NCBI RefSeq assembly: GCF_005083565.1
Contig: NZ_CP034891.1
Coordinates: 186,001-250,000, forward strand
Direction of reading: 5' to 3'
DNA length: 64,000 bases
From: Buchnera aphidicola (Acyrthosiphon lactucae)
GTDB taxonomy: Bacteria > Pseudomonadota > Gammaproteobacteria > Enterobacterales > Enterobacteriaceae
In this document: piece by piece, positions 1 to 64,000 of the stretch
How the letters are laid out: each line of letters begins with the position of its first letter
How positions within the stretch are numbered: position 1 is the stretch's first letter
The notes under the pieces: model-generated
What the model was told of the DNA's origin: nothing
What the model saw: the letters and a program-made list of their open reading frames with translations, nothing else
Database searches by the model: none
Translations under genes and position numbers: made by a program

Positions 1-1
1 A

Positions 2-631
2 GAACCTATAGCCTATATAATAAAAGAAAAAGAGTTTTGGTCTTTGTCTTTATGTGTTTCATATGATACTCTTATTCCAAGACCTGATACAGAAATTTTA
101 GTAGAACAAGTATTAACTAAAGTTCACAGCAATTCTGCTTTGATTCTAGATTTGGGTACTGGATGTGGAGCTATTTCTTTAGCTTTAGCAAGCATATGTT
201 CCGATTGGAATATTATTGGTATTGATAAATCGGAAAAGGCTCTTGAAATAGCTCGCATTAATGCAAATAAATTAAACTTTAAAAATGTCTCTTTCTTTTT
301 TAGTGATTGGTTTTCAAATATAAATCAAAAATTTAATATTATTGTAAGTAATCCACCATATATTAGCAAAAAAGAAATGATATTTCTTAAAAAAGATATT
401 TTTTTTGAACCATTTGATGCCCTTTTATCTGATAATAATGGACTATCTGATATTGAAAAAATAATAAAAAATGCAAAAAATTATTTATTTTGTGGAGGTT
501 GGTTGTTAATAGAACATGGATGGCAACAAAAAATGCAGGTTCAGTATTTATTCAAAAAATATAATTTTTTTAAAATAGAATCTTATCAAGATTATGGAGG
601 AAACGATCGTGTGACAGTTGGAAAAATATAA
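2..631 (+). CDS. prmC: Release factor glutamine methyltransferase PrmC, 5' end cut by window
   Basis: PrmC methylates the glutamine of the GGQ motif in release factors RF1/RF2, using S-adenosylmethionine. The open frame continues to the left edge of the window, so only the last 209 codons are seen. E. coli PrmC has 277, so roughly 70 residues of the N-terminal substrate-binding domain lie outside. Visible are the family block REFW-like EFWSLSLCVS, the IPRPDTE block, the SAM-binding LDLGTGCGAISL loop, and the catalytic NPPY tetrapeptide that places the target glutamine. In E. coli it follows hemA-prfA and precedes the sirB genes; here sirB1 follows, matching that order. The internal TTG at 44 is not the start because the conserved homology begins before it. 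Confidence 0.95.
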   Translation, partial: EPIAYIIKEKEFWSLSLCVSYDTLIPRPDTEILVEQVLTKVHSNSALILDLGTGCGAISLALASICSDWNIIGIDKSEKALEIARINANKLNFKNVSFFFSDWFSNINQKFNIIVSNPPYISKKEMIFLKKDIFFEPFDALLSDNNGLSDIEKIIKNAKNYLFCGGWLLIEHGWQQKMQVQYLFKKYNFFKIESYQDYGGNDRVTVGKI

Positions 632-793
632 TCAAAAAAATATAACATTTTTAAAATTTTATAAAATAAAAAATGTTGTATTAATAAAAATAAAAAAATG
701 TTATGTTTTAATATAAATTAGATTAATTATATAAAACTTATACCTTTTGATCTTTATTATTAATTTAAAAAAAATATTACTATTACTAATAAT

Positions 794-1603
794 ATGAAAT
801 CTCTTTCTAATATTGATTTTTCTAAATTATCACTTTTTGAATCTATTATTATTGCTTCTCAAGCTATTCGAGAAGATTTTTCTGCAAATTGTGTTATATC
901 TGAATTGAAAAGTAGAATAAAAGAAGCTAAATCTTATATTTCATCTGAAACTGAACCTAATCGCCAATTAGAAAAGTTATTAGAATTATTCTATACCCAC
1001 TGGAATTTTGGTGGTGCAAGTGGTATTTATAAACTTTCAGATGTACTATGGATTGATAATGTATTAAAAACACGACAAGGTACTGCAGTATCTTTAGGTA
1101 TTCTTTTTTTACATATTGCTCAAGAATTGAAGTTACCATTAAATCCTGTGGTGTTTCCTACTCAACTAATTTTAAGAGCAGATTGGATCAACGAAAAAAA
1201 ATGGTTTATTAATCCCTTTAATGGAGAAATACTAGATCAACATACGTTAGAAGTTTGGTTAAAAGGCAATATTAGTCCAACAGCAGAATTATATGAAAAT
1301 GATTTGTATAAATCTGAATCCATTACTGTGGTTCGAAAAATGTTAGATACATTAAAATCTGCATTAATGGAAGAAAAAAAAATGGAATTAGCATTAAATG
1401 TTACAAATTTATTGCTAAAGATTAATCCAAATGATCCATATGAAATTCGTGATAGAGGACTAATATATGCTCAATTAGAATGTAATCATGTTGCTTTAAC
1501 AGATTTAATTTATTTTGTAGAACATTGTCCTGAAGATCCGATTAGTGAAATTATTAAAATTCAAATTCACTCTATTGAACAAAAAAAAATTATATTACAT
1601 TAA
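794..1603 (+). CDS. sirB1: SirB1 family protein (transglutaminase-like/TPR)
   Basis: At 269 residues it has the length of E. coli YchA/SirB1. The N-terminal half resembles a transglutaminase-like fold without an obvious full catalytic triad. The C-terminal part (about 195-265) reads as a TPR-like helical repeat containing a NPNDPYEIRDRGLIYAQL stretch. The biochemical role is not firmly known; in E. coli the gene sits in the prfA-prmC-sirB2-sirB1-kdsA cluster. Here it follows prmC after a 162-base A/T-only spacer and converges on nadE with only six bases between stop codons. sirB2 and kdsA are absent. Identity is by sequence pattern and position. Confidence 0.85.
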   Translation: MKSLSNIDFSKLSLFESIIIASQAIREDFSANCVISELKSRIKEAKSYISSETEPNRQLEKLLELFYTHWNFGGASGIYKLSDVLWIDNVLKTRQGTAVSLGILFLHIAQELKLPLNPVVFPTQLILRADWINEKKWFINPFNGEILDQHTLEVWLKGNISPTAELYENDLYKSESITVVRKMLDTLKSALMEEKKMELALNVTNLLLKINPNDPYEIRDRGLIYAQLECNHVALTDLIYFVEHCPEDPISEIIKIQIHSIEQKKIILH

Positions 1604-1609
1604 AATTAT

Positions 1610-2416
1610 TTATTGTGTAACTGGTAAATTACGTTTATGTAACGTATTCAAGTATAATCTTTCAATAATTTTTTGGCTAGTGAGATCTATTTTTTTTCCT
1701 TCTAGATAAGAATCAATTATATTATATGTAACACCTAAAATAGATTCATCATCTTGTTGTGGATGTTCGTCTTCTAAATCTGCCATTGGTTTTTTTAAAT
1801 ATAGATGTTTTGGACAATTTAATTTTTTTAATAATAATTGAATTTGTCGTTTATTTAATTTAGAAATAGGATTTATATCTGTTCCACTATCTCCATATTT
1901 TGTAAAAAATCCAGTGACATTTTCTGCTGCATGTCCTGTTCCAACTACAAGACCATTTTTTATAGCAGCAATACTATATTGTACTTTCATCCTTTCTCTA
2001 GCTTTTTCATTTCCTCTAATATAATCTGAAATAATAATCCCTGATTTTTTTAGAGATTTTTCGCTACTTAAAACTGATTCTTTAATATTAACATTAAATA
2101 CTTGATCTGGACGTATAAAATTAATTACATCTTGACAGTCTTTTTCGTCAGATTGAATTCCATATGGTAAACGTAATGCGATAAATTGATAAGTCATGTC
2201 TTGTTTTTCATTTCTCAATTTTTCAATAGTTATTTGACATAATTTTGCAGTTAATGTAGAGTCTTGTCCTCCACTAACACCAACTATTAAAGATTTTAGC
2301 AAAACATGATTAAGTAAATAGTTTTTTAAAAAATCAATACAATTTTTTATCTCTATTTCTGGTATAATTGTAGGTTTTACTCCTAGTAACTTAATAATTT
2401 TTTTTTGAAGTGTCAT
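1610..2416 (-). CDS. nadE: NH3-dependent NAD+ synthetase
   Basis: NadE makes NAD+ from nicotinic acid adenine dinucleotide, ATP and ammonia, the last step of NAD synthesis. The PP-loop motif SGGQDS lies at residues 48-53. Other E. coli-like blocks are [23 protein letters not shown] and TDINPI. The protein is 268 residues against 275 in E. coli: the last segment after HKRNLPVT is missing, so the C-terminal tail is trimmed by about eight residues. It is convergent with sirB1 and divergent from ackA (80-base spacer). nadK at 15.3 kb uses its product. Confidence 0.96.
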
Positions 2417-2496
2417 AAATTTTCCTAATTTTTAAAAGTTTTAAATATTTATATATTAAATACTGAATGTACTTTTTAATGTTCTTAAAATAAAAA

Positions 2497-3714
2497 ATGG
2501 ATAAAAAATTGAATAATTTAATTTTTGTATTAAATTGTGGTAGTTCTTCTATAAAATTTGCGATATTAAATCCCAATAACAAAAAAAAATATTTATCTGG
2601 TTTAGTAGAATGTTTATTTTTATCAGAAACATATATAAAATGGCAGTGTTTAGGAGTAAAATATAAAAAAAAAATAGGTTCAAACGTTAGTCATGAAGAT
2701 GCTTTAAATTTTATTATAGATAAAGTTTTAAAAAAACAAGAAGACATTTTAAAAAATTTAATAGGTATAGGTCATAGAGTCGTACATGGAGGTGCTAAAA
2801 TAAAAAAATCAACTTTAATTAATAACGATGTTATTAAATGTATTCAAGATGCTGTCTCGTTCGCTCCGTTGCATAATCCGGCTAATTTAATCGGTATCAA
2901 AATAATTATAGAAAAATATCCTAGTTTATCAAGAAAAAATGTAGCAGTTTTTGATACGTCTTTTTATCAAAAAATGCCTGAAACTTCTTTTCTATATGCA
3001 ATACCTTATAATTTTTATAAAAAATATGGTATTAGACGTTATGGTGCTCATGGTACCAGTCATAATTATGTTGCTTATCAAGCGTCTATCATGTTAAATA
3101 AAAAATTTAAATCTTTAAATATTATAACATGTCATTTAGGTAATGGAGCTTCTATTTCCGCTATTTGTAATGGAATATGCGTAGATACTTCAATGGGATT
3201 AACTCCTTTAGAAGGATTAGTTATGGGAACTCGAAGTGGAGATTTAGATCCTTCAATTATTTTTTTTATGAATAAAAATCTTAATTTGAGTATTAATGAA
3301 ATTGAAATAATTTTAAATAAAAAATCAGGATTATTAGGTTTAAGTGGTATTAGCAATGATTTTCGCTATTTTGAAAAAAATTATTATTTTAAAAAACATG
3401 CTAAAAGATCAGTAGATGTTTTTTGTCATCGTTTATCTAAGTATATTGCTTCTTATATGAGCTTAATGGAAAATCGTTTAGATGCTGTAATTTTTACTGG
3501 TGGAATCGGTGAAAATGTACCTTTAATTAGAGAATTGACTCTTTCTAGTTTATCTATATTAGGTTTTAAAATTAATTCTGAATTTAATTTATCTATGATA
3601 AGAGGTAAATCTGGATTAATTACTGAATATCCTTCTCGTCCAGTTTTTGTTATTGCGACAGATGAAGAATTAGCAATAGCTCAAGAAACTAATAATATTC
3701 TTAATAAAAAATAG
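2497..3714 (+). CDS. ackA: Acetate kinase
   Basis: AckA converts acetyl phosphate and ADP to acetate and ATP. The 405-residue protein starts with the ASKHA phosphate loop LNCGSSSIKF and keeps GHRVVHGG, AVFDTSFYQKMP, RRYGAHGTSH, the CHLGNGAS loop, GTRSGDLDPS and FTGGIGEN. Length matches E. coli (400). It is followed 45 bases later by pta, forming the usual ackA-pta operon, so acetyl-CoA from the PDH complex (aceEF-lpd in this window) can be turned into acetate with ATP gain. No clear Shine-Dalgarno sequence precedes the ATG. Confidence 0.97.
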   Translation: MDKKLNNLIFVLNCGSSSIKFAILNPNNKKKYLSGLVECLFLSETYIKWQCLGVKYKKKIGSNVSHEDALNFIIDKVLKKQEDILKNLIGIGHRVVHGGAKIKKSTLINNDVIKCIQDAVSFAPLHNPANLIGIKIIIEKYPSLSRKNVAVFDTSFYQKMPETSFLYAIPYNFYKKYGIRRYGAHGTSHNYVAYQASIMLNKKFKSLNIITCHLGNGASISAICNGICVDTSMGLTPLEGLVMGTRSGDLDPSIIFFMNKNLNLSINEIEIILNKKSGLLGLSGISNDFRYFEKNYYFKKHAKRSVDVFCHRLSKYIASYMSLMENRLDAVIFTGGIGENVPLIRELTLSSLSILGFKINSEFNLSMIRGKSGLITEYPSRPVFVIATDEELAIAQETNNILNKK

Positions 3715-3759
3715 TTATTTTTTTAGTGTTTTATATTGATATGTCATAATAGGATAATT

Positions 3760-5880
3760 ATGTCACGTATTATAATGTTAATTCCCTTAGATAAAGATGT
3801 TAGTTTAACTACTATAAGTTTAAGTATGATTTATTTTTTTGATAAAAATAAATTTGAAAAGAAATCAGTTAAATCGATATTATATTTTTCTTGTATAAAA
3901 AAATCATTAGATGATACATCATTAATTATTAAAAAATATTTTTCAAACATTGTACATATATCAGAAAATATAGATTTCTCTCAAGTTTTTTTAAATTCCT
4001 CTGAATATTTATCTTTATTAAATAAAATTATGGACGAATGTCATAATAACAAGTTTTTATACGAAGTTATTTTAATTGAAGGAATAAATAATAATTATAG
4101 CATTAATTCTGAGACAATTAATTACGATATTGCTCAAAATTTAAATGCAGAAGTAATATTTATATCAAATTTAGAAAATACTTCTTTAGAATGTATTCAA
4201 AAAAAAGAAAAAAACATAAATTTATTTTTAAAACAAAAAAAATATAAAAATATTTTAGGTGTAATTTTTAATAAAATTAATTCTCCTTTTATAGAAAAAA
4301 AATATAATTTTATAAAAAAATTAACACTTTTAAAAAAAATAACAAATAAAACAGAAGTAATTATTCCCAATCAAAAATTTAAAAATAATTTTTTTCCAAT
4401 CATAGCTTGCATTCCTTGGAATAAAAGATTGATAATAACATATGTAAGAGATATTTTAAATTTTTTAAATTTAGAATGTATTAATTTAATACAAAAAAAA
4501 ACTCATATTATAGAAGAAATAATTATATTTGATGAAAGTTATTTAAATATGTTAAATAAAAAATATTCAAATACTTTGATAATAATTTCTTTTAGTCGTA
4601 TTGATATTTTTATAGATGTGTTAAATTTTAATGCTAATCAAATTCAATGTGTTATTTTGACAGGAGTATTAAAATCAAAAAAACATCTTATTTCTTTATG
4701 TAATGTCTTAATTCAAAAATCTATTTCTATTTTTTATACAGAAAAAAGCACAATAGAGATTTTATCTCAATTGCAATTTTTTAATTTTAATATTAATTCA
4801 AAAGAGTTTCTATATATTAGAAAATTACAAGAATATATTTCTAGTTTTTTTTCTTATTCTTCTCTTATAGTTTCTAAAAAAAAATACAAATATGGTATAC
4901 AATATTCTCCAAAAGAATTTTGCTATCATTTAAAATTATTATCAAAAAAAAGAAATAAACGTATTATATTACCTGAATCATATGAAATTCGTATATTAAA
5001 AGCTGTTTCAATATGTTGTAATTATAACATTGCTCAATGTGTATTGTTAGGAGATCCAAAAAAAATTTATAGTATAGCAAATAATGAAGGGATTAATTTA
5101 AATAAAAATATTGAGATAATTAATCCTGTTTTAATAAGAAAGAAATATCTTTCACGTTTTCTAGAAATCCGAAAAGAAAAAGGTATAAATGAATTTACTG
5201 CTAAAAAACAATTAGAAGATAATAATGTTTTAGCAACTTTAATATTAGAATCTAATGAAGTAGATGGATTAGTTTCTGGTTCAGTAAATACTACATCTGA
5301 TACTATACGTCCGGCATTACAAATTATCAAAACTCATCCTCAGAGTTTATTAGTTTCATCTGTTTTTTTTATGTTATTACCAAGTCAAGTTGTAATTTAT
5401 GGTGATTGTGCTATTAATATTAATCCAACTGCAGAAGAATTATCAGAAATTGCAATTCAATCTGCAGATTCAGCAAAAATGTTTGGAATAGAACCACGTA
5501 TTGCTATGTTGTCTTATTCGACTGGCTCTTCTGGATTTGGATGCCAAGTAGAAAAAGTAAAAAAAGCTACTTTGATTGTTAAAAATAAACGACCTGATTT
5601 AATTATTGATGGTCCTATACAATATGATGCAGCAGTTTCAGAACGAGTTTCTAAATTAAAATCACCTTATTCTCCAATTTCAGGAGCTGCAAATGTATTT
5701 ATTTTCCCAGATTTAAATTCTGGTAATATAACTTATAAAGCAGTACAACGTTCTGCAAAAATAGTTTCTATTGGCCCAATGTTACAAGGATTAAGAAAAC
5801 CAGTAAATGATTTATCACGAGGTGCTTCAGTAGAAGATATTTTGTATACTATCGCATTAACATCTATTCAATCTCAGTAA
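3760..5880 (+). CDS. pta: Phosphate acetyltransferase
   Basis: Pta interconverts acetyl-CoA and acetyl phosphate. I place the start at 3760 rather than the upstream ATG at 3736, because AGGA precedes it and MSRIIMLIP matches the start of E. coli Pta; this gives 706 residues (E. coli 714). The C-terminal catalytic domain, from about residue 395, is well conserved (RIILPESYE, VDGLVSGSVNTT, SSVFFMLLP, YGDCAIN, SYSTGSSG, DGPIQYDAA, NDLSRGAS). The N-terminal BioD-like and DRTGG regions are strongly drifted, rich in Lys/Asn/Ile, and the P-loop-like GTSVGLTS of E. coli reads DKDVSLTT. That domain senses NADH, PEP and pyruvate in E. coli, so allosteric control may be relaxed here. Confidence 0.96.
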   Translation: MSRIIMLIPLDKDVSLTTISLSMIYFFDKNKFEKKSVKSILYFSCIKKSLDDTSLIIKKYFSNIVHISENIDFSQVFLNSSEYLSLLNKIMDECHNNKFLYEVILIEGINNNYSINSETINYDIAQNLNAEVIFISNLENTSLECIQKKEKNINLFLKQKKYKNILGVIFNKINSPFIEKKYNFIKKLTLLKKITNKTEVIIPNQKFKNNFFPIIACIPWNKRLIITYVRDILNFLNLECINLIQKKTHIIEEIIIFDESYLNMLNKKYSNTLIIISFSRIDIFIDVLNFNANQIQCVILTGVLKSKKHLISLCNVLIQKSISIFYTEKSTIEILSQLQFFNFNINSKEFLYIRKLQEYISSFFSYSSLIVSKKKYKYGIQYSPKEFCYHLKLLSKKRNKRIILPESYEIRILKAVSICCNYNIAQCVLLGDPKKIYSIANNEGINLNKNIEIINPVLIRKKYLSRFLEIRKEKGINEFTAKKQLEDNNVLATLILESNEVDGLVSGSVNTTSDTIRPALQIIKTHPQSLLVSSVFFMLLPSQVVIYGDCAININPTAEELSEIAIQSADSAKMFGIEPRIAMLSYSTGSSGFGCQVEKVKKATLIVKNKRPDLIIDGPIQYDAAVSERVSKLKSPYSPISGAANVFIFPDLNSGNITYKAVQRSAKIVSIGPMLQGLRKPVNDLSRGASVEDILYTIALTSIQSQ

Positions 5881-5912
5881 ATTATACTTTTTATGCTATA
5901 AGAATATGTATT

Positions 5913-6176
5913 TTAAATTTTAATTACAATATTTCCATTTGGTTTACAACAACATGGAAATATTTCTGTTTCTTTAAATAAAGCAGCCATAGGCTGTTTT
6001 ATTAAATAAAATATTTTTCCTTTAACTAATTCAATTCTACACATTCCACAATATCCAGATTGGCACTGATATTCTATATTAATTTTATTTAATTTTAAAA
6101 TTAATAATAGTGAGATGTTTTTTTTATAAATAATTTTTTTTTTAATATTTATTATTTTAATAATAGTATGATTCAT
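5913..6176 (-). CDS. yfaE: YfaE, 2Fe-2S ferredoxin that maintains NrdB
   Basis: This is a small plant-type ferredoxin of 87 residues (E. coli YfaE 84). The 2Fe-2S ligands are visible in YQCQSGYCGMC (C-x4-C-x2-C) and in the later PCCCKPNG. In E. coli YfaE supplies electrons that rebuild the diferric-tyrosyl radical cofactor of NrdB. An in-frame extension to 6233 exists, but the ATG at 6176 gives the family length and lies one base after the nrdB stop codon, so translation of the two is probably coupled. It is the last gene of the nrdA-nrdB-yfaE unit and converges with pta. Confidence 0.93.
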   Translation of the reverse strand: MNHTIIKIINIKKKIIYKKNISLLLILKLNKINIEYQCQSGYCGMCRIELVKGKIFYLIKQPMAALFKETEIFPCCCKPNGNIVIKI

Positions 6177-6177
6177 T

Positions 6178-7308
6178 TTATAGTTTAAATTTTTTAAATT
6201 CATAATCAGATACTTCTGAATCAATCTGACCAACTAAATAAGAACTGATTTCTGTTTCTTGGGGCGCATTTTGTATATTATCAGAAGTTAACCAATGGTT
6301 AATCCAAGGAATAGGATTGGATTGTTTTTTAAAAGGCATTTTGAAACCTATTGTATGCATACGAATATTTGTAATATATTCAATATATTGACAAAGGATA
6401 TCTTTATTTAATCCGAGCATTGAACCGTTTTGGAATAAATATTCAGCCCATTTTTTTTCTTGTTGTGCAGCTGAAACAAATATATTCATAGCTTCCTCTC
6501 TACATTCTAATATTACATCTTCCATATTTTCATCATTTTTTATATTACTTAAAAGATTTAAAATATGTTGAGTTCCTGTTAGGTGTAATGCTTCATCGCG
6601 TGCTATTAATCTGATAATTTTTGCATTTCCTTCCATTAATTCTCTTTCTGCAAACGCAAATGAACATGCAAAACTAACATAAAATCTAATTGCTTCTAAA
6701 ACATTCACACTTATTAAACATAGATACAATCTTTTTTTTAGTAAGTTTAAATTAATATGAATTTTTTTTTCATTTATTAAATGAGTACCTTCACCTAATA
6801 AATGCCAATAATTCGTTATTTTGATTAATTCATCATAATAGATAGAAATATTTTGAGCACGATCATTAATGTGTTTATTTGAAATAATATCATCAAATAC
6901 TAAAGACGGAGAATTAACAATATTTCTAATTATATGAGTATAAGAACGCGAATGAATAGTTTCAGAAAAAGACCATGTTTCAATCCATGTTTCTAATTCA
7001 GGAATAGATATAATTGGTAAAAAAGCTATATTAGGACTGCGTCCTTGAATAGAATCAAGTAATGTTTGATATTTTAAATTACTAATAAAAATATGTTTTT
7101 CATTATCGGGTAAGTTTTGAAAATCTATTCTATCTCGTGATAAATCTATTTCTTCCGGTCTCCAAAAAAATGACAACTGTTTTTCAATTAGTTGTTCAAA
7201 AATATTATATTTTTGTTGATCATATCTAGAAATGTTTACAGGTTGTCCAAAGAACATAGGTTCTTTAAGTTGATTATTTTTTTTTTTTGAAAAAATTGTA
7301 TAAGACAT
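6178..7308 (-). CDS. nrdB: Ribonucleotide reductase class Ia, small subunit
   Basis: NrdB holds the di-iron site and tyrosyl radical that starts ribonucleotide reduction in NrdA. It has 376 residues, exactly the E. coli length. The radical tyrosine is Tyr123 in SRSYTH (Tyr122 in mature E. coli numbering). Iron ligands lie in the ETWSFSE/EAIRFY/RDEALH helices. The C-terminal [12 protein letters not shown] tail that docks onto NrdA is intact. It lies 59 bases after nrdA and just before yfaE, all on the minus strand. Confidence 0.98.
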
Positions 7309-7367
7309 ATATGATACCTAATAATAAATTTAATTTTTTAATATATATTTTTAAAAAAATATGTGTT

Positions 7368-9653
7368 TTATATAATACATGAACCACTTTCACAAATATC
7401 TTCTGTTATAGATTTAGATATAATATTTTGATGGTCTTCAGAACCATCTCGAGTATTTTGATAATATAGTGTTTTTAAACCAAGTTTATATGATAATAAA
7501 AGATCATATAGAAGTTGCTTCATAGGAATTTTATTGTTTAAAAATCTTTTTGGATCATAGTGAGTATTTACTGAAATAGATTGATCAATAAATTTTTGCA
7601 TAATACCAGCTAGTTGTAAATATCCTGTATTATTTGGTATATCCCAAAGTAATTCATATTGTGATTTTAATTTTTTATATTCAGGAACAACTTGGCGTAA
7701 TATTCCATCTTTTGAAATTTTGATACTAATAAAACCTCTTGGTGGTTCAATACCATTTGTTGCATTAGATATTTGAGAAGATGTTTCTGAAGGCATTAAA
7801 GCAGATAATGTTGAATTTCTTAAACCATATTTTTTAATTTTATAACGTAATAAATTCCAATCCAAATGAAGTGGTTCATTACATATATTATCAATATCTT
7901 TTTTGTATGTATCTATTGGCAATTTTCCTAAATAATAATTAGTATGATTGAATAAAGAGCATGGTCCTTTTTCTTTTGCTAATTCACAAGATGCTTCTAA
8001 TAGATAATATTGCATTGCTTCAAAAGTTTTATGTGTTAAGTTTTTTGCACTTCCATCTGAATAGCGTACTTTATTTTTAGCTAAATAATAAGCAAAATTA
8101 ATAACACCAATTCCTAGAGAACGTCTAGAAATCGCTGATTTTTTAGCTGCTAATATTGGATAATTTTGATATTCCAATATTGCATCTAGTGCACGTACAG
8201 ATAATATCGATAATTCTTTAAATTCATTTAGATCTTTAATAGCTCCTAAATTGAAAGCTGATAATGTACAAAGTGCTATTTCTCCATTTGTATCATAAAT
8301 ATCATTTAATGCTTTAGTAGGTAATGTAATTTCTAAACATAAATTAGATTGTCTTATTGGAGATAATTGAGGATTAAATGAACTATGTGTATTGCAATGA
8401 TCTACATTTTGTATATAAATACGTCCAGTAGAAGTTCTTTCTTGCATCATCAATGAAAATAGATCTAGTGCTTTAATTGTTTTTTTTCTTATTTTTTTAT
8501 TTTTTTCATACTGAATATACATTTCTTCAAATTTTTTTTGATTAGAAAAAAATGCTTCATACAAGTTAGGAACATCCGAAGGACTAAATAACGTTATTTG
8601 ATCTCCTGATAACATTCTTTGATACATTAATTTATTAATTTGAATTGCATAATCTATATGACGTACTCTATTTTCTTCAATTCCTCTATTATTTTTTAAA
8701 ACTAATAAATTCTCGACTTCAAAATGCCATATTGGATAAAAAATAGTTGCAGCTCCACCTCTTACACCTCCTTGAGAACAAGATTTTACAGCACTTTGAA
8801 AATGTTTATAAAAAGGTATACAACCTGTGTGAAATGCTTCTCCATTTCTAATAGGGCTGCCTAATGCACGAATTTGTCCTGCATTAATACCAATTCCAGC
8901 ACGTTGAGAAACATATTTAACAATAGAACTAGTTGTAGCATTAATAGAATTTAAGTTATCAGCACATTCAATTAAAACACAAGAACTAAATTGACGAGTA
9001 GGAGTTCTAACTCCAGACATAATTGGTGTAGGTAACGAAATTTTAAAAGTAGAAATAGCATTATAAAATCGATGAATATAATTCATTCGAATATTTTTTG
9101 GATATTGAGAAAATAAACATGCAGATATTAAAATATATAAAAATTGGGCGCTTTCATATATTTGACCACTGATACGATTTTGTATTAAATATTTTCCTTC
9201 TAACTGTTTTACAGCTGCATATGAAAAGTTCATATCTCGCCAATGATTAATAAAAGAATTCATTTGTAAAAATTCTTCATAAGAATAGTTTTTTAGTAAA
9301 TTTTTATCGTATTTTCCTAAAAGAACCATTTTTTTTACATGATCATATAGATGAGGTGGTTTAAATTGACCATACGCTTTTTTCCTAAGATGAAAAATAG
9401 CTAATCTTGCAGCCATGTATTGATAGTCTGGTGTATCTTGTGAAATGAGATCAGCAGCAGCTTTGATAATAGTTTCATGAATATTAATAGTAGTAATATT
9501 ATTATAAAATTGAATTCGAGAACATAATTCGACTTGTGATACAGATATGTCATCTAGTCCTTCGGATGCCCAATTTAAGACTTTATGAATTTTATCTAAA
9601 TTTATTTTTTCTTTTCTTCCATCACGCTTAGTGACAAACAAACTATTTTTCAT
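7368..9653 (-). CDS. nrdA: Ribonucleotide reductase class Ia, large subunit
   Basis: NrdA reduces ribonucleoside diphosphates to deoxyribonucleotides. The 761 residues equal the E. coli protein. It carries an N-terminal ATP-cone (MKNSLFVTKRDGRKEKI) that sets overall activity, the catalytic cysteines in QFSSCVL, NLCLEIT and IALCTLSA, and the C-terminal redox pair in CESGSCII. The gene follows gyrA by 91 bases on the same strand, and that spacer contains the 12-base palindrome TCTATATATAGA. No DnaA box or NrdR box could be seen there. Confidence 0.98.
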   Translation of the reverse strand: MKNSLFVTKRDGRKEKINLDKIHKVLNWASEGLDDISVSQVELCSRIQFYNNITTINIHETIIKAAADLISQDTPDYQYMAARLAIFHLRKKAYGQFKPPHLYDHVKKMVLLGKYDKNLLKNYSYEEFLQMNSFINHWRDMNFSYAAVKQLEGKYLIQNRISGQIYESAQFLYILISACLFSQYPKNIRMNYIHRFYNAISTFKISLPTPIMSGVRTPTRQFSSCVLIECADNLNSINATTSSIVKYVSQRAGIGINAGQIRALGSPIRNGEAFHTGCIPFYKHFQSAVKSCSQGGVRGGAATIFYPIWHFEVENLLVLKNNRGIEENRVRHIDYAIQINKLMYQRMLSGDQITLFSPSDVPNLYEAFFSNQKKFEEMYIQYEKNKKIRKKTIKALDLFSLMMQERTSTGRIYIQNVDHCNTHSSFNPQLSPIRQSNLCLEITLPTKALNDIYDTNGEIALCTLSAFNLGAIKDLNEFKELSILSVRALDAILEYQNYPILAAKKSAISRRSLGIGVINFAYYLAKNKVRYSDGSAKNLTHKTFEAMQYYLLEASCELAKEKGPCSLFNHTNYYLGKLPIDTYKKDIDNICNEPLHLDWNLLRYKIKKYGLRNSTLSALMPSETSSQISNATNGIEPPRGFISIKISKDGILRQVVPEYKKLKSQYELLWDIPNNTGYLQLAGIMQKFIDQSISVNTHYDPKRFLNNKIPMKQLLYDLLLSYKLGLKTLYYQNTRDGSEDHQNIISKSITEDICESGSCII

Positions 9654-9744
9654 AATGAATTTAACTTATTATAAAGAGTATAAAAATGTATTTTTTAAAA
9701 TTATTAATTTAGATTAGAGATCTATATATAGAGAAATGTATTTT

Positions 9745-12246
9745 TTATATAGGTTCGACAATTTTTTGCAAAGCGACAACTTTTTCATTTTTTGAAGTTC
9801 TTATTAATATTACACCTTGTGTGTTTCTTCCTAATACTCTTACCTCAGAAACCCTAATTCTAACTAATGTTCCTGCATTAGTAATCATCATAATTTGATC
9901 TTTTTCTACAACTTGTATTGCTCCAATTATTTTTCCATTTTTTTTTGTAATTTTAATAGAGATAATACCCTGAGTAGCACGTGATTTTATAGGAAAATCA
10001 GTAATTTTTGTACGTTTACCATATCCATTTTTTGTCGCTATTAAAATACTTCCTTTATTTTTTGGTACAATTAAAGAAACAACTTTATCATTTTTTTTAA
10101 TTTTAATTCCTCTGACTCCAGATGCTGTTCTACCCATAGTTCGAACACTTTTTTCTAAAAACTGAACTACTTTACCATTTTGTGTAAATAGCATAATATT
10201 ATTATTACCATCAGTTAAAGCAACTCCAATAAGCTCGTCATTTGCATGCAAATTGATAGCAATAATTCCTGCAATTCTAGGTTTTTTAAATTGATTTAAT
10301 GCGCTTTTTTTTACTATTCCATGTGCAGTGGTCATAAAAATATTTAGATTATCTTTATATTCATGTACTGGTAATATAGCTGTGATTCTTTCTTTAGGAC
10401 TTAAAGGTAACAAATTAACTATTGGTCTTCCTCTAGCATGTCTACTAGATTCTGGTAATTGATAAACTTTCATCCAATATAAAATACCTCGACTAGAAAA
10501 ACATAATATAGTATCGTGTGTATTTGCAATTACTAAACTTTCTATAAAATCTTCTTCTTTTATTTTCGCAGCGGATTTTCCTTTTCCACCCCGTCTTTGA
10601 GCATTATAATCAGAAAGAGGTTGATATTTTACATATCCTGAATGAGATAGTGTAACTACTACATCTTCTTGGTTAATTAGATCTTCAATATTAATATCAG
10701 TGTGATTTTCAGTAATTTCAGTTCGTCTTCTATCACTAAAATTATTTTTTATTAATAATAACTCTGATTTGATAACATTAAACATACGGTTAGGATTTTC
10801 GAGTATTTCTTTTAGTTCTTTAATTTTTTTTGTCAAATCATCGTATTCTATAATAATTTTCTTTTGTTCTAAATTAGTTAGTTTATGTAAACGTAAATCT
10901 AATATAGCTTGTGCTTGTTTTTCAGTAAAATAACATTCATTTTTTTTAAATAAATAACTTTTTTCTTCTAAAGAATTATATGTTTTTATTTTTTCAGATA
11001 TCCATTTTTTTTTAATTATTAAATTTTTTGCATCTATTGAATTTTCTGCATTTTTTATTATTTTAATAATTATATTAATATTTATTAAAGCGGTATTTAA
11101 TCCTTCAAGAATATGAATACGATTACGCATTTTATTTAATTCAAAAATACTACGTCTTATAATTATTTCTTGTCTATGAGACAAAAAATTTTTTAATATT
11201 TCTTTTAAAGATAATGTTTTTGGTTGTCCTTGGCATAAAGCGACCATATTAATGCCAAAAGATATTTCTAATTGAGTTAAAGAATATAATTGATTTAAAA
11301 TTATTTCAGAAATAGTTTCTCGTTTAATTTCTACAACAATTCTCATTCCATCTTTATCAGATTCATCACGTAAAGCTGTAATCCCATCGATTCTTTTGTC
11401 TTTTACTAGTTCTGCTATTTTTTCAATTAAACGTGATTTATTTACTTGATAAGGTATTTCATCAAATATAATAGATTCTTTTTTATTTTTTTTATTTTTT
11501 TCAATTTTATTTCGTGCTCGAATATAAATTTTTCCTTTTCCTGTACGATAAGCTTCTTCTATTCCTGATTTTCCATTGATTATTCCAGCTGTTGGAAAAT
11601 CTGGACCTGGAATATGTTTCATTAGTTCTTGTAGAGTAATATTATTATTATCAATATAAGCTAGGCATCCATTAATCACTTCATGCAAGTTATGCGGTGG
11701 AATATTTGTAGCCATGCCTACAGCTATACCTGATGAACCATTTATTAAAAGATTTGGTATTTTTGCTGGTAATATTTCTGGAATATATTCAGTTCCATCG
11801 TAGTTGGGTAAAAATTCAACTGTATTTTTTTCTAAATCATTTAATAACTCATGAGCTATTTTAGACATTCGAACTTCTGTATATCGCATTGCTGCAGCAG
11901 AATCTCCATCTACAGAACCAAAGTTGCCTTGACCATCTATAAGCATATAGCGTAATGAAAACTTTTGAGCCATACGAACTATAGCATCATATACAGCAGA
12001 ATCTCCATGTGGATGATATTTTCCTATAACATCACCTACTACACGAGCAGATTTTTTATATGATTTGTTCCAATCATTATTTAATATATACATTGCAAAA
12101 AGTATTCTTCGGTGAACAGGTTTTAAACCGTCTCGAACATCTGGTAAAGCTCGGCCAACTATTACAGACATAGAATAGTCTAAGTAAGAGCTTTTTAGCT
12201 CTTCTTCAATATTGACCTGTATGATTTCTCGTGCAGGATCTTTCAT
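9745..12246 (-). CDS. gyrA: DNA gyrase subunit A
   Basis: GyrA is the DNA-breaking subunit of gyrase (A2B2), which introduces negative supercoils. The catalytic tyrosine is Tyr122 in AAMRYTEV. Ser83 and Asp87 in [10 protein letters not shown], the quinolone-determining positions, are the wild-type E. coli residues. The GyrA-box is present as QRRGGKGK, and the six-bladed C-terminal DNA-wrapping domain follows. At 833 residues it is about 40 shorter than E. coli GyrA (875), mainly from loss of the acidic C-terminal tail; the protein ends at KIVEPI. It opens a minus-strand run of gyrA-nrdA-nrdB-yfaE. Confidence 0.98.
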
Positions 12247-12499
12247 AGAACTTTTATCTCTTTATTAAAACAATCGAATTAAGTATAAAAGTATAACATA
12301 ATTAAACTATTAGATGCATATAAGAAAGACATTCTTGATGATAAATAACTTTATTATAATAAAAAAATATTTTTTTATATTGTTTATTTAAAATGAAAGT
12401 ATTATTATAAAAAAATAATAATTTTACATTAAAAGTATTAAAAAATACTGATTAAACATATAATAGTTTATTAACTTGATTTTAAAATGAGATTTTATT

Positions 12500-13228
12500 A
12501 TGAAAGATGAAGAAAAAAATTTAATAGAAAATTTATTTCATCGTTTGAAAAAAACCGAACTAAACTCTTGTGAAAGAGATCATTTAGCAGATGATCTAAT
12601 TCAAAACTTAGTAAAAAAACAACCTGCTTCTTCTTATTATATGGTTCAAACAATATTAATTCAAGAAACAGCCATAAAAAAAATGAACATGAAAATTGAA
12701 GAATTAAAAAGAAGAATAAAAGAATTAAATACAGAAGAATTAAATAAAAAATCAAGTTTTTTATCTGGTTTTTTTAAAAAAAAGCCTACTGCTCAAATGG
12801 AATCTAATGATAATGATTTATGGAGAAAAAAAAGAGATATTTCTTCGTCTGGTCATTCTAATGCAACCATATTACCAACAACTCAACCACTACCAACAGT
12901 AAATAGTAGCAATAGAAGTAGTAGTTTTCTTAGCAGTGCGTTACAAACAGCAACAGGTGTAGCAGGAGGTATGATTTTAGGAAATATGTTAATGAATGTT
13001 TTTAGTCATACTAAACCAGAAGAAGATATATTTGATACTGTTAATAAATCATCTTTAGAATCGCATAGAGAAGATGATCTTTTAAATCATCATAATTCTA
13101 ATAATAATTTAATAAATTACGAATCTGATGAATCAGATACTAATAGTAACGAATCAAATTTAGAAACTATAAACAATGATGTTTATGATTCAGATGATAT
13201 TGATTTTGATGATAGTCATTTTATTTAA
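12500..13228 (+). CDS. DUF2076 family protein with acidic Asn/Ser/Asp-rich tail
   Basis: The 242-residue product fits DUF2076 as I remember it. The N-terminal helical block (about 1-80, with ENLFHRLKKTE, KQPASSYYMVQTILIQE and a heptad-like KIEELKRRIKELN coiled coil) is followed by a low-complexity linker. A Gly-rich hydrophobic segment near 150-172 (SALQTATGVAGGMILGNMLM) comes next, then a long tail rich in Asp, Ser, Asn and Glu with no visible domain. The function is unknown. The Gly-rich helix could insert in or lie on a membrane. An unnamed orthologue occupies the same site in other Buchnera genomes, so it is under selection. A 253-base spacer separates it divergently from gyrA. Confidence 0.8.
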   Translation: MKDEEKNLIENLFHRLKKTELNSCERDHLADDLIQNLVKKQPASSYYMVQTILIQETAIKKMNMKIEELKRRIKELNTEELNKKSSFLSGFFKKKPTAQMESNDNDLWRKKRDISSSGHSNATILPTTQPLPTVNSSNRSSSFLSSALQTATGVAGGMILGNMLMNVFSHTKPEEDIFDTVNKSSLESHREDDLLNHHNSNNNLINYESDESDTNSNESNLETINNDVYDSDDIDFDDSHFI

Positions 13229-13297
13229 AAAAGTATTTCTTTAATTGTAATATAAAAAAATTTAATATTTTATTTTTTATAAAAAAGGTCACAAAAT

Positions 13298-13332
13298 AAA
13301 GCCAGCATAAAATATTTTTTTTTGCTGACTTT
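13298..13332. terminator. Hairpin between the DUF2076 gene and ahpC
   Basis: The arms AAAGCCAGCA (13298-13307) and TGCTGACTTT (13323-13332) pair over ten positions. The one non-Watson-Crick position is a G-U pair when read on the minus strand. The loop is A/T-only and T-rich sequence follows on both sides. It lies between two convergent genes, which supports an intrinsic terminator serving ahpC and perhaps the plus-strand gene too. Confidence 0.55.
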
Positions 13333-13343
13333 AATTTTTTATT

Positions 13344-13937
13344 TTAAGAATATTTGCTTAAATATTCAGCAACTCCTTCCGAAGAAGCTTTCATACCCTT
13401 TTTCCCTTTTTCCCAATTAGCAGGGCATAATTCTCCAAATTTATTATGAAATTCTATAGCATCTACCATTCTTATCATTTCTTTTATATTGCGTCCAAAT
13501 GGCAAATCATTTACAACTTGATGACGTATAGTCCAATTAGAATCAATTAAAAAAGAAGCTCTCAGTGCTATGCCAAGATTTGGATGTTCAATTCCATAAG
13601 ATTTTTGAATATTATGTTTTATATCAGATACCATAGGAAAGTTTATTTTCCCAATGCCACCATTTTTAATTAATGTATTTTGCCATGCTTGATGAACAAA
13701 AACATTATCAATGGATACACCTACAATTTTTACATTTCTTTTTTTAAATTCTGCATATAGTGTATTAAATTCTATAATTTCAGATGGACATACAAAAGTA
13801 AAATCCATTGGCCAGAAAAATAGTACGATTGATTGACCATTAGCATATTCTTTAAGATCAAATTGTTCAACAATTTGATTATTTTTTAAAATTGCAGGTG
13901 CTATAAAATTAGGTGCTTTTTGTGTGACTAAAACCAT
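13344..13937 (-). CDS. ahpC: Typical 2-Cys peroxiredoxin (AhpC/TSA)
   Basis: This protein reduces hydrogen peroxide and organic peroxides. The peroxidatic cysteine is Cys50 in DFTFVCPSE and the resolving cysteine is Cys171 in GELCPANW, so it is a typical two-cysteine enzyme of the Prx1/AhpC class (197 residues). No ahpF is adjacent, so the reductant is probably thioredoxin. The gene is divergent from ung with a 78-base spacer. Together with sodA at 18.5 kb it is part of the small oxidative-stress set retained by the symbiont. Some annotations call the orthologue tsaA. Confidence 0.93.
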   Translation of the reverse strand: MVLVTQKAPNFIAPAILKNNQIVEQFDLKEYANGQSIVLFFWPMDFTFVCPSEIIEFNTLYAEFKKRNVKIVGVSIDNVFVHQAWQNTLIKNGGIGKINFPMVSDIKHNIQKSYGIEHPNLGIALRASFLIDSNWTIRHQVVNDLPFGRNIKEMIRMVDAIEFHNKFGELCPANWEKGKKGMKASSEGVAEYLSKYS

Positions 13938-14015
13938 TTTTTTTCCTATAATGTTATAATAATAAATAGTATAATAAAATTATTGTTAAATTTTTATTAA
14001 AAATGGAAATTAAAA

Positions 14016-14681
14016 ATGAATATAATTCCATCTTGGAAAGATGTTTTATCGCAAGAAAAAAAAAAATATTTTATTGATATAATTAAATTTCTTAAAAAAG
14101 AACGTTTAAATAAAATAATTTATCCAGATCAAAAAGATATATTTAACGCTTTTATTTTAACTAATTTTAATGATATTAAAGTTGTTATTCTTGGACAAGA
14201 TCCATACTTTTCTAAAAATCAAGCACATGGTTTATCATTTTCTGTACCGAAAAATTCTATTATACCACCTTCTTTAAAGAATATATATAAAGAGCTAAAT
14301 AGCGATTTTAAAAAAAAATATAAATTTAATCATGGATGCCTTGAAAGATGGGCCCATCAAGGTGTTTTTTTATTAAATACTATTTTAACAGTTGAATCAG
14401 GAAAACCAAAATCACATAGTAATATAGGATGGACTATTTTTACTGATAAAGTGATTTCTACAATTAACTTGCATAGAAATTCTATTATTTTTTTGTTATG
14501 GGGGAATGATGCACAAAAAAAATGTAATTTAATTGATAAAAATAATCATTATGTATTAAAAGCGTCTCATCCTTCTCCATTATCAGCATATCGAGGTTTT
14601 TTCGGATGTAAACATTTTTCTTTAACTAATAAAATACTACTTCAAAATAAAAAAGAGCCAATTAACTGGTTTTTAATTTAA
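14016..14681 (+). CDS. ung: Uracil-DNA glycosylase
   Basis: Ung removes uracil from DNA, starting base-excision repair of deaminated cytosine. The water-activating motif GQDPYF has its aspartate at residue 62. The minor-groove intercalation loop HPSPLSAYRGFFG is also present. The length of 221 is close to E. coli (229). Near the start is a run of 11 A (14056-14066) encoding EKKKY, which stays in frame but is a slippage-prone site like those that break other genes here. It converges on grpE with 11 bases between stop codons. Confidence 0.97.
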   Translation: MNIIPSWKDVLSQEKKKYFIDIIKFLKKERLNKIIYPDQKDIFNAFILTNFNDIKVVILGQDPYFSKNQAHGLSFSVPKNSIIPPSLKNIYKELNSDFKKKYKFNHGCLERWAHQGVFLLNTILTVESGKPKSHSNIGWTIFTDKVISTINLHRNSIIFLLWGNDAQKKCNLIDKNNHYVLKASHPSPLSAYRGFFGCKHFSLTNKILLQNKKEPINWFLI

Positions 14682-14692
14682 AAATGGGAATA

Positions 14693-15211
14693 TTAATTTT
14701 TAGAAATTGTAACTTCTGCTTTTCTTAATAATACTTTATTAAAAGTAAATCCTTTTTTACTAATAGATATGATATGATTAGGTTGTGTATTATCTGATAG
14801 TTCTTTTGAAATTGACTTATGAATTTCAGGATTAAAAAGTTCATTTTTTTTGCCTTCAGTTTTTACACCTAATTTATATAATATATTTAATAAAGATTCT
14901 AATGTAAGTTCAATTCCTTTTATTAAAGGCTTATCTTTTACATTTAATTTATCAGATAATATTAAGATATCTTCTAAAGAATCGATTACTGGAATTACTG
15001 TTTTTAAAAATCTTTCAATTTCTGTTTGTTTTATTTTTTTTATTTTTTCTATGGTGTTTTTTTTGATATTTTCTATATTTGCTAACTTGCGTAATTCAAT
15101 ATCGTTTATTTTTTTTTGATTTTTAATTAGTTCTAATTTCAATGCATCTATTTTTTTGTTTTCAAGAGAAATTATATCAATTGAATTTTCTTGTTTTTCT
15201 TGATTTTCCAT
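14693..15211 (-). CDS. grpE: Nucleotide exchange factor GrpE
   Basis: GrpE releases ADP from the DnaK chaperone. I choose the ATG at 15211 (172 residues) because GGTAAG lies just before it and the predicted transcription start is near 15239; an in-frame ATG at 15223 would add four residues. The long dimerising coiled coil covers about 15-75 (Lys/Ile/Glu-rich) and includes VIPVIDSLE, the family signature. The beta domain follows and ends with KVLLRKAEVTISK. Buchnera genomes usually carry a second grpE elsewhere; this copy keeps the E. coli arrangement beside nadK. Confidence 0.93.
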   Translation of the reverse strand: MENQEKQENSIDIISLENKKIDALKLELIKNQKKINDIELRKLANIENIKKNTIEKIKKIKQTEIERFLKTVIPVIDSLEDILILSDKLNVKDKPLIKGIELTLESLLNILYKLGVKTEGKKNELFNPEIHKSISKELSDNTQPNHIISISKKGFTFNKVLLRKAEVTISKN

Positions 15212-15245
15212 AAATCTTACCATTTTAAATGTTAATAATGAAGCT

Positions 15246-15274
15246 ATTATAAACCTTATAATTAATCTTTCAAG
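15246..15274 (-). promoter_or_regulatory. grpE promoter, sigma-70 with sigma-32-like -35 box
   Basis: On the minus strand CTTGAAA (15268-15274) contains TTGAAA, which is 16 bases from a perfect TATAAT (15246-15251). CTTGAAA is also the -35 element of the E. coli heat-shock sigma factor RpoH. The matching CCCCAT-type -10 is not present. Transcription would start near 15239, upstream of grpE. Confidence 0.6.
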
Positions 15275-15328
15275 ACTGTTTGCTATTATAATATAATATA
15301 CATTATTTTTATTAGGAATTTTTATGTA

Positions 15329-16207
15329 ATGAAGCAACATTTCACTTGTATAGGTATTGTTGGGCGTCCGCGTCATGCGAGTGCATTAATAACACATAAG
15401 ACTCTTTATAAGTGGTTGATAAAAAATGGTTACACAGTTTTTATTGAATGCACTGTTGCTAAAGAATTAAAATTAAATAATCCTAATACTGCTACATTAA
15501 TTGAAATTGGTCAATCTTGTGATTTAGCAGTAGTTATAGGAGGAGATGGTAATTTATTATGTGCAGCACGTGTTTTATCATTCTATAATATTAAAATTAT
15601 TGGAATAAATCGAGGTAATCTAGGTTTTCTTGCTGATTTAAATCCTGATACTGGCTTGAAAAAATTATCAGAGGTATTATCTGGAAATTATTTATTAGAA
15701 AACCGATTTTTATTAGATGCACAAGTTTGTCAAAAACAAATGATTTCGAGATCTAGTATAGCTATTAATGAAGTAGTTTTACATACAAAAAAATTAGCAC
15801 ATATGATAGAATTTGAGGTTTATATTGATAATAAATTCTCTTTTGCTCAACGTGCAGATGGATTAATTGTTTCAACGCCCACGGGTTCTACTGGTTATTC
15901 ACTGTCGGCTGGGGGACCAATTATAGCGACATCTTTAGATGCAATTGTATTAGTGCCAATGTTTCCACACAGTTTATCTGCTCGTCCTTTAGTAATTCAT
16001 AGCGATAGTATAATTTGTTTAAAATTCTCTAATATTCAAAATAATTTAAAAATAAGCTGTGATAGTCAAATTATTTTAACAATAAAAAAAGGCGAATGTG
16101 TATTTATTCGTCGAAGTTGTTATTATTTAAATCTTATCCATCCTAAAAGTTATAATTATTTTAAAAATTTAACTTCTAAGTTAAGTTGGTCTAAAAAATT
16201 TTTTTAG
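15329..16207 (+). CDS. nadK: NAD kinase
   Basis: NadK phosphorylates NAD+ to NADP+. The 292-residue protein matches E. coli NadK in length and start ([14 protein letters not shown]). It keeps the ATP-binding [10 protein letters not shown] with the catalytic aspartate, and the [14 protein letters not shown] and PLVIHSD blocks. It is divergent from grpE, the same neighbour as in E. coli; recN, which follows nadK in E. coli, is gone and bamE comes next. NadE at 1.6 kb supplies its substrate. Confidence 0.97.
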
Positions 16208-16227
16208 ACTATATAGAATAAAAGATC

Positions 16228-16267
16228 ATCAATTTAATAAAAAAAATATTTTTTTTGAATAATTGAT
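16228..16267 (+). terminator. Probable nadK terminator
   Basis: ATCAATT (16228-16234) pairs with AATTGAT (16261-16267). The interior is itself a palindrome of eight A and eight T around TA (16239-16256), and ATTTTTTATT follows. The hairpin is A/T-only, so its strength is uncertain, but its place 20 bases after the nadK stop fits termination. Confidence 0.4.
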
Positions 16268-16348
16268 ATTTTTTATTAACAAAAAACATTGTAGGATATG
16301 AATAAAGAGTATTAATTGTTTTTTTTATGTAAACTATAATAAGATATT

Positions 16349-16657
16349 ATGATGAATAATTATATTAAAATACTATTAATAGTTATTTGTTTTTCTAGTT
16401 GTTCAGTTTTAGATAAAAAAGAAAATTCTAATTTTTTAGATAAAATATACTTTAATAAGAATATTTTAAATCAAAACTATGTTGGCATGACTAGAAAACA
16501 AATAGTTTATATCTTTGGTATGCCAATTATTTCAGATTCTTTTAGTGATGTGTATCATTATTATTTATATGATTTAAAAAATAATAATACTTCTTCAAAA
16601 GTAATGTTAAATTTATATTTTAAAGATAATAAAGTTGAGAAATTTAATATTACATAG
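16349..16657 (+). CDS. bamE: Outer-membrane assembly lipoprotein BamE
   Basis: BamE (SmpA) is a small lipoprotein of the BAM complex, which inserts beta-barrel proteins in the outer membrane. The N-terminus MMNNYIKILLIVICFSSC is a lipoprotein signal with the likely lipidated cysteine at 18. The box is unusual in having Phe at -3. The mature domain has YVGMTRKQIVYIFGMP, the SmpA/OmlA signature. It has 102 residues against 113 in E. coli, shortened at the C-terminus. The second ATG at 16352 could equally be the start. Confidence 0.9.
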   Translation: MMNNYIKILLIVICFSSCSVLDKKENSNFLDKIYFNKNILNQNYVGMTRKQIVYIFGMPIISDSFSDVYHYYLYDLKNNNTSSKVMLNLYFKDNKVEKFNIT

Positions 16658-16695
16658 TTTTTTAAAATAAATATTTTAATTTTATATTAATATTT

Positions 16696-17057
16696 TGGAG
16701 CTGGCGGGATTTGAACCCGCGTCCAAAATCTCGACGAATAAAGTACTACATGCTTAGTTTTTCTTTTTTATATTCATAATCTAATTTGGAAAAACACATT
16801 TTAGGTATATAGCTTGAAAAATTACTGCGTGTCATCGTCAAGCTTGATTTTCACGTTTTTCTCTTTTTTTGACCTTTCTTTTTTCTCGTCCTAAGAGGGA
16901 GGCTGAGAAGAAAGGGCTTAATACAGTTTTTTAAGCTGCTAAAGCGTAGTTTTGTTTATTATTTGCAATTATTTTTTTACGGCTTTTATCGAGGCAAACC
17001 GTTCCTCGGCATGCACTTTACTTTGTTGATAATTTTGTCAAATCCAAAAACAGCCCC
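16696..17057 (-). ncRNA. ssrA: Transfer-messenger RNA (tmRNA, ssrA)
   Basis: On the minus strand the RNA begins GGGGCUG at 17057 and ends with CAGCUCC plus discriminator A at 16696. These pair as a seven-base acceptor stem that keeps the G3-U70 pair recognised by alanyl-tRNA synthetase. The T-arm block GGGUUCAAAUCCC is present. The tag frame occupies 16931-16966 and reads ANNKQNYALAA followed by TAA, with resume codon GCA; this is the Buchnera form of the enterobacterial ANDENYALAA tag. The genome continues AAA after the discriminator, so the 3' CCA is not encoded and must be added. Partner gene smpB is outside the window. Confidence 0.97.
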
Positions 17058-17189
17058 TTTTATTCTAAAATTGTAGTATTGCAAAAAAAAATAAGTTTGT
17101 CTATGAAATATTTTATAGTATTTTAATAAAATTTTTATTTAAATAATTTAAATATATATTTTTTGTAAATTTTAAAAATGGAAATCAAT

Positions 17190-17516
17190 ATGAGTATTAT
17201 TAAAAAAATAAAACAACAAATTAAAGATAATATTATTTTAATTTATATGAAAGGAACTCCTGAGTCTCCTAGTTGTGGTTTTTCTGCACAAGCAGTAAGA
17301 GCTTTGTCAGTTTGTGGTGAAAAGTTTGCATATGTAGATGTTTTAGAAAATGTAGAAATTAGAAATAAATTACCAGAATATGCAAATTGGCCGACATTTC
17401 CTCAATTATGGGTGGATGGTGAATTAATTGGTGGTTGTAGTATTATACTTGAAATGTTAGAAAATGGTCAATTGAAAGAACTAATATCAAAGACAGTAAA
17501 AAAATATAAAATATAG
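17190..17516 (+). CDS. grxD: Monothiol glutaredoxin Grx4
   Basis: Grx4 is a CGFS-type glutaredoxin that binds and hands on 2Fe-2S clusters with glutathione. The active site CGFS lies at residues 29-32, followed by the glutathione-binding WPTFPQLWVDGELIGG block. The start at 17190 gives 108 residues and matches E. coli MSTTIEKI; the ATG at 17178 would add MEIN and overlaps the likely ribosome site ATGGAAA. The ferredoxin YfaE and the A-type carrier ErpA in this window are other members of the Fe-S network. Confidence 0.95.
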   Translation: MSIIKKIKQQIKDNIILIYMKGTPESPSCGFSAQAVRALSVCGEKFAYVDVLENVEIRNKLPEYANWPTFPQLWVDGELIGGCSIILEMLENGQLKELISKTVKKYKI

Positions 17517-17556
17517 TTATTTAAAAAAGGTAGATCTATAATATATATAGAAAATT

Positions 17557-17610
17557 AGATATGACATTAAATAATATTTTTAATATTTATTAAATATGTC
17601 ATATCTTTTT
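17557..17610. terminator. Bidirectional hairpin between grxD and rnt
   Basis: AGATATGACAT (17557-17567) is perfectly complementary to ATGTCATATCT (17596-17606), and TTTT follows on the plus strand. It lies between the convergent grxD and rnt genes. The loop is long (28 bases) and A/T-only. Confidence 0.5.
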
Positions 17611-17663
17611 CTAATTTTGAAAAATTATTAAATATATAATATAATTATTTTTAAATATTTATT

Positions 17664-18317
17664 TTATATATTATTATTTTTTTCTAAATTAAGAGGCCAT
17701 CCACCTAAACGTTTCCAACGATTTACTAATTCACAAAAAAGATTAGCAGTTTGTAAAGTATCATAAAGTGCAGAATGAGCTTGATGATTATCAAATGATA
17801 AACCAATAGCTTTGCATGCTTTAGATAATACAGTTTGACCAACAACTAATCCACTTAATGCTGCTGTATCAAATGTAACAAATGGATGAAAAGGATTGTT
17901 TTTTATTTTTACTCTTTGAATTGCTGCCATTAAAAAATTATGATCAAAATTAGCATTATGTGCTACAACAATTCCCTTACTGCATCCTTGTATTTTAATT
18001 CCCCTTCGTACCATTTTTAATATAGATTGAATTGCTATTTTTTCACTAATTGCACCACGTAATGGATTGAATGGATCAATTTTATTAAATGCTATTGCAT
18101 CAGAGTTTATTATAGAACCTTTAAATGGTTCTATATGAAAATGTAATGTGTTTTCTTTATGCAACCACCCTGATTCATCCATTTTTAATGTTATTATAGC
18201 AATTTCTAATACTGCATCAGTCTTTGCATTAAATCCTGCAGTTTCAATATCTATAACAACAGGATAAAAAGTACGAAACCTGTTGCTTAATAAATTGAAT
18301 TCTTGAGTTGTAGACAT
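17664..18317 (-). CDS. rnt: Ribonuclease T
   Basis: RNase T is a 3'-5' exonuclease that trims the 3' ends of tRNA and other stable RNA. It has 217 residues from the ATG at 18317. The DEDD catalytic residues are in [18 protein letters not shown] and HSALYDT. The WKRLGGWPL end block matches E. coli. As the tmRNA and many Buchnera tRNA genes do not encode CCA, 3' processing before CCA addition is a plausible need. It diverges from sodA. Confidence 0.97.
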
Positions 18318-18417
18318 CAAAATCTCATTTTTAAAATATTTTTTTGTTTAATATAGTTAATTTTTTATATTTTTATGATTTTAATTATAGATACTTTAAA
18401 AATATGTATTATGATTA

Positions 18418-18447
18418 TTGTGAATGATTTAATAAGTGTACTATAAT
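18418..18447 (+). promoter_or_regulatory. Candidate sodA promoter
   Basis: TTGTGA (18418-18423) is 18 bases from a perfect TATAAT (18442-18447). The pair lies about 90 bases before the sodA ATG. In such A/T-rich DNA a TATAAT alone means little, but together with the -35 element and the position it is a fair candidate. Confidence 0.4.
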
Positions 18448-18536
18448 TTATAAGAATATTTAAGATTAAATTATTAATTTAATATTTTTTAAAAACAATC
18501 TCATAATTTTATTATCACTATTTTGAGGAAAATAAA

Positions 18537-19148
18537 ATGAGTTATATTCTTCCTTCTTTACCTTATTCATATAATGCATTAGAACCGTTTTTTGATGAGA
18601 AAACCATGAAAATTCATCATACTAAACATCATCAAAATTATATTAACAATACTAATGCTATTTTAGAAAAAACAACTTTTTCTTCATTATCTATCGATGA
18701 ATTAATGTCTATTTTTAATGAGATTATTTTAGAAAAAAAGAATTTGTTACGTAACAATGCAGGTGGTCATATAAATCATAGTTTTTTTTGGAAAAGTTTA
18801 AAATTAGGAACAGTTTTAACAAATGATTTAAAAATAGAAATAGAAAAACAATTTGGTACAATTGATAGGTTTAAAGAACAATTCGAATCAGTAGCACTAA
18901 ATCATTTTGGATCGGGTTGGGTTTGGTTAGTGAATCAAAATGGTGTTTTATCTATAGTTTCTACTATTAATCAAGACAATCCTTTAATGGGTAAATTAAT
19001 ATCTAATACTTATGGTTATCCTATAATTGGTTTAGATCTTTGGGAACATGCTTATTATTTAAAATATCAAAATAGACGATTAGATTATATTAAAGCTTTT
19101 TGGAACGTTGTGAATTGGGAAGAAGCTTCTGATCGTTTACAAAAATAA
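18537..19148 (+). CDS. sodA: Superoxide dismutase [Mn]
   Basis: SodA converts superoxide to oxygen and hydrogen peroxide, which the peroxiredoxin at 13.3 kb can remove. Metal ligands are His27 in KIHHTKHH, a second His in [11 protein letters not shown], and Asp/His in [10 protein letters not shown]. The GSGWVWLV block and length (203) agree with the Mn type of E. coli (206). GAGGA sits at the right distance before the ATG, one of the best ribosome sites in the window. Confidence 0.96.
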
Positions 19149-19236
19149 TTTATTTATATTCTTAGAATAACATTTTTTTATATTGATTACATATCAATTT
19201 TATTGATTTTATTCTAAATTTTTTCGTATAATTTTT

Positions 19237-19268
19237 AAAAAACATATAATTTATATTATATGTTTTTT
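19237..19268 (+). terminator. sodA terminator
   Basis: A perfect 14-base stem (19237-19250 with 19255-19268) encloses a TTAT loop. Because the stem ends in A6/T6, the T run needed for termination is part of the hairpin. It lies 90 bases after sodA and 48 before pth. Confidence 0.55.
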
Positions 19269-19315
19269 ATTTTATAAAATATTAACATAATGATGTTAAG
19301 ATTAAAGGATATTTT

Positions 19316-19864
19316 TTGAATACTATTAAAATGATAGTTGGATTATCTAATCCCAAAATAGAATATCACAATACACGTCATAATGCGGGTTCTTGGTATC
19401 TATATTCTTTAGCAGAAAATTATTTAAAGAATTTTAAAAAAGAACAAAAATTTTTTGGTTTCACTTCTTTTTTTGATATAGATTCAAATGATATTCGATT
19501 TCTTATACCTGATATATTTATGAATTTAAATGGTCAGTCAATTTTTAAAATGGCTTCATTTTATAATATTCATTTAAGTGAAATATTAATAGTTCATGAT
19601 GATTTAGAACTTCAGCCTGGAATTATAAAATTAAAATATAGCTATGGACATAATGGACATAATGGTTTGAGAAATATTGTTAATGTATTTAACAAGAAAA
19701 TTAATTTTCATCGACTGAGAATTGGTATCGGTCGTCCAATACATCGTAATCAAATAGCTTCTTTTGTGTTATCAATTCCTACAGAAGAAGAGAAAAAATT
19801 AATTCATAAATCAATTTTACATGCAATAAAAGAAAATTTTATTTCAAATATTTTAAGATTTTAA
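19316..19864 (+). CDS. pth: Peptidyl-tRNA hydrolase
   Basis: Pth recycles tRNA from peptidyl-tRNA that dropped off ribosomes. The start is a TTG at 19316 preceded by AAGGAT. This gives [13 protein letters not shown], aligned with E. coli MTIKLIVGLANP; the ATG at 19331 would cut the first strand. Catalytic His22 is in TRHNAGSW, and IVHDDLEL and [13 protein letters not shown] GHNGHNGL also match. The protein has 182 residues (E. coli 194), with a shorter C-terminus. ychF follows 38 bases later, as in E. coli. Confidence 0.95.
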
Positions 19865-19902
19865 TTAGATAAAATCTCTTCTATTTTTAAGGTATATCAG
19901 AT

Positions 19903-20991
19903 ATGGGTTTTAAATGCGGTATTATAGGATTACCTAATGTTGGTAAATCTACTTTATTTAATCTTTTAACTAAAGGGAATTCAGCAGTTGCTAATTTTCC
20001 ATTTTGTACTATTAAACCAAATGTAGGTGTTGTTCCAGTTATTGATGAGCGTATCAATCATCTTGCTAAGATTGTTTCTCCTCAAAAAATAGTCCATGCA
20101 TTTATAGAATTTATAGATATTGCAGGTTTGGTTAAAGGAGCATCTAAAGGTGAAGGATTAGGTAATCAATTTTTAAGTAATATACGAGAGACACATGCCA
20201 TAGCACATGTCGTTCGTTGTTTTAAAAATGATAATATTACTCATATTTATAATCAAGTCCAACCTTCTAAAGATATAGATATTATTAATACTGAACTTAT
20301 ATTATCTGATTTTGATCTCTGTGAAAAAACTATATTACAATTGCAAAAAAAAAAAGCATTAAAAAATAATGAAATAGAAAAAAAAATTAATGTTTTAAAA
20401 AAATGTATAAATCATTTAACAGAATTTTTCATGTTAAAAACTCTTCATTTAAATGAAGAGGAAAAAAAATTAATTAGTTATTTGCGTTTTTTAACTTTAA
20501 AACCAACAATGTATATTGCTAATATTAATGAAGAAAAGGAATCTTATTATTTTTTAGATGAGTTAAATAATATAGCTAAAAAAGAAAATGCTATAGTGAT
20601 TCCAATTTATGAAAATCTAGAATTAGATTTAGTTAAAATGAATAATGAAGAACAAAAATATTTTATGAAAGCTTTTAATATAAAAACTTTAGCTTTAAAT
20701 AATATTATTTCTGCTGGTTATAAATTATTAAATTTAATAACTTTTTTTACTGTAGGGATAAAAGAAATTCGAGCTTGGGCAATTCTTAATGGAAGTACTA
20801 GTATTCAAGCTGCTCATAAAATACATAGTGATTTTAGCAAAGGTTTTATTAGAGCTCAAATTGTAAAATATATAGATTTCATAAAATATAAAAGTGAAGC
20901 AAAAATTAAAGAAATGGGAAAATTTAGAATAGAAGGAAAACAATATTATATTAAAGATGGTGATATTATTCATTTTTTATTCAATGTTTAA
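19903..20991 (+). CDS. ychF: Redox-regulated ATPase YchF (OLA1 family)
   Basis: YchF is an Obg-family P-loop protein that prefers ATP and binds ribosomes. Visible are the P-loop GLPNVGKST, the switch NFPFCTIKPN, DIAGLVKGASKGEGLGN, and a C-terminal TGS domain (from about 278, with FTVGIKEIRAW and the ending GDIIHFLFNV). The length of 362 is the same as E. coli within one residue. A run of 11 A at 20345-20355 encodes QKKKA and is in frame here. pth-ychF is probably one transcript. Confidence 0.96.
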   Translation: MGFKCGIIGLPNVGKSTLFNLLTKGNSAVANFPFCTIKPNVGVVPVIDERINHLAKIVSPQKIVHAFIEFIDIAGLVKGASKGEGLGNQFLSNIRETHAIAHVVRCFKNDNITHIYNQVQPSKDIDIINTELILSDFDLCEKTILQLQKKKALKNNEIEKKINVLKKCINHLTEFFMLKTLHLNEEEKKLISYLRFLTLKPTMYIANINEEKESYYFLDELNNIAKKENAIVIPIYENLELDLVKMNNEEQKYFMKAFNIKTLALNNIISAGYKLLNLITFFTVGIKEIRAWAILNGSTSIQAAHKIHSDFSKGFIRAQIVKYIDFIKYKSEAKIKEMGKFRIEGKQYYIKDGDIIHFLFNV

Positions 20992-21028
20992 GAGAATTAA
21001 TTTTTAATTTTTTTTATATATTATTTTT

Positions 21029-21061
21029 TTAGAGAGGAAAAAATAATTTTATCCTCTCTAA
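21029..21061. terminator. Bidirectional terminator between ychF and thrC
   Basis: TTAGAGAGGA (21029-21038) pairs perfectly with TCCTCTCTAA (21052-21061). This stem is unusually rich in G/C for the region. T-rich sequence flanks both sides. It sits between the convergent ychF and thrC genes. Confidence 0.7.
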
Positions 21062-21069
21062 TTTAATTT

Positions 21070-22359
21070 TTATTTTTCTAATAAAAATGTTTTTAATTTA
21101 TTAAAAACAGGATTAATATTATATGATAATAATGGAAGATTGATTCTATTTTTTAGCGCACTGGGTAGTGAAATTTTATTTTTTAATATTTTTTCTACAG
21201 TATTTTTAAATTTAGCTGGATGAGCAGTTCCTAGAAATAAACCAAATTCATTCTTTTTTAATTGATCTCGTAATAATCGATATGCTATTGCAGCATGAGG
21301 TTCAGAAACATAACCTAAATTAAATAGTTCTTTTAATGTTTCTTTGGTAGTATTATCTGATACACTACCAAATCTAAGTTCTTTTAAATTCCATTTTTTT
21401 CGAGAAAATAATTCTTCAATTCGAGTCCAATTATTGGGTTGGCTAATGTCCATAGCATTAGAAATTGTAGATACAGTTTTTTTTGGATACCATTTTCCAT
21501 TACTAAGAAATCTTGGTACTGTATCATTAGAATTTGTGCATGCGATAAATGATTTGATTGGTAAACCAAGAGATTTAGACAATAATCCAGCGGTTAAATT
21601 ACCAAAATTTCCACATGGAACTGCTATTACTAAATTTTTTCTTTGTTCTTCTGACATTAAAGAAAAAGCTTCAAAATAATAACAAATCTGTGCTAATAAT
21701 CTACTTATATTAATAGAATTAGCTGAGTTTAATCCTATTGATTCTTTAAGATTTTTATCGTTAAAAGCTTCTTTTACTAGTTTTTGACAATCGTCAAAAC
21801 TACCGTTAATTGATATAGTTTTTATGTTTTCACCTAAAGTACAAAATAGTTTTTCTTGTAATTCACTAATTTTTCCTTTAGGGTATAAAATAATTACTCG
21901 CACATTTTTCATTCTATAAAAAGCATGTGCTACCGCTGCACCTGTGTCACCTGATGTTGCTGTTAAAATAGTAACAGATTCATTTTTTTTATTTAGCGAT
22001 AGTATCATTTGAGCCATGAAACGTGCTCCAAAATCTTTAAATGCTAATGTTGGTCCGTGAAATAGTTCAAAGCAATGTATATCTTCTGTAATCTTTATTT
22101 TTAATGGATTCTTAAATGAAAATGCTTGTTTAACATGTTCATATAGTTTTTCTTTAGATATCTCATGATAAATAAATTTAGAAAGTATTTCAGTACTTCG
22201 AGTAATAAAATCCATTTTTAATATTTTTGACAATTCTATAGGTGTAATAACAGGTAGTTTTACTGGGAAAAATAAACCCTGTTGTTGTCCTAATCCTAGT
22301 TTGACAGCTGTTTCAAAATTTACTTGTTCGCTATGATTTTTTAAATTATAAAGTTTCAT
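21070..22359 (-). CDS. thrC: Threonine synthase
   Basis: ThrC turns O-phosphohomoserine into threonine with pyridoxal phosphate. The PLP lysine is in LAFKDFGARF. The ATSGDTGAAVA and VPCGNFGNLTAG phosphate-binding loops are present. The length of 429 matches E. coli (428). Last gene of thrA-thrB-thrC, it is four bases after thrB. It would complete threonine supply for symbiont and host. Confidence 0.98.
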   Translation of the reverse strand: MKLYNLKNHSEQVNFETAVKLGLGQQQGLFFPVKLPVITPIELSKILKMDFITRSTEILSKFIYHEISKEKLYEHVKQAFSFKNPLKIKITEDIHCFELFHGPTLAFKDFGARFMAQMILSLNKKNESVTILTATSGDTGAAVAHAFYRMKNVRVIILYPKGKISELQEKLFCTLGENIKTISINGSFDDCQKLVKEAFNDKNLKESIGLNSANSINISRLLAQICYYFEAFSLMSEEQRKNLVIAVPCGNFGNLTAGLLSKSLGLPIKSFIACTNSNDTVPRFLSNGKWYPKKTVSTISNAMDISQPNNWTRIEELFSRKKWNLKELRFGSVSDNTTKETLKELFNLGYVSEPHAAIAYRLLRDQLKKNEFGLFLGTAHPAKFKNTVEKILKNKISLPSALKNRINLPLLSYNINPVFNKLKTFLLEK

Positions 22360-22363
22360 TTTT

Positions 22364-23293
22364 TTATCCTATTTTACGTACACCTTTTGAATCTAAAAAA
22401 CAAATGTGAACAAATCCTGTTTTATTCTGTAAGTAATTTTCTGTTAACCATAAAGATATTTTTTGAGCTGTATGTATATTGTCAGAAATAGAAAAAATAG
22501 TAGGTCCTGAACCAGATATGCCACAACTTATAGCGCCAATTTTTTTTATTTTTTCTTTAGCTTTTAAGAAATTAGGTAATAATTTAATACGATATGGTTC
22601 TGCTATAAAATCTTGCATTAATCTTGCTGCTAAATAAGGTTGTTTACTATATGAAGCATGAATAAAACCAGCTAAATAACGACTATTTTTAATACATATT
22701 TCTTTTTGGTATTTTTTTGGTAATATTTCTCTTGCTTTCGAAGTAGGAACTTTAATTCCTGGCCAAGCTATTATCCAAAACCAATTTTTAAAACTTGGAA
22801 TTTTTTGGCTTATTATTTCAGAATCTTCTAATATTAGCTGTAGTCCTCCAAGATAAGATGGAGCAACGTTATCATAGTGAATACCTCCTGATATTTCTCC
22901 CTCTATTTCTCCCATAAGAAGTAATAATTCTTTTGAATTTAAAGGTTTATTACAAAATTCATTAATTGCAACTAAAGTAGCAACTATTGAACAAGCACTA
23001 GAGCCCAATCCTGATCCAATCGGCATGTTTTTTTCTAATATAATAGAAACTGGAATATTTTTTTTTATGATATTACAAAATTTCAACCAGCATTTCCAAA
23101 CAATATTTTGTTCAGTATTTTTAGGTAGTTGATCAGAAAACATACCTTTATTAACTAAGTTAAACTTTTTGGATAATTTTACTGTTACAAAATCACCTAA
23201 TAAAGAACCGTTTATAGGCATAATTGCTGCACCTAAAATATCAAATCCTACTCCAACATTACCAATAGAAGCTGGTGCATAAATTTTAATCAT
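22364..23293 (-). CDS. thrB: Homoserine kinase
   Basis: ThrB phosphorylates homoserine, a step of threonine synthesis. It is a GHMP kinase with the ATP loop [12 protein letters not shown], the N-terminal [16 protein letters not shown] block and [10 protein letters not shown]. The length of 309 is one below E. coli. It follows thrA by 17 bases and precedes thrC by four, so the three genes form one tight operon. Confidence 0.98.
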
Positions 23294-23310
23294 TACTATG
23301 CTCCTGACGT

Positions 23311-25761
23311 TTATGATAGTGTACGTAGTAAGTCGGAAAATACTCCAGACGCTGTAACATTATTACCAGCACCGTAACCTCTTAATACTAAAGGAATTGG
23401 TTGATAATAATTAGTATAAAATGCTAATGCATTTTCACCATTTTTTACTTTATATAATGGATCGTTAATGTTGACTTCTTCAAGTTTTACAAAAAATTGT
23501 CTTTTTTGTTCTATTGTTGCAACAAATCGTAGTACATTTCCTGCATTTTGTGCTTGGTTGATTTTTTTAAGAAAATATAAATCTAATTCTTTTAATTTTA
23601 ATAGAAAATTATCAACATCTTCATATCCTTTAAAAGTGTTTGGTAACAAAGGTTCAATTTTAATATCTTTTAGCTCTATATTATATCCAGATTCACGTGC
23701 TAAAATTAGTAATTTTCTTGCAACATCTATACCAGATAAATCATCACACGGATTTGGTTCAGTAAAACCTAATTCTTTAGCTTCTCTAGTAGCTTGTGAT
23801 AATAAAATTCCTTCTTCTAATCTTCCAAAGATAAAAGATAATGATCCAGATAATATTCCTTTAAATCGAATTAAAGTATCACCTGTGTTAAATAAATTTT
23901 TAAGAGTATCTATTACTGGTAATCCTGCTCCGACATTAGTTTCATATAAAAATTTTTTATTTTTTTTAAAAGTAGCATTTCTTATTTTTTTATAGTAATC
24001 CCATTCACTAGTGTTTGCTTTTTTATTTGAAGTAACTACATGAAAACCGTTATAAATAAAATTTACATATTGTTCGGCTAATAATTGATCAGATGTGCAA
24101 TCAACAATTACCGAATTTGAAAAATTATTATTTTTAATTAAATTATTTAACAATTCTAAATTAAATTTTTTAGTTGATTTTTGGAAATCATTTTTCCAAT
24201 TACATAAATTATTTCTATCATCTAAAAATAATATTTTTTTGGAATTAGCAATAGCACAAATTTTAATTTCTATATTTTTTTCATCTAAAAGATTTTTTTG
24301 TTTTAATATTTGTTTTAGTAGTGTGCTACCAATTCCACCTATTCCTATTAAAAAAACATGAATTATTTTTTTATTACAAAATAATGTATTATGAACGTTT
24401 TCAACAGCTTTTAAAATATATTCTTTTTTAATTACTAGTGAAATAGAATGTTCTGAAGAGCCTTGTGCAATTGCAAGAATATTAATTTTTGAAGCACCTA
24501 AAGTAGAACATATTTTTGACGCAATATTATATTTTTTATAAATATTAGATCCAACTACCGAAAGAATAGATAAATTTTTTTTTATTTTAAAAGGATGTAA
24601 TAATTTATCTTTTAATTCCAATTGAAATTCTTTATTTAATGAGTATAAAACTTTTTCAATGTCATATTCAAAAATGCAAAAATTCATTTTATATTCTGAA
24701 GATGATTGAGTAATTAATAATGTTTTAATATTATCTCTTGAAATTATAGTAAATATACGTGGAATTATATTTCCTATATCTTTTATATTAGGTCCAGATA
24801 TATTAAACATAGCTATGTCATCAAGATGAGTAACACCTTTTAGAAAATCTTTTTCAGAATAATTTTTTTGACAAATCAAAGTTCCAACAGATTTAATGTT
24901 ATTAGTATTTTTAATAAAACATGGTATTTTAAATTGAGAAATTGGTTCAATAGTACGAGGATGTAATACCTTAGCGCCAAAGTAAGATAGTTCCATTGCT
25001 TCTTGATATGATATTGATTTTAATAAATAAGTATTTTGAACGGTTCTTGGATCAGAAGTAAAAACTCCATCAACATCAGTCCAAATTTCACAACAATTAG
25101 CATCTAAACAAGCTGCTAAAACTGCAGCGGAATAATCAGAACCATTTCTTCCTAATACTACTAATTTTTTATCTTGGTTGCCTGAAATAAAACCAGCCAT
25201 CAAAATAATATGATTTTTATTAATATTAATATTATTAATACGTTTTTTAGATTGATATATATCAACACTTGAATCTAAATAATTATTACCTAAAGAAACA
25301 AAATTCTTAACTGGATCAATAACAGTTACATTATAATTTTTAGATTGCAATATACTTTTCATTATAAAAACAGAAAGTATTTCTCCACGAGAAATTATAG
25401 TAGCACGAATATTATCTGGACATTGTTTTAATAATATAATTCCATGTATTATATTTTTTAATTTATCAAATTCTTTTTTTATATTTTCTTCTATTTCATG
25501 ATAAGGAAAATTAGATTGTATTTTTAAAATATTTTTTATTAACTCAATAAATATATTTTCCGCAAGATGTATAGTTTCTAAAATTTGATTATTCTTAATT
25601 GTTTTTTCTACAATTTTAACTAGATAGTTAGTAATTCTAGCTGGTGCTGAAAGTACTACTGCAATTTGTTCTTTTTTGATTTTTTCTTCTATAATATTAG
25701 CTACGCATAAAAATTTTTCCGCATTAGCTAATGAAGTTCCACCAAATTTTAATAATTTCAT
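23311..25761 (-). CDS. thrA: Bifunctional aspartokinase I / homoserine dehydrogenase I
   Basis: ThrA catalyses the first and third steps from aspartate to homoserine. The N-terminal aspartokinase (about 1-290) has KFGGTS and [12 protein letters not shown]. Two ACT-type regulatory segments (about 310-455, including [16 protein letters not shown]) bind threonine in E. coli. The homoserine dehydrogenase starts near 465 with the NAD loop [12 protein letters not shown] and has [12 protein letters not shown]. The length of 816 is close to E. coli (820), so both activities and the regulatory part are kept. An attenuator-like hairpin lies 28 bases upstream. Confidence 0.98.
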
Positions 25762-25788
25762 ATTTTATAATTCCTTATATTTATATCA

Positions 25789-25825
25789 TAAAAAAACCTG
25801 CTTTTTAGTATGAGCAGGTTTTTTT
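25789..25825 (-). terminator. Attenuator-like terminator in the thr operon leader
   Basis: A perfect 12-base stem (25791-25802 with 25813-25824), with core ACCTGCT/AGCAGGT and a 10-base loop, ends in a run of seven T on the minus strand, 28 bases before the thrA ATG. The position matches the thr attenuator of E. coli. No thrL-like leader peptide with an ATG and a run of Thr/Ile codons was found. Because the stem begins with A6, it could also stop plus-strand transcripts. Confidence 0.7.
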
Positions 25826-25912
25826 GAAAAAATGTTATTTAAGCCTAGATCATAACTAGTTATAATAATTAGAACAGCTATTCTAGTGAAAAGGCTATAA
25901 ATAGATATTAAT

Positions 25913-25941
25913 ATTTTTTGTGAATACGTAAAGTGCGTCAA
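25913..25941 (-). promoter_or_regulatory. Weak candidate thr operon promoter
   Basis: On the minus strand TTGACG (25936-25941) is 17 bases from AAAAAT (25913-25918), a poor -10. The -35 is the best match in the leader region. Transcription from here would make a leader of about 150 bases including the attenuator-like hairpin. Confidence 0.25.
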
Positions 25942-26010
25942 TTAATTGTATTAGATGATATCTTTTAATATAGTTTATATTTTAAATTAAAAATATTGTT
26001 ATTTATTTAG

Positions 26011-26034
26011 AATGCTGTAAAAGCAGTATTTTTT
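26011..26034 (+). terminator. Orphan plus-strand terminator-like hairpin
   Basis: AATGCTG (26011-26017) pairs with CAGTATT (26024-26030), including one G-U pair, with a six-base loop. TTTT then extends the T run on the plus strand. No plus-strand gene lies upstream between ychF and this point. It could be a chance structure or the end of an unannotated small RNA. Confidence 0.3.
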
Positions 26035-26430
26035 GATTTTATCATAAATTAGATGTATGTATTGTTTATAAAAAAAATAATAATGAAAATTATTTATTTT
26101 TTATCAAAAAACATTGTATTTTTTTTTACATTTAATATTTAATATTAAAATAATAAATATAACATAAATTACATTTTGATATAGATAGAATATATTTTTT
26201 TAATCATAATAATTTTTTTATATAACCATTTTATTAATAAATTTATTTATTGAGTTAATTTTTATAACATAACGATCATTATTAGTGCAATAATTTAAAA
26301 AATAAATGTTATAGTTTTAATTATATATTAGAATTTTTTCAAAATATGTTGTTTTTTAATAAAAAAACTAGTTTTTTTAAATTTAAATTTTTAATATAAT
26401 TTAATTCACACTAACCATTTAGTTGATATT

Positions 26431-26967
26431 ATGAAACATACTATTCAAGTTGTCATTACTGAAAAAGAACTTGATATCCGTGTTCGAGAATTAGGTCAAG
26501 AAATTACTAAAAAATATAGAAATAGTCAGAATAAAATGATATTAATAGCATTATTACGTGGTTCTTTTGTATTTATAGCAGATTTATGTCGTAGAATTCA
26601 CATTAAACACGAAATAGATTTTATGACAACCTCTAGTTATGGACGGGGAATGCTCTCTAGTGGCGACGTAAAAATTATAAAAGATTTAGATGAAGATATC
26701 TATGATAAAAATGTTTTAATTGTAGAAGATATTATTGATTCAGGAAAAACTTTAAGTAAAGTATTAGGTATTTTAAAACTTAGAAATCCAAAATCATTAT
26801 CAATTTGCACTCTTTTAGATAAACCGGAATGTCGTGAGGTAGACATTAGTGTTGATTTTATAGGTTTTTCTATTTTAGAAAATTTTTTTATAGTAGGTTA
26901 TGGTATTGATTACGCTCAATCTTATCGTTATCTTCCATATATAGGAAAAGTAGTTTTTAAAAAATAA
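26431..26967 (+). CDS. hpt: Hypoxanthine phosphoribosyltransferase
   Basis: Hpt converts hypoxanthine (and less well guanine) with PRPP to IMP or GMP. The PRPP-binding loop is [11 protein letters not shown]. The flexible-loop block [18 protein letters not shown] is present. The length of 178 equals E. coli. With guaC in this window (GMP to IMP) it supports purine salvage, and aphid and Buchnera purine pathways are known to be complementary. The gene stands alone on the plus strand after a long spacer. Confidence 0.96.
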
Positions 26968-26991
26968 AATTAAAATAGATATATTTTAATT
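26968..26991. terminator. A/T-rich hairpin between hpt and panC
   Basis: AATTAAAATA (26968-26977) pairs perfectly with TATTTTAATT (26982-26991) around a GATA loop, overlapping the panC stop codon. It lies between convergent genes, with T-rich sequence after it on the minus strand. The purely A/T stem makes its strength doubtful. Confidence 0.35.
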
Positions 26992-27840
26992 AAAAAAAAT
27001 TTTTTTATTATCAATTAAACGAGTTTTTCCTAACCACACAGATGCTAAAAGAATAACTTCTTTAACGTTTTTAGAAGGATTTTTTAATGTTTTAGAATTA
27101 TATATATTAAAAATATCAATAGAAAATCCTTTTTTAATTAATAAAATACGGGATGAATAAATAATTTCTTTTCTACTGTAACTTTTTCTTTTTTTAATTT
27201 TTTTACATGTTGCTTTTATAACTTTATATAAATAAGGTGCTATTTTATTTTCTTGATTGGTTAAGTTATTATTTCTTGAACTTAAAGCAAGTCCGTTTTT
27301 TAGTCGTATTATAGGTAAACTAATTATATTTATCATATAATTTAGTTCTTTTACAAGCATTTTTATTATTAATAATTGTTGATAATCTTTTTCTCCAAAA
27401 AAAGCAAAATCTGGTTGTATAAAATTAAATAACTTAGAAACAATTGTTGTTACACCTTTAAAATGTCCTGGACGTGATTGACCTTCTAAGATTTCAGATA
27501 ATTTTGGAACTTCAACAAATGTTTGTTTTTTTATACCGTTTGGATAAATTTGACTTACATAAGGAACAAAAATTATGTCTACATTTTGTTCTTTTAATAT
27601 CTGACAATCTGCTCTAAAGGTTTGTGGGTAATTTTCCAGATCGGATAAATTATTAAATTGCATTGGATTAATAAAAATGCTTACTATAATAATATCTACG
27701 TGTTTTTTTGCTAATAATATTAATTTTATATGACCATCATGTAAATTTCCCATTGTAGGAACTAGTCCTATTTTTTTATTTGTTTTTTTTAAAATAATTA
27801 TTTTTTTATATAATGTTTCTATTTTTTTGATAATATACAT
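26986..27840 (-). CDS. panC: Pantothenate synthetase
   Basis: PanC joins pantoate and beta-alanine, using ATP. Family motifs are PTMGNLHDGH, INPMQF, the long EGQSRPGHFKGVTT loop, FGEKDYQQL and a KMSKS-like ALSSRNN. The length of 284 matches E. coli (283). It follows panB by 15 bases. panD, which makes beta-alanine and belongs to the E. coli operon, is not here, so beta-alanine may have to come from the host. Confidence 0.97.
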   Translation of the reverse strand: MYIIKKIETLYKKIIILKKTNKKIGLVPTMGNLHDGHIKLILLAKKHVDIIIVSIFINPMQFNNLSDLENYPQTFRADCQILKEQNVDIIFVPYVSQIYPNGIKKQTFVEVPKLSEILEGQSRPGHFKGVTTIVSKLFNFIQPDFAFFGEKDYQQLLIIKMLVKELNYMINIISLPIIRLKNGLALSSRNNNLTNQENKIAPYLYKVIKATCKKIKKRKSYSRKEIIYSSRILLIKKGFSIDIFNIYNSKTLKNPSKNVKEVILLASVWLGKTRLIDNKKIFFN

Positions 27841-27855
27841 TATAACTCCAAATTT

Positions 27856-28647
27856 TTAAAAACTATATTTTTTGTTTGGATAAATACCTTTTTCAACTTC
27901 ATATATATATTTTTGAATAGATTTTTGAATACTACCATTTTCAGAAAGAAAATTTTTTGTAAAACTAGGTTTTTTCCCTTCAGTAATTCCTAATAAATCA
28001 TGCATTACAAGAATTTGTCCATCAGTATATTTACCTGATCCTATACCGATAACCGGAATAGATAAATTTTTCGTAATTTTTTTTGCTAATTTTTCTGGAA
28101 TACATTCTACTACTAGCATTTTAATGCCAGATTCTTCTAATAATAAGGCTTCATCTATTAGTTTATTTGCGTCTTTTTTTTCTTTTCCTTGAACTTTATA
28201 TCCGCTTAAATAATTAAAGGATTGAGGTGTTAAACCTATATGACCACATACTAATATTGATCTGTTAGATAGTTCTTTAACAATTTCAACTAACCATTTT
28301 CCTCCTTCTATTTTTATCATATTTGCACCAGATCTAATAATTTTTGCTGTATTTTTAAGAGCTTGTCTAGTTTCATAATAAGACATGAAAGGTAAATCAG
28401 ATAACAAGAAAGTATTTGGCGCTCCTTTTCTAACTGCTTTTGTATGATATTCAATATCTTGAACTTTTACTGGTAATGTAGAACTATGACCTTGTATAGT
28501 CATCCCGAGAGAATCGCCTATTAGTATAACTGGAATACCTTGATTAGAAAATAATTTAGAAAAGCTAAAGTCATAAGCTGTAATAGCCGCAAATTTTTTT
28601 TTATTTTTTTTCCAATTTTCTAATTTAGAAATTGTAATACATTCCAT
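27856..28647 (-). CDS. panB: 3-methyl-2-oxobutanoate hydroxymethyltransferase
   Basis: PanB makes ketopantoate from 2-oxoisovalerate, the valine-pathway intermediate that the ilvIH products help to form. Motifs seen are [27 protein letters not shown] with metal-binding Asp, [13 protein letters not shown] and [21 protein letters not shown]. The length of 263 equals E. coli (264). It is first gene of a panB-panC operon, 114 bases after dksA, with a hairpin between them. Confidence 0.98.
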
Positions 28648-28696
28648 ATTTACTCCAGTTAATTTTTATGATAATAATATGAATTAAATCAAGAAA

Positions 28697-28735
28697 GGAT
28701 ATTCGAATGGATTTTTTTGAATCAATCGAACATCC
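28697..28735 (-). terminator. dksA terminator
   Basis: On the minus strand GGATGTTCGA (from 28735) pairs with TCGAATATCC (to 28697), including one G-U pair, and TTTCTTGATTT follows. It lies between dksA and panB on the same strand. The G-U position would be an A-C mismatch on the plus strand, so it works for minus-strand transcripts. Confidence 0.5.
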
Positions 28736-28761
28736 TGATCTAAATTTTTTAATCTACAAAA

Positions 28762-29217
28762 TTAACCAGTCATTTGTTTTTCTCTAATTTCTGCTAATGT
28801 TTTACAATCAATGCAAAGATTAGCAGTAGGTCTGGCTTCTAAACGACGAATTCCAATTTCAATACCACAAGAACTACAGTAACCAAAATCTTTTTCTTTA
28901 ATTTTTTTTAAAGTTATTTCAATTTTTTTAATTAATTTTCGACTACGATCACGATTTCGTAAATCTAAACTAAATTCTTCTTCTTGTGTAGCTCGATCAA
29001 TAGGATCTGGAAAATTTGTTGCTTTATCTTGTATATAGAGTAGAGTATGGTGAATTTCATCTTTTAGTTGATTTTTCCATGTTTTAAGAATTTTATAAAA
29101 GTGTAACATTTGATCTTCATTCATGTATTTTTCGTCTATTTTTTCTTGATAAGGTTGCAAACCTGCAATAGAAAGAACATTTAAAGATGATGTTTTTTTA
29201 TTTTTGTCTTTTTCCAT
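28762..29217 (-). CDS. dksA: RNA polymerase-binding transcription factor DksA
   Basis: DksA binds the secondary channel of RNA polymerase and, with ppGpp in free-living relatives, adjusts rRNA and amino-acid promoters. The chosen ATG at 29217 has GGAG at a good distance and gives 151 residues, as in E. coli; the TTG at 29229 would add four. The coiled-coil tip has [15 protein letters not shown] with its acidic residues. The zinc finger is CSSCG...CIDC. It is one of the few transcription regulators that Buchnera retains. Confidence 0.97.
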
Positions 29218-29514
29218 AGCTCTCTCCAATGATAATATTTTACTAAATATTGAACATATAAGAAAATTATTAATATAATTAATTTATATTATTTTTATAA
29301 TTTTAAATTTAGTAAATATTTTTTTAAGATATATTAAATTTATATTTTTTCTTATTTTATGTGTTAAGTAGTCATTATAATAAATTTTTTTAACATAAAC
29401 TATAATTAAATATGTTTTTTATATGATTAGATTTTTTTTTACATACATATACTACTTTGTATAAAAAGTACAAATTTATTATTTTTTTCAATATTATAAT
29501 AGGATTCTTTTTAA

Positions 29515-30315
29515 ATGGCATTTAATAATATTAAAAGATTTGCTTTAGGAGTTGAATATGATGGAAGTCTCTATTATGGATGGCAGAGTCAAAAAAGAGT
29601 ACCTAGTATTCAAGCAGAAATAGAAAGAGCTTTATCTATAATTGCTAATCATAAGGTAGATGTTATATGTGCAGGTCGAACTGATGCTGGAGTACATAGT
29701 ATAGGTCAGGTTATACATTTTAATACTACAGCAGTGAGAAAAAAATCGTCTTGGTCAATAGGAGTAAATAGTTATTTATCTAAAAATATTTCTATTGTAT
29801 GGGTTAGAGAAGTTCCAGAAAGTTTTCATGCTCGTTATAGTGCTATTACACGTTCTTATCGTTATATAATATATAATTATAGTCTTCGTTCTGCTATTTT
29901 TCAGAATAAAATAAATCATATTTATAGAAAATTAAATGTAAATAAAATGTATTCTGAAGCTCAATTTTTATTAGGAGAACATGATTTTACATCTTTTAGA
30001 GCACTCAGTTGTCAATCATATTCTCCTTTTAGAAATATTAAAAAATTAAATGTTTTTCGTTTAAATCATTGGGTAATAATTGATATTACAGCCAATTCTT
30101 TTTTACATCATATGGTTCGAAATATTGTTGGTTCTTTAATTGAAATTGGAATTTCTAAAAAAAAAGAATTTTGGATAAAAGAGTTATTACAAAAAAAAGA
30201 CAGAAATTATGCAGGAGCTACTGCACCAGCTAAAGGTTTATATTTAGTATATGTAGAATATCCTTTACATTTTAATTTGCCCAAATCACCATATACTTCT
30301 ATATTTTTTAAATAA
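29515..30315 (+). CDS. truA: tRNA pseudouridine synthase TruA (positions 38-40)
   Basis: TruA makes pseudouridine in the anticodon arm of many tRNAs. The catalytic aspartate is in [11 protein letters not shown]. The [11 protein letters not shown] and [13 protein letters not shown] blocks are family features. Its 266 residues match E. coli (270). The gene diverges from dksA after a 285-base A/T spacer in which I see no other feature, and is followed 78 bases later by mrcB. Confidence 0.97.
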
Positions 30316-30393
30316 AAAAATGTTAAATTGTTTTTTGTTTATAAATTTTTAGTAAAACATTTTCGATAAAATTTCAAGGAATGATTAATATAT

Positions 30394-32673
30394 ATGAATA
30401 TAAAAAAAAAAATTTTAATAAAAATTTTTTTATCTATGTTAATTTTAATTATTTTTTATGGGTTATATTTGTATATTAAGATAGATCGATCAATTAATGG
30501 AAAAGTATGGAGTTTTCCTAATGCAATATATGGACGTATAGTGAATTTAGCACCAGGTAATTTATATTCTCAGAAAGAGTTATTAAGTCTTTTAAAAAGT
30601 AGAATGTATAGAAAAGTCGATTTAGTTATGTTACCAGGAGAATATAGTATAAAAGATAATACTATAGAATTTATACGACGTTCTTTTGATTTTCCTGATA
30701 TTAAAGAAGGTGAGTTGCATACACTTTTATCTTTTAAAAAAAATACTTTAATAGAAATTAAAAATATTGAAAATAATCGTAATTTTAGTTTTTTTCGTTT
30801 AGAACCTAAATTAATTAATATATTAAAATCTCCTGAAAGACAGAAACGTATATTTTTTTCTCGTAATAAATATCCAGAAATGTTAGTGAAAACATTATTA
30901 GCAATTGAAGATAAGTATTTTTATGAACATGATGGTATTCAGATATCTTCTATAGGTCGAGCTTTTTTAGTAAATACGATGGCTGGTCGTACAATTCAAG
31001 GTGGAAGTACTTTGACGCAACAGTTGATAAAAAATATGTTTTTAACAAATAATCGTTCAATATTAAGGAAAATGAATGAAATTTATATGGCTTTAATTTT
31101 AGATGGTTTTTACACAAAAGATCGGATTTTAGAACTATATTTAAATGAAGTATATTTGGGACAAGATGGTGATGAACAAATTCGAGGATTTCCTCTTGCT
31201 AGTATTTGTTATTTTGGTCGGCCAATAGATGAATTAACTTTAGATCAGTATGCTTTATTAGTTGGAATGGTAAAAGGAGCATCTTTATATAGTCCTTGGA
31301 CTCATCCTGAATCTGCATTAAAAAGAAGAAACTTAGTTTTATTTTTATTATATAAACAAAATTATATTACAAAAAAAATTTATGAAGATTTATGTAGACG
31401 ATCTTTAAATGTTCAACCTAAAGGAAATATTACTTCACTGCATCCTTCTTTTATACAACTTGTATGCAAAGAATCTAAAAAAAAAATTAGTAGTTCAATA
31501 AAAAATTTTTCAGGAATTAAAATATTTACAACCCTAGATTCTATTTCACAAAATGCAGTAGAACAAGCTGTAAAAATAGAAATACCTATATTAAAAAGAA
31601 AAAAAGGACTAAAAGATTTAGAAGTTGCTATGATAGTAGTAGATAGATTTAATGGAGAAATTCAAGCACTAGTTGGAAGTTCTAAGCCAGAATTTAATGG
31701 TTATAATCGAGCTTTAAAAGCTCGTCGTTCCATTGGTTCTTTATCTAAGCCTATAACATATTTAACTGCTTTATCACAACCAAAAAAATACAATTTAAAT
31801 ACTTGGATTTCTGATCGTCCTATTTCAATTAAATTAGATAATGGTCAATACTGGATACCAAAAAATAATAATTTTTCTTTTAGTGGAAAAGTAATGTTAT
31901 TAGATGCTTTAATTAATTCTATTAACATTCCTACAGTTAATCTTAGTATAGATATAGGTTTAAAAAAAATAGTTGATAGCTGGTTGCATTTAGGTATTTC
32001 TAAAAATCGTATTACTTCTTTTCCATCAATATCTTTAGGGGCTATTAATTTAACACCTATTGAAGTAGCACAAGTATTTCAAATAATTGCAAGTGGTGGT
32101 TACAAGTCATTATTATCATCAGTTAGATCAATTGTTTCTGATGACGGTAAAGTCTTTTATCAAACTTTACCTCAATCAAAACATATAGAATCTTCTGAAG
32201 CGTCTTATTTGACACTATATGCTATGCAACAAGTAGTTAATAGTGGAACAGCAAAATCACTAGGAGCAATTTTTAAGGAATTTTCTTTGGCTGGTAAAAC
32301 TGGTACAACAAATAATTTAGTTGATAATTGGTTTGTAGGTATTGATGGAAAACAAATTGCAATTATTTGGGTAGGTAGAGATAATAATCAAACAACAAAG
32401 TTGTATAGTGCTTCTGGAGCAATGCAAATTTATAGGAGATATCTTCAATATCAACATCCAATACCTCTAATATTAAAACCTCCAAAAAATATTAATATGT
32501 TTTATATTGATGATTCAGGAAAATTATTTTGTGAAAAAAACGATAAACATAATCGAATTTTACCAATATGGTCTTTAAAAAATAAAGAAATTTGTACTCA
32601 AAATAAATTTTCAGAAAATCTTTCAATAAAAGAGAAAAAAAATTTTTTATTTTGGTTAAAAGATTTATTTTAA
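30394..32673 (+). CDS. mrcB: Penicillin-binding protein 1B, bifunctional
   Basis: PBP1B polymerises and crosslinks peptidoglycan. There is a short cytoplasmic N-terminus, one membrane helix (about 8-26), a UB2H region, and a GT51 glycosyltransferase with EDKYFYEHDG and GGSTLTQQLIKN. The transpeptidase has SIGSLSKP (catalytic Ser), SINIPTVN (SxN) and KTGTTN. Its 759 residues compare with 844 in E. coli; the long cytoplasmic head and Gln-rich tail are missing. An in-frame run of 11 A (30402-30412) covers codons 3-7, so slippage there could shift the whole frame. It is the only bifunctional PBP in the window. Confidence 0.97.
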   Translation: MNIKKKILIKIFLSMLILIIFYGLYLYIKIDRSINGKVWSFPNAIYGRIVNLAPGNLYSQKELLSLLKSRMYRKVDLVMLPGEYSIKDNTIEFIRRSFDFPDIKEGELHTLLSFKKNTLIEIKNIENNRNFSFFRLEPKLINILKSPERQKRIFFSRNKYPEMLVKTLLAIEDKYFYEHDGIQISSIGRAFLVNTMAGRTIQGGSTLTQQLIKNMFLTNNRSILRKMNEIYMALILDGFYTKDRILELYLNEVYLGQDGDEQIRGFPLASICYFGRPIDELTLDQYALLVGMVKGASLYSPWTHPESALKRRNLVLFLLYKQNYITKKIYEDLCRRSLNVQPKGNITSLHPSFIQLVCKESKKKISSSIKNFSGIKIFTTLDSISQNAVEQAVKIEIPILKRKKGLKDLEVAMIVVDRFNGEIQALVGSSKPEFNGYNRALKARRSIGSLSKPITYLTALSQPKKYNLNTWISDRPISIKLDNGQYWIPKNNNFSFSGKVMLLDALINSINIPTVNLSIDIGLKKIVDSWLHLGISKNRITSFPSISLGAINLTPIEVAQVFQIIASGGYKSLLSSVRSIVSDDGKVFYQTLPQSKHIESSEASYLTLYAMQQVVNSGTAKSLGAIFKEFSLAGKTGTTNNLVDNWFVGIDGKQIAIIWVGRDNNQTTKLYSASGAMQIYRRYLQYQHPIPLILKPPKNINMFYIDDSGKLFCEKNDKHNRILPIWSLKNKEICTQNKFSENLSIKEKKNFLFWLKDLF

Positions 32674-32865
32674 AACACAATAAAAATTTTTTTTTGTTTA
32701 ACTGCATATTATTAATGTTAATTTGAGATTATTTTATTAATGAAAAATTTTTCATTATATTGTATATAAATAGAATTAAAATAATTGATCAAGTCACTTA
32801 AAGAATAATAAAAAAATTTTTTACTGTCATTTGATTCAAAAATTTTAAATATGAGAATTTATAGT

Positions 32866-35490
32866 ATGTTAATTAAATTTTTAACTAAAATTTTTAGCAA
32901 TCGTAATAATCGTTTTTTAAAAAAGTTTAAAAAAATAGTTTTATCTATTAATAAATTAGAAAAAAATTTTGAAAATTTATCAGATGAAAAATTAAAAGAA
33001 AAAACAACAATTTTGCGTCTACGATTAAGTAATGGTGAAACTTTAGATGATATATTACCAGAAGCTTTTGCTACAGTTAGAGAAGCAAGTAAGCGTATTT
33101 TTAATATGCGTCATTTTGATGTACAAATTCTTGGGGGAATAGTTTTAAATAAACAATGTGTTGCAGAAATGCGGACAGGAGAAGGAAAAACCTTAACGTC
33201 CACTTTACCTGCTTATTTAAATGCATTAAGCGGAAAAGGTGTACATATAGTAACTATGAATGATTATTTAGCTCAGAGAGATGCTGAAAAAAATACTCCA
33301 TTATTTGAATTTCTTGGTTTAACAGTAGGTTTAAATTCATCTGATATGTCTTTTTCTTCTAAAAGAAAAGCTTATTTATCTGATATTACTTATGGTACAA
33401 ATAATGAATATGGATTTGATTATTTACGTGATAACATGGTTTTTTCTCCTGAGCAAAGAGTACAAAGAGGATTACATTATGCATTAGTAGATGAAGTGGA
33501 TTCAATTTTGATAGATGAAGCTAGAACTCCTTTAATTATTTCAGGTCCGTCAGAAGATAGTTCTGAACTATATAAAGAAATCAATAAAATTGTTCCTTAC
33601 TTAATTTCACAAGAAAAAGAAGATTCAGATTTTTTTCATGGAACAGGACATTTTTCTATTGATGAAAAATCAAAACAAGTATATTTAACAGAAAGAGGAT
33701 TAATTGAAGTTGAAAAAATATTATTTGACAAAAAATTAATGAATACAGGTGAATCATTATATTCTTCTAATAACATAATATTGATGCATCATGTTTTATC
33801 TGCACTCCGTGCTCATAAATTATTTATTCGAGATGTAGATTATCTCATAAAAGATAATTGTGTGATTATTGTGGATGAACATACAGGTCGTACTATGCCA
33901 GGAAGAAGATGGTCTGATGGATTACATCAAGCAATAGAAGCAAAAGAAGATGTTCCTATAAAAAATGAGAATCAAACTCTAGCATCTATTACTTTTCAAA
34001 ATTATTTTCGTTTATATAAAAAAATAGCAGGTATGACAGGTACTGCGGAAACTGAATCTTTTGAATTTAGTTCTATTTATAATCTTGAGACTATTGTCAT
34101 ACCAACAAATAGAAAAATGATACGTCAGGATTTACCTGATTTAGTATATGTTACTGAAAAAGAAAAAATCAACGCTATTATTAAAGATGTGCAAGAATGT
34201 ATAAGTTTAAATAAACCTGTTTTAGTTGGTACAGTTTCTATTGAAAAATCAGAAGTTATTTCTAAAGAGTTATTAAAATTAAAAATTGATCATAGTGTTT
34301 TAAATGCTAAATTTCATGCTAAAGAAGCTGAAATTATAGCACAAGCAGGAAAACCTAAATCCATTACAATTGCTACTAATATGGCTGGTAGAGGAACAGA
34401 TATAGTTCTTGGAGGTAATTTAGAAGTAGAATTAAATCGATATAAAAATATAACTGAATATGAAGTAAAAAAAATTAAAAAAAAATGGCAAAAAGAGCAT
34501 GATTTAGTTGTTTCTGCTGGTGGGTTACATATAATTGGAACTGAACGTCATGAATCGCGTCGGATTGATAATCAACTAAGAGGTCGTTCTGGTCGTCAAG
34601 GAGATAGTGGATCTTCGCGTTTTTATCTTTCTATGGAAGATTCGTTAATGCGAATTTTTGCATCTGATAAAATTATTTATATGATGCGAAAATTAGGATT
34701 GTCTTCAAATGAAGCAATTGAACATCCCTGGGTGACAAAAGCTATAGAAAATGCTCAAAAAAAAGTAGAAAATAGAAATTTTGATATTAGAAAACAATTA
34801 TTAGAATATGATGATGTGATTAATGAACAGCGTAGTGCAATTTACTCGCAACGTAATAAATTAATTGATGCAAAAGATATAAAAGTAATAATTTACGATA
34901 TTTTAGAAGATGTTTTGAAAAAAAATATTTTTGTATATATACCTAAAAATACTTTGAAAGATAAATGGAATATTATTGATTTAGAATACAAATTAAATAC
35001 TGACTTTCATTTAAATATACCAATTTTAAATTGGTTAACTATAGAACCTAACTTAAAAGATAAAAAAATTATAAAAAAAATAATTGATTTTGCAAAAATT
35101 AATTATGAAAAAAAAGAAAAATTAATTGGTGAAAAAAATTTACGTATAATAGAAAAAACTATTATGTTGCAAACATTAGATTCACTTTGGAAAGAGCATT
35201 TATCAGCTATAGATTATCTAAGACAAGGTATCCATTTACGTGGTTATGCTCAAAAAGATCCCAAACAAGAATATAAACGAGAATCTTTTAATATGTTTTC
35301 TAGCATGTTAGAATTGTTAAAATATGAAGTAGTATCATTTCTCAGCAAGATTAATTTATCTTATTCAAAAAAATATATAGATTTAAATAAACATTTAACA
35401 GGAAATTTTAATAATACTAAAATCAGTCGAAATGCACTTTGCTTATGTGGTTCAGGAAAAAAATATAAGTATTGTCATGGTATTTTATGA
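32866..35490 (+). CDS. secA: Preprotein translocase ATPase SecA
   Basis: SecA drives proteins through SecYEG. The start at 32866 gives [10 protein letters not shown], which matches E. coli MLIKLLTKVF; the ATG at 32851 would add MRIYS. Walker A is MRTGEGKT and Walker [26 protein letters not shown] and the GRSGRQGD arginine-finger block follow. The C-terminal zinc site [13 protein letters not shown] that binds SecB is kept after a shortened linker. It has 874 residues (E. coli 901). mutT follows as in E. coli. Confidence 0.98.
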
Positions 35491-35544
35491 AATTTTATTT
35501 TTATAAAAAAATAAAAGATATGTTTTATATTAAGGATAAATCTA

Positions 35545-35926
35545 ATGAATTGTATAGAAGCAGCAATTGGGATTATTATAAATAAAAAAAAAAGTATATG
35601 TCACTAGAGGAAAATATAAAAAAAATATATGGGAGTTTCCAGGTGGAAAGATTAAAAAACATGAGAACATAGTACATGCATTAAAAAGAGAGTTATTAGA
35701 AGAAGTGGGAATTAACATATTAGAAGTTAATTTTTTTAAATATATAGAGCATATAAATTATAAAAAAAAAATAAAATTATATTTTTTTTTAATAAAAAAA
35801 TGGAAAAATAAACCTTATAGTATTGAAGGATATTCTTATCATTGGAAATTTTTATATAATTTAAAATCTTCTGATTTTCCACCTGCGAATTATGATGTTA
35901 TAACTTTTCTTAAAGAAAAATATTAA
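35545..35926 (+). pseudogene. mutT: 8-oxo-dGTP diphosphatase MutT, frameshifted in A10 run
   Basis: MutT removes 8-oxo-dGTP and prevents A:T to C:G mutations. The frame starts at 35545 (MNCIEAAIGIIIN) and runs into a ten-A tract at 35584-35593, after which it stops at TAG 35605-35607. One base fewer in the tract (A9) joins it to the conserved remainder: WEFPGGKIKKHE, then RELLEEVGI, a perfect Nudix box (G-x5-E-x7-RELLEEVGI), and the family ending LKSSDFPPAN. The repaired product would have 126 residues (E. coli 129). Everything beyond the tract looks selected, so either the break is recent, a sequencing error, or transcripts with A9 arise by slippage. Confidence 0.88.
35584..35593 (+). repeat. 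A10 tract carrying the mutT frameshift
   Basis: Ten consecutive A between AAT and GTA in mutT. Nine A would restore the reading frame. Confidence 0.9.
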
Positions 35927-35995
35927 TTTTTTTTTATTAAAAATATTTAAATTTAAGATTTTTTTAAAATAAATAATAAAAATATATTTAATATA

Positions 35996-36649
35996 TTAGT
36001 AAAATTTTGTTAAATAATTTTTTTTAATGTCTATTATTTTTTTTTTATGATACTTTTCTGATAAATATGAATAAAATATATTAAAATAATAAATATATAA
36101 ATTTATATTTTTAATGTTTTTATTATTGAAAATAATATCATCTGATATAGAAATTCTTGCTTTTCTAGTAGTTTGTAATGAAATAATTTTTTTAGCTTCT
36201 ACATGACTAATATTATCTCTTTTAATTATACGTTTTATTTGTTCTTTTACTGGTGTATCAACTAAAAGAATTCGATGAGCTTTTTTTTCTAATTTTTTTT
36301 CAATTAATAACGGTACTACCCATAAACACCAATTTGATTGTGTAATTTTTATTTGATTTTTAGTTTCTTGATAGATTTTAGGATACAATAGATTTTCTAA
36401 CCATAAACGATCATTTTTATTATTAAAAACATATTTTCTTAGTAGAAAACGATTAATTGAATTGTCTATATTTAATATTTTTTTTCCAAACTTTTTTTTG
36501 ATAGACAATGATATTGTTGAATTAAATTCTATTATATTTTTTGCGATAGTGTCTGTATCAATAATGTTGATGCCTATTTTTTTAAATTCATTAGAGACGG
36601 TAGTTTTTCCACTACCAATACCTCCAGTAAGTGCTACAATATAAGTCAT
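35996..36649 (-). CDS. coaE: Dephospho-CoA kinase
   Basis: CoaE phosphorylates dephospho-CoA, the last step of coenzyme A synthesis. The P-loop is LTGGIGSGKTT. DTDTIA and the LID-like RIIKRDNIS are also seen. The length of 217 compares with 206 in E. coli, and the C-terminus is extended by a Lys/Asn/Tyr-rich tail of uncertain value. In E. coli it lies in guaC-coaE-zapD-yacG-mutT; here zapD and yacG are lost and coaE remains between mutT and guaC. panB and panC in this window feed the same pathway. Confidence 0.94.
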   Translation of the reverse strand: MTYIVALTGGIGSGKTTVSNEFKKIGINIIDTDTIAKNIIEFNSTISLSIKKKFGKKILNIDNSINRFLLRKYVFNNKNDRLWLENLLYPKIYQETKNQIKITQSNWCLWVVPLLIEKKLEKKAHRILLVDTPVKEQIKRIIKRDNISHVEAKKIISLQTTRKARISISDDIIFNNKNIKNINLYIYYFNIFYSYLSEKYHKKKIIDIKKNYLTKFY

Positions 36650-36704
36650 GATATTTTAAATTTTTATTATTAGTATAGTATGTTTAAATTAGGATAACAA
36701 TTTT

Positions 36705-37754
36705 ATGAGAATTGAAGAAGATATAAAACTAGGTTTTAAAGATGTATTAATTAGACCAAAACGTTCTACATTAAAAAGTCGTGCTCAAGTCGATCTTATT
36801 CGTTGTTTTTCTTTTAAATATTCTTCTAGTATTTGGTCTGGTATTCCTATTATTGCTGCAAATATGGATACTATAGGTACATTTGAAATGGTTAGATCTT
36901 TATCAGATTTTAATATACTAACAGCAGTCCATAAGTATTATTCTTTTGAAGAATGGAAAACTTTTGTTAATTCATCTTCTAAAGAAGTATTAAATCATGT
37001 AATTGTATCAATTGGAACTTCCAATATAGACTTTTCAAAAATGAAAAAAATTTTTTTATTATCTTCTGAATTAAAATATATTTGTATTGATGTCGCTAAT
37101 GGTTATTCTGAACATGTTGTTTCTTTTTTAAAGTTAGTCAGAGAATGTTTTCCAGATAAAATTATTTGTGCTGGAAATGTTGTTACTGGTGAAATGGTTG
37201 AAGAATTAATACTTTCTGGAGCAGATATAGTTAAAGTTGGTATTGGTCCGGGTTCGGTATGTACTACACGCATGAAAACCGGAATTGGTTATCCTCAATT
37301 ATCAGCTATTATAGAATGTGCTGATGCAGCACATGGATTAAATGGACAAATCATTAGTGATGGAGGATGTTCTGTTTCTGGAGATATTGCTAAAGCTTTT
37401 GGAGGAGGTGCAGATTTTGTTATGTTAGGAGGAATGCTTTCAGGTCATAAGGAATGTTCAGGAAACATAGTTGAAGAAAAATCAAAAAAATATATGTTAT
37501 TTTATGGAATGAGTTCTATTTCTGCAATGAAACGTTATGAAGGTAAAATTGCAGGATATCGTGCATCTGAAGGAAAAACAGTTAAAATACCTTTTCGGGG
37601 AAATGTAGAAAATACTATACGTGATATTCTAGGAGGATTGCGTTCTTCTTGTACCTATGTAGGTGCAGAAAAGTTAAAAGAATTAACAAAAAGAACTACA
37701 TTTATACGAGTTACTGAACAAGAAAATTGTGTTTTTAATATTTTTAAAGAATAA
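36705..37754 (+). CDS. guaC: GMP reductase
   Basis: GuaC reduces GMP to IMP with NADPH, releasing ammonia, so guanine nucleotides can be turned back to the adenine branch. The catalytic cysteine is in [26 protein letters not shown] and YRASEGKTV are the IMPDH/GMPR phosphate-binding and flap blocks. Its 349 residues are close to the 347 of E. coli. It diverges from coaE with 55 bases between and is closed by one of the strongest hairpins in the window. Confidence 0.97.
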
Positions 37755-37784
37755 AAATATTTATTGAAAAAGTTTTTATATTTT

Positions 37785-37838
37785 AAAATCAATAAAATTA
37801 ATTATACTTATGTATATTTAATTTTATTGATTTTTTTT
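37785..37838 (+). terminator. guaC terminator
   Basis: A perfect 17-base stem (37785-37801 with 37818-37834) is capped by a further five-base stem TATAC/GTATA across one T-T mismatch, and eight T (37831-37838) form the end of the stem and tail. It lies 30 bases after guaC and before aceE on the same strand. Confidence 0.75.
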
Positions 37839-37981
37839 AGATATTCATAACTAATTTTAAATTAAGATAATAATATATAAAGATAAAATTTTTATTAAAA
37901 TAAAAAACTCATTGTAATAATTTTTTATATTAAATTTTAATTTAATCATTAAATACATATAATGTATAAGGAATTTATACC

Positions 37982-40645
37982 ATGTCAGAACGTTTATATA
38001 ATGACGTGGATCCAATTGAAACTAGTGATTGGGTGCAAGCTATTGAATCTGTTATTCGTCAAGAAGGTCGTGAAAGAGCTCATTTTTTAATTGAACAAGT
38101 TTTAAAAAAATCTAAAATTGATAGAGTAGAATTTTTTAGATGTTTTTTTACTAGTGACTATGTTAATACTATTTGTAGCGAAGATGAATTTGAATATCCT
38201 GGAAATCTTATTATAGAAAAGCGTATTCGTTCAGCAGTTCGTTGGAATGCTATAATGATGGTACTACGTGCATCAAAAAAAAATTTAGAATTAGGTGGTC
38301 ATTTATCATCTTTTCAATCTTCTGCTACAATATACGAAGTATGTTTTAATCATTTTTTTCGAGCTAAAAATGATAATGATGGAGGTGATTTAGTTTATTT
38401 TCAAGGTCATATTTCTCCAGGTATTTATGCTCGATCTTTTTTAGAAGGACGTTTATCAGAAGAGCAAATTAATAATTTTAGACAAGAAGTTGATGGTATA
38501 GGTTTATCTTCTTATCCTCATCCTAAATTAATGCCAAATTTTTGGCAATTCCCTACTGTATCTATGGGTCTAGGACCACTTTGTTCCATTTATCAAGCAA
38601 AATTTTTAAAATATTTACAAAATAGAGGATTGAAAAATACTTCCAAACAAGTAGTTTATGCCTTTTTAGGCGATGGTGAAATGGATGAACCAGAATCTAA
38701 AGGTGCTATTTCTATAGCTGTGCGTGAAAATTTAGATAATCTAATATTTATAATTAATTGTAATTTACAAAGATTAGATGGTCCTGTAGTTGGAAATGGA
38801 AAAATTGTCAATGAATTAGAAAGTTTTTTTTATGGTGCAGGATGGAAAGTTATAAAAGTTATATGGGGTAGTAGATGGGATTATTTATTAAAAAAAGATA
38901 AAACTGGAAAATTAATTCAATTAATGAATGAAACAATTGATGGAGACTATCAAACTTTTAAATCTAAAGATGGTGCGTATGTTCGAAAATATTTTTTTGG
39001 TAAATACAAAGAAACATATGAATTAGTTAAAGACATGACTGATGAAGAAATATGGAAATTAAATAGAGGAGGGCATGATCCTAAAAAAATGTTTAACGCG
39101 TTAAAAAAAGCAAAAGAAACAAAAAATAAACCAACAGTTATTCTAGCACATACTGTTAAAGGATATGGAATGGGAGTTAGTGCGGAAGGTAAAAACATTG
39201 CTCATCAAATCAAAAAAATAGATATTAATGGCATAATACATATTCGAGATCGTTTTAATATTCCCATATCAAATGATGATGTAAAAAAATTACCATATAT
39301 AACTTTTAAAAAAAATTCTGAAGAATATTGTTATATACATTCACAACGAAAAAAGTTAGGTGGTTATATTCCCTTTCGTTTATCTAGTTTTACTAATCAA
39401 TTAGTTTTACCAGATTTAATTGATTTTAAATCATTATTAGAAGAACAAAAAAAAGATATCTCTACAACTATAGCTTTTATACGTGTTTTAAATATTATTT
39501 TAAAAAATAATTCTATTAAAGATTTAATAGTGCCAATTATTGCTGATGAAGCACGAACTTTTGGAATGGAGGGATTATTTCGAAAAATTGGTATTTATAG
39601 TTCTAGTGGTCAAAAATACATTCCTCAAGATCGAGAACAAGTAGCATACTATAAAGAAGAAAAAAAAGGTCAAATACTACAGGAGGGCATAAATGAATTA
39701 GGTGCTGCTGCATCCTGGTTAGCTGCTGCAACTTCTTATAGTACTAATAATTTTCCTATGATTCCTTTTTATATTTATTATTCAATATTTGGTTTTCAAA
39801 GAATAGGGGATTTATTTTGGGCTGCTGGAGATCAACAAGCAAGAGGGTTTTTAATTGGTGGAACTTCAGGTAGAACTACGTTAAATGGTGAAGGATTACA
39901 ACATGAAGATGGACATAGTCACATACAATCTTTAACAATTCCTAATTGCATATCTTATGATCCCTCTTTTGCTTATGAAATTGCTGTAATTATACAAGAT
40001 GGATTGAGACGTATGTATGGTCCTTCCCAAGAAAACATATATTATTATATTACTACAATTAATGAAAATTATTATATGCCTGCCATGCCTCTAGGTGTAG
40101 AAGAAGGTATTTGCAAAGGAATTTATAAATTAAAAACTTTACATGGTACTGCATCAAAAGTACAGTTAATAGGATCTGGTGCTATTTTACGCTCTGTTTG
40201 TCAAGCTGCAGAAATTTTATTAAAAGACTATTCTATTACCACAGATATATATAGTGTTACTTCTTTTACAGAATTAGCTAGAAATGGCGAAGATTGCGAA
40301 CGATGGAATATGTTACATCCTAAAGAAAAGAATAGAATCGCATATATAAAACAAGTTATGAATAAAAATCCTACTGTTGCAGCTACTGATTATATGAAAT
40401 TGTTTGCTGAGCAAATTCGTCATTATATTCCATCAAAAGAATATCATGTTTTAGGAACAGATGGTTTTGGCCGTTCAGATAGTCGAGATAAATTGCGTAA
40501 TCACTTTGAAGTAAATGCTCATTATATTGTTGTAGCTGCTTTAAATTTATTAGCTAATATAAATAATATTAAGAAACAAGTAGTAGAAGATGCAATTATT
40601 AAATTTAATATTAATATTAATAAAATTAATCCGCGTTTAGCTTGA
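37982..40645 (+). CDS. aceE: Pyruvate dehydrogenase E1 component
   Basis: AceE is the homodimeric E1 that decarboxylates pyruvate with thiamine diphosphate. It has 887 residues, the same as E. coli. The ThDP/Mg motif is GDGEMDEPESKGA...NLIFIINCNLQ. QGHISPGIYARSFLEGRLSE and GFGRSDSRDKLR-like TDGFGRSDSRDKLR are E1p signatures. AAGG-type AAGGAA precedes the ATG. First gene of aceE-aceF-lpd; the regulator gene pdhR, which precedes it in E. coli, is missing, so pyruvate-responsive repression is presumably gone. Confidence 0.98.
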   Translation: MSERLYNDVDPIETSDWVQAIESVIRQEGRERAHFLIEQVLKKSKIDRVEFFRCFFTSDYVNTICSEDEFEYPGNLIIEKRIRSAVRWNAIMMVLRASKKNLELGGHLSSFQSSATIYEVCFNHFFRAKNDNDGGDLVYFQGHISPGIYARSFLEGRLSEEQINNFRQEVDGIGLSSYPHPKLMPNFWQFPTVSMGLGPLCSIYQAKFLKYLQNRGLKNTSKQVVYAFLGDGEMDEPESKGAISIAVRENLDNLIFIINCNLQRLDGPVVGNGKIVNELESFFYGAGWKVIKVIWGSRWDYLLKKDKTGKLIQLMNETIDGDYQTFKSKDGAYVRKYFFGKYKETYELVKDMTDEEIWKLNRGGHDPKKMFNALKKAKETKNKPTVILAHTVKGYGMGVSAEGKNIAHQIKKIDINGIIHIRDRFNIPISNDDVKKLPYITFKKNSEEYCYIHSQRKKLGGYIPFRLSSFTNQLVLPDLIDFKSLLEEQKKDISTTIAFIRVLNIILKNNSIKDLIVPIIADEARTFGMEGLFRKIGIYSSSGQKYIPQDREQVAYYKEEKKGQILQEGINELGAAASWLAAATSYSTNNFPMIPFYIYYSIFGFQRIGDLFWAAGDQQARGFLIGGTSGRTTLNGEGLQHEDGHSHIQSLTIPNCISYDPSFAYEIAVIIQDGLRRMYGPSQENIYYYITTINENYYMPAMPLGVEEGICKGIYKLKTLHGTASKVQLIGSGAILRSVCQAAEILLKDYSITTDIYSVTSFTELARNGEDCERWNMLHPKEKNRIAYIKQVMNKNPTVAATDYMKLFAEQIRHYIPSKEYHVLGTDGFGRSDSRDKLRNHFEVNAHYIVVAALNLLANINNIKKQVVEDAIIKFNININKINPRLA

Positions 40646-40659
40646 GAGGTAAAAAAACA

Positions 40660-41868
40660 GTGGATATAGAAGTAAAAATGCCTGATATTGGGTTAGAAGA
40701 AGTAGAAGTAATTGAAATATTAGTTAATAACAATGAAAAAGTAGAACCAGAGCAAGGGCTAATAACTGTGGAAGGAGATAAAACTTCTATGGAAATACCC
40801 TCACCTACATCAGGTATTGTAAAAAATATTTATATAAAAATTGGTGATAAAATTCGAACTAATTCTCTTATCATGATGTTTGAAGTTAATAACTTTAATT
40901 CTAATATACAGAAAAAAGAAGAAAATCATTTAGATGAAAATATTAATTTAAATCTTGATAAAAAACTTAAAGAAGATATTTTTCCACATGCCACTCCAGT
41001 TATAAGACGTTTAGCACGTAATTTAAATATTGATTTATGTACTATTGTTGGTACTGGTCCTAAAAATAGGATTGTAAAAAAGGATATAGAATTATATCAA
41101 AATAAAATTAAAAAAAAATTTTTAGAAGAAAAAAGTAAAATTTGTACTAATAATGATAATCAATCGAAAGAAGAAGAGTATGAATTAAATAATATTCAAA
41201 AAATAATTGGTCATAATCTACATCAGAATTGGATAAATATACCTCATGTAACACAATTTGATGAAGTTGATATTACTATATTAGAAAAATTTCGTCAAAA
41301 ATATAATAATGAAAATAAAAATCAAAAAAAAACAAGTAATAAGATTACAATATTAGTTTTTATAATTAAAGTAATTGCATATGCATTAGAAAAATTTCCT
41401 ATTTTTAATAGTTCTTTAACTTCTCATAATAAAAAAATTATTTTAAAAAAATATATTAACATCGGATTTGCTATAGATGTTGACAATGATTTATTTGTTC
41501 CTGTATTAAAAGACGTTAATAAAAAAAATATTGAACAATTATCTTTTGAATTAATGTTACTATCAGAAAAAGCCCGAAAAAGAAAATTAAATATTTCAGA
41601 TCAGACAGGAGGGTGTTTTACAGTATCTAATTTAGGAGGTATTGGGGGGAGTTGGTTTTCTCCGATTATCAATGCACCTGAAGTAGCAATTCTTGGAATT
41701 TCAAAATCTCAGATAAAACCCTTATGGAATGGAAATGAATTTATTCCATCTTTAATGTTACCATTATCTTTATCTTATGATCATCGTGTAATTAATGGGG
41801 CTTATGCAGCGCATTTTATCACATTTATTAGAAAAATTTTATCTGATATACATTTTTTAATCATGTGA
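40660..41868 (+). CDS. aceF: Pyruvate dehydrogenase E2, single lipoyl domain
   Basis: AceF transfers the acetyl group to CoA and forms the core of the complex. The start is GTG at 40660, preceded by GAGAGG; MDIEVKMPDIG matches E. coli MAIEIKVPDIG, and the in-frame TTG at 40642 overlaps the end of aceE. It has 402 residues against 630 in E. coli. There is one lipoyl domain (1-75, lipoyl Lys41 in EGDKTSME) instead of three, then the E1/E3-binding domain (ATPVIRRLARNLNI), then the catalytic domain ending in DHRVINGA. The active-site His is about 375; the E. coli Asp four residues on is Asn, as in Azotobacter E2p. Confidence 0.97.
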   Translation: MDIEVKMPDIGLEEVEVIEILVNNNEKVEPEQGLITVEGDKTSMEIPSPTSGIVKNIYIKIGDKIRTNSLIMMFEVNNFNSNIQKKEENHLDENINLNLDKKLKEDIFPHATPVIRRLARNLNIDLCTIVGTGPKNRIVKKDIELYQNKIKKKFLEEKSKICTNNDNQSKEEEYELNNIQKIIGHNLHQNWINIPHVTQFDEVDITILEKFRQKYNNENKNQKKTSNKITILVFIIKVIAYALEKFPIFNSSLTSHNKKIILKKYINIGFAIDVDNDLFVPVLKDVNKKNIEQLSFELMLLSEKARKRKLNISDQTGGCFTVSNLGGIGGSWFSPIINAPEVAILGISKSQIKPLWNGNEFIPSLMLPLSLSYDHRVINGAYAAHFITFIRKILSDIHFLIM

Positions 41869-41916
41869 TTTTTATGTATTTAAAATTATTGAAATATTAC
41901 TTAATAAGAGGTTATA

Positions 41917-43338
41917 ATGCATCAAAAAATTTACGCACAAGTTGCAATTATTGGATCAGGTCCATCAGGTTATTCTGCAGCTTTTCGTTGTGCAGATTTA
42001 GGTTTAGATACTGTTTTGATAGAACGTTATAATAAATTAGGAGGTGTTTGTTTAAATGTTGGTTGTATTCCGTCAAAAGCGTTATTGCATATAGCTAAAG
42101 TTATTAAAGAAGCTAAAGAATTATATAAAACAGGCGTTTCTTTTAGTGAACCCATAGTTGATATTGAAAAAATTAAAAATTGGAAAGAAAATGTTATAAA
42201 TCAACTAACAAATGGTTTATCTAGTATGAGAAAAAAAAGAAAAATAAGAATTTTTCAAGGAAATGCTATTTTTGATACTGATAAAAGTCTTTTTGTAACA
42301 AGTAAAGAAGATAGATTTTCTATTTTTTTTGATCATGCAATTATTGCAACAGGTTCTAAACCAATTAAAATTTCTTCGATACCTAATGATGATATAAGAA
42401 TTTGGGATTCAACTGATGCATTATCATTTAAAACAATACCCAATCGTTTTTTAATTATAGGAAGTGGTATTATTGGTTTAGAAATGGCTACAATATATAG
42501 TGCATTAGGTTCAAAAGTTGATATTATTGATCGATTTAATCATTTTCTTCCTGCAGTAGATAAAGATATTACTAATGTATATATAAAATCTATTAATCAA
42601 AGATTTAATTTAATGTTGAATACTCATATAGATAAAATTGAACTAAAAGAAAATGGATTAACAGTAGATATAGTACAAGAAAATATTTCTAAAAAAAATG
42701 TATTTTATGATGCTGTATTAGTAGCAATAGGTAGGACTCCTAATATTGATACATTGAAATTAGATAAAATAGGATTGAAAATAAATAGTTTAGGTTTTAT
42801 TGATGTGGATAAGCAGTTAAAAACAAATATACCTCATATTTATGCTATTGGTGATGTAACTGGTGCACCTATGTTAGCTCATAAAGGAGTTCATGAAGGT
42901 CATATTGCCGCAGAAGTTATTTCTGGTAAACAACATTATTTTGAACCCAAAGTAATCCCATCAATAGCATATACTGAACCTGAAATTGCTTGGGTTGGAT
43001 TAAATGAAAAACAAGCTAAAAAAGAAAATATAAATTATGAAATTGCAAATTTTCCTTGGAGTGCATCAGGAAGAGCTATTGCTTCAAACTGTAGTACAGG
43101 TATGACAAAATTAATTTTTAATAAAGAAAATAATAAAATTATTGGTGGTTCTATAGTAGGGACAAATGCTGGAGAATTAATTGGTGAAGTTGGACTTGCT
43201 ATTGAAATGGGATGCGATGCTGAAGATATTGCATTAACTATTCATGCCCATCCTACTTTATATGAATCAATCGGTTTATCTGCAGAAATTTTTCAGGGTA
43301 CAGCAACAGATGTATTAAATGTTAAATTTAATAAATAA
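41917..43338 (+). CDS. lpd: Dihydrolipoamide dehydrogenase (E3)
   Basis: Lpd reoxidises the lipoyl groups of PDH (and of 2-oxoglutarate dehydrogenase and glycine cleavage when present), passing electrons through FAD to NAD+. The FAD loop is IIGSGPSGYSAA. The redox disulfide is GGVCLNVGCIPSK, the NAD loop IGSGIIGLEMATIY, and the dimer-interface His-Glu pair AHPTLYESIG. Its 473 residues match E. coli (474). AAGAGG lies before the ATG. Confidence 0.98.
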   Translation: MHQKIYAQVAIIGSGPSGYSAAFRCADLGLDTVLIERYNKLGGVCLNVGCIPSKALLHIAKVIKEAKELYKTGVSFSEPIVDIEKIKNWKENVINQLTNGLSSMRKKRKIRIFQGNAIFDTDKSLFVTSKEDRFSIFFDHAIIATGSKPIKISSIPNDDIRIWDSTDALSFKTIPNRFLIIGSGIIGLEMATIYSALGSKVDIIDRFNHFLPAVDKDITNVYIKSINQRFNLMLNTHIDKIELKENGLTVDIVQENISKKNVFYDAVLVAIGRTPNIDTLKLDKIGLKINSLGFIDVDKQLKTNIPHIYAIGDVTGAPMLAHKGVHEGHIAAEVISGKQHYFEPKVIPSIAYTEPEIAWVGLNEKQAKKENINYEIANFPWSASGRAIASNCSTGMTKLIFNKENNKIIGGSIVGTNAGELIGEVGLAIEMGCDAEDIALTIHAHPTLYESIGLSAEIFQGTATDVLNVKFNK

Positions 43339-43385
43339 TTATTGATTTTTTAAAAGCTCTATTTTTATATTAATAAAATTTTTTC

Positions 43386-43436
43386 AGAAAAAGAAAAGAT
43401 TATAGAAATTAATCTTCTATAATCTTTTCTTTTTCT
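43386..43436. terminator. Perfect 22-bp hairpin between lpd and speD
   Basis: Positions 43386-43407 are perfectly complementary to 43415-43436 around a seven-base loop, and A and T runs at the ends serve either strand. It lies between the convergent lpd and speD genes and is the longest perfect hairpin I found in the window. Confidence 0.75.
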
Positions 43437-43486
43437 AAAAAAAATTACTAATTCTGCATTACTATTAAATTTTTAAACACATACTA

Positions 43487-44287
43487 CTAGATAGAATCTA
43501 TCATAGATATATTGCGTCCATAATAAATTTCACGCATTTCCCTCCAAAGTAAATTGACAATATTAGAACGTTCCTCTTTTTTTAGATCTTTTAAATCAAT
43601 ATTAAATAAATAATTATTTAAATGAAATTCTCTTAATAACATTCGAGTATGAAAAATATTTTCTTGATATACATTTACATCTACCATATCATACATTGAT
43701 TTTATATCATTTGACATAAAATTCTGAATAGAGTTTATTTTATGATCAATAAAATGTTTTACCCCGTCAATATCTCTAGTAAATCCCCGAACGCGATATT
43801 CAATTGTGACAATATCTGATTCTAATTGATGTATAAGATAGTTCAATGCATTCAAAGGTGATATAATTCCACATGTTGAAACTTCTATATCAGCTCGAAA
43901 AGTACAAATTCCACTTTGAGGATGACTTTCTGGATATGTATGTACACAAATATGGCTTTTATCTAAATGAGCTAGTACAGAAGATGATACAATTTTATTG
44001 TTTAAAACATTTATTTTCTCTATATTAATCGGTTCTTCACATACTAAAATAGTTACACTTGCACCCTGAGGTTCATAATCTTGATGGAATATATTTAAAA
44101 CATTAGCACCAATAATCGAACAAGTTTCTTTTAAAATTTTAGTTAATCTAATAGCATTATATTGTTCATCAATATAAGCAATATAACTATTACGTGAATC
44201 GTTAGTATTCGCATAGCAAATATCATAGATACAAAAACTTAGGCTTTTAGTTAAGTTATTAAAGCCATATAATTTTAGTTTTTGCAA
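43487..44287 (-). CDS. speD: S-adenosylmethionine decarboxylase
   Basis: SpeD makes decarboxylated SAM, the aminopropyl donor for spermidine. The proenzyme cuts itself before the serine of [15 protein letters not shown] (about Ser111), which becomes the pyruvoyl group. The other conserved parts are [10 protein letters not shown] and [13 protein letters not shown]. Its 266 residues match E. coli (264). It follows speE by 27 bases, as in E. coli. Spermidine is the main polyamine reported for Buchnera, whose putrescine must come from elsewhere because speA, speB and speC are not in this window. Confidence 0.97.
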
Positions 44288-44314
44288 TTTAATTACTCTC
44301 CTATGAAAGGATTT

Positions 44315-45175
44315 TTAACTTTCATTTAATGCATTAAGAATATATTGAGGTAAATAAAAACTACTTATATGAATTTTAGCGTTATAGTAATTAAAAGCTA
44401 ATTTTGTATTTTTTATGCGTGATTGTATATTTATAAAACTATTTTTACGAAATTCTATATTATTAGTACCCCATGCAAACATCATAATTCCACCATAATA
44501 AGTGGGAATATTTGCTTGATAAAATTTTGTATCATAAAAATATTTTTTTAAATTTTTATAAGTAAGAATAGTTTCATTTTTTTGAAGAAAGAAAATACCA
44601 TTTTGCGCTACAAAAATTCCGTTTTGTGTAAGACAATTCTTACAATTAAAATAAAATTCTGAAATAAATAAATTTTTTCCACATCCAACTGGATCTGTAG
44701 AATCTGATATGATTAAGTCAAATTTCTCTTTAGTATTCTTTGTAAAATTTAAACCATCATCAATAACTAGTTTTAATCGAGAATCTTCATAAGCATTATT
44801 GCTATGATTTGGAAAATATTTTTTACATAAATTAATGATATTAATATCAATTTCCACCATAGTAATTTTTTTAATATTTTTATGTCTACATACTTCACGA
44901 AGTATACCTCCATCACCTCCGCCTATGATTAATACGTTTTTTATTGAACCATGAGCAAATATGGGTATATGAGTTAACATTTCATGATATATAAATTCAT
45001 CATTTTCAGTTGTTTGAACAATATCATCTATTACCATAATTTTGCCAAATATAGAATTTTGAAAAATCATCACTTTGTGATGAGGAGTTTTTTTTTTATA
45101 TATTAACTTTTCAATTAGAAAATATTGTCCAAGATGACAATAAAGTTTTTCATGCCATATTTTTTTCTGATCCAT
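44315..45175 (-). CDS. speE: Spermidine synthase
   Basis: SpeE transfers the aminopropyl group to putrescine and releases methylthioadenosine. It keeps the IIGGGDGGILRE nucleotide loop, MVEID, the catalytic SDSTDPVG and YYGGIMMFAWG. Its 286 residues match E. coli (288). Near the start, TATAAAAAAAAAACT holds an A10 run (45088-45097) that stays in frame. mtn, 266 bases upstream on the same strand, encodes the enzyme that removes the by-product. The spacer 45176-45441 holds nothing that I recognise. Confidence 0.97.
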   Translation of the reverse strand: MDQKKIWHEKLYCHLGQYFLIEKLIYKKKTPHHKVMIFQNSIFGKIMVIDDIVQTTENDEFIYHEMLTHIPIFAHGSIKNVLIIGGGDGGILREVCRHKNIKKITMVEIDINIINLCKKYFPNHSNNAYEDSRLKLVIDDGLNFTKNTKEKFDLIISDSTDPVGCGKNLFISEFYFNCKNCLTQNGIFVAQNGIFFLQKNETILTYKNLKKYFYDTKFYQANIPTYYGGIMMFAWGTNNIEFRKNSFINIQSRIKNTKLAFNYYNAKIHISSFYLPQYILNALNES

Positions 45176-45441
45176 GGGTATATTTGTATATCCTATAAAA
45201 TTTAACCTTATAGATGATTTTGGGATTAATAAAAAATTACGATTATTATGAAATAGTAGATTTTATTTTCGGAATTTTAAAAAGAAGAATAATAATTTTT
45301 GTAAAAATGAATTTCTTACTTATATCACAAATTTTTTATGAAAATTTTTAAAAAAATGAAAATTATGAAAAAATTATCTTAATAGAGGTTATCAAAAATA
45401 ATATAAGAATGCTATTATTTATTAAATAGATTACATGATAT

Positions 45442-46140
45442 TTATATATTGATTAGATTTTCTAAAATTATTTTTAAAAATTTAGAAAATTGAAATGATG
45501 CAATTGAAATATTTTTTTTAAAATTTAAAGTGGCATTATTATCAGATAAATCAGAAATAGATTTTATAACGATAAGAGGAATTTTAAATTTGTAGCAAAC
45601 TTGAGCTATTGCAGCAGATTCCATTTCAACAGCTATTGCAGAAGGAAAGTGATTTTTTAAACTTTTTATGCGTAAATTTTCTCTAATAAATGAGTCTCCG
45701 CTAATAATTAGTCCTTTTGTAAATTTTAATTCATATTTATAAGAATTCTGTTTACAAAATTTATATATTTTTTTGTTAATTATAAAATTTTTTGGGTATT
45801 GAGGTATTTGCCCTCGAAAATATCCAAAATTTGTTAAGTCTACATCATAATAACATGTTTTATCAGGTATAATAATGTCACCAATTTTTAATAATGAACT
45901 TAAACTTCCAGCAGAACCGCTATTAACAATCATATCTGGTTGATATAAATTAATAAGAATCATGGTTGCGATACTAGCTGAAACTTTTCCTATTCCTGAT
46001 TGTATTAAAAAAATATCATTTTTTTGAAATTTTGCTATATGAATTTTGTAATTTTCAATTTTTTTCTCTATATATGGTTTTATTATTTTTTTAATTGTTT
46101 CAGTCTCTTGACTTATAGCGCTTATTATTCCAATTTTCAT
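45442..46140 (-). CDS. mtn: 5'-methylthioadenosine/S-adenosylhomocysteine nucleosidase
   Basis: Mtn (Pfs) hydrolyses methylthioadenosine and S-adenosylhomocysteine to adenine and the thio-sugar, which prevents inhibition of SpeE and methyltransferases. The ATG at 46140 gives MKIGIISA and 232 residues, the E. coli length; an upstream in-frame ATG at 46179 adds 13 unrelated residues. Motifs are NSGSAGSL, AVEMESAAIAQVC (substrate glutamate) and KSISDLSDN with the catalytic aspartate. Confidence 0.95.
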   Translation of the reverse strand: MKIGIISAISQETETIKKIIKPYIEKKIENYKIHIAKFQKNDIFLIQSGIGKVSASIATMILINLYQPDMIVNSGSAGSLSSLLKIGDIIIPDKTCYYDVDLTNFGYFRGQIPQYPKNFIINKKIYKFCKQNSYKYELKFTKGLIISGDSFIRENLRIKSLKNHFPSAIAVEMESAAIAQVCYKFKIPLIVIKSISDLSDNNATLNFKKNISIASFQFSKFLKIILENLINI

Positions 46141-46205
46141 TTTAATATGATTTATGTTGAATGATAAAAAATCATACAAGATTATTTAATATATCTTGTT
46201 ATATT

Positions 46206-46550
46206 TTAAATACTAAATGATGAACCACATCCACATGTATTTTTTGCATTTGGATTAGAAACTATAAACTTAGAACCTTCTAGGTTTTCTAAATAATCTA
46301 TTTGACCACCATATAAATACTGCAAACTAATAGGATCAATAATTAATGAAATATCTGATTGAGTGATGATAATATCATCTTCGTTTATTAATGAATCAAA
46401 AATAAACTGATATTGAAAACCACTACATCCACCCCCAATTATATAAATTCTTAGTTTTAAACTATTATTCTCTTGTATTTCCATAAGATGTTTTATTTTT
46501 TTAATTGCTTTTTCAGTAAATTTAAGATAATCTTTAGAAGATTTTTCCAT
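46206..46550 (-). CDS. erpA: Iron-sulfur cluster insertion protein ErpA
   Basis: ErpA is an A-type Fe-S carrier that delivers clusters to apoproteins (in E. coli essential for respiration through IspG/IspH maturation). The three cysteines are in GGGCSGFQY and the ending [10 protein letters not shown]. The ATG at 46550 gives 114 residues, as in E. coli; the one at 46583 adds 11 without homology. It lies between mtn and ftsZ. Upstream is a GC-rich inverted repeat (46673-46706). Confidence 0.95.
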
Positions 46551-46672
46551 TTTTATTTTATTCTCATAATTTTTTAAATGCATATATATTTGACATAGAT
46601 GTTCTATTTTAATTTTACCATAAATAAATATTTTTTAAATATTTTATATTTTTTTAATTTATAGTATGTCCA

Positions 46673-46706
46673 TGCGCCGATAAAAAATACAGTCATTATT
46701 GGCGCA
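46673..46706. repeat. GC-rich inverted repeat between ftsZ and erpA
   Basis: TGCGCCGATAA (46673-46683) pairs over 11 positions with TTATTGGCGCA (46696-46706), with one G-U on the plus strand and a 12-base loop. The six-base GC-rich core is striking in a spacer that is otherwise nearly all A/T. There is no T run after it on either strand, so it is not a classical terminator. Confidence 0.7.
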
Positions 46707-46786
46707 GGTTATTAAGGATAATAATATTATTAGTTAATACTGAATTCAATTTTTTTTAAAGGGATGTCTAAAAAAACTTAAAAAAA

Positions 46787-47941
46787 TTAATCTGCTCTTT
46801 TACGAAGAAAAGATGGAATATCTAAATATTCTGGTTGTTTTTTAATTTTTTCCTCTGAATTTTTTATTTCTTTTTTTATAATTTTTTTATCTATTTTTGT
46901 TGGAGAGATATTTAAATATTGATAACGATAATCCATTAAAACTTCTCGAGAAGATTTGTTTTTTATTTGATTAATTTCCGCATTTTTTTCTATTCCAATA
47001 CCAGTAGCAACAACTGTTACACGAAGAGAATCATTCATATCAGGATCTAAAGAAGTACCTATAACAACTGTTGCATTATCTGAAGAAAAAGATCTAATAG
47101 TATTTCCAACTGTTTCGAATTCATCTAATTTTAAATCAAAACCAGCAGTAATATTAACTAATACACCGCGTGCACCAGATAAATCTATATCTTCTAGTAA
47201 AGGACTAGATATAGCTATTTCTGCAGCTTCTTCTGCACGATTTTCTCCAGAAGATATTCCAGTTCCCATCATTGCATATCCCATTTCTACCATTACAGTA
47301 CGTACATCAGCAAAATCTACATTCATCAATCCAGGCCTTGTAATTAATTCAGCAATTCCTTGTACTGCTCCTTTCAAAACGTTATTAGCTGCACTAAAAG
47401 CATCAAGTAAAGAAATTCCTCGACTTAGAACTTTTAATAATTTATCATTAGGAATTGTAATTAAAGAATCTACATATTTTGATAGTTCAATTATGCCTTG
47501 TTCTGCCACTATGGTTCTTTTTTTACCTTCGAAATTGAAGGGTTTTGTTACTACAGCAACAGTTAAAATACCTAATTCTTTTGCAATTTCTGCTACTACA
47601 GGAGCAGCTCCAGTTCCAGTTCCTCCTCCCATACCAGCTGCTATAAAAACCATGTCAGAACCATCTAATGCGGATTTTAGTAGTTCTTTATCTTCTTCTG
47701 CCGAATTACGTCCAATTTCTGGATTAGCTCCAGCACCTAATCCTTTTGTTATATTATTACCTATTTGTATAGTTTGTCCTACTTCTATTTTTCTTAAGGC
47801 TTGTGCATCAGTATTCACTGCAAAAAATTCAACACCTTCAATACGTTCTCTAACCATATGTTCTACTGCATTTCCACCTCCACCTCCGACACCAATTACT
47901 TTAATTATTGCGTTATTACTTAATTCTGCAGGTTCAAACAT
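46787..47941 (-). CDS. ftsZ: Cell division GTPase FtsZ
   Basis: FtsZ forms the cytokinetic ring. Its 384 residues match E. coli (383). The tubulin signature is [22 protein letters not shown] and the synergy loop region [11 protein letters not shown] are intact. The variable linker is short and Lys/Glu-rich. The C-terminal peptide [12 protein letters not shown] that binds FtsA and ZipA is kept. Last gene of the dcw cluster; lpxC, next in E. coli, is absent, which agrees with loss of lipopolysaccharide in Buchnera. Confidence 0.98.
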
Positions 47942-47995
47942 GATTTATTTCCATTATATATCTATATTTTATAAAGTTTTAAGTATAATATATTT

Positions 47996-49252
47996 TTAAA
48001 ACTCTTTTTTAAACCAATTATTAATTTGTTTAAACATTTTTTTAAGAAAAGAAATTTCTTTGTTTTTTTTATCAATGTTTATATAAGATTCTTTTCCATA
48101 ATGTAATAAACCAATTACTGTTGAATAATTTGATTCAGTTATGTTTTCTATTAATCCAGAAATATTAAAAGGTTTAGCAATTCGTATTTTTTTATTAAAA
48201 ATTTTTTCTGCACAGTCGCTTAAATATGAAATTTTTGACCCACCTCCAGTAAGTACTATGCCACTTAATAACTCATATTTTTCTCCTCCTTTATGAAGTT
48301 TTTTCTGTATATCAACAATCTTATCTTGTACCAAAGATAATAATTCAATATATCTAGATTCAATGACTTCTATTAATGTATCTTCTTGAAAAGTATTTTG
48401 AAAATTATTATTAGTATCAGACAAATCAATATTTTTTGATAATCCTAAAGATGGTTTTTTTATAGAACCATACTTAATTTTCATATTTTCTGCATCATAG
48501 TAAGAAGAACTAAAAGCATAGGATATATCACTAGTTACAATATTTCCAGCGTATGGTATAACTTGGCTATATTGTATAGAACCATTAATATAAATAGTAA
48601 AATCTATTGTTCCTCCACCTATATCAATCATACATACGCCAAGATTGCATTCATCTTCAGTTAAAACAGCTTTACTTGAAGCGAGGCCTGAAAAAATAAC
48701 TTGATCAACTTTTACATCGCATTTTTCTACAGCTTTAATAATATTTTTAGCCATATTTTTATGACAAGTAATTAAATGAACTCTTACTTGCATACGAACT
48801 CCAGATAAACCTATAGGATTTTTTATTCCAGATTGTTGATCAATTGAGTATTCTTGAGGTATTACATGTAATATATGATGTTCATTAGGAATTTGAACAG
48901 ATTTTGCAATGTGTATTACATTTTCTAGATCTTCTTTTGTTACTTCATCTTCAGAAATTGGAATTATACCTATTTCGTTTTGACAGTGAATATATTTGTT
49001 AGATAAAGATAGATATACAGAAGTAATTTGACAATCTGCCATAATTTCAGCTTTATTAATAGATTCTTGTATACATGAAACTATTAAATCTAAATTATTT
49101 ATTCTACCTTTATCTATGCCTTTAGATGCACAAGTTCCAAATCCAATAATTTTAATAGTGTTATCTGTTAATATTTCTCCTACCAAAGTTACGACTTTAG
49201 TAGTACCAACTTCTAATCCGACTACTAATTTTCTGTCTTTTGATATGATCAT
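47996..49252 (-). CDS. ftsA: Cell division protein FtsA
   Basis: FtsA is an actin-like ATPase that ties FtsZ to the membrane. Its 418 residues match E. coli (420). VVGLEVGTTKV (phosphate 1), MIDIGGGTIDFT (phosphate 2) and VLTGGGSKISYL (adenosine) are present. The C-terminal amphipathic membrane helix is kept as FLKKMFKQINNWFKKEF. ftsQ, which lies between ddlB and ftsA in E. coli, is missing; only 146 bases separate the ddlB end from ftsA. Confidence 0.97.
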   Translation of the reverse strand: MIISKDRKLVVGLEVGTTKVVTLVGEILTDNTIKIIGFGTCASKGIDKGRINNLDLIVSCIQESINKAEIMADCQITSVYLSLSNKYIHCQNEIGIIPISEDEVTKEDLENVIHIAKSVQIPNEHHILHVIPQEYSIDQQSGIKNPIGLSGVRMQVRVHLITCHKNMAKNIIKAVEKCDVKVDQVIFSGLASSKAVLTEDECNLGVCMIDIGGGTIDFTIYINGSIQYSQVIPYAGNIVTSDISYAFSSSYYDAENMKIKYGSIKKPSLGLSKNIDLSDTNNNFQNTFQEDTLIEVIESRYIELLSLVQDKIVDIQKKLHKGGEKYELLSGIVLTGGGSKISYLSDCAEKIFNKKIRIAKPFNISGLIENITESNYSTVIGLLHYGKESYINIDKKNKEISFLKKMFKQINNWFKKEF

Positions 49253-49398
49253 TATTTTTTAGCCTGTACTTTATTACTTTAGTCATTTCTTTTTTTAAAT
49301 TAGCTAATTTCTTATTTTTTTATATATTTAAGTATAAAAGTCACATTAATATTTTTTAAAAACAAACTATTCTAGTTAACTTTATTTTGAAACAAATT

Positions 49399-50318
49399 TT
49401 AATTATTCATATTTAAAATTAATAAGACTAGTTCATCAAATGATATTCCTATTTCTTTTGCGGACATTGGAACTAAACTTCTATTTGTCATACCAGGTAT
49501 AGTATTTACTTCTAATAACCAAAATTTATTTTGATTATCTAATATAAAATCAATTCTCCCACATCCACTACATCCTAGTGTATTCCATGCTAAGATTGCT
49601 ATTTTTTTTAGTTCTGTTTCTTGAGTTGTATTTAATCCACTTGGACATAAATATTGAGTAGAAGAAGATATATATTTAGCATTATAATCATAAAAATTAT
49701 TTTTAGTAGAAATATGAATAGAAGGTAATATCTTTTCACCTAGAATAGATACTGTATATTCTTTTCCTTTTATAAATTTTTCAATAAGAATATTATCATC
49801 ATAATTAAAAGCTTTTTTTATAGCATTATTAAGTTCTTCAAGACAAGATACTAGTGTTATACCTATACTTGATCCTTGACTATTTGGCTTAATTAAAAGA
49901 GGAAATCCTAATTTTAATGTTTTTTTTAATATAGATTCATATAAAGATGGAGTATTTTTTTTTTTGAAAGATAAATATCAGGCGCTGTCAAAAGACCTTG
50001 AGATCTCCATAATAATTTAGTTCTAAATTTATCTATAGAAATTGAAGAAGACATAATTCCACTACCTGTATAAGGAATATTTAAATATTCAAGAACTCCT
50101 TGAATACTACCATCTTCACCACCTTTTCCATGTAATGAAATGTATACTTTATCAAAACCTTCTTTTTTTAACCGCATTATAGAATGATCACGTGTATCAA
50201 TTGGATGTGCATTTATTCCAGATTTTAATAAACTTTTAAGAATGGCATATCCTGATTTAATTGAAATTTTTCTTTCAGAAGATATTCCACCTAATAAAAC
50301 TGCTATTTTTTTTTTCAT
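49399..50318 (-). pseudogene. ddlB: D-alanine--D-alanine ligase DdlB, frameshifted in A11 run
   Basis: DdlB joins two D-Ala for the peptidoglycan stem. The first 125 or so codons are normal (VLLGGISSERKISI, HGKGGEDGSIQG, PYTGSG). The frame is lost in 11 A on the minus strand (49955-49965) and stops at 49926. In the other phase the remainder is fully open and conserved to TAA at 49399: GFPLLIKPNSQGSSIG, RIDFILD, LLEVNTIPGMTNRSLVPM. Twelve or nine A would restore a single frame of 306 residues, exactly the E. coli length. The intact distal part argues for retained function through slippage, a very recent mutation, or a homopolymer sequencing error. Start codon overlaps the murC stop by four bases. 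Confidence 0.9.
49955..49965 (-). repeat. A11 tract carrying the ddlB frameshift
   Basis: Eleven T on the plus strand, A on the coding strand. Twelve or nine would restore the frame. Confidence 0.9.
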
Positions 50319-51763
50319 TTTATCACTTTTTTATTTTTAATTAATATTTTATGAATTATTGTATCTATATTTCCGGCACCTTGTATTAAAACAATATCGT
50401 TTCCATTTAATTTAGATACAAGAGTATCTAATATTATATTATTATCAGAAATTAAAGTTACATGATTTTTTCTTAATTTTTTTATATCACTATAAAGCGA
50501 AAAACTATCTGCACCAATAATAAATTTTTCGTTTGCAGAGTATACATTTAATATTAAAAGCACATCAACTTTAGATAAAATGTGAACAAAATCATGATAT
50601 AAATTATGTGTTCTTGTATACCGGTGAGGTTGAAATATCATTATTAAGTTCTTATTTGGCCAGCTAAGACGTATAGTTTTAATAGTTTCAGATAGTTCTG
50701 TAGGATGATGTCCATAGTCATCTATTAACATACAATTATTATTAGTATAAATACCTTTTTTCATTGAAAGAAATCCAAGGAATTCAAATCTTCTACAGGT
50801 ACCTTGAAATTTTTTTAACGATAAAATTATATCATGATTTTTTAGACCCACATGGATCGCAAGAGCAATAGCAGCGGCTGCATTTAATGCATTGTGTTTA
50901 CCAGGTATATTTAGTGTTATATTCAATTTTTTATTATTTTTTATAATGATTTTAAAACTTCCAACGAAACCATTTTGTTTATAGCAAAGAATTTGTATAT
51001 CTGAATTTTTATTAAATCCATATGTAATTAATTTGCATTTAATATTAGGTAAAATATCACAAATAGCGTTATTATCTATACATACTATAGCAGTTCCGTG
51101 TAAAGAAATTTTTTTTAAAAAAACTAGAAAGGCATGTTGTAATTTTTTAAAACTATGATAATAATCTATATGATCAGCTTCAATATTAGTTACAATCACT
51201 ATTTTTGGACTTAAATATAAAAAAGAAGCGTCACTTTCATCTGCTTCTACAATAAAATAACGAGAAGAGCCTAATTTTGCATAAGAATCAATTGATTTTA
51301 TTATTCCTCCGTTAATTATAGTAGGATTTAAACCATTTTCCATAAAAATATCTGAAATCATTGAGGTGGTGGTACTTTTTCCATGTGTTCCAGAAATTGC
51401 TATTCCAAATTTAAAACTCATCAATATTTCAAGCATTTCTGCTCTTAATAATACAGGAATATTGTTTTTTTTAGCAGCAATTATTTCTTTATTTTGTGAT
51501 GATATAGCACTAGATTTAATAATAAAATCAATATTTTTAACATTTTTTTCAGCATGTCTAAAATATATAATTGCTCCTAAATCGATTAGTTTTTTTGTAA
51601 TTAAATTTTTTGACAAATCAGAACCGCTAATTTTATATCCTAGTTTTAATAAAATTAAAGCAATTCCTGCCATTCCTGTACCACCAATTCCAATAAGATG
51701 AATATTTTTATTTTTTTTTTCAGAAATAAAAAAGTTAATTTTTTTTATATCTTTCGTATTCAT
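50315..51763 (-). CDS. murC: UDP-N-acetylmuramate--L-alanine ligase
   Basis: MurC adds L-alanine, the first amino acid of the peptidoglycan stem. The Rossmann loop [15 protein letters not shown], the ATP loop [10 protein letters not shown] and [10 protein letters not shown] are family blocks. The length of 482 compares with 491 in E. coli. Codons 14-17 hold an A10 run (51711-51720) that is in frame. Stop overlaps the ddlB start (ATGA), so translation is probably coupled. Confidence 0.97.
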
Positions 51764-51804
51764 ACCTTTATCTTTTTAATTTTTATTAGTTGAAATTATA
51801 AGAT

Positions 51805-52869
51805 TTATGTTTTTTTCGCAATATTATTAATAATATTGAAAATATTTAACATTGAATCACGAACACCGAGAGAAAAAGCTTTTTCTGCCATAATTAAAAG
51901 TTTATCTCTATTTAAAGAATTAAGTATGTTAACTATTAATGTAGTATTTAATTTTGATTGATCAATTATTTTCGCAGCACCAATCGATTCCAAATTTTCT
52001 GCATTTAGATGTTGTTGTTTATCTTTATGTGGATAAGGTATAAATATAGCAGCTATTCCTACTATAGATATTTCACTTACAGTTAATGCTCCAGAACGAC
52101 AAATAATTATGTCAGCCCATTCATATGCAGAAGCTATATTTTTTATAAAACAAGTGATTAAACATTGATTTAATTGAAATTTTTTATATTTTTTTTTTGT
52201 TTTTTCAAATTGATAGCTTCCTGTTTGATGCCAAACAATAATTTTTTCTTTTAATAAAAATGATACTTCTGGTAATATATAATTTAAAACTGAAGAACCT
52301 TGACTACCACCAACAACTAATACTCGTAAAAGACCTTTTCTATTTTTAAAACGATAAATAGGAGGAAGAATGTTAATAATTTTTTCACAAACTGGATTTC
52401 CAACTACTTCTGCATTCTTTAAAACTCCAGGATACGCTTGCATGTTTTTTGTAGATATTTTAGAAAGCCAGTAGTTTGTAATACCCGCAATTTTATTTTG
52501 TTCATGTAAAATAAAAGGAATTTTACAATTCCAAGCAGCTATTCCTCCTGGACCAGAGACATATCCTCCCATACCTAAAATAACATCTGGAGACCAATTT
52601 TTTATTATTTTTTTAACATCACAATAAGCACGTAATATATATATTGGTGAAATAATTAAATTTTTTAAGCTAGTATTACGTAATCCTTTAATTTTTATAA
52701 AATGAATTTTGATGCCATATGTAGGTATAATTTTAGATTCTATACTATTTTTTGTACCTATCCAATTAACACACCATCCTTTTTTAATTAAATATTGTGC
52801 TATAGTTAGTCCTGGAAAAACATGGCCACCACTTCCACCTGCCATAATTATTATTTTTTTGGAAATCAT
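51805..52869 (-). CDS. murG: Lipid II synthase MurG
   Basis: MurG adds GlcNAc to lipid I at the inner face of the membrane. [11 protein letters not shown] near the start is the lipid-side glycine loop. [18 protein letters not shown] and the UDP-GlcNAc site [11 protein letters not shown] are seen. Its 354 residues match E. coli (355). It carries an in-frame A10 run (52189-52198). Start overlaps the ftsW stop by four bases. Confidence 0.98.
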
Positions 52870-54065
52870 TTAGGTCCTCTAGGAAATGCTTGTGATGTTC
52901 TTAATCTTGTTTCAAAATCAATTCTTAATAGAAAAAAAATAGCTATTGAATTTATAATTAAACTTGAACCACCATAACTAATAAATGGTAAAGTTAATCC
53001 TTTAGTTGGTAAAATACCAGTAACAGCACCAACATTAATCAATGTTTGAAAACTAAACCAAATACCAATAGAACATGCTAAAAATCCTGGAAAAGTTTGT
53101 TTTTTTGCTAAAGCTCTTTGTCCAATATACATAGCACGAAACGAAAGAGTGAAAATTATTAATAATATTAAAGAAGAACCAATATAACCTAATTCTTCAC
53201 CTATAATAGAAAATATAAAATCACTATGTGCATCAGGCAAATAATCTAGTTTTTGTATTGAATTTCCTAAACCTTGTCCTAAAAAATTTCCACGACCTAA
53301 TGCTATTAATGATTGTGTTAATTGATATCCATTTCCAAATGGATCTTCCCAAGGATTCCAAAAAGATAAAATTCTTTTAATACGATAAGGTTCTAATAAT
53401 ATTAATAACATTACTATTACTATACTAATAGTGATAATTATAAAAAATTGTCCTATCTTAGCACCAGAAAGGAATAAAATTGATAAAGTAGTAAAAAAAA
53501 GAACAATAACAGTTCCTAAATCAGGTTCTGCTAATAGAAGAATTGATTGTATTATAATAATACTCATAGGTTTAAAAAAACCCCAAAAATTATTACATAC
53601 TTCGTTAGATTTTCGTGATAAATAACTAGATATATAACAAAATGAAGAAATTTTGCATATTTCAGAGGGTTGTATATGTAAAAAACCTAAGCTAATCCAG
53701 CGAAAAGATCCATGTATTGAATGACCTATTAGTAATACAAGAATCAGTAATAAAATTGAAATAATTAGTATAATATTACTATTTTTTTTCCAAAAAATAA
53801 TTGGGGTGCGTAAAAAAATAAAAGATAACAAAAATATTAAAAAAAAATAAAAAATTTCTCTTTTTATAAAAAAAAATGGATTATCATATATTTTTTGACT
53901 TATAGGAATTGATGCAGAGATAACCATAATTAATCCAATAGAAAATAAACTTATAGTTAACCATACTAATATACGATCATATAGTATAAAAAAAGAATCT
54001 TTTTTATCGTTGTTTTCTTTAATATTTGTTTTATTTTTTTTATTTTTTTTTTGTAAATATATCAA
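52866..54065 (-). CDS. ftsW: Septal peptidoglycan polymerase FtsW (SEDS)
   Basis: FtsW is the SEDS glycosyltransferase that works with FtsI in the septum. It has 399 residues with a Lys/Asn-rich cytoplasmic N-terminus and about ten membrane helices. The conserved blocks are [20 protein letters not shown] with the essential aspartate, [23 protein letters not shown] and FISYGGSSL. Starts by overlapping the murD stop by four bases and ends overlapping murG. Confidence 0.97.
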
Positions 54066-55381
54066 GTTATTTCCTTTATTAACTTTATAAAAAGATTACC
54101 CCTCTCTTCAAAGTTAGAAAATTGATCTAAACTGCTACATCCCGGAGATAAAAGTACTGTATCACCTGGTTCAACTTGTTTGGAAATTAATATCATTGCT
54201 TTTTTTAAATTTTCAACATAAATAGATTTTTTTTTACATATTTTTGATAATTTAATACCATCTTTTCCAAAACAGTAAATTTTTATATTTAGATTTTCAA
54301 AATAGATTTTTAATATATTAAAATTTGCAGATTTGCTATCTCCACCTAATAATAATCGTATTTTCCCTGTTTTTTTTATAGAATTTAAAGCAACTTTAGT
54401 ACTATTTACATTTGTAGATTTAGAATCATTTATCCAAACTATTCCTTTTTTACTTTTTATTATTTGACATCGATGTGGTAAGTTTGAAAAATTTTTAAGT
54501 GTATTTATTACGTGATTTCTAGGAAACTGCATTGCATCTGAAATAGCGATAGAGACTAATATATTATTATAATTATGATAACCTGATAATAATATTTCAT
54601 TAGTATTTAATATTTTTTTACTTTTATAAACTAAGATAGTTTCATGATTTTTACGAGAGATATAATAATCACTTTTACTTGTTCCAAAACTAATCCATTT
54701 TTTATTGTCATTAAAAACAAGATGATTTAATTTATCATTAGAATTAACTATGCAAATTTCTGCTTGATTATAAATAGATGTTTTAGTTTTTTTGTATTGT
54801 TGAAATCCCTGAGGATATCGATTGATATGATCTTCACTGATATTTAGAATAACTGCTATTTTTGATTTTAAAGTAAATGTGTTTTCTAGTTGAAAACTAG
54901 ATAGTTCTATTATGTATAAATCTGTTTTTTTATCAAGCATTTTAAGTACAGGAAAACCAATATTTCCACCTAAAGAAGCTTTATAACCTGATTCTTTTGC
55001 GATTTTTGTAATCATTGTCGCTACAGTAGTTTTCCCATTAGTTCCTGTAATTGCAATAATAGGAAAACTGACTTCTCTAGCAAATAATTCAATATCACTA
55101 ATAATTTCAATTCCTAGTAAGCGAGCTTTAATTAAAATAGGTCTAAATGAAGAAATTCCTGGGCTTATAATAATTAAATCTGATTCTAAAATCCATTGAT
55201 GTTCTAAATTTCCTAAACTATATTTAATTTTTTTAGGAATTTTAATTAAATTTATAGGATGTTTAGATTCATCAATAATTTTAGGTTTTATTCCTTTTTT
55301 TAAAAAAAAATTCAGACATGATATTCCTGTTAATCCCATACCTAAAATTAATATTTTTTTACCGAAATAATCATATGACAT
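54062..55381 (-). CDS. murD: UDP-N-acetylmuramoyl-L-alanine--D-glutamate ligase
   Basis: MurD adds D-glutamate. The ATG at 55381 is chosen: it overlaps the mraY stop (TAATG), has AAAGGTG before it, and gives 439 residues (E. coli 438). An in-frame upstream ATG at 55438 would lie inside mra[15 protein letters not shown], the ATP loop [20 protein letters not shown] IELSSFQLE and WINDSKSTN are present. Confidence 0.97.
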
Positions 55382-56454
55382 TAACACACCTTTAAAGAAA
55401 TAAGTCCTATTAATAGTAATATTAATGACACGATCCAAAATCTTATAATAATTAAAGGTTCTAATATTCCCTTGATTTCATAATGATGATGAATTGGTGC
55501 CATTTTAAAAATTCTTTTTTTTCTAATTTTGAATGATATAATTTGTAATATAACAGATATTGTTTCACAAACAAAAACACCACCCATAATAATTAGCAAT
55601 AACTCTTGATGTAATAATATTGCTATAGTCCCTAAAGAACCACCTAATGATAGAGAACCAACATCTCCCATAAATACCTTGGCTGGGTAGCTATTAAACC
55701 ATAAAAAACCTAATCCTGAACCAATAATTGCCATGCATAATATAGCTAATTCTCCTGAATTTTTTACATAACGAACATGTAGAAAATTAGAGTTATTTAT
55801 ATTTTCACTAAATAAAGCTATTAATGTAAAACCACAAGTTAAAAAAATAACAGGCATAATAGCTAAACCATCTAATCCATCTGTAAGATTGACTGCATTA
55901 CTAGTTCCTACTATTATAAAATAAGAAAGAAATATGTATAAATAATTTATTTCAAAAGAATTTTTTATATAAAAAGGAATTATTAATTCAGTAGAAATGA
56001 TATCTTTATTATAAAAATTTATTATACAAATAAATCCTAAAGCAAAAATAGATAACCAAAAATATTTGTATCTTAGTTGTAATCCCTGAGTATTTTTATA
56101 TTTTATTTTTTTATAATCATCTATTAAACCTATTACTCCATATCCTATTAAAATACTGGTAACATACCAAATATAGATATTAGATAAATTACAATATAAT
56201 ATTGTTGAAAAAAATATAGAAAAAATTATAAAAATTCCACCCATAGTAGGGGTATTATTTTTTGAATAGTGTGTTTTTGGTCCATTTTTTCGTATTATTT
56301 GATATTTTTGTAATTTTTTTAGGTGATAAATAAAATATGGTCCAATGTATAAATTAATAAAAAAAGAAGTGAATAAGCTAAATATTGCACGATATGGAAG
56401 ATAAGAAATAACATTTAAATTCAAATTTAAGTATTTATTGAAAAAAATTAACAT
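55381..56454 (-). CDS. mraY: Phospho-N-acetylmuramoyl-pentapeptide transferase
   Basis: MraY loads the UDP-MurNAc-pentapeptide onto undecaprenyl phosphate, making lipid I. It is a ten-helix membrane protein of 357 residues (E. coli 360). The catalytic aspartates are in GLIDDYKKI and NLTDGLDGLA, and the HHHYE motif is present as PIHHHYEIKG. It overlaps the end of murF by seven bases and the start of murD by one. Confidence 0.98.
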   Translation of the reverse strand: MLIFFNKYLNLNLNVISYLPYRAIFSLFTSFFINLYIGPYFIYHLKKLQKYQIIRKNGPKTHYSKNNTPTMGGIFIIFSIFFSTILYCNLSNIYIWYVTSILIGYGVIGLIDDYKKIKYKNTQGLQLRYKYFWLSIFALGFICIINFYNKDIISTELIIPFYIKNSFEINYLYIFLSYFIIVGTSNAVNLTDGLDGLAIMPVIFLTCGFTLIALFSENINNSNFLHVRYVKNSGELAILCMAIIGSGLGFLWFNSYPAKVFMGDVGSLSLGGSLGTIAILLHQELLLIIMGGVFVCETISVILQIISFKIRKKRIFKMAPIHHHYEIKGILEPLIIIRFWIVSLILLLIGLISLKVC

Positions 56455-57811
56455 TTTTTGTTGTCCTTAACAAGTTCTTCGACTACTTCTTCCATTTTTG
56501 CACTACGAGATCCTTTAATTAATATTACAAATTTTTTTTTCTTTAATAAAAAACTTTTTAAATGTTCATTTAATTTTTTTTTATCAAAAAAATGTTTTCC
56601 ATTATTAAAAACTTTAGTAATTTCATTACTCATATTCCCGATACTGAAAATTTTATTAATTTTAGATAAATTAGCAGTATTTCCTATCATTTTATGGTAT
56701 AACATACTTTTTTCTCCTAATTCAGCCATGTCTCCAGTAACCAATATTTTATAACCTGGCATTTTTTCTAATACTTTTATTGCTGAAATCATAGATGAAA
56801 CATTAGAATTATAAGTATCATCAATTAAAATTTTATTAGGTTCTAATATAATAGATTCTAATCTTCTTGAAATTACAGGAGTTTCTAATAGTCCTATTTT
56901 TATTTTTTTTAAAGGTATTTTAAGTGCAAAAGAAAGAGCACTGGCTGCTAATGCATTAGATATGTTTTGATAACCTAGAAATGGTAATGAAATATTTATT
57001 TTTCCACATGGTGTATGCATTGTGAAAGATGTACCATATACATGAATTTTAATATTACTACAAAAAAAGTCACTACATTTTTTTTTTTAATAGAAAAATA
57101 TAAAATATTATTTTTTTTTATATCTTTTTTCCATTTTGAAAGATGATGGCTATCTAAATTAATAATAACTGTGCCATTCGTTTTTAAACCAGAAAATATT
57201 TCTGATTTTGCTTTAGACACTCCTAATAATGATTTAAATCCTTTTAAATGAGCACAATGAATATTATTAATTAATATAATTTCTGGCTTACTAATATTAC
57301 TAGTATAAGAAATTTCACCTGGTTTATTTGCTCCTAATTCAATTACAGCATATTTATGTTCTTTTGTTAACTGTAATAAAGTCATGGGAACACCAATATT
57401 ATTATTTAAATTCTCAATAGTAGATAACGTATTTCCATTCTTTCTAAGTATAGATGCTGTCATTTCTTTTACTGTAGTTTTTCCACAAGAACCAGTAATA
57501 GCTAATAGCTTTACATGACTTTTTTTACGGATCCAACTAGCAATTTGACCTAAAGCAATAGATGTATTTTCTACTATAATATATGAAATATGAGATTTTA
57601 TATATTTTTGTGTAATAAAAGAGGAACATCCTTTTTCAATAGCCTCGTTTATAAAAATATGAGCATCAAATTTTTTACCTATTAAAGCAATAAAAAGACA
57701 ACCTGGAATAATCTTTTTGGTATCAATAATAATTTTATCTATTAATAAATTTGTTCCATGTAGTTTGCCATGAGTGATTGAAGCAATTTTTTTTAACGAT
57801 AAAGAAATCAT
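56448..57811 (-). pseudogene. murF: UDP-MurNAc-tripeptide--D-Ala-D-Ala ligase MurF, frameshifted in A11 run
   Basis: MurF attaches D-Ala-D-Ala, the product of DdlB. The N-terminal part runs normally from 57811 (SLKKIASITHGKLHG, ATP loop TGSCGKTTVKEM, NLNNNIGVPMTLL, AVIELGANKPGEI) to 11 A on the coding strand (57078-57088), then loses frame and stops at 56996. In the other phase the sequence is open and conserved through IHVYGTSF, GYQNISNALAA, LIDDTYNSN, TGDMAELGEKS and the ending VKGSRSAKMEEVV-like KGSRSAKMEEVV. Twelve or nine A would give about 454 residues (E. coli 452). MurF is essential for peptidoglycan and no second copy is seen, so rescue by slippage is plausible. Start overlaps the murE stop by four bases. 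Confidence 0.9.
57078..57088 (-). repeat. A11 tract carrying the murF frameshift
   Basis: Eleven T on the plus strand, A on the coding strand, between ATT and TGT codons. Twelve or nine would restore the frame. Confidence 0.9.
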
Positions 57812-59301
57812 ATCTTTTCTTCCAATAAGTTTAAGACTATTTTTTTATCTGAATAATTGATATATTTATTGTGAATTATTTGTTTTTCTTCATGTCCTTT
57901 TCCAGCTATCAAAACTATATGATTATATCTTGCTTTTAAAAAAGCATAAGATATTGCTTTTTTTCTGTTTGGAATAATAAGTATTTTTCTTTTATTTTGA
58001 CAACCATTTAAAATATCTTGAATAATTTTTTCTTCTTTTTCATTTCTTGGATTATCATTAGTAATGATAACTTTATTTGAAAGTTTTTCTGCAATAGCTC
58101 CCATAATAGGACGTTTTTTTTGATCTCTTTCGCCTCCACATCCAAATATGCACCATATATATCTTTGATAATGAAAACGAATTGCATTAAGTGTTTTTTT
58201 TAATGCATCAGGTGTATGAGCATAATCAATAATAAAAGTTGGTTTTTTAATAAAAGAAAATGTTTCCATTCGGCCATGTACAGGTTTTATTTTATGAGAT
58301 GTACGAATTAAATCAGATAAATTGTGACCTAGTTCTAAAAGACAAGCTAATGATAACAAGAGATTCATTACATTAAAACGTCCAATGAGACAAGATGATA
58401 TTTTACCTACTCCCCAACTTGATTCAAATGTAATGTAAATAAAATTATTACAATATTTAATATCAGTAGCATTTATCCATTTTGTAGAATATTTTTTCTG
58501 TCTAGAATTTTGAATAGTAACCGCTATAGTATAATAATTAAGTAGTTTTTTTAACCATATTTTTCCATATTTATCATCAGCATTTAAAATAATTTTTTGA
58601 ACTTTATGTGTACTAAATAATAACCATTTTGCAGATTCATATTTTTGCATGTTTTGATGATAATCTAGATGATCTTGTGTTAAATTTGTAAATATTGCAA
58701 TATAAAAAGGAACGGCTTTAACACGATTTTGTATTAATCCATGTGAAGAAACTTCCATAGTAACTAATTTAGCTTGTTTTTCTAAGACTATAGATAAAAA
58801 TAAATGAATAAAAATAGCAGAAGACGTTGTATTTTTTGTGGGTTCCAAGCAGTTATAAAAACCGTTTCCTAAAGTTCCCATAGTTGCAGTTTTATTACCT
58901 AAAATTTTTCTCCATTGATTAATTAATTGTGTTACAGTTGTTTTCCCATTAGTTCCAGTTATACCAATTATTTTTAATTTTTTTCCTGGTTCTTTATAAA
59001 ATCGACTTGCTAACATCGATATATTTTCAGATAGTTTAAAAAAATATATTATAGGAATATTATTAATATATTTAAAGATTCCATGATTTTCTTGTTTTTC
59101 TGTTTCATATAGAATTGCTGCTGATTTTTTATAAATAGCTTCAAAAATAAAGTTACGTCCATCTTTTTTAGTTCCTGGGATGGCTATAAATAAATCACCT
59201 TGATTTAAAGATCTGCTATCCATATTTAAATTTGAAATATATTTATTTGGAATGTTTTTAATCCATGGTGATAATAAATATTTTAAGCAAGTTTGGTCCA
59301 T
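57808..59301 (-). CDS. murE: UDP-MurNAc-L-Ala-D-Glu--meso-DAP ligase
   Basis: MurE adds meso-diaminopimelate. The ATP loop is [12 protein letters not shown]. The carbamylated-lysine region and the DAP-specific motif DNPRNE (DNPR, as in Gram-negative enzymes) are present, together with GKGHEEKQ. Its 497 residues match E. coli (495). It follows ftsI by 41 bases and overlaps murF. Confidence 0.98.
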   Translation of the reverse strand: MDQTCLKYLLSPWIKNIPNKYISNLNMDSRSLNQGDLFIAIPGTKKDGRNFIFEAIYKKSAAILYETEKQENHGIFKYINNIPIIYFFKLSENISMLASRFYKEPGKKLKIIGITGTNGKTTVTQLINQWRKILGNKTATMGTLGNGFYNCLEPTKNTTSSAIFIHLFLSIVLEKQAKLVTMEVSSHGLIQNRVKAVPFYIAIFTNLTQDHLDYHQNMQKYESAKWLLFSTHKVQKIILNADDKYGKIWLKKLLNYYTIAVTIQNSRQKKYSTKWINATDIKYCNNFIYITFESSWGVGKISSCLIGRFNVMNLLLSLACLLELGHNLSDLIRTSHKIKPVHGRMETFSFIKKPTFIIDYAHTPDALKKTLNAIRFHYQRYIWCIFGCGGERDQKKRPIMGAIAEKLSNKVIITNDNPRNEKEEKIIQDILNGCQNKRKILIIPNRKKAISYAFLKARYNHIVLIAGKGHEEKQIIHNKYINYSDKKIVLNLLEEKI

Positions 59302-59342
59302 TTTTTTTCTTTTAAGTTAATTTTTAAAATAGAATGTTAATT

Positions 59343-61043
59343 TTATAAATTATCTGGTTTTATATTCATTGTTTTTAATGTTGATTTCATTATGCTACTA
59401 AAAACTGGAGCAGAAACCGCACCACCATAATATTTTTTTCCCTTAGGATTATCAATAACAATTATTAATGAAAATTTTGGATTGCTAGCAGGGGCAATAC
59501 CTGCAGTATAAGCTATATATTTTTTAATATAACGTCCATGAATTCCTACTTTTTTTGCAGTTCCCGTTTTAATGGCAATACGATATCCTTTAACTGCTGC
59601 TTGAATACCTCCTCCTCCTGGTTTAGCAACATTTTCCATCATATTAATTACTTTTTTTACATATTTTTTAGGGAAAATTCTTTTTTCATATACTGGATTG
59701 TTAATTTTTATAATTGATAGTGGACGATATATTCCATAACTACCAATAGTAGCATATAATCGCGCGAGTTGAAGTGGGGTTACCATTAGTCCATAACCAA
59801 AAGAGAAAGTAGCTTTATCTAAATCAGACCAGTTTTTTTTTTTAGGGAAAAAACCACTGTTTTCACCAATCAATCCTAGTTGAGTTGGTTTTCCTAATCC
59901 AAATTTAATATAACTATCAAGTAATTTTAAAATTGGAATAGATAATGCAATTTTTGATACTCCTACGTTACTTGATTTTTGTAATATTCCAGTTATTGTA
60001 AGTTTTTCATGATAAGAAACATCTTTGATTTGATGTCTTTTTATGAAAAAAGGTTTTGTGTTAATTATTGAATTTTCTTGAATTATTCCAAGTTTTAATG
60101 CTTCCATAATAACTATTGGTTTTACTGTAGAACCTGGTTCAAAAATATCCGTAATTGCTCTATTACGAATATTTTCTTTTATCACGTACTGTATATTATT
60201 AGGATTATATGCTGGACTATTTGCCATAGCTAGAACTTCTCCAGTTTTAATATCAACTAAAATTGCAGTTCCAGAATCAGCTTTGTTTTGTTCTACTGCT
60301 TTGTTTAATTCATGATATACAATAGTTTGTAGTTTTGTATCAATACTTAGGGTTAAATTATTAGATGAACTTTTATTGATTAAAGATATATTTTCAATAA
60401 TTTGTCCTTTATTATCTTTTCTGATTTTTCTTTTACCTGGTTTTCCTGTTAATAATGTGTTAAAACTTTTTTCTATACCTTCAATTCCCATACCATCGAT
60501 ATTAGTTATACCTATAAGTTGAGCTGTAATTTTTCCAAAAGGATAATATCTTTTTGATTCTTCTAACAAAAAAATACCTGGCAATTGTAAATTTTTAATA
60601 TATTCTGAAATTTCAGGGCTGATTTGACGAGCTAAATAAATAAATTTTGATTTTTTATAAGAATCTATATGTAAAAATATCTCTTTCAATGGAATGGAAA
60701 GAGCTTCTGATAAAGCTTTCCAACGTTCATTATTTTTAATATTTTTTGTATTAATAATTACTGATGGATCAGCACAAATAGCATTGACTGATACAGTAAC
60801 TGCTAGCGGATAACCTTCGCGATCATTAATAATACCCCTTGTACTTAGTAAGGATTGTATTCTTAATGTTCTACGATCTCCTTCTATTATAAGTGAATGA
60901 GAATGAATTATTTGTAAAAAAATTACACGTAGAGTCAAAATAAGTAAGGATAAACAAATAAAACTATATAATATAAAAAAACGCCAATTTATATAATTTA
61001 TTTTTTTTTCTTTTAAAAAATTAATTTTTTCTTTATTGTACAT
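59343..61043 (-). CDS. ftsI: Septal transpeptidase PBP3 (FtsI)
   Basis: FtsI crosslinks septal peptidoglycan together with FtsW. There is one membrane helix at about 22-43, a dimerisation domain with [14 protein letters not shown], and the transpeptidase with catalytic serine in [16 protein letters not shown] and KTGTAKK. Its 566 residues compare with 588 in E. coli; the proprotein tail after TMNIKPDNL is missing, so no C-terminal processing is expected. An in-frame A11 run (59833-59843) encodes PKKKN. Confidence 0.98.
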
Positions 61044-61089
61044 TTTCTAAAAAATATCCATCAATTTACATTTTTTTATCAAATAAAAA

Positions 61090-61344
61090 TTATTTTTTTT
61101 GAATTGTAGAATGAATAGATAAAGAATTTTTTTCAATTATTAAATTTCTCCATTCGTCATTTTTTTCTTTTTTTTTTAAAATAAGCTTTTCTTCTTGAGT
61201 AATTAATAATCGAGTTTTATAAACTGTTATAACGACCAAACTAGCAGATAATATAATAGCTATTAATAGAATTAAGTGTGTTTTTCCATATAAAAGAAAA
61301 TCATTTTTAATTATTGTTATTAAATCATAACGTTTAGTCTTCAT
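61090..61344 (-). CDS. ftsL: Cell division protein FtsL
   Basis: FtsL is a small bitopic protein of the divisome that, with FtsB and FtsQ, activates FtsWI. It has 84 residues (E. coli 121): a basic N-terminus, one membrane helix at about 20-40 (LILLIAIILSASLVVITVY), and a leucine/heptad-type coiled coil starting TRLLITQEEKL, shortened at the C-terminus. It is named chiefly by position between rsmH (two-base gap) and ftsI, and by its shape. ftsQ is not found here. Confidence 0.88.
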   Translation of the reverse strand: MKTKRYDLITIIKNDFLLYGKTHLILLIAIILSASLVVITVYKTRLLITQEEKLILKKKEKNDEWRNLIIEKNSLSIHSTIQKK

Positions 61345-61346
61345 GT

Positions 61347-62285
61347 TTATTTTTTTATTTCTGCTACACGAAGTATTGAGCTACGAGCTCTAGGATTATT
61401 ATTTATTTCACTTTGATTTGGTATCATACGATTAATAATTTTTAATTTACATATTTTTAAATTATTTAATTGTTTTTCTGTAATAGGCATTCCATATGGA
61501 ACTGTTGCTTTTGTACTATTTTCCATTATAAATCTTTTTACTATTCTATCTTCTAAAGAATGAAAACTAAGAATTGATATACGTCCTCCTGGACTTAATA
61601 TTTTTAGTGTACTTTCTAAAGCTTTTTTAATTTCTTCTAGTTCTTGATTAATATAAATTCTAATAGCTTGAAAACTTCTTCTGGCTGGATGTTTAAATTT
61701 ATTTTTTATCGGTATAGCTTTTCTAATAATATTAGCTAATTCTAGAGTACTGTTTATTTTTTTTTTTTGATTTGCATTTTTAATTGCGTAAGCTATTTTT
61801 TTGGAAAAACGTTCTTCTCCAAAATTTTTTAAAACAAAAGAAATTTTTTCAACACTACTTTTAAAAAGCCATTCTGAAGCAGAAATGCCATAGTTAGGAT
61901 TCATTCTCATATCTAAAGGACCATCTTTTTTGAATGAAAAACCTCTTTTATGATTATCAATTTGTAATGAAGAAACTCCTAAATCAAATATAATTCCATT
62001 AACTTTTCCTATAATTTTTTTATTTTTTGCGTAATCTAGCAATTTTGAAAAATTGTCATTAATTATATGAAATCGCGAATCTTTAATTGCATTACCTATG
62101 GAAAAAGCAATTGGATCTCTATCAATAGAATATAATTTTCCATCTTTTCCTAATTTTTTTAAAATTTCATTTGAATGTCCACCTGTTCCGAATGTACTGT
62201 CAATATAAATACCGTTTTTTTTTATTTTTAAAGATTGAATTAATTCTTTTTTCATTACTGGAATATGTTTAATTGTACGATTCAT
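61347..62285 (-). CDS. rsmH: 16S rRNA m4C1402 methyltransferase RsmH
   Basis: RsmH (MraW) methylates N4 of C1402 in the 16S rRNA P site. The ATG at 62285 gives [10 protein letters not shown] aligned to E. coli MMENYKHTTV, and 312 residues (E. coli 313); upstream in-frame ATGs add unrelated sequence. Motifs are [10 protein letters not shown] (SAM loop), [27 protein letters not shown] and [11 protein letters not shown]. It opens the dcw cluster here, because mraZ is missing. Confidence 0.97.
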
Positions 62286-62508
62286 TATGAAACACATATA
62301 ATCTAAAGTAAGAATATGATACATGACCATTTTTATGAAAATGATCATGTTTAATATATTTTGTTTTAAAAAATTTAATATTTAAAATTATTGAATTTTA
62401 GAATTTTTATATTTTTAAAAAATTTTTTTAATATTTTTATCAAAACATTTAAAAAATTTATAAATAATTTAAAAATTTTTAATAAACATGAATATAATGT
62501 ATAAAAAC

Positions 62509-62985
62509 TTATCCCCGAGCAATACCTACAATTCCAGAACGAGTTACTTCAATAATTTCTGAGATATCACGTATTTTTTTTAAAAACGAATCAATTTTTT
62601 TTGTAGTACCAGATAATTGTAATATATATGTTGTAGATGCTATATCTACAATTTGTCCTCGAAATACTTCAGTAATATGTTTTATATCATCTTTTATATG
62701 GTTATTAATCTGAACTTTTAATAATATAATTTCACGTTCTATATAAGAAGATTGTCCAATTTGTACAACTCTTAACACATCTATTAATTTATGAAGTTGT
62801 TTTTCAATTTGTTCAATTGCTTTTTCATTGCCTACTGTTTGTATAGTCATTTTTGATAAAGAAGCATCTTCCGTGGGTGCTAATGTAATAGTTTCGATAT
62901 TATATCCTCTTTGTGAAAATAGTCCTATTACTCGTGATAATGCACCTGATTCGTTTTCTAATAAAATAGATAAAATTCTTCGCAT
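62509..62985 (-). CDS. ilvH: Acetolactate synthase III, regulatory subunit
   Basis: IlvH activates IlvI and confers valine feedback inhibition. The N-terminal ACT domain reads [20 protein letters not shown] and keeps Gly14, Ser17 and Asn29, positions whose change abolishes valine sensitivity in enterobacteria, so feedback may persist. Its 158 residues match E. coli (163). It starts three bases after the ilvI stop. The following 223 bases (62286-62508) up to rsmH, where E. coli has cra and mraZ, contain only A/T-rich sequence with no recognisable remnant. Confidence 0.97.
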
Positions 62986-62988
62986 ATT

Positions 62989-64000
62989 TTAGGAAACCTC
63001 TTTTTTCCTCAACCACATTTCATTCATACCCCCGCCTTGAATCTGCATAGGATAAACGTGCTCAGAATTATCTATTTGAACGTCTACAAAAACCAAATGG
63101 CCATGAGATAATTTATTTAATGCTAGTATTAATTTTTCTTCTAATTCTATGGTTTTAGTAATTTTGATACCAAAATGTCCATAAGATTCTGATAATTTTA
63201 CAAAATCTGGAAGTGAATCCATATAAGAATGAGAATGTCGTCCTGAATAAATCATATCTTGCCATTGCTTAACCATACCTAGAGAAGAATTATTAAGATT
63301 TAATATTAATATTGCTAAATTATATTGTCGTGCTGTAGATAATTCTTGAATGTTCATTTGAATACTACCATCTCCAGTAATACAAATAACAGTTTCTTTA
63401 GGTAAAGCTAATTTAACACCTAGTGCTGCAGGTAATCCAAATCCCATAGTACCTAGACCGCCTGAATTAATCCAATGTCTAGGTTTATTAAATGGATAAT
63501 ATAATGCAGTAAACATTTGATGTTGTCCAACATCTGAAGTAATATAAGATGTACCTTTTGTAAGTTTAAAAAGAGTTTTAATAACTGTTTGCGGTTTTAT
63601 TTTATTACTTTTTTGATTATATTTTAGACTATTAATTTTTTTCCATTTTTTAATAGTATTCCACCAATCTTCTAAAAATAAAATTTTCTTTTCTTTTTTT
63701 AATAGTTCTAGCATTGTTTTCAATACGTATTTTGCATCTCCAACAATAGGTATATTAGCTGAAACAGTTTTAGAAATGGAAGTAGGGTCAATGTCAATAT
63801 GTAGAATAATTGCATTTGGACAGTATTTTTTTAAATTATTTGTTGTTCGATCATCAAATCTCACTCCGATTGCAAAAATCACATCAGCATGATGCATTGT
63901 CATATTAGCTTCATAAGTACCATGCATTCCTAGCATAGAAATATTTTGAACATGATTTCCCGGAAAAGCACCCAATCCCATTAAAGAAGTAGTAACAGGA
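62989..64000 (-). CDS. ilvI: Acetolactate synthase III, catalytic subunit, 5' end outside window
   Basis: IlvI makes 2-acetolactate or 2-aceto-2-hydroxybutyrate with thiamine diphosphate, the first common step to valine, leucine and isoleucine. The frame is open to the right edge, so only the last 336 or so of roughly 570 residues are seen; the N-terminal pyrimidine-binding domain lies beyond. Seen are [49 protein letters not shown] and the ThDP/Mg motif [15 protein letters not shown] with [14 protein letters not shown]. Buchnera lacks ilvE as far as is known, so the last transamination is left to the host. Confidence 0.97.

Follow-up and report, generated by a model that had tools for sequence, protein, structure and literature searches.

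The murF gene of Buchnera aphidicola (Acyrthosiphon lactucae) is one A short in the DNA, and we consider it probable (roughly 0.73) that it is a functional gene rescued by RNA polymerase slippage. The missing A lies in a long A-run inside a poly-lysine stretch. RNA polymerase would slip on this run and insert one A in a share of the transcripts, and these slipped mRNAs would encode the whole MurF. The unslipped mRNAs would lead to a product of 271 residues, without the C-terminal half and presumably non-functional. We infer the production of full-length MurF, a slip that takes place in transcription and not on the ribosome, and its efficiency.

Neither the phenomenon nor its mechanism is new for symbionts of this kind. 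Rescue of poly(A) frameshifts by slippage has been described for Blochmannia and Buchnera (Tamas 2008 and Wernegreen 2010, via PMC5009743, PMC3017870 and PMC3164680), and slippage in cell-wall genes of an aphid symbiont is summarised in PMC5009743. Like the genes described in these symbionts, murF carries a single indel in a long A/T-run, is otherwise intact, is conserved on both sides of the run and belongs to the cell-wall genes. The pattern described here, read from DNA sequence, extends to 29 of 35 genus genomes at one site. The idea of slippage is not new for Buchnera murF either (PMC3164680, PMC5009743). Homopolymer frameshifts of this gene in five Buchnera genomes were reported in 2011 (PMC3164680); the gene and the type of lesion are the same as here, and Sg, Ak and Ua (broken) and Ap Tokyo (intact) are present in both sets. 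That report differs in viewing the lesions as independent inactivations of a loss-prone gene, with slippage mentioned as possible, whereas the shared site and the selection described below argue for a maintained gene. In the Buchnera of Myzus persicae, gene models were merged across poly-A indels, with both sides conserved and under apparent purifying selection (PMC3890641); the passage on these indels names no gene, and "mur" has no match in the main text of that paper. New here are the genus-wide pattern, the selection tests across the junction, a second break in ddl and the link to the wall of the Rhopalosiphum maidis (R. maidis) symbiont.

The murF frame break

The window, i.e. the whole stretch of 64,000 nucleotides that was analysed, corresponds to positions 186001-250000 of contig 1, in a genome of 653,487 bases in 3 contigs whose chromosome has 642,335 bases. 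The features discussed are listed in Table 1. The preliminary description had located a frame change of murF inside 11 A, and a T11 on the plus strand indeed lies at exactly 57078-57088, which is A11 in the coding sense of the gene. The sequence context of the run is ATT AAA AAA AAA AAT, with A AAA AAA in register. The length of murF is 2 mod 3, i.e. one base short, so that an mRNA with one additional A (A12) or with two A fewer (A9) regains the frame and would encode the whole protein, as had been anticipated. The claim that both parts retain MurF (UDP-MurNAc-tripeptide--D-Ala-D-Ala ligase) also holds. Taken together, the two halves span positions 1-251 and 247-453 of NF008041, each half alone scoring below the whole-protein cutoff of this family (321 and 235.1 versus 551 bits). 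Furthermore, residues 1-240 of PDB 1gg4_A, which we take to be the E. coli MurF enzyme, are matched by the 5' part (E 5.3e-72), and the stop codon of the 3' part is found at 56448-56450. The lesion is thus a single indel in a long homopolymer with both sides open, as in endosymbiont genes rescued by slippage.

Table 1. Features of murF and ddl in the window, and murC loci of the genus broken near codon 100
Feature	Position or locus	Strand	Description
murF, whole	56448-57811	-	frame change inside A11
murF, 5' part	57089-57811	-	codons 1-241, frame of the start ATG; NF008041 (MurF) 1-251, 321 bits
murF, frame-change site (A11)	57078-57088	-	three in-register AAA codons; slippery heptamer A AAA AAA
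murF, 3' part to stop codon	56448-57077	-	frame restored by one extra A; NF008041 247-453, 235.1 bits
Linker, from A-run to internal ATG (57018-57020)	57021-57077	-	conserved in the 3' frame, omega 0.124
Out-of-frame tail of the unslipped product	56996-57077	-	about 26 codons past the run, then stop
ddl (D-Ala-D-Ala ligase), both parts	49399-50318	-	NF002378 positions 6-126 and 127-300
Second A11 frame break, in ddl	49955-49965	-	one base short like murF; found by reading
Broken murC	L112, L118, L120, L123, L125, L126, L128, L129, L140, L141		near codon 100

Distribution of the break in the genus and in the family

The genus search covered 36 genomes, including the one under study (G000). A murF gene was found in 35 of them, the exception being G024. 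It is broken in 29 copies and in frame in the other six (G005, G013, G022, G026, G029 and G034). All 29 breaks are located in the same run, after codon 240-242; 28 of them are one A short and G030 alone belongs to the other frame class. A comparison of run lengths in related Buchnera had been put forward as a check. It gave A9 or longer at this site in 34 of 35 genus genomes (the genome under study included), with A9 to A14 in broken copies (at least A10 in 28 of the 29) and A7 and A11 to A14 in copies that are in frame. The sole genome with a run shorter than A9 (G005, A7) has an in-frame murF. Among the nine cluster genes scanned, murF included, no A9+ run is more widely shared, the next site being found in 22 of 35 genomes; on this ground, the murF run goes beyond chance.

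The 5' part is devoid of in-frame stops in all 35 copies. In 28 of the 29 broken copies, the 3' part is open over 206-215 codons, and in G018 it ends at 184. Since the 3' parts were trimmed at the first in-frame stop, their lack of stops is by construction and the evidence lies in their length. The G018 copy carries an additional break close to the C-terminus and, given this second disruption, may be truly decaying.

This distribution bears on whether the homopolymer was sequenced or assembled wrongly in this genome. Although 454 data have been called unreliable in AT-rich regions, with low coverage in poly-A-rich ones (PMC3890641), the site and the class are identical in 28 of the 29 broken genomes, and in-frame copies were recovered too. 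One class is favoured so strongly that random errors are a poor explanation, and an error of this kind, disfavoured by the genus-wide pattern, appears extremely improbable. The agreement with PMC3164680 for murF (G001, G002, G016 and G029) is not independent support, since the same assemblies are concerned.

Outside the genus, at least 178 of 198 family genomes gave a MurF match. The site was inspected in 15 non-genus genomes, picked mainly for their small size (16 searched, 15 with a match). Fourteen of these 15 copies correspond to one full-length MurF match, that of G065 with one TAA reported inside. The gene of G079 has an A9 at the site and is in frame, and that of its congener G212 is again one base short at this position. 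A separate contig scan kept the best 80 of 591 relatives; these 80 are all other bacteria, with 39-53% identity, and were left aside in the analyses.

The genus genome without murF, G024, served as a control: it gave no match to murF, ddl or murG, yet ilvH is present. The peptidoglycan cluster has apparently been lost in this strain. In this one genome, which has not kept the pathway, the tested genes are absent altogether rather than merely shifted.

Selection on both sides of the run

Omega values were obtained from codon models on fixed topologies, the tree being built on six other genes of the cluster (mraW in 35 of the 35 rows, ftsI in 33, murG in 35, ftsW in 27, mraY in 34 and murD in 24; split or unparsed genes are missing). 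In the 29 broken copies of murF, omega is 0.082 before the run and 0.101 after it, and the control genes of the same genomes gave 0.080 (murG) and 0.074 (mraW). In the six in-frame copies, the values are 0.054 and 0.060, respectively, with 0.090 for murG and 0.059 for mraW. Omega is therefore somewhat higher in the broken set than in the in-frame copies, with controls going either way, and a mild relaxation is possible.

A clade of 13 genomes, all one-short, includes the Buchnera of S. graminum and R. maidis and would by inference correspond to Aphidini. The 3' part has an omega of 0.110 in this clade (2 delta lnL about 590 against neutrality). In the same 13 genomes, the linker (alignment codons 1-18 of the 3' part) has an omega of 0.124 (2 delta lnL 30.4 against an omega of 1). 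Two more broken groups, of six and four genomes, gave 0.087 and 0.066 for the 3' part; the linker omega of the four-genome group (0.003, with a tree length of 31) is unreliable. Neutrality is rejected for the 3' part in all three groups, which together hold 23 of the 29 broken copies. Moreover, broken copies show no lengthening of amino-acid branches past the break relative to in-frame ones (means of 0.145 versus 0.169). The 3' parts of broken copies share a mean pairwise amino-acid identity of 0.69 (minimum 0.59), and their conservation is thus not explained by recency. The frameshift is therefore common to several lineages (29 of 35) and followed by a region under purifying selection (omega 0.101), as in slippage-rescued genes. 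According to these selection results, the function of the gene would be kept despite the breaks.

Relaxed selection and piling lesions would mark murF as a recently inactivated pseudogene, hit repeatedly and independently in a mutation-prone run. Instead, omega stays at about 0.1 past the break over deep clades, the rate does not accelerate there, the 3' parts keep their length in all broken copies except that of G018, and this copy alone bears a further break. Such inactivation is improbable on these grounds, even though four independent events are the published reading (PMC3164680), loss-only parsimony from an in-frame root costs just 8 steps versus 7, and between 3 and 5 of the 9 cluster genes are broken in several genomes.

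The linker results also concern the possibility of a MurF made of two chains, in which the 3' part would initiate at the internal ATG and assemble with the 5' part. Indeed, 30 of 35 copies have an ATG no further than 20 codons into the 3' part. However, selection acts in the 3' frame on the stretch ahead of this usual ATG, and five broken copies out of 29 are devoid of ATG over the initial 94 codons of the 3' part; two of these five (G003 and G035) also lack GTG and TTG over this length. Disfavoured by both the selection on the linker and the absent start codons, a split protein has a very slim chance of being the explanation. More generally, the strong selection found before the run, after it and on the linker makes a pseudogene or a split two-chain protein unlikely.

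Slippage of the polymerase or frameshift on the ribosome

Over the nine cluster genes, 49 frame breaks are one-short versus three in the other direction. In Buchnera transcripts, 151 of 157 insertions were found in homopolymers, increasing with run length, and deletions were far fewer there (PMC5574713). This excess of insertions agrees with the dominance of one-short breaks (49 to 3 overall, 6 to 1 in ddl), without proving slippage. The direction bias was rejected as a proof, since a deletion bias at the DNA level predicts the same. Some data count against slippage: the RNA survey of Buchnera LSR1 reports no frame-restoring transcription error (PMC5574713), six genomes have in-frame copies, and breaks pile up in some genomes.

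The dnaX gene of E. coli undergoes a -1 ribosomal frameshift on an A AAA AAR heptamer that is in register. A shift of this type on A AAA AAA would produce full-length MurF from an unaltered mRNA. The murF run resembles dnaX in having such a heptamer in register (it reads A AAA AAG in 12 members of the 13-genome one-short clade), and 28 of the 29 breaks belong to the class amenable to rescue by a -1 shift. It differs from dnaX by its much longer A-run and by the lack of detectable upstream SD-like pairing or downstream structure. None of the 29 broken copies has a favourable anti-SD pairing upstream (random places in the 5' part average -2.0), and no structure was detected in the 70 nt downstream (mean z of +0.33 over the 29 copies). 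Furthermore, broken runs are A10 or longer in 28 of 29 copies, although the heptamer requires fewer A, and the other frame class (G030) is beyond the rescue of a -1 shift. Stimulated ribosomal frameshifting was dropped, as neither of its two signals was found. As a whole, we consider a -1 shift unlikely as the explanation. A slip of +1 in transcription and a -1 shift on the ribosome yield the identical protein, and a ribosomal contribution is possible.

The preliminary description had already proposed that murF is a working gene rescued by slippage. The working gene finds support in the breaks of 29 out of 35 copies, their one dominant frame class, and the selection on both sides and on the linker. 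The proposed slippage has to face the survey of LSR1, in which no frame-restoring error was seen (PMC5574713), and the -1 ribosomal shift on A AAA AAA, which had not been considered. That earlier reading is likely right in its outcome and unproven in its mechanism.

History of the frame state

On the midpoint-rooted tree, a one-short root costs 7 steps under unordered parsimony, and an in-frame root or a loss-only history costs 8. The likelihood of a one-short root on this tree is 0.985 with equal rates and 0.73 with three state frequencies. Parsimony cannot separate an ancestral frameshift (7) from losses alone (8). Given these step counts and root likelihoods, four independent inactivations are compatible with the topology.

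Tentatively, the one-A-short run of murF may be an ancestral and long-maintained recoding site of this Buchnera genus (Aphidinae by inference), from which in-frame copies derive. In combination with similar sites in murC, murE and ddl, this run would set the dose of the D-Ala-D-Ala and stem-peptide steps. We give this conjecture somewhat less than even odds. If true, it would explain the walls of Aphidini Buchnera that are said to lack murC, murE and murF.

Frame breaks in ddl and other genes of the cluster

Every other mur gene of the cluster had been taken to be present. This needs to be corrected, as ddl is also frame-broken, at the A11 at 49955-49965. In this genome, murF and ddl are thus both broken, i.e. 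both steps of D-Ala-D-Ala addition. A census of frame breaks in the window versus two relatives retrieved only murF and a doubtful hit at 13836; since it missed ddl, this census is incomplete. In the genus, ddl is split near this site in seven of 35 genomes, six of these breaks being one-short.

The murC gene is broken near codon 100, at one A-run, in 10 of 35 genomes (Table 1); all these copies are one-short, with runs of A10 to A13. The 20 murC copies whose run has at most 8 A are all unbroken, and five copies with A11 or more are in frame. Outside murF and murC, the breaks are not always located in A-runs, as exemplified by a T10 in ftsW (G005) and a T8A7 junction in murD (G007). The names of the cluster genes were verified with NCBIfam, except mraW, whose name in this cluster we assume.

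Some genomes accumulate broken genes: five of the nine in G030, four each in G001 and G007, and three each in G009 and G018. This pile-up could also be read as a decay of the pathway. If every broken gene needs rescue, the pathway either runs on small fractions or is decaying. In G030 (L140), the five broken genes include the sole murF of the other frame class, and this strain may be losing the pathway.

The cell wall of R. maidis Buchnera

The genome G007 (L118) is the published chromosome of the R. maidis Buchnera (PMC6451198). In PMC9116674, murC, murE and murF are listed as lacking in this symbiont, and its cell wall was labelled; coding sequences with internal stops or frameshifts had been removed before the analysis. 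The labelled aphid line, Rma-NM-1 (PMC9116674), need not be the sequenced one. Our analysis indicates that G007 has all three genes, each shifted once, in a long A-run: an A10 after codon 241 in murF, an A10 near codon 100 in murC and an A10 near codon 176 in murE.

The words "slippage" and "homopolymer" are both absent from the main text of PMC9116674, and among the open-licence papers searched we found none that links long-A-run shifts to the wall puzzle of R. maidis. Genes with a frameshift may be dropped by annotation pipelines. Should such sites prove functional, the gene-loss tables of AT-rich symbionts would be wrong for essential pathways, and the cell-wall puzzle would gain a testable answer. 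The murD gene of G007 is likewise broken, at its T8A7 junction.
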